Shown here: one piece after another, positions 1 to 33,143 of the stretch
Position numbering within the stretch: position 1 is the first letter of the stretch
Layout: every line of letters begins with the position of its first letter
NCBI GenBank assembly: GCA_016872675.1
Contig: VGZG01000033.1
Coordinates: 1-33,143 of the forward strand
Reading direction: 5' to 3'
Length of the DNA stretch: 33,143 bases
Origin: Planctomycetota bacterium
GTDB lineage: Bacteria > Planctomycetota > UBA1135 > UBA2386
Program-made: the position numbers and the translations under genes
Notes under the pieces: model-generated
The model's input: only the letters and a program-made list of their open reading frames with translations
Databases searched by the model: none
Told to the model about the DNA's origin: nothing

Positions 1-188
1 AGGCGGCGCCAGGTCGCGCGGTCGACGCGGGCGCCGAAGCGTTCGTCGAGGTAGCGCAGCTCGCAGGCGACGTGGGGCAGGCCGAACAGCGCCAGCGACA
101 GCGCGTAGGTCCACACCGGCGCGGCGGCCGCGGCGACGAAGGCCAGGGCCGCGAGCGCCACCGCGATGCCGGCGCGGAGTGGGCTCAC
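1..188 (-). CDS. Membrane protein, N-terminal part only (runs off the window)
   Basis: Reading the minus strand from a GTG at 188, 62 codons are open to the window edge. The protein begins [17 protein letters not shown] and shows two closely spaced hydrophobic stretches (about residues 6-22 and 24-38), then a polar segment [18 protein letters not shown]. It therefore looks like the amino end of a polytopic membrane protein. The GTG overlaps the stop codon of the 50-aa ORF upstream (GTGA), which is typical of translationally coupled genes. The GLPH motif is faintly reminiscent of Brp/Blh-type membrane oxygenases, but the residues after it differ, so I do not assign a function. Codon use has the G/C-ending third positions seen in its neighbours. 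Confidence 0.55.
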
Positions 189-337
189 GCCGTCGGGCCC
201 TTGCCGCCGCGCTTGGCGGCGAGCCTGCGCCGCACGGTCAAGCCGAGGAGTCCCGCGGCGAGCGCCACGAACAGCCACTCCGGCGCGAAGGGAAGTCCGG
301 CGGGTTCGACGGCGATGTCGGGCACGATGGCGAGCAT
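185..337 (-). CDS. Small single-helix membrane peptide, 50 aa
   Basis: Begins with ATG ([17 protein letters not shown]) and ends GGKGPTA. The middle holds one hydrophobic helix (about residues 20-35) that starts after a Pro-Glu pair and ends in a basic cluster, VRRRLAAKR. The layout Pro-Glu, helix, Arg cluster resembles a PEP-CTERM/exosortase sorting tail, but there is no large exported domain in front of it, so it may simply be a small inner-membrane peptide. Its stop overlaps the start of the next minus-strand gene (GTGA). It diverges from metK, with about 200 bases between the two starts. A shorter or absent gene is possible because the ORF is short. Confidence 0.4.
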
Positions 338-513
338 GCGCGTGATGGCGTGGGAGCGAGGGAATGGCTGCGCGCGTCGCGCGACCCGACGCGGGCCGGT
401 TGCGCGCACGAGTGTCGCACGAACGCCGCAGCGGCGTTGCGGTTCCCGCAGGTTTTTCGCGTCATCCAGCGCATGCCGGCGTCCGCTCGCGTGCATCGGC
501 GGTCGCTTCCGCG

Positions 514-519
514 TAGCTT
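514..519 (+). promoter_or_regulatory. Candidate -10 box of metK
   Basis: TAGCTT lies 25 bases before the metK ATG, and a weak -35 (GTGCAT, 491-496) sits 17 bases upstream. The predicted start near 526 would give a leader of about 19 bases with no clear Shine-Dalgarno sequence and no riboswitch-sized leader. Assigned by inspection only. Confidence 0.35.
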
Positions 520-544
520 CTCCGCCCGCAAAAGCGACCAACCC

Positions 545-1804
<1,260 letters not shown>

Positions 1805-1855
1805 CCGCCAGACCGCTGGACCGTCGGACGGCGCCGCCGTCGCGATGCGCGCACG

Positions 1856-1889
1856 CCGGCCGGCCCCATGGGGTCGGCCGGTCGCGTTT
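1856..1889 (+). terminator. Rho-independent-type terminator of metK
   Basis: Eleven to twelve base pairs form between 1856-1867 and 1870-1881 (CCGGCCGGCCC against GGGTCGGCCGG, one G-T pair), followed by a short T-containing tail, TCGCGTTT. It lies 52 bases after the metK stop and ahead of the promoter for the next unit, so it separates the two transcripts. Confidence 0.65.
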
Positions 1890-1937
1890 CGGGGGCGCGC
1901 CGGTCGCCAGCCGGTCGCCGTATGACACACGCGGCGA

Positions 1938-1965
1938 TTGACGGATCGCGGGCGCGCGCTATCTT
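1938..1965 (+). promoter_or_regulatory. Consensus-like promoter TTGACG-16-TATCTT
   Basis: TTGACG (1938-1943) and TATCTT (1960-1965) are separated by 16 bases, the closest match to the housekeeping consensus seen in the window. The predicted transcription start is near 1972-1974, giving a leader of about 174 bases before the ATG at 2147. Most other genes here have almost no leader. Confidence 0.6.
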
Positions 1966-1985
1966 CCTCCTCAGCATCTGGACAG

Positions 1986-2117
1986 CCCACCGCGCGAGCG
2001 GGGGGCGGCCAACCTGCCGAGGAGCGGCAAGGTGGTCTGGTCCGGCCCGCGTGGGCCGGACCGATGCGCGCGGGCCGAGTGGCCCGGCGAACGAAGGCTC
2101 CTGCGGCCGCCGGCCGC
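1986..2117 (+). ncRNA. Highly structured leader or small RNA: chain of five GC hairpins
   Basis: Between the promoter and the 97-aa gene the RNA can fold into five consecutive stems with short loops. Stem 1 is 1986-2005 (CCC, mismatch, CCGC around a GCGA tetraloop). Stem 2 is 2007-2037 (GGCC...GGTC outer pairs and TGCCG/CGGCA inner pairs, loop AGGAG). Stem 3 is 2039-2062, a perfect 10-bp stem with loop GCGT. Stem 4 is 2071-2086 (CGGGCC/GGCCCG, loop GAGT). Stem 5 is 2103-2117 (GCGGCC/GGCCGC). The AGGAGC at 2020-2025 is also complementary to GCTCCT at 2097-2102, so a long-range loop contact is possible. The whole may be a cis-regulatory leader or an independent RNA. I do not recognise a known riboswitch class. 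Confidence 0.5.
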
Positions 2118-2146
2118 TCCGGGTGCGTTCCCCCCGAAGAGGACGC

Positions 2147-2440
2147 ATGCACCCGAACAGCAAGCAGTCGAACTTCCTGTCGGCGCGCGCGACGACGACC
2201 CCGTCGCCCGCGGCCCTGACGCCGTCGGTCGCGCCGACGTTGTCGATCCGCATCGACGACGCCAACCCGAACCATCACCTGTGGCAGAACCACGGCTGGT
2301 GGTGGATCCACTACGTCGTGCACCGCGGCAACCGCAAGGAGCGCATCCGCCGATCGCTGCAGACGCGCGATCTCGAGGTGGCGCGCCGGCGGCGCGACGA
2401 CCTGTTTGCGCGGCTGCGCGCGGCGGGGGTGGCGGCGTGA
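2147..2440 (+). CDS. Small protein resembling the arm-type DNA-binding domain of integrases, 97 aa
   Basis: Starts at an ATG with one of the few Shine-Dalgarno-like sequences in the window (AAGAGG, 2137-2142). Residues 1-30 are a low-complexity Ser/Thr/Ala/Pro leader. The core, about residues 40-90, reads NPNHHLWQNHGWWWIHYVV, then a basic stretch with RIRRSLQTRDLEVARRRRD. The aromatic beta-strand signature followed by 'RRSLxTRDxxxARxRRD' is what I associate with the N-terminal arm-type domain of tyrosine recombinases. No catalytic domain (R-H-R-Y) follows, so it is not an integrase itself; DNA or RNA binding is an inference. It sits behind the long structured leader and is GTGA-coupled to a 63-aa ORF. 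Family placement is by motif memory only. Confidence 0.65.
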   Translation: MHPNSKQSNFLSARATTTPSPAALTPSVAPTLSIRIDDANPNHHLWQNHGWWWIHYVVHRGNRKERIRRSLQTRDLEVARRRRDDLFARLRAAGVAA

Positions 2441-2628
2441 GCGCCGGCGATCCGGCGGCGATCCGTCGGTCGTTCGCGCTCCGCGCGATCGGCGTGGCCT
2501 CGCGCCGCGGCCTGCTGCGCAACGAGACCGCGGCGTGGCGGGCGATCCGCCGCCCCGCGTCGTGGCCGGGTCGCGTCGCCGCGGCGCACGGGCCACGCTC
2601 GGGCAGCGGCGCCCCGCAGCGCGAGTGA
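2437..2628 (+). CDS. Small basic hypothetical protein, 63 aa, coupled to the preceding gene
   Basis: A GTG at 2437 overlaps the TGA of the 97-aa gene (GTGA). The product (VSAGDPAAIRRSFALRAI..., ending GSGAPQRE) is rich in Arg and Ala, has no hydrophobic helix and no motif I recognise. The support is the start/stop overlap and its position between the small gene and nagB. At this GC content a 63-codon ORF can also occur by chance, so it is uncertain. Confidence 0.35.
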   Translation: MSAGDPAAIRRSFALRAIGVASRRGLLRNETAAWRAIRRPASWPGRVAAAHGPRSGSGAPQRE

Positions 2629-2652
2629 GCTGACCGCGTCGCGGCGTCGCGC

Positions 2653-2681
2653 TTGCCGCCGGCGCGCGCGGTCGGCACAGT
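2653..2681 (+). promoter_or_regulatory. Candidate nagB promoter TTGCCG-17-CACAGT
   Basis: TTGCCG (2653-2658) and CACAGT (2676-2681) have a 17-base spacer. The predicted start near 2688 leaves about five bases before the ATG at 2693, so the message would be nearly leaderless. The same TTGCCG hexamer recurs in front of cdd. Confidence 0.4.
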
Positions 2682-2692
2682 CTGCGCGCCCG

Positions 2693-3430
2693 ATGAACTC
2701 GCCGTCCGTCCGCATCCTCAACCACGCGTCCGAGGCCGTGCCGCTGCTGCTCGCCGAGGTGCGAACGCTCGCCGCACGCCCCGGCCGGCCGCTGCTCGGC
2801 TTCGCCACCGGCGGGACGTTCACGGCGTTCTTCCGCGCGCTGGCCGACGAACTGGCGCACGGTCGCATCGACGCCGGCCGACTGTGCGCGACGCACCTCG
2901 ACGAGTACCTGGGCTTCGGCCCGGAGCGCTTCGGCGGCATGGTGCACGAGCTGTGCGAAGGCTGTCCGCCGCTGCGCGACTGGCTTTTGCGCGGCGCCTT
3001 CGTGCCGTTGCCGCACGACGGCGCGCCGGCCTCGATCGCGGCGCACGCAGCGCGCCTGCGCGAGCTCGGCGGCGTGCAGTTGCAGTTCCTCGGCATCGGC
3101 CGCAACGGCCACCTCGCCTTCAACGAGCCGGGCACCCCGTTCGGCAGCGGCTTCCACGTCACCGACCTCGCCGAGACGACCCGCAACGACGCGCGCGCGC
3201 GTTTTTCGCCGCAGGAGCCGCCGACGCGCGCGGTGACGTCGGGCCTCGCGACGATCGTCGCCGCCAAACGCCTCGTGCTGTGCGCGTTCGGCGGCAAGAA
3301 GGCCACGGCGGTGCGCGCCATGCTGCGCGGCCCGATCGATCCTGCCTGCCCCGCGAGCCTGCTGCGCCAGCATCCCGACGCGCATGTGCTGCTCGATCGG
3401 GCGGCCGCCGCCGACCTCGCGTCGGCCTAG
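2693..3430 (+). CDS. nagB: Glucosamine-6-phosphate deaminase (NagB family)
   Basis: A 245-aa cytoplasmic enzyme that should convert glucosamine-6-phosphate to fructose-6-phosphate and ammonia. Visible family motifs are the phosphate-loop region GFATGGT (36-42), the LDEY motif (69-72, Asp70 as general base) and GIGRNGHLAFNEPG (134-147). The last includes His140 and Glu145 of the catalytic relay; Asn138 replaces the Asp of the E. coli enzyme, a change also common in Gram-positive NagB. The C-terminal allosteric tail of the 266-aa E. coli protein is short or missing. The secreted GH3 hexosaminidase-type fusion lies 61 bases downstream on the same strand, consistent with amino-sugar use. A 6-phosphogluconolactonase is the main alternative, but the LDEY and NEPG motifs favour NagB. 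Confidence 0.88.
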   Translation: MNSPSVRILNHASEAVPLLLAEVRTLAARPGRPLLGFATGGTFTAFFRALADELAHGRIDAGRLCATHLDEYLGFGPERFGGMVHELCEGCPPLRDWLLRGAFVPLPHDGAPASIAAHAARLRELGGVQLQFLGIGRNGHLAFNEPGTPFGSGFHVTDLAETTRNDARARFSPQEPPTRAVTSGLATIVAAKRLVLCAFGGKKATAVRAMLRGPIDPACPASLLRQHPDAHVLLDRAAAADLASA

Positions 3431-3479
3431 CTTGCGGTCGGCGCGGTGGCGCGCACCTGCGCCGCCGGCGCGCGAACGC

Positions 3480-3485
3480 TACGCT
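3480..3485 (+). promoter_or_regulatory. Leaderless-type -10 box of the GH3 fusion gene
   Basis: TACGCT is followed by exactly six bases and then the GTG start at 3492, so transcription would begin at the start codon itself. No good -35 box is visible at the expected distance. Confidence 0.4.
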
Positions 3486-3491
3486 GCTGCG

Positions 3492-6281
3492 GTGTCGATC
3501 GCCCTGCGCCTGCTCGCCCCATTCGCCCTCGCCGCGGCCGCCGTCGCCCAGGATCCCGTCGCCGATCTGCTGGCGCGGCTGACCCTCGAGGAGAAGGCCG
3601 GCCAGCTGTTCATGTCGTGGAGCCTGTCGCGCGGTGAGCAGAAGCTGCTCGGCGCCAGCAACCACGACCGCATGGTCGGGTGGGTGCGCGACGCCGGCCT
3701 CGGCGGCGTGATCCTCAGCCTGGGCACGGTCGACGACGCGGCGGCGCTGGCGCCGAAGCTCCAGGCCGCGGCGAAAGTGCCGCTGTTGCTCGCCGGCGAC
3801 TTCGAGGGCGGCGTGTGGTTCCGCCTGCGGGGCGCGACCGAACTCGGCAACCAGATGCTGGTCGGCGCCACCGGTTCGCCAGCGCTCGCCGAGGCGATGG
3901 GCCGCATCACCGGCGAGGAGGCGAAGGCGCTCGGCTTCCACTGGGCGTTCGCGCCGGTGCTCGACGTCAACAGCAACGCCGCCAACCCGATCATCAACGT
4001 GCGCAGCCTCGGCGAGGATCCGCAGCGCGTCGCCGTGCTCGGCGCGGCGCTGGCGCGCGGCATCCGGCAGGCGGGCGTGATTCCGTGCGGCAAGCACTTC
4101 CCCGGCCACGGCGATGTCGACACCGACTCGCACCTCGCGCTTGCCACCGTGCCCGGCGACGGCGCGCGGCTGCGCGCGGTCGAGCTGTTCCCGTTCGCGG
4201 CGGCGGCGAAGGACGGGCTCGAAGCGGTCATGACCGGCCACCTCGGCGTGCCTGGGCTCGGCGAGGATCCGGCGGTGCCGGCGACGCTGAGCCGCCGCAT
4301 CCTGACCGACGTGCTGCGCGGCGAGCTTGGCTTCCGCGGCCTCGTCGTCACCGACGCGCTCGAGATGGGCGGCGTCAAGAACGCGTTCGCGCCCGGCGAA
4401 GTGGCGGTGCGCGCGCTGCTCGCCGGCGCCGACGTGCTGCTGATGCCGCCCGACCCGCTGGTCGCGCGCGCCGCGGTGGTCGAGGCCGTGCAGCAAGGCC
4501 GCGTGCCGATGGCGCGCCTCGACGACGCCGTGCGGCGCATCCTGCAGGCCAAGCAGTCGGTCGGCCTGTTCGACGGCCGCGGCCGCGTCGCCGCCGATTG
4601 GCGTGAGCGGCTGCGCGCCCCGGCCAACGAGAGGGTCGCCGACGCAATCGCCGCGCGCGGCCTCGTGCTGGTGCGCGACCGCGACGGCGCGCTGCCGCTG
4701 CGCGCGGCCGCCGGCGACGACGCGCCGCTGCTGGTCACGCTGGTCGACAAGGACGAGGGCCAGGGCGAGACCTTCGCGCAGGCGCTCGGCGACGTCGTCG
4801 CCGCCGATCGCCGCATCCGCCTGCACGGCGGCAGCGCGACCGACGAGGTCGCGGCGGCGGCGGCGCGCATCGCCGCTGCGCGCACCGTCGTGCTGTCGCT
4901 GCACGTCAAGGTGCGCGAGTACCAGGGCGGCGTGGCGCTGCCGCCGGTCCTGCAGCCAGCGCTCGCGGCGTTGACCGCAGCCCAGCGCGTGGTCACGGCG
5001 TCGTTCGGCAATCCGTACCTCGTGCAGGCGCTGCCGCACGCCGACGCTTACCTCGCCGCCTTCGTCGACACCGAGCGCGTCGAACGCGCGGCCGCCGCGG
5101 CGCTGCGCGGCGACGCCCCGATCACCGGCCGGCTGCCGGTCTCGATCCCCGGCGTCGCGGTTGGCGGCACGGGTCTGTCGCGGCTGCCGGGCACGGCGCT
5201 GCCGCGCACGTCGCCAGCGCTCGCCGATCTCGACCCGACGCTGCCCGACCAGCTGTTCGGCCTGCTCAACCGCGCGGTCAACGACAAGGCCTTCCCCGGC
5301 GCCGTCTGCGTGGTTGCGCGCCGCGGCGCGGTCGTCGCCGAGGTCGCCGTCGGCGCGCTCGACTTCGCGCCCGACGCCGCCGCCGTCTCGCCCGACACGC
5401 GCTACGACCTCGCGTCACTGACCAAGGTCTGCGCCACGACGCCGGCCATCCTGCGCCTCGTCGCCGCCGGCAAGCTGTCGCTCGCCGACCAGGCGCAGAA
5501 GTGGCTGCCGGCATTCACTGGCACCGGCAAGGACAAGGTGACCGTGCGCCATCTGCTGGCGCACCAAGCCGGACTGCCTGCCTACGAGCGCTACTACAAG
5601 ACCATGCAAAGCAAGGCGGCGATCGTCGCCGCGGCGTGCGCCGAGCCGCTGATGAGCGAGCCCGGCGGCAACGTCGTCTACAGCGACCTCGGCTTCGTGC
5701 TGCTGATGGCGATCACCGAGGCGTGCAGCGGCGAGGACTTCGTGGCGTTCGCGCAGCGCGAGGTCTGGGCGCCGCTCGGCATGGCGAGCGCCGCGTTCCA
5801 TCCGACGGCCGGCGCTGCCGGCGCGGCGGCGCCGACGGAGGACGATCCGGCGCGCGGCGGCGTGTTGCGCGGCTTCGTGCACGACGAGAACGCCTTTGCC
5901 ATGGGCGGCGTTTCTGGCCATGCCGGCATGTTCGCCAACGCGATGGACGTCGCGCGCCTGGGCGTGGCGCTGCTCGCCGGCGGCCGCGACTGGCTGCCGC
6001 GCGGCGTCGCTTCGCTCGTCGGCGAGCCGGCCGGCATCGGCGAGGACCGCACGCGCGCGATCGGCTTCCAACTGCTCGTCGGCGGTGGCTACGGCGGCAC
6101 CAAGGTCGCGCCCGGCACGTTCGGCCACACCGGCTTCACCGGCACGTCGCTGTGGTGCGACCCGCGCCACGATCTCTGCGTCGCGCTGCTGACCAACCGC
6201 GTGCATCCGACCCGCGTCAACAACAAGATCCACGCCGTGCGCCGCGCCGTGCACGACGCGGTGCTCCAGTCCGTCCGATGA
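3492..6281 (+). CDS. Secreted GH3 beta-N-acetylhexosaminidase-type domain fused to a beta-lactamase-type serine hydrolase
   Basis: A 929-aa protein. The GTG at 3492 is chosen because a signal peptide follows directly (VSIALRLLAPFALAAAAVAQ, cleavage near residue 19). Residues 20-380 form a GH3 barrel with the NagZ-type motif KHFPGHG (201-207), the Asp212-Ser-His214 acid/base loop and the nucleophile Asp288 in VVTDALEMGG. Residues 400-560 resemble the GH3 C-terminal domain. Residues 590-929 are a class-C beta-lactamase/DD-peptidase-like domain with Ser642-L-T-Lys645, Tyr730-Ser-Asp and His879-Thr-Gly. Similar fusions are known in other bacteria, notably Bacteroidetes. Probable role: release of beta-linked GlcNAc (or muropeptide fragments) outside the cytoplasm, with a linked esterase, amidase or peptidase activity. 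nagB upstream could use the product; the SGNH hydrolase gene downstream overlaps by ATGA. Confidence 0.9.
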   Translation: MSIALRLLAPFALAAAAVAQDPVADLLARLTLEEKAGQLFMSWSLSRGEQKLLGASNHDRMVGWVRDAGLGGVILSLGTVDDAAALAPKLQAAAKVPLLLAGDFEGGVWFRLRGATELGNQMLVGATGSPALAEAMGRITGEEAKALGFHWAFAPVLDVNSNAANPIINVRSLGEDPQRVAVLGAALARGIRQAGVIPCGKHFPGHGDVDTDSHLALATVPGDGARLRAVELFPFAAAAKDGLEAVMTGHLGVPGLGEDPAVPATLSRRILTDVLRGELGFRGLVVTDALEMGGVKNAFAPGEVAVRALLAGADVLLMPPDPLVARAAVVEAVQQGRVPMARLDDAVRRILQAKQSVGLFDGRGRVAADWRERLRAPANERVADAIAARGLVLVRDRDGALPLRAAAGDDAPLLVTLVDKDEGQGETFAQALGDVVAADRRIRLHGGSATDEVAAAAARIAAARTVVLSLHVKVREYQGGVALPPVLQPALAALTAAQRVVTASFGNPYLVQALPHADAYLAAFVDTERVERAAAAALRGDAPITGRLPVSIPGVAVGGTGLSRLPGTALPRTSPALADLDPTLPDQLFGLLNRAVNDKAFPGAVCVVARRGAVVAEVAVGALDFAPDAAAVSPDTRYDLASLTKVCATTPAILRLVAAGKLSLADQAQKWLPAFTGTGKDKVTVRHLLAHQAGLPAYERYYKTMQSKAAIVAAACAEPLMSEPGGNVVYSDLGFVLLMAITEACSGEDFVAFAQREVWAPLGMASAAFHPTAGAAGAAAPTEDDPARGGVLRGFVHDENAFAMGGVSGHAGMFANAMDVARLGVALLAGGRDWLPRGVASLVGEPAGIGEDRTRAIGFQLLVGGGYGGTKVAPGTFGHTGFTGTSLWCDPRHDLCVALLTNRVHPTRVNNKIHAVRRAVHDAVLQSVR

Positions 6282-7264
6282 GTTCCGCCATGGCCAAGCA
6301 AATGCCAACGTCCCTCTCCCGCGCCATCGCGCGCAGCCTCGCGGTCGTTGCGGTCTTTGCCATGGCCGCGTTCGCGCAGTCGCCGGTCGAGCCTGGCGGC
6401 GCGCGCAAAGCCGCCGCCAAGACTGCCAGCCTGCCGCGCCTGCACGTCATCGGCGCGTCGGTCAGCGGCGGCTTCCGCGACGGCCCGATGGCCGGCGCGG
6501 CGGTGGCCGACGAGACGGTGTCGCTGCAGCAGGTGCTCAAGGCGTGGTGCGGCGAGCACGCGCGCGCGACGACGCACCCGACGATGCAGATGATGGGCAT
6601 GTTCACCAACCCGCCGCAGATCGGCAGCCAGCAGGTGGCGGGCGCGCAGAAGGCCAAGGCGGCGGGGGTGCTCGCCGTCGACTTCGCGTTCTGGTTCGCC
6701 TACGGCTACGTCGACGGCGACGACGAAGCGCAGGCACGCAGCGAACTGCTCGCGCGCGGCCTCGAACTGCTCGACGGCCTGACTTGCCCGCTGGTGCTCG
6801 GCGACCTGCCCGACATGACCGGCGCGTCGCCGCGCATGCTCAAGCCAGCACAGATTCCGAGCGTCGCGCTGCAGGCGACGCTCAACGCGCAAATCGCCGC
6901 GTATGCCAAGGCGCGGCCGCACGTGCGCCTCGTGCCGTTGTCGACGCTGCTGCGGCAACTGAAGATCGACGGCGTCGACCTGCCGCTCCAGGACGGCCCG
7001 GTGCGCGCGCAGCCCGGCGCCCTCCTGCAGGGCGACCAGTTGCACGCCAATCGCCTCGGCATGGCCTACCTCGGTTGGTTTCTGCAACCGGCGCTGCGCT
7101 CGCTGTTCGCCGCCGAGCATCCGCTCGCCAAGCAGGAGTGGACCTTCGAGCAGTTCGTTGGCGCATGCGGCGCTGAGGACGACCTCGCGGCGGTGAAGGC
7201 GGCGGCGAAGACGCCAACGGACAAGTCGGCTGGTGAATCCGCCGACAGTCGCGGCGGCAGGTGA
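6278..7264 (+). CDS. Secreted SGNH/GDSL-type hydrolase
   Basis: A 328-aa protein whose ATG overlaps the stop of the GH3 fusion (ATGA), so the two are probably co-translated; an in-frame ATG at 6290 is an alternative. A basic N-terminus and a hydrophobic core ending near AFAQ (residue 34) form a signal peptide. Block I is LHVIGASVSGGF, with Ser61 as the likely nucleophile. Block V is GDQLHANRLG, with Asp253 and His256 completing the triad. LVLGDLPDMTG corresponds to a middle block. The SGNH superfamily covers esterases, including deacetylases acting on carbohydrates, and lipases. Position suggests de-O-acylation of the same polymer attacked by the GH3 fusion, but the substrate is inferred. The last 30 residues are polar and of low complexity. 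Confidence 0.78.
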   Translation: MSSAMAKQMPTSLSRAIARSLAVVAVFAMAAFAQSPVEPGGARKAAAKTASLPRLHVIGASVSGGFRDGPMAGAAVADETVSLQQVLKAWCGEHARATTHPTMQMMGMFTNPPQIGSQQVAGAQKAKAAGVLAVDFAFWFAYGYVDGDDEAQARSELLARGLELLDGLTCPLVLGDLPDMTGASPRMLKPAQIPSVALQATLNAQIAAYAKARPHVRLVPLSTLLRQLKIDGVDLPLQDGPVRAQPGALLQGDQLHANRLGMAYLGWFLQPALRSLFAAEHPLAKQEWTFEQFVGACGAEDDLAAVKAAAKTPTDKSAGESADSRGGR

Positions 7265-7426
7265 ACAGTAACACCGCGTACCTCGCGGTCGGCGCGCTCG
7301 CCGTGGCGACGCCGTGGCGGCGCTGCTGCGCCAACGCGGTGTGGACGCTCTGGCTGCCGACACTGCCCGCGGTCACCGCGCGCGGCTACGCGCACGCGCC
7401 GCGCAGATAGCGCGGTGGCCGGTCGG

Positions 7427-9595
7427 TCACTTCGCCGCGCCGAGATACCCCTGCCAGCTCGGCAACGCGCGCAGGCGATCGAGCTGCGGGCCGAACAACT
7501 CGCGTTGCCAACGCGGCAGCGGCGGGTAGCTGCCGACGAGTTCGCCGAGCTGGGCCGACTCCTGCTCCTTGCCGAGGTCGAGGCGGTGCAGCGCGCCGAG
7601 CACGAGCGCGCGGCCATCGTCCTTGCGGTCGGCTTCGCGCATCGCCTGCAGCGCCTGCTGGACGTGGCCGCTGGTTGTCTGCAGCGCCGTCGGGCTGGTG
7701 TCGCCAAGACCGTCGATGGCGGCGGTGACATGGCGCTCGATGCGGAAGCGCAGCACGCCGAGCTCGTCGCCGCGCGCCGAGCAGACCTGTTCGAGCTGCG
7801 CGAAGTGCGTCGCGAGCTGGGCGCGCAGCGTTGGATGCGGGGTCTCGGCGACGGCGAGGATCGCGGCGTCGAGGCGGCCGCGCTGCGCCTCGGCGACGCT
7901 GGCCAGCACGCGCAGTTCGGGATTGCCCTCGTCGAGGCGCAGGCCCTGCCGAGTCACCGCCAGCGCGTCGTCGACCTTGCCCTGGCGCGCGAGCGCTTCG
8001 CCGAGGTTGAGGTAGAGCTGCGGGTGGTGGGGCCGCAGTTGCAGCGCGCGCGCCGCCGACGACGTCGCCCAGCCGAGGTTGGCCGCGGCCACCGCGTCGT
8101 TGGCCGTCGTCGCTGCCGCCAGCCGATCGCGCGTCAGCAGTTCTTCCCAGCGCGCCTCATACGGCATCCACGCCGACGCGCGCACCACGGCGGCGACGTT
8201 GGGCGTGCGGCCGTCCCGGACGTCGTCGACGTAGCCGACCATGGCGAAGTGGGCGAGCAGCACGGGCACGGCGAGCAGCGCCAGCGCGGCGCCGAGCAGG
8301 CGCGCGGCGAGCGTGTGCCATGGCCCAGTCGGCCCGATGGCCGGCGCTGATGCGCCGGCGAGCAGCAGCGCGGTGGCGGCGGCGGGAGCGTTCCACAGCG
8401 GCGCGCGCACCAGCATCAGCAGCAGCAGCGCGAACAGCGGCACCAGCCGGCGCTTGTCGGCTTGCTTGCGCTGCAGCGCCAACAGCGCCGCGGCGAACAG
8501 CAGTAGCGCGACGGCGCCGCCGTCGATCAGCAACTCGAGCCAGTCGTCGTGCGCGGTGCGCACCTCGGTGGCGAAGCTGCGGCCGAGGCTCGACTGCTCG
8601 ATCTCGGCCTGGCTGCGCACGCGCGGGTAGTGCAGCGCGAACTGGCCTGGGCCGTAGCCGAACACCGGCGCGTCGGCGACGAGGCGCGCGGTCGCCTTGG
8701 CGATCTCCCAGCGCACCGCCAGCGTCGCGGCGCTGCGGTCGATGCGCGGCGCGCGGTCGGGGGCGCTGACCGCGTTGTTCGACGGCGCCGCCGGTTGCGG
8801 CGCTGGCGGCGGCGGGATCGGCGCAGCGGCGGCGACGATCGCCATGGCGGCAGCGCCGAGCAGCATGGCGAGCATCGGCGCTATGCGTTCGCCGAGCGGT
8901 TCGCGCCGCTGCAGCGCGGCGAGCGCTAGCAGCGCGAGTGGCATGGCGACGAGGCCGGAGCGCGAGCCGTTGGCGACGAGGTACGCGCCGGCGATGGCCA
9001 GCGCGGCGAGGCCGACGCCGCGCCCGCGAATGCCCGACGGCGCCAGCAGCGCGGCGACACCGGCGGCGGCGATGGCGGTCCACTCGGCGGCGACGTTGAG
9101 GTTGCCGAGCGTCGTCACTGGTTCGCGTTCGACGCCGTAGCCGTCGAGGTCGGCGAGGCCCAAGCGCTGCAGGAGGCCGAACGCGCTGGTCATGAGCAGC
9201 AGCCACGGCAGCGGTCCGGTCAACGCCTCTGGGGCGGCAGCGCCCAGGCGCACGACGACCAGCAGCGCCAGCCAGTGCGCTAGCCGGTACGCGGCGTCCC
9301 ACGGCTGGAAGCTGCTCGCCTCGTCGGCGGCGCGGAACCAGACGTCGCCGGTCCAGCGCGCCGCGGCGCTGAGCAGCAGCGCGCCGAGGAACGCCCACAG
9401 CCAGCGCTCGCCGCGCACCGCCGGCAGCCGCGGGCAGGCCAGCAGCGCGACGCCGGCGGCCACCAGCAGCAGCGCGCGGCGGACCTGCTCGGCGTCGATC
9501 CACAGCGGGTGGAACGGGATCACCAGCAGCGCCATTGCCGCGCCGGCGAGCCAGCGCGGCGCATGCGGCGACGGCGCTGCGGCGGCGTTGTTCAT
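7427..9595 (-). CDS. O-antigen-ligase-like polytopic membrane protein with C-terminal TPR region
   Basis: A 722-aa protein with at least ten hydrophobic segments in residues 15-475, then a soluble alpha-helical tail. Family features are GNLNVAAEW (164-172), SRSG (211-214, Arg212), VFGYGPGQF (311-319) and the periplasmic-loop motif TAHDDWLELL (347-356, His349), as in WaaL/Wzy_C ligases and polymerases. A Pro/Ala-rich stretch (258-280) occurs in the large loop. Residues about 540-610 contain TPR-like helices (LRPHHPQLYLNLGEALARQG). It probably transfers or polymerises a lipid-linked glycan at the membrane. O-antigen ligases with TPR tails are also found in pilin-glycosylation ligases, so the acceptor is unknown. 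Its ATG overlaps the ftsY stop (ATGA), placing it last in the ribH-nusB-ftsY unit. Confidence 0.8.
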   Translation of the reverse strand: MNNAAAAPSPHAPRWLAGAAMALLVIPFHPLWIDAEQVRRALLLVAAGVALLACPRLPAVRGERWLWAFLGALLLSAAARWTGDVWFRAADEASSFQPWDAAYRLAHWLALLVVVRLGAAAPEALTGPLPWLLLMTSAFGLLQRLGLADLDGYGVEREPVTTLGNLNVAAEWTAIAAAGVAALLAPSGIRGRGVGLAALAIAGAYLVANGSRSGLVAMPLALLALAALQRREPLGERIAPMLAMLLGAAAMAIVAAAAPIPPPPAPQPAAPSNNAVSAPDRAPRIDRSAATLAVRWEIAKATARLVADAPVFGYGPGQFALHYPRVRSQAEIEQSSLGRSFATEVRTAHDDWLELLIDGGAVALLLFAAALLALQRKQADKRRLVPLFALLLLMLVRAPLWNAPAAATALLLAGASAPAIGPTGPWHTLAARLLGAALALLAVPVLLAHFAMVGYVDDVRDGRTPNVAAVVRASAWMPYEARWEELLTRDRLAAATTANDAVAAANLGWATSSAARALQLRPHHPQLYLNLGEALARQGKVDDALAVTRQGLRLDEGNPELRVLASVAEAQRGRLDAAILAVAETPHPTLRAQLATHFAQLEQVCSARGDELGVLRFRIERHVTAAIDGLGDTSPTALQTTSGHVQQALQAMREADRKDDGRALVLGALHRLDLGKEQESAQLGELVGSYPPLPRWQRELFGPQLDRLRALPSWQGYLGAAK

Positions 9596-10515
9596 GCCGG
9601 CTGCTTGTCGTCGAACTTGAGGATTGCGTCGACGAAGCCCTGGACGGTGAATGGCTCGAGGTCATCGATGCCTTCGCCGACGCCGAGGAACTTGACCGGC
9701 GCCGACAGCACGTCGCGGATGCCGAACAGCGCGCCGCCCTTGGCGGTGCCGTCCATCTTGGCGAGGATCAGGCCGCTGACCGGCGCCGCCTTGCGGAACT
9801 CGCTCGCCTGCCGGATCGCGTTCTGGCCCGTGGTGGCGTCGAGCACCAGCAGCGTCTCGTGCGGCGCGTCGGGCGCCTGCTTCTTGACCACACGCACGAT
9901 CTTCTCCAACTCGGCCATCAGGTTCTTCTGCGTATGCAGGCGACCGGCGGTGTCGAGCAGCAGGTAGTCGACCTTGCGCGCGACGGCGGCGCTGACGGCG
10001 TCGAACGCGACCGCCGCCGGATCGGCGCCGGTGGCCTGCTTGACGATCGGGATGCCGAGGCGCTCGGCCCACAGCGTCAGCTGCTCGACCGCGGCAGCGC
10101 GGAACGTGTCGCCGGCGCCGAGCAGCACGGACTTGCCCTGCTGCTGCAGGTGGCGCGCCAGCTTGGCGATCGAGGTGGTCTTCCCGGCGCCGTTGACGCC
10201 GACGATCATCACGATGGTGGGGCCGCTCGCGGCGCGAGCGAGCGGCGCTTCGCTGCCGGCGAGCATCGCCGCGAGCCTCTGGCGCAGGAAGCCCGGCACA
10301 TCGGCCGTCTCCTGGACTTCGCGCCGCTTGTAGGCGGCCTTCAGCTCTTCGACGACGCGCGTGCCGACCGGGCCGAGGTCGCCGTTGTAGAGGATCTCTT
10401 CGAGCTCCTCGAGGAACGTGTCGTCGAGCTGCCGGCCATCGAACAGCCGCGCGAGGCCCGAGGTCAGCGCGTCGCGCGTCTTCTTCAGCGCCGAGAGCAG
10501 CTTGCCGAACACCAT
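9592..10515 (-). CDS. ftsY: Signal recognition particle receptor FtsY
   Basis: A 307-aa GTPase that docks SRP-bound ribosomes at the membrane. Residues 1-90 are the helical N domain. The G domain shows the P-loop GVNGAGKTT (106-114), the insertion-box motif GDTFRAAAVEQL (135-146), DTAGR (188-192) and AKMDGTAKGG (252-261), then VGVGEGIDDLEPF near the end. The guanine-specificity motif is AKMD rather than the usual TKLD, a mild variant. The acidic A domain of E. coli FtsY is absent, as in many bacteria, so the protein starts directly at the NG unit. It is downstream of nusB on the minus strand (73-base gap), and its stop overlaps the start of the O-antigen-ligase-like gene. Confidence 0.96.
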   Translation of the reverse strand: MVFGKLLSALKKTRDALTSGLARLFDGRQLDDTFLEELEEILYNGDLGPVGTRVVEELKAAYKRREVQETADVPGFLRQRLAAMLAGSEAPLARAASGPTIVMIVGVNGAGKTTSIAKLARHLQQQGKSVLLGAGDTFRAAAVEQLTLWAERLGIPIVKQATGADPAAVAFDAVSAAVARKVDYLLLDTAGRLHTQKNLMAELEKIVRVVKKQAPDAPHETLLVLDATTGQNAIRQASEFRKAAPVSGLILAKMDGTAKGGALFGIRDVLSAPVKFLGVGEGIDDLEPFTVQGFVDAILKFDDKQPA

Positions 10516-10588
10516 CGTCGCGGCAGTGTGGGGCGCGGCGGCGCGCTTGGCAACGGCACGGACGCTCCGCCCCGCTCGGCGCGGCCGA

Positions 10589-11074
10589 TCAGCCTTGCGC
10601 CGCGTCGCCGGGCGTCGGTGGCGTCGGTCCGTCCTGGCGTTCCTTGTCCAGGTCGATGCGGATGCGATCGAGGATGCCGTTGACGAAGCCGCCCGAGTTG
10701 GCAGTGGAGAACTTCTTGCCGAGCTCGATGGCTTCGTTGATCGCGACCTTCGGCGGCACGTCGGCGACGAACATCAGCTCGTACGTCGCCATGCGCAGCA
10801 CGTTGCGGTCGACGGTCGCCATGCGCTTGAGGTCCCAGTTGCGCGTGACGCCCTGCAGGCGTTGGTCGATCGCGGCGAGGTTCTGGCGCGTGCCGTCGAC
10901 GAGTTGCGCGGCGAAGTCGGCGATCTCGGTGTCCTGCTCGGCCTCGTCGGCGCAGAGTTGGGTGACCGTCTTGCCGACCTCGCCCGGGTAGCCGTCGCCG
11001 CGGACGTCGAACTGGAACAGGACCTGCATGGCGATCTCGCGAGCGCGCGTGCGGCGACGGATGGGGGCGGTCAT
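10589..11074 (-). CDS. nusB: Transcription antitermination factor NusB
   Basis: A 161-aa helical RNA-binding protein that joins NusE (S10) on boxA in rRNA antitermination. The N-terminal RRRTRAREIAMQVLFQFD stretch is the family's basic helix. The C-terminal half (NWDLKRMATVDRNVLRMA, then VAINEAIELGKKFS and GFVNGILDRI) matches NusB closely. I start at the ATG at 11074 (MTAPIRRR); an in-frame TTG two codons upstream is less likely. The last 15 residues form a Pro/Gly-rich tail. It lies 64 bases after ribH on the minus strand, the ribH-nusB pairing common in bacteria. Confidence 0.95.
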   Translation of the reverse strand: MTAPIRRRTRAREIAMQVLFQFDVRGDGYPGEVGKTVTQLCADEAEQDTEIADFAAQLVDGTRQNLAAIDQRLQGVTRNWDLKRMATVDRNVLRMATYELMFVADVPPKVAINEAIELGKKFSTANSGGFVNGILDRIRIDLDKERQDGPTPPTPGDAAQG

Positions 11075-11138
11075 TGGCAAGGAGCGCGGAGGTTTCCGAG
11101 GAAACGTGGCCCGAAGGCTAGCGGCGTCGCGCCGTGGA

Positions 11139-11621
11139 TCAACGGCCGCCGAGCGGGCCCAACTGCTGCGCGAGCGAGTGCATGCCGAGCGCGGCGAGCG
11201 CCGCGTCGGCGCCCTTGTTGCCGTGCTCGCCGCCGGCGCGCGCCAGCGCTTGCTCCATCTCGGCGCAGGTCAGCACGCCGAAGCCGAGCGGGACGCCGGT
11301 GTCGAGCGCCACCCGCATGGCGCCCTGGGTGACGCCGTCGCAAACGTAGTGGTAGTGGTCGGTGCCGCCCTTCACGACCGCGCCGAGCATGACCAGGGCG
11401 TCGACGTGGCAGTCGCGCGCCAGCCACTGACAGGCCTGCGGCAGCTCGAACGCGCCTGGCACCCAGACGACCTGGATGTCGTCGTCGCGCACGCCGTGCT
11501 GGCGCAGCGTCGCGAGCGCGCCGTCGAGCAGGCGCTCGGTGACGACCTCGTTGAAGCGGGCGACGGCGACGCCGACGCGGCGGCGGCCCATGCTCGGCAC
11601 GCCGTGGAGGACCTTGACCAT
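11139..11621 (-). CDS. ribH: 6,7-dimethyl-8-ribityllumazine synthase (riboflavin pathway)
   Basis: A 160-aa enzyme that condenses the 5-amino-6-ribitylamino pyrimidinedione with dihydroxybutanone phosphate, the step before riboflavin synthase; the family usually assembles into pentamers or 60-mer shells. Visible motifs are ARFNEVVTERLLDGA (21-35, Phe23 stacks on substrate), VPGAFELP (54-61), GAVVKGGTDHYHYV (80-93, catalytic His89) and GVLTC followed by GNKGADAA near the end. No other rib gene is in the window. It is first in the minus-strand run ribH-nusB-ftsY-ligase and has a -10 box six bases before its ATG. No FMN riboswitch-sized leader is present. Confidence 0.96.
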   Translation of the reverse strand: MVKVLHGVPSMGRRRVGVAVARFNEVVTERLLDGALATLRQHGVRDDDIQVVWVPGAFELPQACQWLARDCHVDALVMLGAVVKGGTDHYHYVCDGVTQGAMRVALDTGVPLGFGVLTCAEMEQALARAGGEHGNKGADAALAALGMHSLAQQLGPLGGR

Positions 11622-11627
11622 GCGCGC

Positions 11628-11633
11628 AGCGTA
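11628..11633 (-). promoter_or_regulatory. Leaderless-type -10 box of ribH
   Basis: Read on the minus strand, TACGCT is followed by six bases and then the ribH ATG, the same hexamer and spacing as the GH3 fusion gene. Transcription would start at or next to the start codon. Confidence 0.45.
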
Positions 11634-11828
11634 GGCGGTGCTGCCGCCGCGCGCACGGCTTCGTCGCCGGTCAGGTCATGGCGGGCGCGGGCGTCGGAGT
11701 TGGGCGTGCTGATGACGCGCAGGCGCTTGCGTTGTGCGTAGCGGCTCTGGCGCCGCTGCCGCCTCGGGTTCGCCTCGTCAGTTCGTCCTTTCCTCGCGAG
11801 CGGCGGAACGTCACGATGCGATGACCGC

Positions 11829-12218
11829 ATGGCGTCCACGGTTCCGTTCTGGCTGGCTTTCGGCGCGACTGTCGTGCTGCTCGTGATCACCCTAGTCACC
11901 GGGTGGCAGCGGCGGCGCAAGTTGCACCTCGTCGCCGCGCCTCTCACCATCGTGGCGCTGGCGGTAGCCATCGTGATGACCGAGCGTCTGATGCAGAATT
12001 ACACGTTCCCCGAGGCGGCGAAGGTCATTCACCTGCCGTGCGCCAAGGCCGGTGGGTTGCTGGTTCTGCCCGTCGCGATCACCGGCGTTTGGCTGGTGTT
12101 CTCCGAGCGGGCGCGGCGCTGGCACAAGATGTCGGTGTGGATCTGGCTACTGTCGGTGGTCACCGCGACCGGCACCGGCATATGGATGTTCGTGCAGGGC
12201 GTGGCGAAGACGGCGTAG
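11829..12218 (+). CDS. Four-helix membrane protein of unknown function, 129 aa
   Basis: Four hydrophobic helices are visible (about residues 7-25, 35-51, 73-91 and 102-122) with short basic or polar links, giving a small integral membrane protein. Histidines sit at helix boundaries: His33 (RRRKLH), His68 (VIHLP) and His99 (RRWHK). This layout recalls small haem- or quinone-associated membrane proteins, but there is no clear paired-His signature, so I do not assign a cofactor. The gene is divergent from ribH (207-base gap containing both promoters) and is followed after 163 bases by the transglutaminase/hydrolase fusion. Codon use and the Trp-rich C-terminal half are consistent with a real gene. 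Confidence 0.7.
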   Translation: MASTVPFWLAFGATVVLLVITLVTGWQRRRKLHLVAAPLTIVALAVAIVMTERLMQNYTFPEAAKVIHLPCAKAGGLLVLPVAITGVWLVFSERARRWHKMSVWIWLLSVVTATGTGIWMFVQGVAKTA

Positions 12219-12368
12219 CAGCGGACGGGGAATGAAGCTGACGCGGCGGCGGGTTCGGACACGCCCCGGCCCGTCGAACTACCTGCGGCCGCGGCCTGCG
12301 TCTCCCTCCGCGCCTGCCCGTCGCTTGCACCATCTTCCCACCGCCGCTTCGGCCGCTCTCGCGCCGGC

Positions 12369-12374
12369 TACAAA
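12369..12374 (+). promoter_or_regulatory. Leaderless-type -10 box before the 710-aa gene
   Basis: TACAAA is followed by seven bases and the ATG at 12382. This is part of the reason for choosing 12382 rather than the in-frame ATG at 12232. Confidence 0.35.
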
Positions 12375-12381
12375 CCGCGCC

Positions 12382-14514
12382 ATGGCTCGCCTGTCGTCAC
12401 CCCTCTGCCTCCCCGACACGTCCGCCGGCGTCCCCGCGACCGCCGCCGGCTTCGTCGTCGCGCTGCTCGCCGCCAGTCTGCCACTCGCCGCGCAGTCCCT
12501 TCCGGACAGCCTCCTGCTCGCCTGCGCCCGCGGCGGCGACAACGCCGGTCAGCTCCACGATGCCTGGCGCAACGCGCCGCCCGCGCAGCGCGACAGCGTC
12601 GCGTTCTTGTTGACGAACATGCCACTCGACGACGCGCGAACCCTCGATACGGCCTTCCTGCTGCGCGAAGTCCGCCAAGCCCACGAAGCCCGCGCCGCCG
12701 TGCCGTGGGGCGCGTCGCTCGACGATGCGTTGTTCGCCAACTACGTGCTGCCCTACGCGCAGGCCAACGAGGCCCGCGAGGACTGGCGCAGCGACTTCGC
12801 CGCCCGCTTCCTGCCGCGGGTCCGCGACTGCCGCACGCCGGGCGAGGCGGCGCAGAAGCTCAACGCCACGATCTTCGGCACGCTGAACGTGCACTACTCG
12901 ACCGAACGCAAGCGCGCCGACCAGGCGCCGAGCGCGTCGATCGCGCAGGGCAAGGCGAGCTGCACCGGCCTGTCGATCCTGCTCGCCGACGCCTGTCGCG
13001 CCTGCTGCGTGCCGGCGCGGCTGGTCTCGGTGCGATGGCCGCATCAACCGGGCAATCACACTTGGGTCGAGGTCTGGGACGGCGCGGCGTGGCGCTACTG
13101 CGGCGCCGACGAACCCGATTCGGCTGGTCTCGACCGCGGCTGGTTCACCGATGCTGCGGCGCAGGCGGCGGCGGCGAGCGATTCGGCGTTCCATCCGTGG
13201 GCGGTGTCGTTTGCGGCGACCGGCCAGCGCTTTTCCGCCGGATGGGGGCGCGGCGTCGAACTGCACGGCACCGACGAGGCGGCGCGCTACGCTGGCAAAC
13301 CCGCGGCGGCCGCCGTCGCGTCGAGCGTCGCCGAGGCCGTCGCCGCCGCCGACGACGCGCTGCGCGCGCAGTTCTCCCGCTACTTCGGCGCCGACGCCGC
13401 GCGCCAGGCGACGTTCGAGTTCGACCGCAACCTCGACGCGATGCTGGCCAAGCCCGAAGGCGACGCCCGCCTGCGCGCGCTCGCCTTCGCGGCGCTGCGC
13501 GCGAACGAGCGCGCGGCGCTGCAGGCCGACTTCGACGGCAAGCGCGTGCGCGCCGGCGACAAGGCGAGCCCGTACACGTGGAAGGTCGTCGGCGACAAGC
13601 CGGCCGGCGGCTACGGCCTCGTCATCGCGATGCACGGCGGTGGCGGCGCGCCCAAGCGCGTCAACGACTCGCAGTGGCAGCACATGCAGATCTACTACCG
13701 CGACCACCCCGAGGCCGGCGGCTACGTGTACTGCGCGCTGCGGGCGCCGACCGACGAGTGGAACGGCTTCTACACCGACTACTTCTACCCGTTGCTCGAG
13801 AAGCTGATCCGCCAGTTCGTCATCTGCGGCGAGGTCGATCCCGATCGCGTCGTCGCGCTCGGCTACAGCCACGGCGGCTACGGCGCGTTCGCGATCGGAC
13901 CAAAACTGCCGCACCGCTTCGCTGCCGTGCACGCCAGCGCTGCGGCGCCAACCGATGGCCAGACCTCGGCCGTCGGCCTGCACACGCTGGCGTTTTCGTC
14001 GATGGTCGGCGACCGCGACACCGCGTACGGCCGTCGCGAGCGCTGCGAGGGCTTCGCGCGGCAGATCGCCGACCTGCAGCAGCAGCACCCCGGCCGCTAC
14101 CCGGCGCGCTTCGATCTCATCGCCAACAACGGCCACACCGGCCTGCCGGACCGCGACCTGCTGGCGAGGCTCGTGCCGCTCGCGCGCGCGGCGTCGCCGA
14201 AGTGGCTGCAGTGGCAGCAGACCGACGGCACGGTGCGCGACCACTATTGGCTGCGTGATCCGTCGCCGCAGCCCGGTCGGCGGCTCGGCGCCGAGTTCGC
14301 CGTGGACCGCCTCGTCGTCACCGGCGTCGGCGAGGCGAAGGTCGAAGCGTGGCTCGACGCGCGCCACTGCGACCTCGGCAAGCCGTTGGTGGTCGCGGTC
14401 GACGGCGCCGAGCGGACGGTCGCGCCGGCGCCGTCGGCGCGCACGCTGTGCCGGACGCTGCAGGAGCGCGGCGATCCGGCGCTGGCGGCGAGTTGGGTCC
14501 TGCCGCTGCGCTAG
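12382..14514 (+). CDS. Secreted transglutaminase-like / alpha-beta hydrolase fusion protein
   Basis: A 710-aa protein with an N-terminal signal peptide (hydrophobic FVVALLAASLPLAAQ, cleavage near residue 38). Residues about 140-260 form a transglutaminase-like cysteine protease core: SCTGLSILLADACR with Cys194, GNHTWVEVWDG with His226 and GADEP with Asp243. Residues about 400-600 form an alpha/beta hydrolase: VIAMHGGGGAP (oxyanion region), GYSHGGYG (nucleophile Ser496), VGDRDTAYG (Asp544 or Asp546) and NNGHTGLPD (His585), closest in style to PHB-depolymerase/feruloyl-esterase-like enzymes. A small beta domain (about 620-710) ends the protein. Both catalytic triads look intact. The start at 12382 gives a proper signal peptide and a -10 box seven bases away. 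Substrates are unknown; peptide bond cleavage plus ester hydrolysis on a polymer is an inference. Confidence 0.82.
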   Translation: MARLSSPLCLPDTSAGVPATAAGFVVALLAASLPLAAQSLPDSLLLACARGGDNAGQLHDAWRNAPPAQRDSVAFLLTNMPLDDARTLDTAFLLREVRQAHEARAAVPWGASLDDALFANYVLPYAQANEAREDWRSDFAARFLPRVRDCRTPGEAAQKLNATIFGTLNVHYSTERKRADQAPSASIAQGKASCTGLSILLADACRACCVPARLVSVRWPHQPGNHTWVEVWDGAAWRYCGADEPDSAGLDRGWFTDAAAQAAAASDSAFHPWAVSFAATGQRFSAGWGRGVELHGTDEAARYAGKPAAAAVASSVAEAVAAADDALRAQFSRYFGADAARQATFEFDRNLDAMLAKPEGDARLRALAFAALRANERAALQADFDGKRVRAGDKASPYTWKVVGDKPAGGYGLVIAMHGGGGAPKRVNDSQWQHMQIYYRDHPEAGGYVYCALRAPTDEWNGFYTDYFYPLLEKLIRQFVICGEVDPDRVVALGYSHGGYGAFAIGPKLPHRFAAVHASAAAPTDGQTSAVGLHTLAFSSMVGDRDTAYGRRERCEGFARQIADLQQQHPGRYPARFDLIANNGHTGLPDRDLLARLVPLARAASPKWLQWQQTDGTVRDHYWLRDPSPQPGRRLGAEFAVDRLVVTGVGEAKVEAWLDARHCDLGKPLVVAVDGAERTVAPAPSARTLCRTLQERGDPALAASWVLPLR

Positions 14515-14590
14515 CGGCCCGCAGCGCGGCGCGCCCGCCCGGCGCGGCCGCCGCTCTGGTCAGCGGCAGGCGCGCGCCGACGCGCTTCGC

Positions 14591-16639
14591 TCAGTTCGCC
14601 AGCCACCACTCGGTGGCGTTCGACAGCGCGAACTCGCCGGTCGGCAGCACGATGCACGCCGCCTGCCAGTTGAGCGGGCCGAAGCCGTTGAGCGCCGGGT
14701 TGTTCGGGATCGCGAACGAGTGGGTGTAGCTGCCCGGCGTCAGCAGGTTGCCGCCGTTGATCACGTCGGTCGCCGCGATGCTGTTGATCAGCAGCGTGCC
14801 GAACGGCGTCGGCAAGGCCGTGCGACCGAAGCCGACGGCAATGACGCCGATCGCGGCGCTGTCGTTGTTGGTCAGCGTCATCTGCGCCGTCTGGCCGAGC
14901 CGCGGCAGCGCCGTGGTATTCAGCGTCGGCGCCGCGGCGTATGGCGATGGCGTGCCCGTGCCGTACTGCAGGCCGGCCGCCGCAGTGACGCCAAGGAAGA
15001 CACGGCTGAGCGCGCCGGTCGGCTCCTGCCAATAGGCGTTGGCGCCGTTGGTGACGGCGAGATTGAACTGCGTGCCGAAGCGCGTCAGCGTGGTCGGCTG
15101 GCCGAGCACCGACGAGGTGTACGGACCGGCCGGCGTGGCGTACGAGTTGCGGCAGGTCGTCGTGTCGCCGCAGGCGCCCAGCACGCCGACGAACTCGCCG
15201 GCGTCGAAGCTCACCGCGCACGGGACCGGCGTGGCGCTCGACTGCAACGTCGAGACGAACTCGAGGCCGCCGGTCGCCGTCGCCCCGAACACCGGTGGCG
15301 CGCTGGCGAGGCGGTACAGCGCGACGTTCTGCAGGCCGAAGTTGGCCTCGTCCGGCACCTGCATCGACACGACCGAGAACCGCGTCGGCGTCTGGAACCA
15401 GTAGCCGCGCGTCGTCGTCGCCGTGAACGTGCTGCCGAACGGCGGTAGCGGGATGATGCCGATGCCGAGGTTCGCGATGCGGGTGTCGCTGCTGTAGGCG
15501 TTGGTGACCGTCAATTTGCAGTTGTAGGCGCCGGCCACCGGATAGGTGAACGTCGGGTTCGGCACGGTGCTGTCGACGACGCCGTCGTTCTGGAAGTCCC
15601 AGGCCCATGTTGTGGCGTTGAGCGACGTGTCGGTGAACTGCACGGTCAGTGCGCTGATGCTGGTAGTGAAGTTGGCGCTGGTGAGGTCGACGCCGATGTA
15701 GTTCGTGCGCGTCAGCGTCTGCTGCGGGTGCTGGCTGTCGATCACCGTCAGCGACACCGTGTAGTAGCCGGGCGCGGTGTACTGGAACGTCGGGTTGGTC
15801 GCGGTGCTGTCGATGACGCCGTTGCCGTCGAGGTCCCACATGTGCAGGACGATGCCGCCGGGAGCCGACGAGAAGCTCTGGTCGGTGAACTGCACAGTCA
15901 TGCCCGACGGGCCGGTGCGCGGTGCTGCGGTGAACGCCGGGAAGAGACCCGCCGCCGGCACGTAGGTGAACTCGGTGACGATGCCGTAGTTGAGTCCGAC
16001 CGTGCCGGTCGTCGCCGTCAGTGCGCTGGCCGAAGTGTTGTATACGCGGCTGCACAGCGGACCGGGGACGCCGGCCGAACTCACGTGGTCGGCGGCGCGG
16101 CTCGTGCCCGTCCAGCCCGTGCCGTCCTGGTAGATGTCGACGGTCAAGTCGGTGCCGCTACTCGGGTCGTAGACGAAGGGCGTCGTCAGCGGGATGGTGA
16201 TGTACCACGGGCCGGGAATGCCGGTGCCGTTGCCAACGCCGCCGAGGACGGTGACCGCGCCGTTGTAGACCGTGGCGAGGTCGAGACCGAGATTGCTGGC
16301 GAACGTCGTGCTCACGCCGAGGTAGTCAACCGGGCACGAAGCCATGTCGATGCGCACGTTGGGCCAGGAGCCGCCGGCCCAGGTCGTCGCCGTGGTCGCG
16401 GCGTCGGCGCGGTAGCGCAATTGCGAGATGATGATAGGCGACGCGACGCCCTGCGACGTGAAGTGCGTGCTGTCGACAACGAACTGGATGCGCGTGCTGG
16501 CGGTGGCGCGGTTCCAGGGGAACACATTGTTGGTGGTGCCCTCCGTCGCGGCGTAGCCGGCGGGCGTGACGAGCGTGGATTGGGCGATGGCAGACACGGC
16601 GAGTGAGCAGCCAATGACGAGGCAGGCAGGGATTCGCAT
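14591..16639 (-). CDS. Secreted protein with two PKD domains and a repeat-family C-terminal domain
   Basis: A 682-aa protein starting with a signal peptide (MRIPACLVIGCSLAVSAIAQ; start chosen on this basis). Residues 21-228 are a Ser/Thr/Gly-rich beta domain with WPNVRIDMA and a Cys pair. Two PKD-type domains follow: about 233-318 (VQFTDQS, WDLDGNGVIDST, TAPGYYTVSLTV) and about 321-395 (VQFTDTS, WAWDFQNDGVVDST). Residues 400-560 form another beta domain. The last 120 residues (LPRLGQTAQMTLTNND, then GFGRTALPTPFGT) resemble the C-terminal domain of the 27-32 kb paralogues in layout. PKD modules usually mediate protein or carbohydrate contacts on the cell surface. There is no catalytic motif and no LPXTG or PEP-CTERM tail, so how it is retained is unclear. 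Confidence 0.82.
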   Translation of the reverse strand: MRIPACLVIGCSLAVSAIAQSTLVTPAGYAATEGTTNNVFPWNRATASTRIQFVVDSTHFTSQGVASPIIISQLRYRADAATTATTWAGGSWPNVRIDMASCPVDYLGVSTTFASNLGLDLATVYNGAVTVLGGVGNGTGIPGPWYITIPLTTPFVYDPSSGTDLTVDIYQDGTGWTGTSRAADHVSSAGVPGPLCSRVYNTSASALTATTGTVGLNYGIVTEFTYVPAAGLFPAFTAAPRTGPSGMTVQFTDQSFSSAPGGIVLHMWDLDGNGVIDSTATNPTFQYTAPGYYTVSLTVIDSQHPQQTLTRTNYIGVDLTSANFTTSISALTVQFTDTSLNATTWAWDFQNDGVVDSTVPNPTFTYPVAGAYNCKLTVTNAYSSDTRIANLGIGIIPLPPFGSTFTATTTRGYWFQTPTRFSVVSMQVPDEANFGLQNVALYRLASAPPVFGATATGGLEFVSTLQSSATPVPCAVSFDAGEFVGVLGACGDTTTCRNSYATPAGPYTSSVLGQPTTLTRFGTQFNLAVTNGANAYWQEPTGALSRVFLGVTAAAGLQYGTGTPSPYAAAPTLNTTALPRLGQTAQMTLTNNDSAAIGVIAVGFGRTALPTPFGTLLINSIAATDVINGGNLLTPGSYTHSFAIPNNPALNGFGPLNWQAACIVLPTGEFALSNATEWWLAN

Positions 16640-16698
16640 GGTGATGTCTTGGTGCGGATGACGACGGAGTCGGCGAGCCGACATAGACCAAGCGCGCA

Positions 16699-16726
16699 AT
16701 ACTAGCACGCCCAGGCATCGGGAAAA
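16699..16726 (-). promoter_or_regulatory. Candidate promoter of the PKD gene
   Basis: On the minus strand TTTTCC (16726-16721) and TAGTAT (16704-16699) are 16 bases apart, with TGC just before the -10 (extended -10). The predicted start near 16692 leaves about 53 bases of leader before the ATG at 16639. Confidence 0.4.
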
Positions 16727-16744
16727 GGGGGGGGCCGCCTTGGC

Positions 16745-17540
16745 TCAGTCCGTCGCGCGCGCGAACGCGACCACCTGATCGAACGCCGAAGCGCTCTCCA
16801 GCAGCAGGCTGTGGCCGGCGTTTCGGCAGGCAGGCGTGCTGCGCGCCGGGGATGCGCGCGGCCGTCGCCGCGACCTCGCTCGGCAGCGTCAGCGTGTCCT
16901 CGGCGCCGGCGAGGCACAGCGTCGGCACGCGCACCAGCGGGCACAGCGCCTCGCCGTCAAAGGCCTGCAGCGCCTTGGCCTGGGCGTGCATGAACGCGCG
17001 CGACTCGGGGCTGGGCTTGCTGCTGCGCATGATGTCGTCGACGACGCCGGGCCGCTGGCGCAGGAAGGTTTCGCCGAACAGAAACGGCGCGGTGAGTTCG
17101 CCGAGCCAGCGGCCGTCGACCTCGGCGCACAGCAGTTCGAAGAAGCGGTAGACGCGCACGCCGCGCGGCGACTGCAGCGCCGAACTGCACAGCATGACGA
17201 GCTTGTGGCAGTGCGGCGAGCCTTCCGCGGCGGCGGTCAGCGCCACCTTGCCACCGAGCGAGGTGCCGACCAGCGCGACTGGCCCGGGCAGCGTCGCCGC
17301 GACGGCGAGTACGTCGCGCGCGGCGGCGACGAAGTCGAACGCGCCGTCGGGCAGCGGCGCCGACGGCGGCAGGCCGACCGGATCGACGGCGGCGCAGGTG
17401 AAGCCGGCGCGGGCGAAGCGGCGCGGCAGCGTGCCGAACAGCCGCGCGCCGGAGCCGAGCCCGGGCACCAGCACGATGCCGGGACCTTCGCCCTCGCGGC
17501 TGAAGTGGATCGTGCGGCCAGCGCGGTCGACGGTCGGCAT
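16745..17540 (-). pseudogene. Alpha/beta hydrolase gene with a one-base frameshift at its catalytic histidine
   Basis: The minus-strand frame from ATG 17540 (MPTVDRAGRTIHFSREG) reads a normal alpha/beta hydrolase: LVPGLGSGARLF (oxyanion region), ALVGTSLGGKVAL (nucleophile elbow GTSLG) and CLAGAEDTLTLP (acid). The frame then changes in a run of three A's (plus-strand TTT at 16821-16823): the in-frame text becomes CLPKRRPQPAAG. Removing one A gives CLPNAGHSLLLESASAF, the expected catalytic-His segment, ending ...VAFARATD at 16745-16747. The restored product would be 264 aa. Unshifted, the frame runs on through the promoter of the PKD gene and well into that gene, which is implausible. Either a recent inactivating insertion or a sequencing error at a short homopolymer explains this; the conserved rest of the gene suggests the change is recent or artificial. 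Confidence 0.8.
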
Positions 17541-17542
17541 GG

Positions 17543-17564
17543 CGCAGGATCCTAGGAGCCTGCG
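17543..17564. promoter_or_regulatory. Palindromic operator-like site over a -10 box
   Basis: CGCAGG and CCTGCG form perfect 6-base arms around a 10-base centre that itself contains the palindrome TCCTAGGA. The minus-strand hexamer TAGGAT (17554-17549), eight bases before the ATG at 17540, lies inside it. A dimeric repressor binding here would cover the promoter of the alpha/beta hydrolase gene. The RNA could instead form a hairpin. Confidence 0.3.
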
Positions 17565-17620
17565 TCGCGGGAGGCCACGTTGCCCGGCGCGCGTGCCGCG
17601 CCGCGTCCTGCGCCCGCGCT

Positions 17621-18646
17621 TCAGTCGGTGCGCAGCGCGTAGCGGCGTTCGACGACCGGCAGCATCGTCATCACGACGTCGGCGACCTTCTGCAGGCTGG
17701 CCGGCGCCATGTTGTCCAGCGTGTCGGTCGGCTTGTGCCAGTGCGGGTTGCCGTTGAGGTCGATGAGGTCGAGCGCGGGGATGCCGACGTCGAGGAACGG
17801 CTTGTGGTCGTCGGCGGCCGCCTCGGCGCGCTGGCAGAACGCCGCCTGATGCCCGGTCGCGACCGCTGCCGACCACATCAGCTGGCGCAGCTCGCGCGTC
17901 GAGTAGAGTTCGTCTTGGATGTGCAGGTCGGTGCGGCCAACCATGTCGAGCAGCACCACGGCGGCGATGCGCGGTTCCTTGCCGAGCAACTGCGCGTCGC
18001 GATGCTTCTGCACGAAGCGCTTGCTGCCGAACAGCGCGCGGGCGGCGTCGTTCCACGCCCAGTCGAGGCTCTCTTCGCCGTCGAAGAACACCAGTTCGAT
18101 CGTCGCCTCGCGCGGCGTCGCCTTCAGTACGGGGGCTAGCGCCAGCAGCAGCGCCACGCCGGACGCGCCGTCGTTGGCGCCGACGAAGTGGAAGTTGTGC
18201 TCGGGGTCGGCATGCCCCTGTGTGCACTTGGTGTCGTGGTGGCACGCGAGCACGATGCGATCCGGCCGCTTGCCCGGGATCGTCGCCGCCAGGTTGGTGA
18301 ACGTGATCCGCTCCTTGCGGTCGGTCCAGGTGTCGCGCTGCACCGTCAGGCCCAAGGCCGCGAGCGTCGTCTCGATGTGGTCGAGCTGCTTGCTCCAGCC
18401 TGGCGTGCCGGGATGGCGCTGGCCGAAGCCGACCAGCGTGCGCGCGTGCGCGAACGCCTGTTCGCCGAGGTCGCCCGGCGCGCGCACGACATCGAGCGGT
18501 TCGATCGCGCGCTTGTCGATCTCGGCGCCTTGTCGGCCGCGGAAGCCGTCGCCAACGCCGCCGGGCGGTTGTGTGACGAGGGCGACGCCGAGGCAGGCGG
18601 CGAGCGCGCCGAGCGCAACGGGCAGGACAGCGCCGGTGCGGGCCAT
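17621..18646 (-). CDS. Lipoprotein-type M28/glutaminyl-cyclase-like zinc hydrolase, downstream copy
   Basis: A 341-aa protein. The N-terminus MARTGAVLPVALGALAACLG fits a lipobox (LAAC, Cys18), placing it on the membrane outside the cytoplasm. The M28 fold residues are visible: HHDTK (136-140, His136 and Asp138), GANDGASG (156-163, Asp159), FFDGEESLDWAW (188-199, Glu191/Glu192), LLDMVG (Asp234) and HWHKPTDT (His304). The 'SLDWAW...LFGSKRF' segment after the EE pair is typical of the glutaminyl-peptide cyclotransferase branch of M28; an aminopeptidase is the alternative. Its start lies 11 bases after the stop of a paralogue, so the two form an operon. It keeps the classical M28 GANDxASG loop, which its partner has altered. 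Confidence 0.82.
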   Translation of the reverse strand: MARTGAVLPVALGALAACLGVALVTQPPGGVGDGFRGRQGAEIDKRAIEPLDVVRAPGDLGEQAFAHARTLVGFGQRHPGTPGWSKQLDHIETTLAALGLTVQRDTWTDRKERITFTNLAATIPGKRPDRIVLACHHDTKCTQGHADPEHNFHFVGANDGASGVALLLALAPVLKATPREATIELVFFDGEESLDWAWNDAARALFGSKRFVQKHRDAQLLGKEPRIAAVVLLDMVGRTDLHIQDELYSTRELRQLMWSAAVATGHQAAFCQRAEAAADDHKPFLDVGIPALDLIDLNGNPHWHKPTDTLDNMAPASLQKVADVVMTMLPVVERRYALRTD

Positions 18647-18657
18647 CGCGTGCCAGT

Positions 18658-19677
18658 TCACTTGCGACCCATGACGAAGGCTTCGAGCGCCGGCAGCGCC
18701 TGCATCACCAGGTTGCCGGTGAACGCCAGCGCGTCGTCGTCGACGGCGCCGAGGTCGTCGTCGGCGGTGTGCCACCACTGCTCGAAGCGCGGGTCCTTCT
18801 GCTCGCTCGGCACGCGGCGCGCGAAGTCGATCAGCAGCACGCTCGGCACGCCGTAGTTCTTGAACACCTCGTGGTCGTCCCTGGTGCCCCAATTGAGGTT
18901 GCGGCTGCGGTAGGCCTGGATGTCGGCGGGGGACGGGAACTCGTACAGCCGATTCTCCTCGCCCATCGCCTTCGCTGCGGCGCCGAACAGGTCGAGCAGC
19001 TTGGTGTCGGAGTTGCCGTCGCGGTCGAACTTGTAGTTCTTGCTGCCGACGAGGTCGATCAGCACGAAGGCCTTGAGCCGCGGCATGACCTTCTCCTTGC
19101 TGAGCATGGCGCAGAACGCCTTGCTGCCGAGCAGCGCGCGGTCGGGGTTCCACGTCCAATCGATCGACTCCTCGGCGTCGATCCAATACAGCCAGACGTT
19201 GCACTTCGGCTTATGCGTTCGCGCCTTGAGCGCGCGCGCCAGCTCGACCAGCACCGCCGGGCCGCCGCCGCCGTCGATGGCGCCGACGAACGGGAAGTTG
19301 CACTTCGCGTCGGCGTGGCCGTCGGCGAGCTTGGTGTCGTAGTGGGCGGCGACCATCAGGATCGGGCCGTTCTGTGGGTCGTCACCGTCAATCTGCGCGT
19401 ACAGGTTGCGGATCGTCTTCTTCTCCTTCTCCTGCACGACCTCGTGGCGCTGCATCGTCACGCCGATCTTCTGCAGTTCGCCGCCGATGTAGTCAGCGGC
19501 CTTGGCGAGCGCGTCGCTGCCAAACGGCCGCGGGCCGAAGCCGACGAACGCTTTGACGTGCGCGTAGGCCTTGCCGCCGTCGACCGGGCCGCTGCTGCCA
19601 CCGCAGCTGGCCAGAGCCAACAACGGCGCGCAGAACAAGGCGGCGGCGGAGCGGAACGGACGGGCTGGGTCGGCCAT
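18658..19677 (-). CDS. Lipoprotein M28/glutaminyl-cyclase-like zinc hydrolase, upstream copy
   Basis: A 339-aa paralogue of the gene that follows it. A clear lipobox LASC with Cys25 is followed by GGSSG, a typical lipoprotein linker. Key residues are HYDTK (112-116, His112 and Asp114), GAIDGGGGP (132-140, Asp135), WIDAEESIDWTW (165-176, Glu169/Glu170), LIDLVGSKNY (Asp208), GTRDDHE (264-270) and WWHTADDDLG (301-310, His303). The GAID-GGGGP loop in place of GAND-xASG and the WHTxDD ending resemble eukaryotic-type glutaminyl cyclases, where GATDSAVP and WHTxDD occur. The probable activity is therefore N-terminal glutamine cyclisation or peptide trimming of exported proteins, an inference. A -10 box sits six bases before its ATG. 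Confidence 0.83.
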   Translation of the reverse strand: MADPARPFRSAAALFCAPLLALASCGGSSGPVDGGKAYAHVKAFVGFGPRPFGSDALAKAADYIGGELQKIGVTMQRHEVVQEKEKKTIRNLYAQIDGDDPQNGPILMVAAHYDTKLADGHADAKCNFPFVGAIDGGGGPAVLVELARALKARTHKPKCNVWLYWIDAEESIDWTWNPDRALLGSKAFCAMLSKEKVMPRLKAFVLIDLVGSKNYKFDRDGNSDTKLLDLFGAAAKAMGEENRLYEFPSPADIQAYRSRNLNWGTRDDHEVFKNYGVPSVLLIDFARRVPSEQKDPRFEQWWHTADDDLGAVDDDALAFTGNLVMQALPALEAFVMGRK

Positions 19678-19683
19678 GTCGGC

Positions 19684-19689
19684 AGGTTA
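19684..19689 (-). promoter_or_regulatory. Leaderless-type -10 box of the upstream M28 gene
   Basis: On the minus strand TAACCT is followed by exactly six bases and the ATG at 19677. It lies in the 43-base gap after the lipid kinase gene, so the metallohydrolase pair can be transcribed on its own. Confidence 0.4.
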
Positions 19690-19720
19690 GCAGGCCGATG
19701 CGGTAGCCAGAAGGTTTGCG

Positions 19721-20620
19721 CTAGCGCGGCGGCGGCACGAGGATCGGCACGGGCTGCCATTCCAGCGCCAGCGCGACCGGCGCTGCGCCGCCGAGGTCGC
19801 CGTCGAGCTGGTAGGGCGCGTCGCCCTCGACGCGCAGCGCGATGGTGGTCCGCACCTGCAGCTTGCCGCCGCCGCGCAGCGTGCGGGTGACGCCGCGCAG
19901 GCCGAGCCACAGCCACGAAAGGCGGCTGCGCTGCCGGAACGCCAGCACGTGCAGCCGGCCGCTGTCAGGCGACACCTCCGGCGGCAGCTTGAGCACGCCG
20001 CCGTAGTCGCGCACGCGCGTCACCAGCACCGAACTGAGGCCATCGAGCACCTCGCCGTCGGCAAGCGTCACGCGCAGCGAGAACTGCGGCCAGCGCCACA
20101 GCGTGTGCAGGATCGGAGCGGCCCACTTGCGCTTGCCGGAATTGCCATTGCGGACCTCGTTCAGCCGCCGCACGACCGCGCCATCGACGCCGACGCCGCA
20201 GAACAACAGGAAACGACGGTTGGCGGCGCGGCCGACGGCGAGCGGGCGGGTGTGGCCGGCGGCCAGCGCGTCGGCGGCGGCGACAACGCGCGTAGGCAGG
20301 CCGAGTTCGCAGGCGAGCACGTTGGCGGTGCCGAGCGGGAAGAAGCCGAGCGGTCGCCGCAGGTCGGGCATGCCGTTGAGCACCTCGTTGACCGTGCCGT
20401 CGCCGCCGAGCGCGACGATGCCGTCCCAGCGCTCGCCGCCGGCCTGCCGCGCGCGCGCCTCGGCATCGCCGCGGGCGCGGGTGAACCAGCACTCGGCGTG
20501 CACGCCGCGCGCCTGCAGCGCCGCCGCCAACTCTGGACCGCGCACGCGGCCTTTGCCGCCGCCGGCGATCGGGTTGCACACGAGCAGCAGGCGCTTCTGC
20601 ACGGCGGGGCTTTCGTTCAC
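19721..20620 (-). CDS. Diacylglycerol kinase / lipid kinase family protein
   Basis: A 299-aa protein of the DAGK catalytic-domain family, which phosphorylates diacylglycerol or related lipids at the inner face of the membrane. Motifs are NPIAGGGKG (16-24), the nucleotide-binding GGDGTVNE (72-79), FFPLGTANVLA (93-103) and the late DGDLGG near the C-terminus. The second beta-sandwich domain is visible from about residue 130 (CGVGVDG). I choose the GTG at 20620 because family members begin only a few residues before the NPxxGGG loop. ATGs at 20674 and 20650 are in frame but would overlap or abut the start of the divergent reductase gene. It is the first gene of a minus-strand run that continues with the two M28-like genes. 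Confidence 0.85.
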   Translation of the reverse strand: MNESPAVQKRLLLVCNPIAGGGKGRVRGPELAAALQARGVHAECWFTRARGDAEARARQAGGERWDGIVALGGDGTVNEVLNGMPDLRRPLGFFPLGTANVLACELGLPTRVVAAADALAAGHTRPLAVGRAANRRFLLFCGVGVDGAVVRRLNEVRNGNSGKRKWAAPILHTLWRWPQFSLRVTLADGEVLDGLSSVLVTRVRDYGGVLKLPPEVSPDSGRLHVLAFRQRSRLSWLWLGLRGVTRTLRGGGKLQVRTTIALRVEGDAPYQLDGDLGGAAPVALALEWQPVPILVPPPR

Positions 20621-20634
20621 AGGCTTGAGGCGCA

Positions 20635-20648
20635 ACCATACCAATGGC
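20635..20648. promoter_or_regulatory. Overlapping divergent promoter elements
   Basis: Minus-strand TATGGT (20640-20635) could serve the lipid kinase (start about 20628). Plus-strand CATACC (20637-20642), six bases before the ATG at 20649, could serve the reductase. The two would share bases, so the genes could not easily be transcribed simultaneously from the same DNA. Both hexamers are weak matches. Confidence 0.25.
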
Positions 20649-21461
20649 ATGCCCGCGTTGCGCATCCTGGTCACCGGCGCGTCTGGCTTCCTTGGCGGCT
20701 ATGTGCAGTCTGCCGTGCGCGCGGCCGGCCACGAATCGCTGACCACCGCCTGCCGCAGCGGCGACGCCGCCGTCGATCTGACCGCGCCGGGAATCGCGGC
20801 GGCGTTAGCGCAGGCGCTGCGACCGGACGTCGTGCTCCACCTCGCGGCGATGTCGCGGCTCGCCGACTGCGAACGCGACGCCTCGCGCGCGCGCGCGGTC
20901 AACGCCGCCGCCGCCGAAGCGCTCGCCGAGCGCTTCGGCGCGCGGTTGCTGGCGGTGTCGACCGACCTCGTCTTCGACGGCCGCCACGCGCCGTACGGCG
21001 CGCTCGACCCGGTGGCGCCGCTGTCGGTCTACGGCCTCAGCAAGGCCGAGGGGGAGGAACGAGCGCGCGCGCACGGCGCCCGCATCGTGCGCCTGCCGCT
21101 GCTGTTCGGCCCTGACCCGCATGGCCGCGGCGCCTCGGCGTCGCTGCGCGCGACGCTGCAGCAGGGTCAGGTTGCGTCGCTCTTCCCCAATGAGTACCGA
21201 ACGCCGCTGCACGCCGCCGACGCCGCGGCGGCGCTGGTCGAGCTCGTTGTCGATCCAGCTGGACCCGGCTTGCTGCACCTCGCCGGTCCTGAGCGCGTCT
21301 CGCGCTGGGAACTCGGCCGCCGCTTCGCCGCGCGCCACGGCCTGCGCCTCGACTTGCTGCAGCCGGTCGAATGCCTCGATCCGCTGCGGCCACGCGACGT
21401 GTCGCTACGCGGCGACGTGCTTGTCACGCGCTCGCTCGACGCGATGCTCGCGGACGGTTGA
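20649..21461 (+). CDS. Extended SDR reductase of the RmlD (dTDP-4-dehydrorhamnose reductase) type
   Basis: A 270-aa NAD(P)-dependent cytoplasmic enzyme. The Rossmann start is ILVTGASGFLGGYV (TGxxGxxG at 9-16). Then come HLAAMSR (64-70), the catalytic STDLVFDG (104-111) and YGLSK (128-132, Tyr128 and Lys132). STDxVFDG and the short substrate domain (FPNEYRTPLHAADAA) favour the RmlD/MAT2B branch, which reduces 4-keto nucleotide sugars. No rmlA, rmlB or rmlC gene is nearby, so the exact sugar is uncertain and a generic NAD-dependent epimerase cannot be excluded. It converges with the thioredoxin-fold gene, the two stops being only 22 bases apart. Confidence 0.82.
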   Translation: MPALRILVTGASGFLGGYVQSAVRAAGHESLTTACRSGDAAVDLTAPGIAAALAQALRPDVVLHLAAMSRLADCERDASRARAVNAAAAEALAERFGARLLAVSTDLVFDGRHAPYGALDPVAPLSVYGLSKAEGEERARAHGARIVRLPLLFGPDPHGRGASASLRATLQQGQVASLFPNEYRTPLHAADAAAALVELVVDPAGPGLLHLAGPERVSRWELGRRFAARHGLRLDLLQPVECLDPLRPRDVSLRGDVLVTRSLDAMLADG

Positions 21462-21483
21462 GCGGCGTCGCTGGGTTGCTGGC

Positions 21484-23697
21484 TCAGTTGCCGCGCCGGC
21501 TGCGGCGACCGCCACCCTGACCGCGCGAGGCACGCTCGTACTCGGGCAGCTCGAACGCCTCCGGCGGCAGCGCCTGCAGCGCCGCGGCCAGCTGCTGCAG
21601 CAGCGCCTCGTCCTTCTGGTCGAGCGCCTTGCCCTTGAGCATCTCGGCGGTCTGCATCGTCGTGATGCCGAGGCCGTCGACCGCGGCCGCTGCCGCCGGG
21701 TTGGCGGCGAAGCTGCGCTGTAGCGCGCCGAAGCAGCCGGCGAGGTCGCCGCGCTGCAGCAGCAGGCGGGCGATGCCGCCGTGCGCGACGGCGACGAAGT
21801 GGCTGGCGTCGTCGCCGGTGCGCTCGCGGTAGGTCGCAAAGCGCTGTAGCGCGCGCTCGTAGCAGGCCATCGCCGGCTCGGCCACCGACTTCTGCCGGTG
21901 CGCCTCGGCGGCGACCAGCGACGCGTAGCCGCCAAACCACGACTCGGTCGGCGCGGCGTCGGCGGCGGCGCAGCGGTCGGCGTACTTCGCTTCGAGCGCG
22001 TCAGGGCCGCCGCGCAGCAGCCGGCCGCGCAACCGTTCGTGCAGCAGCGCCGACGACGGGAAACGCTGTAGGCCGCGCGCCAGCACGCCGTCGGTGTCGG
22101 GCGCGCCGAAGAACAGCAGGAAGTCGAAGTGGTGGGCGACCTGCGCGTCGGTGCCGAGCGGGTGCTTGCCGAGCAGCGAGTACGCGGTGTGGATGTCGTT
22201 CATCCACGCCGGCTCCCAATCGCGCTTGCCGCGCACCGCGGCGACGATCGCCTCCTGGCGCGCCTCGGCGAACAGCGCCAACAACTCCATCGCGACGCGG
22301 CCCGGCGCGTCCGGCGGCAGTTGCGGCGCGGCGGCGATCGCCAGCTCGTAGGCCTTGGCGTTGTCGCCCTGCTGGCGCGCGAGCAGCGCGCGCAGGGCCG
22401 CTGGTCGCCAGCCCTGCGCGCCGAGCGTCTGCGCGGCGTCGAGGTTGCGGGCGCAGTCGTCGAGCGCGAACTGGCACTGGCTCTGCGCCAGCCGTGCGCC
22501 GCCGCGCGCGGTCGTCGCGGTCGTCTCGTAGGCGAGCAGCAGGCTCGACTCGGCGACGTCGAGGCGCACGTCGGCGGACTCGGGCTTGGCCTTCAGCGCT
22601 TCGTCGCGTGCGGCGGCCTCGGCGGCGCGGTCGCGCCCGACTGCCGCAGCAGCGTAGTCCTGCGCCGACAGGGCGTTGTTCCACCGGGCGCCGTCGAGCG
22701 CCGAGTCGCCGCCGGCGAGGCCGGCGTGGGCGGCGGCGAGGCTCTGCGCGCGGCCCGACGCGAAGCGCCGCAGCGACTTCGCCAGCGCCTGCCGCTCATC
22801 GGCGGCCATCGGCGCCTGCAGCGCGTCGGCGATCAGTTCGACGGCGTTGGGGTCGGCGGCGACGAGCATGCCCTGGCGCGCCTTCTGCGCGAGGTCGGGG
22901 TCGAGGCCGAACGCCGCCTGCCGCAGCAGTTCGATCGGCGCCTTGTCGCCGGCGCCGAGCGCGGCCGCCAGCATCGCCGCGCGCTGCTGGCTGTCGGCCT
23001 TGGCGAACAGTCGCTCGATCTCCTCGCGGTCCTGGCTGTCGGGGCTCTCGATCTTCTCCTTCAGCGAGCGGTCGCCGCGCACGATCGGCTGCGTCTGCAC
23101 CTGGCGCTTCTGGATGCCGTCGCGCAGCGTGTCGAACACCGACTTGGTGTCCCACGTGTAGAACACGTCGTAGACCTCGCTGCCGTCGAGCTCGACCATG
23201 ATGTGGCGCGGCGAGATGCGCTTACCGTCGAGGAACTTCTCGTACACCAGCGGCTCCAGCGCCATGTGCTCGCCGCAAGTCACCGTGCCCAGGCGCGGGC
23301 AGGGGATGCGCCGGCCCTGGTCGTCGTGGTCGCGCGGCGTGTGGCGGTAGACCGACGCGATGACGCAGACGTACGGCTCCCAGAGCCTGGCGATCTCGGG
23401 GTCGCGGTAGCGCACGCCGGCGTAGTGCTCGCTGGCGATCTCGCCATCCATGTTGACGCACACCAGGATCGGGCGCTTGGTCTGCTGCGACAGCCGCAGG
23501 GCGTCGTCCCAGGTGCGCTGCCAGCGGATCGCCACCGGCTTCTGCCAGTCGGTCGCCGTCGGCGCGTACCACATCTGCTCCGGGATCAGGCCCGGTGGTT
23601 GCGGCACGCCTTCCTGCGCGCGCAGCGCGGGGGCGGCCAGCAGGGTGGCGATGGCGAACGGCAGCAGCAGCCCGGACGGCTTGCGACGGAACGACAT
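21484..23697 (-). CDS. Secreted thioredoxin-fold / TPR-like protein lacking a CxxC motif
   Basis: A 737-aa protein. The ATG at 23697 gives a signal peptide with a basic start (MSFRRKPSG) and a hydrophobic stretch ending near LRAQ (residue 28). Residues about 62-190 look like a thioredoxin fold: KRPILVCVNMDGEIASEHY, then RHIMVELDG as the core strand. The usual CxxC is replaced by NMDGEIAS. Two cysteines eight residues apart (Cys133 and Cys141, in IPCPRLGTVTCGEH) lie in an insertion and could form another redox or metal site. The remainder (about 200-720) is alpha-helical, rich in Ala and Gln, and looks like degenerate TPR repeats (for example AKAYELAIAAAPQLPPDA). A basic GGGRRSRRGN tail ends it. 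Function unknown; protein-protein contact in the periplasm is likely. Confidence 0.72.
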   Translation of the reverse strand: MSFRRKPSGLLLPFAIATLLAAPALRAQEGVPQPPGLIPEQMWYAPTATDWQKPVAIRWQRTWDDALRLSQQTKRPILVCVNMDGEIASEHYAGVRYRDPEIARLWEPYVCVIASVYRHTPRDHDDQGRRIPCPRLGTVTCGEHMALEPLVYEKFLDGKRISPRHIMVELDGSEVYDVFYTWDTKSVFDTLRDGIQKRQVQTQPIVRGDRSLKEKIESPDSQDREEIERLFAKADSQQRAAMLAAALGAGDKAPIELLRQAAFGLDPDLAQKARQGMLVAADPNAVELIADALQAPMAADERQALAKSLRRFASGRAQSLAAAHAGLAGGDSALDGARWNNALSAQDYAAAAVGRDRAAEAAARDEALKAKPESADVRLDVAESSLLLAYETTATTARGGARLAQSQCQFALDDCARNLDAAQTLGAQGWRPAALRALLARQQGDNAKAYELAIAAAPQLPPDAPGRVAMELLALFAEARQEAIVAAVRGKRDWEPAWMNDIHTAYSLLGKHPLGTDAQVAHHFDFLLFFGAPDTDGVLARGLQRFPSSALLHERLRGRLLRGGPDALEAKYADRCAAADAAPTESWFGGYASLVAAEAHRQKSVAEPAMACYERALQRFATYRERTGDDASHFVAVAHGGIARLLLQRGDLAGCFGALQRSFAANPAAAAAVDGLGITTMQTAEMLKGKALDQKDEALLQQLAAALQALPPEAFELPEYERASRGQGGGRRSRRGN

Positions 23698-23705
23698 GGC
23701 GGCAG

Positions 23706-23711
23706 AGGATA
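23706..23711 (-). promoter_or_regulatory. Near-leaderless -10 box of the thioredoxin-fold gene
   Basis: Minus-strand TATCCT, a good -10 match, is eight bases before the ATG at 23697. It lies in the 34-base gap after the 123-aa gene, so this gene may have its own promoter as well as read-through. Confidence 0.45.
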
Positions 23712-23731
23712 GCCGCGCGCGGTCGATGGCG

Positions 23732-24103
23732 TCACGTCGCGCCGAGGTAGCCGGTGACGATCGCCTGGGCGGCTGCGAAATCGGGCGCCCCGCTGCGCGT
23801 CTGCAGGTCCTCGCCGGTGCGGACGAACAGCCGCAGCGTCGCGCGCACCACCGGTTCGAAGCGCAGCCGCGCGTACAGCCGCACACGTTCGACGTCGTCG
23901 TCGGTGGCTTCCGAGCCGTCCTCGGCGAAGCCATGCGCGATCGTGGCGACGTGCACGAAGCGCTCGGCCAGCCACTCGCGGTTGCGCACCTGTTGCGGCA
24001 TCGCCATGCAAAGCGCCACGAGGCCGCCGACGACCTTGCGGTCGAGCTGGTCGAGCGCCTGCAGTTCGGCGCGCACCTCGTCGGCGGTGGGCAGGCGGTC
24101 CAT
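23732..24103 (-). CDS. Hypothetical alpha-helical cytoplasmic protein, 123 aa
   Basis: Begins MDRLPTADEVRAELQALDQLDRK and is predominantly charged and helical with no signal peptide or membrane segment. There are no catalytic or metal-binding motifs that I recognise. Codon use matches neighbouring genes (G/C-ending third positions), and the other frames over this stretch lack family motifs. It diverges from cdd with a 95-base gap and precedes the thioredoxin-fold gene by 34 bases, so the two may be co-transcribed. The segment LRFEPVVRATLRLFVRTGED suggests a helical-bundle protein, but no function follows from this. Confidence 0.65.
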   Translation of the reverse strand: MDRLPTADEVRAELQALDQLDRKVVGGLVALCMAMPQQVRNREWLAERFVHVATIAHGFAEDGSEATDDDVERVRLYARLRFEPVVRATLRLFVRTGEDLQTRSGAPDFAAAQAIVTGYLGAT

Positions 24104-24162
24104 CGGCGCGGCGTTCTACGGCCGCCGCCGACCGCCGTCGATGCATTCGTGCGCCGCGTGCT

Positions 24163-24192
24163 TTGCCGGCGCGGGTGGGGGCGCGGTACCGT
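24163..24192 (+). promoter_or_regulatory. Leaderless cdd promoter TTGCCG-18-TACCGT
   Basis: TTGCCG (24163-24168) and TACCGT (24187-24192) are 18 bases apart, and the ATG at 24199 follows six bases later, exactly at the predicted transcription start. This is the clearest leaderless arrangement in the window because both promoter boxes are visible. Confidence 0.5.
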
Positions 24193-24198
24193 GCGGCG

Positions 24199-24630
24199 AT
24201 GGCCAAGCTCTCCAAGGCCCTCGCCGCCGACCTCGTCGCCAGAGCCCGCGCCGTCCGCCAGCGCGCCTACGTCGCTGGCAGCGGCTTTCGCGTCGGCGCT
24301 GCCGTGCTCGGCGGCAGCGGCGCGGTCTACGTCGGCTGCAACGTCGAGAACGCCAGCTACGGCCTGACGATCTGCGCCGAGCGCGCCGCCGTCTGCGCCG
24401 CCATCGCCGCTGGCGAACGCGAACTGCGCGCCGTCGCCGTCGTCACTGGCCTGCAGGATCCGGCGCGGCCGTGCGGCGCCTGCCGACAGGTGCTCGCCGA
24501 GTTCGCGCCGGCGCGCGGCGACCTCGCAGTGCTGCTCGCCGGCAGCGGCAAGGCGGTGGCGCGCACGACGATCGCGCGGCTGCTGCCTGATCGCTTCAAC
24601 TTCGCCGACATCGCCAAGGGTCGCGGCTGA
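24199..24630 (+). CDS. cdd: Cytidine deaminase
   Basis: A 143-aa zinc enzyme converting cytidine and deoxycytidine to uridine and deoxyuridine. The active-site motif is CAERAAV (59-65), with Cys59 as zinc ligand and Glu61 as proton shuttle. The second zinc motif is PCGACRQVLAEF (91-102), with Cys92 and Cys95, the tetrameric three-cysteine type. GCNVENASYG (46-55) is the substrate-binding signature. The length is typical of the small homotetrameric family. It is followed after 151 bases by deoC and the aldehyde dehydrogenase, which together outline deoxynucleoside catabolism. The ATG at 24199 is chosen because the family begins near here; an upstream in-frame start (24163) would lie inside the promoter. 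Confidence 0.95.
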   Translation: MAKLSKALAADLVARARAVRQRAYVAGSGFRVGAAVLGGSGAVYVGCNVENASYGLTICAERAAVCAAIAAGERELRAVAVVTGLQDPARPCGACRQVLAEFAPARGDLAVLLAGSGKAVARTTIARLLPDRFNFADIAKGRG

Positions 24631-24638
24631 TCACGCGG

Positions 24639-24692
24639 GGCCCGACTGGCCGCGATCGCTCCGATCGTTCACTGCGCCGTCGCGGTCGGGCC
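24639..24692 (+). terminator. Nested hairpin between cdd and deoC (terminator or attenuator)
   Basis: GGCCCGAC (24639-24646) pairs with GTCGGGCC (24685-24692). Inside, CGATCG (24653-24658) pairs with CGATCG (24662-24667) across a 3-base loop. The hairpin lies nine bases after the cdd stop and is followed by a G run rather than a T run, so it may act as a partial terminator, a 3'-end stabiliser or a processing site rather than a classical terminator. Confidence 0.45.
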
Positions 24693-24781
24693 GTGGGGGG
24701 GGTGATGGGACGACGCTGATGCCTGCGGGCGCGCGCGCCGTCGACTTCTGGCGCGGCGTTCGGCACGATCCCCGACTCCGC

Positions 24782-25690
24782 ATGGCAGCGTCCTCCTCCC
24801 TGTCCGGTCTGCGCGTCCCGCCGGTCGACGCCGTCGCGCTCGAGACGCGCGCCGCCGACCTCGGCACGCGCTCGCTCAAGAAGGCGGCGAAGGTCCAGGG
24901 CCTGAAGCTCGCCATCGCGATGATGGACCTGACCACGCTGGAGGGCATGGACACGCCCGGCAAGGTCCGCCAACTGTGCGGCAAGGCGGCGCGGCCGCTG
25001 CCGACGCGGCCCGACGTGCCGGCGTGCGCCGCCGTCTGCGTCTATCCCGACCTCGTCCCGGTCGCGGTCGCAGCGCTCGCCGGCACCGGCGTGCAGGTGG
25101 CGTCGGTCGCCACCGGCTTCCCCGCCGGCCGCATCGACCGCGCCAGCAAGCTGCGCGAGGTCGCGCGCGCGGTGCGCGACGGCGCCACCGAGATCGACAT
25201 GGTGATCGATCGCGGCGCCTTCCTCGCGGGGCGGCACGGCTTCGTCGCCGACGAGATCCGCGCGGTGAAGGACGCCTGCGGCCCCGCACACCTCAAGGTC
25301 ATCCTCGAGACCGGCGAACTGAAGACCTACGACAACGTGCGGCTCGCGTGCCGGCTGGCGCTGCACGCCGGCGGCGACTTCCTCAAGACCTCGACCGGCA
25401 AGGTCGCGCCGGCGAGCACGCTGCCGGTCGTGCTGCTGATGCTCGAAGAGGTGCGCGACCACTTCCTCGCCACCGGCCGCATGGTCGGCGTCAAGGCCGC
25501 CGGCGGCATCCGCACCGGCAAGGACGCGCTGAAGTACCTCGTCACCGTCGCCGAGACGTGCGGCGACCGCTGGCTGTCGCCGGCGTGGTTCCGCTTCGGC
25601 GCGAGTTCGCTGCTCAACGACGTGTTGATGCAGTTGGAGAAGGAGCGCACGGGCCGCTACCAACGCCCGACCGACTTCAGCGCCGACTGA
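24782..25690 (+). CDS. deoC: Deoxyribose-phosphate aldolase
   Basis: A 302-aa cytoplasmic class I aldolase that splits 2-deoxyribose-5-phosphate into glyceraldehyde-3-phosphate and acetaldehyde. Motifs are MMDLTTLEG (47-55), CVYPDLV (about 83), TEIDMVID (proton-relay Asp), DFLKTSTGK with Schiff-base Lys202, and VGVKAAGGIRT with Lys238. The 302-aa length matches the longer DeoC form rather than the 220-aa Gram-positive form. I start at 24782 (MAASSSLSGL); an in-frame ATG at 24719 would add 21 residues with no family similarity. The aldehyde dehydrogenase gene starts 12 bases after its stop, so the acetaldehyde product is likely passed to that enzyme. Confidence 0.94.
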   Translation: MAASSSLSGLRVPPVDAVALETRAADLGTRSLKKAAKVQGLKLAIAMMDLTTLEGMDTPGKVRQLCGKAARPLPTRPDVPACAAVCVYPDLVPVAVAALAGTGVQVASVATGFPAGRIDRASKLREVARAVRDGATEIDMVIDRGAFLAGRHGFVADEIRAVKDACGPAHLKVILETGELKTYDNVRLACRLALHAGGDFLKTSTGKVAPASTLPVVLLMLEEVRDHFLATGRMVGVKAAGGIRTGKDALKYLVTVAETCGDRWLSPAWFRFGASSLLNDVLMQLEKERTGRYQRPTDFSAD

Positions 25691-25702
25691 GCGCACCTCG
25701 CC

Positions 25703-27256
25703 ATGAAGACCAACGACAGCACGCGGAGCGGTGGCAGCAAGGCCGGCAAGGCGGGTGGCGCAGCGCGCGGCAGGCGCGGCGCTGCGCGCGAACTGAACTT
25801 CGGCGGCGTCTGGTCGTACGCGCCAGCGCCCGAGGCGACCGAAGTAGCGCCGATCCCGGCCCGGCAGGAACTCTTCGTCGGCGGCGCGTGGACCAAGCCC
25901 ATGTCCGGTCGCTACTTCGCCACGACCAACCCGGCGACCGAGGCCGTCCTCGGCGAAGTCGCCCACGCCGACGCGCGCGACGTCGCCGCCGCGGTGAAGG
26001 CGGCGACCAAGGCGTTCCCGGCGTGGCGCAAGCTCCCCGGCGACGAGCGCGCCCGCTACCTCTACCGCGTCGCGCGCATCCTGCAGGAGCGCGCCCGCGA
26101 GTTCGCGGTGCTGGAGACGCTCGACAACGGCAAGCCGATCAAGGAGACGCGCGACGTCGACGTGCCACTCGCAGCACAGCACTTCTTCCATCACGCCGGC
26201 TGGGCCGACAAGCTCGACCTGCTGTTCCCCGGCCAATCGCCGGAGCCGCTCGGCGTGGTGGGGCAGGTGATCCCATGGAACTTCCCGCTGCTGATGGCGG
26301 CATGGAAGCTGGCGCCAGCGCTCGCCGCCGGCAACACGGTGGTGCTGAAGCCCGCCGAGTCGTCGCCGCTGACGGCGCTGCGGCTGTGCGAGGTGTTCCA
26401 GCAGGCGGGCCTGCCGCCGGGCGTCGTCAACGTCGTGACCGGCGACGGCGCGACCGGCGCGGCGCTGGTGCGGCACCCGGGGCTCGCGAAGGTCGCGTTC
26501 ACCGGCAGCACCGAGGTCGGCAAGGAGATCCAGCGCACGCTCGCCGGCAGCGGCCGCGAGTTGACGCTCGAACTCGGCGGCAAGGCGGCGCACATCGTCT
26601 GCGAGGACGCCGCGCTCGACCAGGCGGTCGAAGGCGTGGTGCGCGGCATCTTCTTCAACCAGGGGCACGTCTGCTGCGCCGGCTCGCGCCTGCTCGTGCA
26701 GGAGGGCGTGCACGACGCATTCGTGCAGAAGCTGGCGCGGCGCATGGCGCGCATCCGGGTTGGCAACCCGCTCGACAAGAACACCGACATGGGGGCGATC
26801 CACAGCCAGGCGCAGCTCGCGCGCATCCGTGAGCTGGTCGCCGACGGCGTCGCCGCCGGTTGCGAACTGCACCAGCCCGCCTGCGCGCTGCCCAAGAAGG
26901 GCTTCTGGTTCCCGCCGACGATGTTCACCGGTGTCTCGCTCGGCCACCGCATCGCGCGCGAAGAGATCTTCGGCCCGGTGCTGTCGGTGATGACGTGGCG
27001 CACGCCGGACGAAGCGATCGAGAAGGCCAACAACAGCAGCTACGGCCTGTCGGCCGGCGTCTGGACCGACAAGGGCGCGCGCATCCTGTGGTTCGCCGAG
27101 CGTCTGCGCGCCGGCGTGGTGTGGAACAACACGTTCAACCGCTTCGATGCGGCGTCGCCGTTCGGCGGCTACAAGGAATCGGGCTTCGGCCGCGAGGGCG
27201 GCAAGCAGGGCATGCGCGCGTACGTCCGCTTGCAGGGCGCGCTGGCATCGGGCTGA
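25703..27256 (+). CDS. NAD(P)-dependent aldehyde dehydrogenase, probably acetaldehyde to acetate
   Basis: A 517-aa member of the classical ALDH superfamily. It shows VIPWNFPLLMAAWKLAPAL (cofactor and substrate region), VVLKPAE, FTGSTEVGK (cofactor loop), LELGGK with Glu290 and NQGHVCCAGSRL with catalytic Cys324; the residue after Gly in that motif is His where most ALDHs have Gln or Glu. EEIFGPVLSV and NNTFNRFD are late conserved segments. Residues 1-35 are a Gly/Ala/Arg/Lys-rich extension, followed by LNFGGVWSYAPAPE, an N-terminal segment I associate with ALDHs encoded beside deoC. No acyl-CoA-reductase features are seen, so oxidation to a free acid is expected. The 12-base spacing to deoC supports co-translation. 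Confidence 0.9.
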   Translation: MKTNDSTRSGGSKAGKAGGAARGRRGAARELNFGGVWSYAPAPEATEVAPIPARQELFVGGAWTKPMSGRYFATTNPATEAVLGEVAHADARDVAAAVKAATKAFPAWRKLPGDERARYLYRVARILQERAREFAVLETLDNGKPIKETRDVDVPLAAQHFFHHAGWADKLDLLFPGQSPEPLGVVGQVIPWNFPLLMAAWKLAPALAAGNTVVLKPAESSPLTALRLCEVFQQAGLPPGVVNVVTGDGATGAALVRHPGLAKVAFTGSTEVGKEIQRTLAGSGRELTLELGGKAAHIVCEDAALDQAVEGVVRGIFFNQGHVCCAGSRLLVQEGVHDAFVQKLARRMARIRVGNPLDKNTDMGAIHSQAQLARIRELVADGVAAGCELHQPACALPKKGFWFPPTMFTGVSLGHRIAREEIFGPVLSVMTWRTPDEAIEKANNSSYGLSAGVWTDKGARILWFAERLRAGVVWNNTFNRFDAASPFGGYKESGFGREGGKQGMRAYVRLQGALASG

Positions 27257-27367
27257 TCGATGCGTCACGCCGGTTGACGGTTCCGGCGCAGCGCATTTCC
27301 GCGTGCACAAAATGAGACCCGCGCGACTGGCTGCCAAATGGCGACCCACGGGGAACCCAAACTGTGC

Positions 27368-27373
27368 TACGCT
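27368..27373 (+). promoter_or_regulatory. Candidate -10 box of the first modular secreted gene
   Basis: TACGCT preceded by TGC (extended -10). Predicted start about 27380, giving a leader of roughly 105 bases. The 228-base stretch between the dehydrogenase and this gene otherwise shows no gene or strong hairpin. Confidence 0.4.
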
Positions 27374-27484
27374 GCGTCCGAGTGGCATCCGTTGAATGGC
27401 TGTGGCGCGAGCCGCAGTCGGATTCCAGAAATCGTTCGCCCCCATTTTCACGTTCCAGCGAGTCCCTTTCCCATGTTCTCATCC

Positions 27485-29458
27485 ATGCGTTTCTTCGCTA
27501 CGTCCTCGTTGTTGCTGGCCACGCCGCTGCTGGCCCAGCAGTTCCCCGAAGTCGAGCCGAACGACACCCCTGCCGCCGCGCAGTTTGTCGCCCTGGGCTC
27601 GCAGATCAACTGCAACCTGACCGCGGGTGAGCTGGATTGGTTCCAGTTCACGACGCCGGGCGGATACATGCGCATCGCCTGCATTAGCGGGTCCGACCTG
27701 CAACTGGAGTTGTCGGACGCGACCGGCACGATTGTCCAGGCGTTCAATGACGACGGCCAGGGCCTCGCCCCGTCAATGTGGATGAACATCGCGGCCGGCA
27801 CATACTGCCTGCGCGTTGACGGCTTCTCGGCCACGACTACCGGCGCGTACACGCTGGAGCTCGGCGCCCCGGGCAGCAAGCCGCTGAACGGCAACGAGAT
27901 CGAGCCGAACGACACGGTCGCGACGGCCACCGCGGCCGGCGACGGCGCCCAACTCGGCGGCTCGCTGCGTCCGGCGGTGTCGGTGCTGGCGGACGTCGCC
28001 CTGGCCGGCAGCACGACCACGGTCGTCAATGCCACGGCCGCGCTGACGGCGAGTCTCTACGCCGACGGCCGCTACTGGCTGCGCTGCACGTCGGGCGCGA
28101 ACGCCGGCCTGCGCCGCCGCATCGCCTCCAACACCACCACCAGCATCACGCTCGCCACGGGCTTCACCGCGGCACCTGCCGCCGGCGACACGTACGAGGT
28201 GCTGGAGTACGACTCCGACTACTACCGCATCGACGTCGTGGCGCCGCGCGCGCTGGTGGTGTTCAGCATCACCGAAGGCGATGACACCTGGGTCCGCGGT
28301 TGGTCGTACGAGGTCCGCGACGCCGCCGGCGGGCTGGTCCCCACGACGCTCGGCACCAACGTCGCCGATTCGAGCGTGTACCAAGCCCGCGTCACCAGCT
28401 TCCGCGTGTTCCCGACCGGCACGTACTTCGTGCGCGTGTTCGAGCGCCGTACCGAAGCTACGGGCGCGCCAGCTGTTGCCCCGGCCAACGGCAACTACCG
28501 CTTCGAGGTGAAGATCCGCGACATGAACGTCGGCGGCGTCGTCGTCGAGGGTGCCGAGCCGAACAACACGGTCGCCACGGCGACCCCGATCGCGCCCGGC
28601 CAGCAGGGCGTGGGCAACATCTCGATCAGCACGGGCGCGGACGCCAGTGACCTCTGGGGCCCGATCACGGTCAGCCAGCAGTCGCTGATCTGCTTCCAGA
28701 CCGACGGCGGCGCCGCCCCGGCCCTGGTCGACTCGACGATCCAGCTGTTTCAGCTCACCGACCCGATCGCTGGCACGCTGAGCGCCCCCACGCTCGTCAC
28801 GGCGGGCAACACGCTGAACACCACGGTGGGCGCCAGCCACGGCCGCGGCTCGTTCAACTTCCTGCTGCCGAACACGGTCTACTACCTGGGCGTCCTCAGC
28901 CCCGGCACCAACGCCGCCACGCAGTCCGGCAACTACGTGCTGGAGATCTCGCTGACCGACGCGCCGACCTACTCCGCCGGCAACGTCGCCACGGCCACGG
29001 CCAACGCCGCCGGCTGCGGCACCGCGGGCGTCCCGACCATCGGCCGCGTCATCGCGACCGAGCTGCCGATCCTCGGCCAGACCTACGTCACCCGCACGAC
29101 CAACCTCAACGGTCCGGGCAACCTCGGCCTGATGGTGCTGGGTCTGTCGGGCGCGCAGGGCCCCAGCGGCGCTCCGGCCGGTTCGCCGCAGTCGGTCTAC
29201 AACCCGCAGCCGCTCGACCTGACGCTGCTCGGCGCGCCGGGCTGCACGCTCAACGTCAACCCGCTGCAGATCGACGTGATGCTTGCCGACCCGGTCTCGC
29301 TGGCGGCCGACTACCTGCTGCCGATCCCGAGCGCGCCGGGCCTGCAGGGCTTCACGCTGTTCATGCAGCCGGCGAAGCTCGACTTCCTCACGGGCAACCC
29401 GCTCGGTGTGCAGCCGGGCAACTGGATGCGCATCATCATCGGCACGCGCGCCTTCTGA
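27485..29458 (+). CDS. Secreted modular protein with PPC-like repeats (paralogue 1)
   Basis: A 657-aa protein. The ATG at 27485 (MRFFATSSLLLATPLLAQ, a short signal peptide) is chosen over 27473 because the two downstream paralogues also begin MRF. Right after the signal comes PEVEPNDTPAAAQ, the opening of a pre-peptidase C-terminal (PPC)-like beta domain (to about 128). EPNDT/EPNNT-type openings recur at about 139 and 355, so there are roughly three such units. One copy of a 'CTSGANAGLRRRIASNTT' module (about 170-245) lies between units 2 and 3. The last about 150 residues form the domain shared with the paralogues (GCGTAGVPTIGRV ... QPGNWMRIIIGTRAF). It is rich in Thr, Ala and Gly with few cysteines and no catalytic motif: a structural or surface role is likely. 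Confidence 0.85.
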   Translation: MRFFATSSLLLATPLLAQQFPEVEPNDTPAAAQFVALGSQINCNLTAGELDWFQFTTPGGYMRIACISGSDLQLELSDATGTIVQAFNDDGQGLAPSMWMNIAAGTYCLRVDGFSATTTGAYTLELGAPGSKPLNGNEIEPNDTVATATAAGDGAQLGGSLRPAVSVLADVALAGSTTTVVNATAALTASLYADGRYWLRCTSGANAGLRRRIASNTTTSITLATGFTAAPAAGDTYEVLEYDSDYYRIDVVAPRALVVFSITEGDDTWVRGWSYEVRDAAGGLVPTTLGTNVADSSVYQARVTSFRVFPTGTYFVRVFERRTEATGAPAVAPANGNYRFEVKIRDMNVGGVVVEGAEPNNTVATATPIAPGQQGVGNISISTGADASDLWGPITVSQQSLICFQTDGGAAPALVDSTIQLFQLTDPIAGTLSAPTLVTAGNTLNTTVGASHGRGSFNFLLPNTVYYLGVLSPGTNAATQSGNYVLEISLTDAPTYSAGNVATATANAAGCGTAGVPTIGRVIATELPILGQTYVTRTTNLNGPGNLGLMVLGLSGAQGPSGAPAGSPQSVYNPQPLDLTLLGAPGCTLNVNPLQIDVMLADPVSLAADYLLPIPSAPGLQGFTLFMQPAKLDFLTGNPLGVQPGNWMRIIIGTRAF

Positions 29459-29508
29459 TCCTGCCGCACGGCAGTCGCGCGGCGCCTGCATGACGCAGGC
29501 GCACGCGC

Positions 29509-29544
29509 CGCGACCAGCGCCCGCGAGGGCGCTGGTCGCGTTTT
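29509..29544 (+). terminator. Strong terminator after paralogue 1, GCGA loop
   Basis: A perfect 14-bp stem (29509-29522 with 29527-29540) closed by a GCGA tetraloop and followed by TTTT. Two more hairpins precede it in the same 3' region: 29461-29474 (CTGCC/GGCAG) and 29482-29502 (GCGCCTGC/GCAGGCGC). Confidence 0.85.
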
Positions 29545-29616
29545 GGGGGACCGCAATTGGCGTGGGCCGCAGCCGCAGCGGGGGCGGCACTGCATCGTCG
29601 CGCGCGAGTGGGGGGC

Positions 29617-29644
29617 TTTTGCATCGCGCGTTGCGTGCTAGCTT
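29617..29644 (+). promoter_or_regulatory. Candidate promoter of paralogue 2
   Basis: TTTTGC (29617-29622) and TAGCTT (29639-29644) are 16 bases apart, with TGC before the -10. Predicted start about 29651 and a leader of about 83 bases. It lies directly after the terminator of paralogue 1, so the two genes are separate units. Confidence 0.45.
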
Positions 29645-29733
29645 ATGTCCCGTTCTGCCGCCTCGTCGCCGAGGCACTAGCGTCTCCAATCGGCAGCGCG
29701 CGCTGCCGCCTCCATTCTCGAACCGAGTCCCCT

Positions 29734-32220
29734 ATGCGTTTCCTCGCAGCTTCGTCCCTGTTCTTCGCCGCGCCGCTGATGGCGCAGGTGTTCCCCGAAG
29801 TCGAGCCCAACGGCACCGTCGCCAATGCGCAGATCGTCGCCCTCGGCTCGCAGATCAACGCCAGCCTGACGGCCGGCGAGGTCGACTGGTACACGTTCAC
29901 CACGCCTGGTGGCTACCACTCGATCCAGATGCTCAGCGACACGACGACGGGCGTCGACTTCGTGATGGACATCTTCGACGCGAGCGGCACGACGCTGCTG
30001 GCGTGGTGCGACGACTCGGGCCAGTTCAACTACCCGTCCTACCCGTCCTACTTCGGCGTCGTCCCCGCCGGCACGTACACGATCCGCTGCAAGGCGTTCT
30101 CGTCGACGTCGACGGGCAACTACCAGTTCAACCTGGGCCAGACCGCCTCGAAGCCGTACACCGGCAACGAGATCGAGCCCAACGACACGCTCGCGACGGC
30201 GCAGCCGGTCGGCGACGGCACGCAGCTGAACGCCAGCCTCGCGGCGCCGATCGTCGTCAACACGAACGCCGCCGCCGCCGCGACGGTGGTCGCGTCGGAC
30301 GCGGTCGCGTCGAGCACCGCGACGATCATCACCACGGCGGGCGCGCAGGTCGCCGGCACGTACAACGGCCTGTACTTCGTGCGCTTCACGTCGGGCGCCA
30401 ACGTCGGCCAGTCGCGCCGCATCACGTCCAACACCGCGACGACGATCACGACCGAGTCGTGGGGCACGTCGATCCCGGCGGCCTCGGACACGTTCGAGAT
30501 CATCACCAACGCGGCGACGATCCTGAGCGACACCGTCGCCTCGGCGACGACGACGGTCATCACGTCGACGGCGGCGTTGACGGCCTCGGTGTTCTCGACG
30601 CCGAGCAACACGCACGCCGTGCGCTTCCTGACCGGCGCCAACGCCGGCCAGTCGCGCGCGATCACGGCCAACACGGCGACGACGATCACGACGGCGGCCT
30701 GGAACACGGCCCCGGTCGCGGGCGACCAGTACGTCGTCGTCTCGGGCGGCAGCAGCAACAGCATCGCGCTCGCGACGCCGGTGACCGCCAACCAGTTCGG
30801 CATGGCGCCGGGCACGGGCTCGATCTCCTGGGTCCGCTGCACCAGCGGCCTCAACGTCGGCCAGAGCCGTCGCGTCCAGACCAACACGGCGAACACGATC
30901 CTGCTCGCCAGCGGCTTCGCCAACGCGCCGGCGCCGGGTGACACGTTCGAGGTCGACCAGTACGACTCGGACCTCTACCGCGTCGACGTCACGGCGCCGA
31001 AGGCGATGGTCGTCTTCAGCGTCACCGACGGCACGCTGCCGTGGGTCAGCGGCTGGTCGTACGAGGTCCTCGACGCGGCCGGCGCGCTGGTCAACAGCAC
31101 GACGTTCGGTACCAACCTCGCCGACTCGTCGGCCTTCCAGGGCCGCGTCAGCAGCTTCCGCGTCTTCTCGACCGGCACGTACTACGTGCGCATCTTCCAG
31201 CGCCGTTCGACGCCGACGACCTCGACGCCGATCGTCGTGACCGGCAACTACCGCTTCGAGCTCAAGCAGCGCGACTTCAACACCGGTGGCACGGTCACCG
31301 AGACCGAGCCGCTCGGCGGCCCGAACGCCAACAACACGGCGGCGACGGCGACCCCGATCAACCCCGGCCAGATTGGCGTCGGCAACATCACCAACAGCGC
31401 GGGCACCGACCCGTCGGACCTCTGGGGCCCGATCACGGTGCCGACCGCGTCGCTCATCGGCTTCCAGGTCAGCGCCGCCGCCACCGGCACGCCGCTGACG
31501 GACGCGTCGCTGGAGCTCGTCCAGCTGCTCGACCCGGTCGCCGGCACGCTCGGCACGCCGTCGTCGGTCACCGGCGGCAACGCCCTCGAGGCCGGCGGCC
31601 TGAACCCGCGCGGCCTGTTCAACTTCTCGCTCGCCGGCACGCAGTACTACGTCCGCGTGCTCAGCCCGGGCACGGGCGCGGCGCAGGCGGGTGACTACAA
31701 CCTGGAGATCACGATCCCGGATCTGCCGACGTACCTGACGGCCAACTACGCGACGGCTTCGGCCAACGCCACGGGCTGCGGCACGGCGGGCGTGCCGACG
31801 ATCGGTCGCGTCGGCAGCTGGGAGCAGCCGGTGATCGGCCAGACGTTCGTCCAGCGCGTCACCAACCTCAACGGTCTCGGCAACCTCGGCCTGCTGGTCC
31901 TCGGCACGTCGGGCGCGCTCGGCCCGAGTGGCGCGCCGGCCGGCTCGCCGCAGTCGGTCTACAACCCGCAGCCGCTCGACCTGACGCTGTTCGGCGCGCC
32001 GGGCTGCTTCCTCAACGTCAACCCGCTGGACATCCAGGTCCTGGTCGGCGACGCCACGGGCACGGCGGACTTCGCCCTGCCGACGCCGGGCAACCTCGCG
32101 CTGATCGGCTTCGTGCTGTTCTCGCAGCCGTGCAAGTGGGACTTCGCCACGCCGGTCAACCCGCTGGGCATCCAGCCGGGCAACTGGTCGCGCATCATCC
32201 TCGGCACGCGCACGTTCTGA
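29734..32220 (+). CDS. Secreted modular protein with PPC-like repeats (paralogue 2)
   Basis: An 828-aa paralogue of the preceding gene, starting with MRFLAASSLFFAAPLMAQ (signal peptide) and PEVEPNGTVANAQIVALGSQ. PPC-like units open at about residues 21, 147 and 525. Between units 2 and 3 it carries three copies of the roughly 70-80-aa 'GANxGQSRRI' module (the motif starts near residues 220, 300 and 370), where paralogue 1 has one; this accounts for most of its extra length. The C-terminal about 150 residues (GCGTAGVPTIGRV, SPQSVYNPQPLDLTLFGAPG, QPGNWSRIILGTRTF) are nearly identical to paralogue 1. It is very rich in Thr and Ala, encoded mostly by ACG and GCG codons. No enzyme motif; a surface or matrix protein is the best guess. 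Confidence 0.86.
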   Translation: MRFLAASSLFFAAPLMAQVFPEVEPNGTVANAQIVALGSQINASLTAGEVDWYTFTTPGGYHSIQMLSDTTTGVDFVMDIFDASGTTLLAWCDDSGQFNYPSYPSYFGVVPAGTYTIRCKAFSSTSTGNYQFNLGQTASKPYTGNEIEPNDTLATAQPVGDGTQLNASLAAPIVVNTNAAAAATVVASDAVASSTATIITTAGAQVAGTYNGLYFVRFTSGANVGQSRRITSNTATTITTESWGTSIPAASDTFEIITNAATILSDTVASATTTVITSTAALTASVFSTPSNTHAVRFLTGANAGQSRAITANTATTITTAAWNTAPVAGDQYVVVSGGSSNSIALATPVTANQFGMAPGTGSISWVRCTSGLNVGQSRRVQTNTANTILLASGFANAPAPGDTFEVDQYDSDLYRVDVTAPKAMVVFSVTDGTLPWVSGWSYEVLDAAGALVNSTTFGTNLADSSAFQGRVSSFRVFSTGTYYVRIFQRRSTPTTSTPIVVTGNYRFELKQRDFNTGGTVTETEPLGGPNANNTAATATPINPGQIGVGNITNSAGTDPSDLWGPITVPTASLIGFQVSAAATGTPLTDASLELVQLLDPVAGTLGTPSSVTGGNALEAGGLNPRGLFNFSLAGTQYYVRVLSPGTGAAQAGDYNLEITIPDLPTYLTANYATASANATGCGTAGVPTIGRVGSWEQPVIGQTFVQRVTNLNGLGNLGLLVLGTSGALGPSGAPAGSPQSVYNPQPLDLTLFGAPGCFLNVNPLDIQVLVGDATGTADFALPTPGNLALIGFVLFSQPCKWDFATPVNPLGIQPGNWSRIILGTRTF
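30379..30696 (+). repeat. Tandem module repeat inside paralogue 2, period 240 bp
   Basis: The segment beginning GTGCGCTTC at 30379 recurs at 30619, exactly 240 bases later, with about 11 differences in 78 aligned bases (hand count). A more diverged third copy of the protein motif lies near 30841. The nucleotide similarity indicates duplication within the gene. Confidence 0.75.
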
Positions 32221-32266
32221 TCGCAGGCTCAGAGGGACGGCGCGCCGGCGCGAGCCGGTGACGCCA

Positions 32267-32301
32267 CGCCACCGGCGCCCGCGAGGGCGCCGGTGGCGTT
32301 T
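32267..32301 (+). terminator. Strong terminator after paralogue 2, GCGA loop
   Basis: A perfect 14-bp stem (32267-32280 with 32285-32298) with a GCGA tetraloop and a TTT tail. It shares the loop and the inner GCGCCC/GGGCGC stem with the terminator of paralogue 1; differing outer positions are matched on both arms. Confidence 0.82.
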
Positions 32302-32313
32302 GTGAGGGGGGGG

Positions 32314-32319
32314 TATTCT
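32314..32319 (+). promoter_or_regulatory. -10 box before the paralogue 3 remnant
   Basis: TATTCT, a strong -10 match, lies just after the terminator of paralogue 2 and 38 bases before the ATG at 32358. The broken gene therefore still appears to have a promoter. No good -35 is seen. Confidence 0.4.
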
Positions 32320-32357
32320 GCGTTGCGTCGCCGCGCCCCTGGACGCCGAACACCCGC

Positions 32358-32845
32358 ATGCGCTTCTACTCCGCTTGCCTCGCCGCCGCCGCGCCGCTGC
32401 TCGCGCAGCAGCAACCCGAGATCGAGCCCAACGACACGCCCGCGACCGCGCAGGTCGTCGCGGTCGGCGCCCAGACCGACTGCGACCTCGTCGCCGGCGA
32501 GTTCGACTGGTTCCTGTTCACGACCTCGGGCGGTTACCACGACGTGGTCCCGGCAGCGCGCCGGCCGGTTCGCCGGCGGCCATCTACAACCCGCAGCCGC
32601 TCGACCTCGCGGCGTTCGGCGCGCCAGGCTGCACGCTCGACGTCGCGCCGCTGCTCGCCACCGTTCTGTTCGGCGACGCGGCGGGGGTGGCCGACCATGC
32701 GCTGCCCACGCCCAGCAACCCGGCGGTGGCCGGCTTCGTGCTGTTCCTGCAGCCGTGCAAGATCCACCTCACGCCGACGGTCAACGCGCTCGGGCTCCAG
32801 CCCGGCAACTGGGCGCGCGCCGTCTTCGGCAACCGCACGCACTGA
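32358..32845 (+). pseudogene. Deletion remnant of a third modular secreted paralogue
   Basis: From ATG 32358 the frame gives a signal peptide (MRFYSACLAAAAPLLAQ) and the start of a PPC-like unit (PEIEPNDTPATAQVVAVG, then GEFDWFLFTTSGGYHD). At about 32541-32548 similarity jumps to the last about 100 residues of the family (GSAPAGSPAAIYNPQPLD ... LQPGNWARAVFGNRTH), but in a different frame (+2) that ends at TGA 32843. Compared with paralogues 1 and 2, roughly 500-660 codons are missing. The two parts cannot be translated together without a frameshift, and I see no slippery sequence. The C-terminal part keeps the family reading frame without stops, so the deletion is recent or the join is an assembly fault. 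Confidence 0.82.
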
Positions 32846-32906
32846 GCACTGGCGCCGAGCGGCGGACCGGCCGCCGCGTCGGAGGCTGCGTCCCGGCGCT
32901 CGCCGT

Positions 32907-32934
32907 CGATCCTCGGCGGATCGACCGATCCGCC
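32907..32934. repeat. Two overlapping, mutually exclusive inverted repeats
   Basis: CGATCC (32907-32912) pairs with GGATCG (32918-32923), while GGCGGATC (32915-32922) pairs with GATCCGCC (32927-32934). They share GGATC, so only one can form at a time. They lie in the 180-base gap between the remnant and the lipoprotein gene; no T run follows. Another GCGGCGG/CCGCCGC stem is at 32859-32877. A terminator-like or operator role is possible. Confidence 0.35.
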
Positions 32935-33012
32935 TGCGCTCGCCGGCTTCGCCCCAGCCGCGGCTCCCGGCGCGCCGCCGATCTCGCGCTGGATCGCCCG
33001 CCGCCGGTGCCG

Positions 33013-33018
33013 TATCGC
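33013..33018 (+). promoter_or_regulatory. Near-leaderless -10 box of the last gene
   Basis: TATCGC lies eight bases before the ATG at 33027, repeating the pattern seen at several other genes in the window. Confidence 0.3.
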
Positions 33019-33026
33019 ATGCGGCG

Positions 33027-33143
33027 ATGCTGCGCTGGTCCCTCGCGTTCGCCGTGCCGTTGCTGCTCGTCGCCGCCTGCGCCCCGGGCGGCGAAGGGCC
33101 GGTGCGCGCGCCCGACGACCTGCCGTGGGGCGACCGGCCGGCG
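33027..33143 (+). CDS. Lipoprotein, N-terminal part only (runs off the window)
   Basis: Thirty-nine codons are open to the window edge. The start MLRWSLAFAVPLLLVAACAPGG is a lipoprotein signal peptide: one Arg, a hydrophobic core and the lipobox VAAC with Cys18. What follows (GEGPVRAPDDLPWGDRPA) is a polar linker with no recognisable domain. Function cannot be judged from this fragment. Confidence 0.6.
   Translation, partial: MLRWSLAFAVPLLLVAACAPGGEGPVRAPDDLPWGDRPA

Follow-up and report, generated by a model that had tools for sequence, protein, structure and literature searches.

Organization of the locus

The window analysed here, a stretch of 33,143 nucleotides from a Planctomycetota bacterium (contig VGZG01000033.1), is part of a draft genome of 3.58 Mb (G000) and carries, in 5′ to 3′ order, metK, a sigma-70-like promoter, a leader of 174 bases and an open reading frame (ORF) of 97 amino acids. 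The genes and promoter elements are the following.

545..1804, + strand: metK, S-adenosylmethionine (SAM) synthetase, 419 aa; no second MetK was found in G000; 98% amino acid identity to that of the sister genome G001
1921..1929, + strand: TATGACACA box, a candidate transcription-factor site; position conserved before the copies with the small protein
1938..1965, + strand: sigma-70-like promoter, TTGACG-16-TATCTT; the stretch of box and promoter is 88% identical to G001
2147..2440, + strand: 97-aa protein, with a conserved core at about residues 31–91 (HHLWxNxxxWW...RxSLxTRD...ARxRRDxL)
2437..2628, + strand: 63-aa ORF, probably not a gene; no family match

The promoter at 1938–1965 was the single sigma-70-like site found in positions 1–6000, where 0.1 would be expected, in agreement with an earlier sequence-only reading in which the best promoter of the window drives the leader. 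At the DNA level, G000 and G001 are 99% identical in the RNA, 88% in box and promoter and 84% in the core of the small protein; in a DNA search of relatives, the RNA together with box and promoter was 96% identical in G001 and the protein there 79%. The 63-aa ORF, in contrast to the 99% of the RNA, shares 56% identity with many gaps, which resembles the intergenic DNA (59%). It is probably not a gene, judging from this divergence, and the proposal that it forms a GTGA-coupled part of the unit was dropped.

The window and G001 each encode one MetK, in both cases directly upstream of the predicted riboswitch described below. The window MetK is approximately 50% identical to MetK of other members of the genus, as opposed to 98% to G001, and this sole copy could represent a gene replacement.

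The leader RNA is conserved and covaries

When folded on its own, the leader (1973–2146) reached a minimum free energy of −105.9 kcal/mol (z −2.97), with one of 200 shuffled sequences folding as well. The chain of GC hairpins proposed from the sequence alone exists, and the leader folds better than 199 of the 200 shuffles. The elements of the RNA were delineated as listed here, all on the + strand.

1973..2102: very probable SAM-I/IV riboswitch aptamer, based on covariation, sister copies and the topology of the solved aptamer (PMC5393176), comprising the next six elements
1974–1978/2063–2067: P1
1985–1990/2001–2006: P2
2008–2018/2026–2036: P3, with the internal loop AA (2011–2012)/U (2033)
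2039–2047/2054–2062: P4
2069–2074/2083–2089: P5
2020–2024/2098–2102: pseudoknot between the P3 loop and the strand after P5
2103..2117: variable hairpin P6, the linker to the expression platform; 70% paired and different between clades

Approximately 50 copies of the RNA (1973–2128) were found across the order of the window and beyond it, in further classes of the phylum, using covariance models of which the first was built from 10 copies and the second from 28. Of 154 genomes of the order, 32 carried the RNA according to these models, which also located it in the other classes, including three tandem copies on one contig. The DNA search returned more than one copy in each of G023, G031 and G027, several per genome. 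First-model matches in G116, G108 and G095 were judged false on reading as they lack the conserved core.

Across 28 aligned copies, 94.5% of the cells of the SAM-I/IV pairing were paired and two-sided changes were found in 21 of 37 pairs, with covariation covering P1, P2, P3, P4 and P5; none of 500 shuffles reached any of these measures and slid controls gave 31–46%, although the copies are phylogenetically related and the statistics thus overstate their independence. In some clades the alignment is imperfect at P4 and in the outer portion of P5. The outer pair of P1 occurs as GC, AU, UA and GU among the copies. The possible loop contact between AGGAGC and GCTCCT noted earlier was confirmed as a pseudoknot (2020–2024 with 2098–2102) that is paired in all 28 copies, with two-sided changes in three of its five pairs and four pair types (CG, AU, UA and GU) at the first. 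Covariation in relatives was the test that the sequence-only reading had itself named, and since the leader is both conserved and covarying, the refutation it had envisaged does not apply within this phylum.

Probable assignment to the SAM-I/IV class

No match was found in the window with Rfam at curated thresholds. Because the core of P3, CCAACC...GGUGG, was similar to the pocket for SAM in the SAM-I/SAM-IV clan, ten divergent copies were scanned with lax thresholds, whereupon five of the ten reached the curated score of RF01725, at up to 47.9 bits. Sister copies at or above the cut-off scored 47.9, 43.8, 43.0, 42.7, 41.5, 41.1 and 41.1 bits and the rest graded down to 20 bits. A similar gradation was seen when 32 genomes were scanned with RF01725 (G104 43.8, G079 41.5, G047 40.3, G027 35.2, G031 35.1, G023 22.4 and G019 19.9 bits), a scan in which the window genome gave no match. 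For the 211-nt stretch of the window RNA alone, RF01725 shared the top bit score, 15.9, against a curated cut-off of 41.1 that is a detection threshold and not a structural definition. The window copy is thus missed by Rfam and was identified through its homologues.

The order of P1 to P5 in the leader matches that of the solved SAM-I/IV aptamer, for which A3, G8, A25, A26, G48 and U69 are named as SAM-binding positions (PMC5393176). In a hand alignment to this aptamer, all six map to the window RNA, as A1976, G1981, A2011, A2012, G2034 and U2065. Together with U1977 and U2033 these constitute the pocket nucleotides of the window, which are nearly invariant in the homologues and include the AA/U internal loop of P3, the A and U of P1 and the G of J1/2. 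In the aligned copies P2 forms a simple hairpin and does not have the internal loop that characterises SAM-I and SAM-IV. The same absence is stated for SAM-I/IV variants, a class whose described members come from several phyla and from marine metagenomes (PMC2864571). The leader thus shares with SAM-I/IV (RF01725, SAM-I-IV-variant) the P1, simple P2, P3 with its AA/U pocket, P4 and P5, as well as an AACGAAG-type linker, the pseudoknot joining the P3 loop with the strand 3′ of P5, and the SAM-contact nucleotides. It differs from known members in being GC-rich, in its score (15.9 versus 41.1 bits) and in mainly controlling a small uncharacterised protein.

SAM-I riboswitches (S box, RF00162; clan CL00012) have the same ligand pocket in P1 and P3. 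They are distinguished by a kink-turn in P2 and a pseudoknot formed from the P2 loop, and neither was found in the leader, where P2 is a plain hairpin and the pseudoknot supported by covariation links the P3 loop with the strand after P5. Based on these comparisons, the leader is very probably a divergent, GC-rich SAM-I/IV riboswitch, i.e. a new representative of a known class, and the RNA itself is not undescribed as previously suggested. One distant model match, in G321, turned out to be a true SAM-I riboswitch (56 bits) and not SAM-I/IV; this standard SAM-I element (L151:1334-1523) precedes a 181-aa protein with no assigned function.

A predicted switch at the start codon

The 3′ part of the leader looks like a translational OFF switch, as suggested by the complementarity of three segments on the + strand.

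2118..2128: switching strand UCCGGGUGCGU, pairing with 1974–1981 (the 5′ strand of P1) or with the start-codon region
2136..2143: Shine-Dalgarno-like GAAGAGGA, inside the sequestered hairpin of the SAM-bound state in the predicted fold
2147..2155: sequestered start-codon segment AUGCACCCG, complementary to 2120–2128 over 9 bp, AUG included

The long closing stem GCATCTGGA/TCCGGGTGC of the single-sequence fold was rejected as the aptamer stem, which is 1974–1978/2063–2067, and represents an alternative state. Similarly, the first consensus fold was closed by 1974–1981/2118–2126, until Rfam matches of distant copies showed this to be a competing state and the counts were redone. The alternative stem 1974–1981/2118–2126 is also conserved (96% paired) and excludes P1, which argues for two competing states. 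When folded without ligand, the two states of the window were found to be approximately 1 kcal/mol apart, at −114.7 and −115.6 kcal/mol. Duplex energies in general discriminated weakly per copy when applied to the pairing at the start codon, and a focused run-length test was used instead. In this test the complementarity to the start codon had a mean run of 7.45 bp over 40 copies and of 5.15 in shuffles (Wilcoxon p 8e-11; the copies are not independent). The start-codon pairing also covaries, being CGGAUGCAUC/GAUGCAUCCG in G023b and UGAUGCGC/GCGCAUCA in G047.

In the proposed mechanism, P1 (1974–1978/2063–2067) would form at high SAM and free the strand 2118–2128, which would then pair with AUGCACCCG (2147–2155), closing the Shine-Dalgarno sequence and the start codon and turning translation off. 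At low SAM, 1974–1981 would instead pair with 2118–2126 and leave the start open.

Genes predicted to be controlled by the RNA

Homologues of the small protein are encoded directly behind 34 of 52 RNA copies; across the phylum, the RNA is predicted mostly to control this small, uncharacterised and possibly DNA-binding protein. In six RNA copies, a gene for SAM synthetase follows in the same orientation; MetK is encoded directly behind the RNA in G019 and after the small protein in G031. In G098, G085, G023 and G365 (L085, L088, L107 and L144, respectively), the RNA is followed by an operon encoding a MoxR-type ATPase, a VWA/metallopeptidase-like protein and a divergent MetK-like protein. These four genomes and G019 carry a second MetK elsewhere. 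The association with MetK indirectly supports that the RNA may bind SAM and regulate in response to it.

Neither in the window nor in most relatives is the RNA followed by a gene with a known link to methionine or SAM, which could point to a SAM-I/IV-type RNA that has kept its scaffold but senses another metabolite linked to the small protein. SAM-I variants that sense spermidine exist (PMC10853860), and the sister copy in G096 (L086:3301-3463) has UU for the two SAM-contacting adenines of P3, CCUUCC instead of CCAACC, being possibly altered in ligand or a dead aptamer. However, the SAM-contact positions are all intact in the window and in nearly all copies, and metK genes recur under the same RNA, making a changed ligand improbable.

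Still less credit is given to a leader bound by its own product, in which the 97-aa protein would bind its mRNA and repress translation. In most copies the gene of the protein lies next to the RNA, and the protein is small and basic, but its verrucomicrobial homologues lack the RNA, the nucleotides of the leader are those of a metabolite aptamer, and RNA copies are present in G019, G027 and G056, where the protein was not found, which argues against the protein as the ligand of the RNA.

The 97-aa protein

The small protein was compared to known domain families. The window protein matched DUF6538 (PF20172) at 20.5 bits, below the Pfam gathering cut-off of 27; among 28 homologues, 22 had a weak match to DUF6538 and four to an integrase arm-domain family, with a best E-value of 1.2e-4 (DUF6538/Arm-DNA-bind_3) and the shown matches below the curated cut-off. 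Shared with DUF6538 and Arm-DNA-bind_3 (PF13356) are short strands followed by a helix and W, R.SL.T.D and A..RRD-like positions. Unlike these, the protein is free-standing and carries no catalytic recombinase domain: the catalytic core of tyrosine recombinases is absent from its 97 residues, and no further domain was matched. The predicted fold was beta-beta-beta-alpha at low confidence (mean pLDDT 64); in a fold search the model had no significant counterpart, a P4-type integrase entry appearing only at E 3.5, and no relative was found in a sequence search of the PDB. The first 24 codons of the ORF are poorly conserved (24%). The protein is probably a DNA-binding domain related to the arm domains of tyrosine recombinases, and the likeness to integrase arms noted from sequence holds as a distant resemblance that stays below family cut-offs.

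That RNA, protein and the 63-aa ORF move together as a small mobile or domesticated integrase-derived element is very unlikely: the patchy spread (32 of 154 genomes of the order), the weak similarity to integrase arm domains and the tandem riboswitch-gene units in G250 and G464 would fit, but the ORF is not conserved, different genes are controlled by the copies, as with a riboswitch, a catalytic recombinase accompanying the unit was not found, and terminal repeats were not noticed on non-systematic inspection. No evidence was found for the earlier proposal of such an element.

Homologues without such a leader were found in Verrucomicrobia (L009 and L010), where they are arranged in tandem behind a gene encoding a LuxR-type helix-turn-helix protein, without a riboswitch (L009:1265-1687 and L010:3935-4369). 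The sequence-only reading had counted leaderless homologues as evidence against a unit, an objection that does not hold within the phylum of the window.

The upstream box and possible joint control

A conserved promoter and TATGACAC box lie upstream of almost every RNA copy that controls the small protein. Measured from the 5′ end of the RNA, ATGACAC stands at −49 to −54 in some copies and, about one helical turn further out, at −59 to −62 in others; together these account for 32 of 34 such copies. Exceptions include at least one small-protein copy without a clear box, in G373, and a variant box, TACGACAC, in G096. Among the 18 other RNA copies the box precedes two, both in G031, which has the small protein. 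A wider TATGACAC regulon was not seen in G000, G001, G098 and G047, where box plus TTG occurs once per genome.

The box thus follows the small-protein gene, a distribution which suggests that the protein may act at its own promoter. With slightly less than even confidence, we propose that the TATGACAC box, which lies immediately ahead of this promoter, is the target of the small protein or of a dedicated partner; together with the riboswitch, this would place the gene under the control of a protein at the level of the promoter and of SAM at the level of the mRNA. Of the autoregulation considered in the earlier reading, binding to DNA thereby gains indirect support from the box, while the copies in genomes where the protein was not found speak against binding to RNA.

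The undescribed unit of that reading stands as a discrete, conserved leader paired with a small protein, but its RNA belongs to a known class; what is novel is the small protein, its box and the MoxR/VWA/MetK-like operon. As a tentative overall reading, which we rate just short of an even chance, control of an undescribed small DNA-binding protein would in this phylum be shared between a SAM riboswitch and a TATGACAC promoter box dedicated to it, with the MoxR/VWA/MetK-like operon under the same riboswitch. If true, the SAM level would feed an uncharacterised regulatory pathway and not only methionine synthesis, and the small protein and the operon, as the main SAM-controlled outputs in the phylum, would offer a handle on their function. 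The copies also constitute a large GC-rich set of SAM-I/IV riboswitches missed by the public model, for which the covariance-tested alignment is available to mend RF01725. Tandem arrays of two to three SAM-I/IV-like riboswitches, contained within 4 kb, occur at L145:198-3904 and L146:924-3046; every riboswitch in them precedes a gene for a protein of approximately 200 aa with no assigned function.
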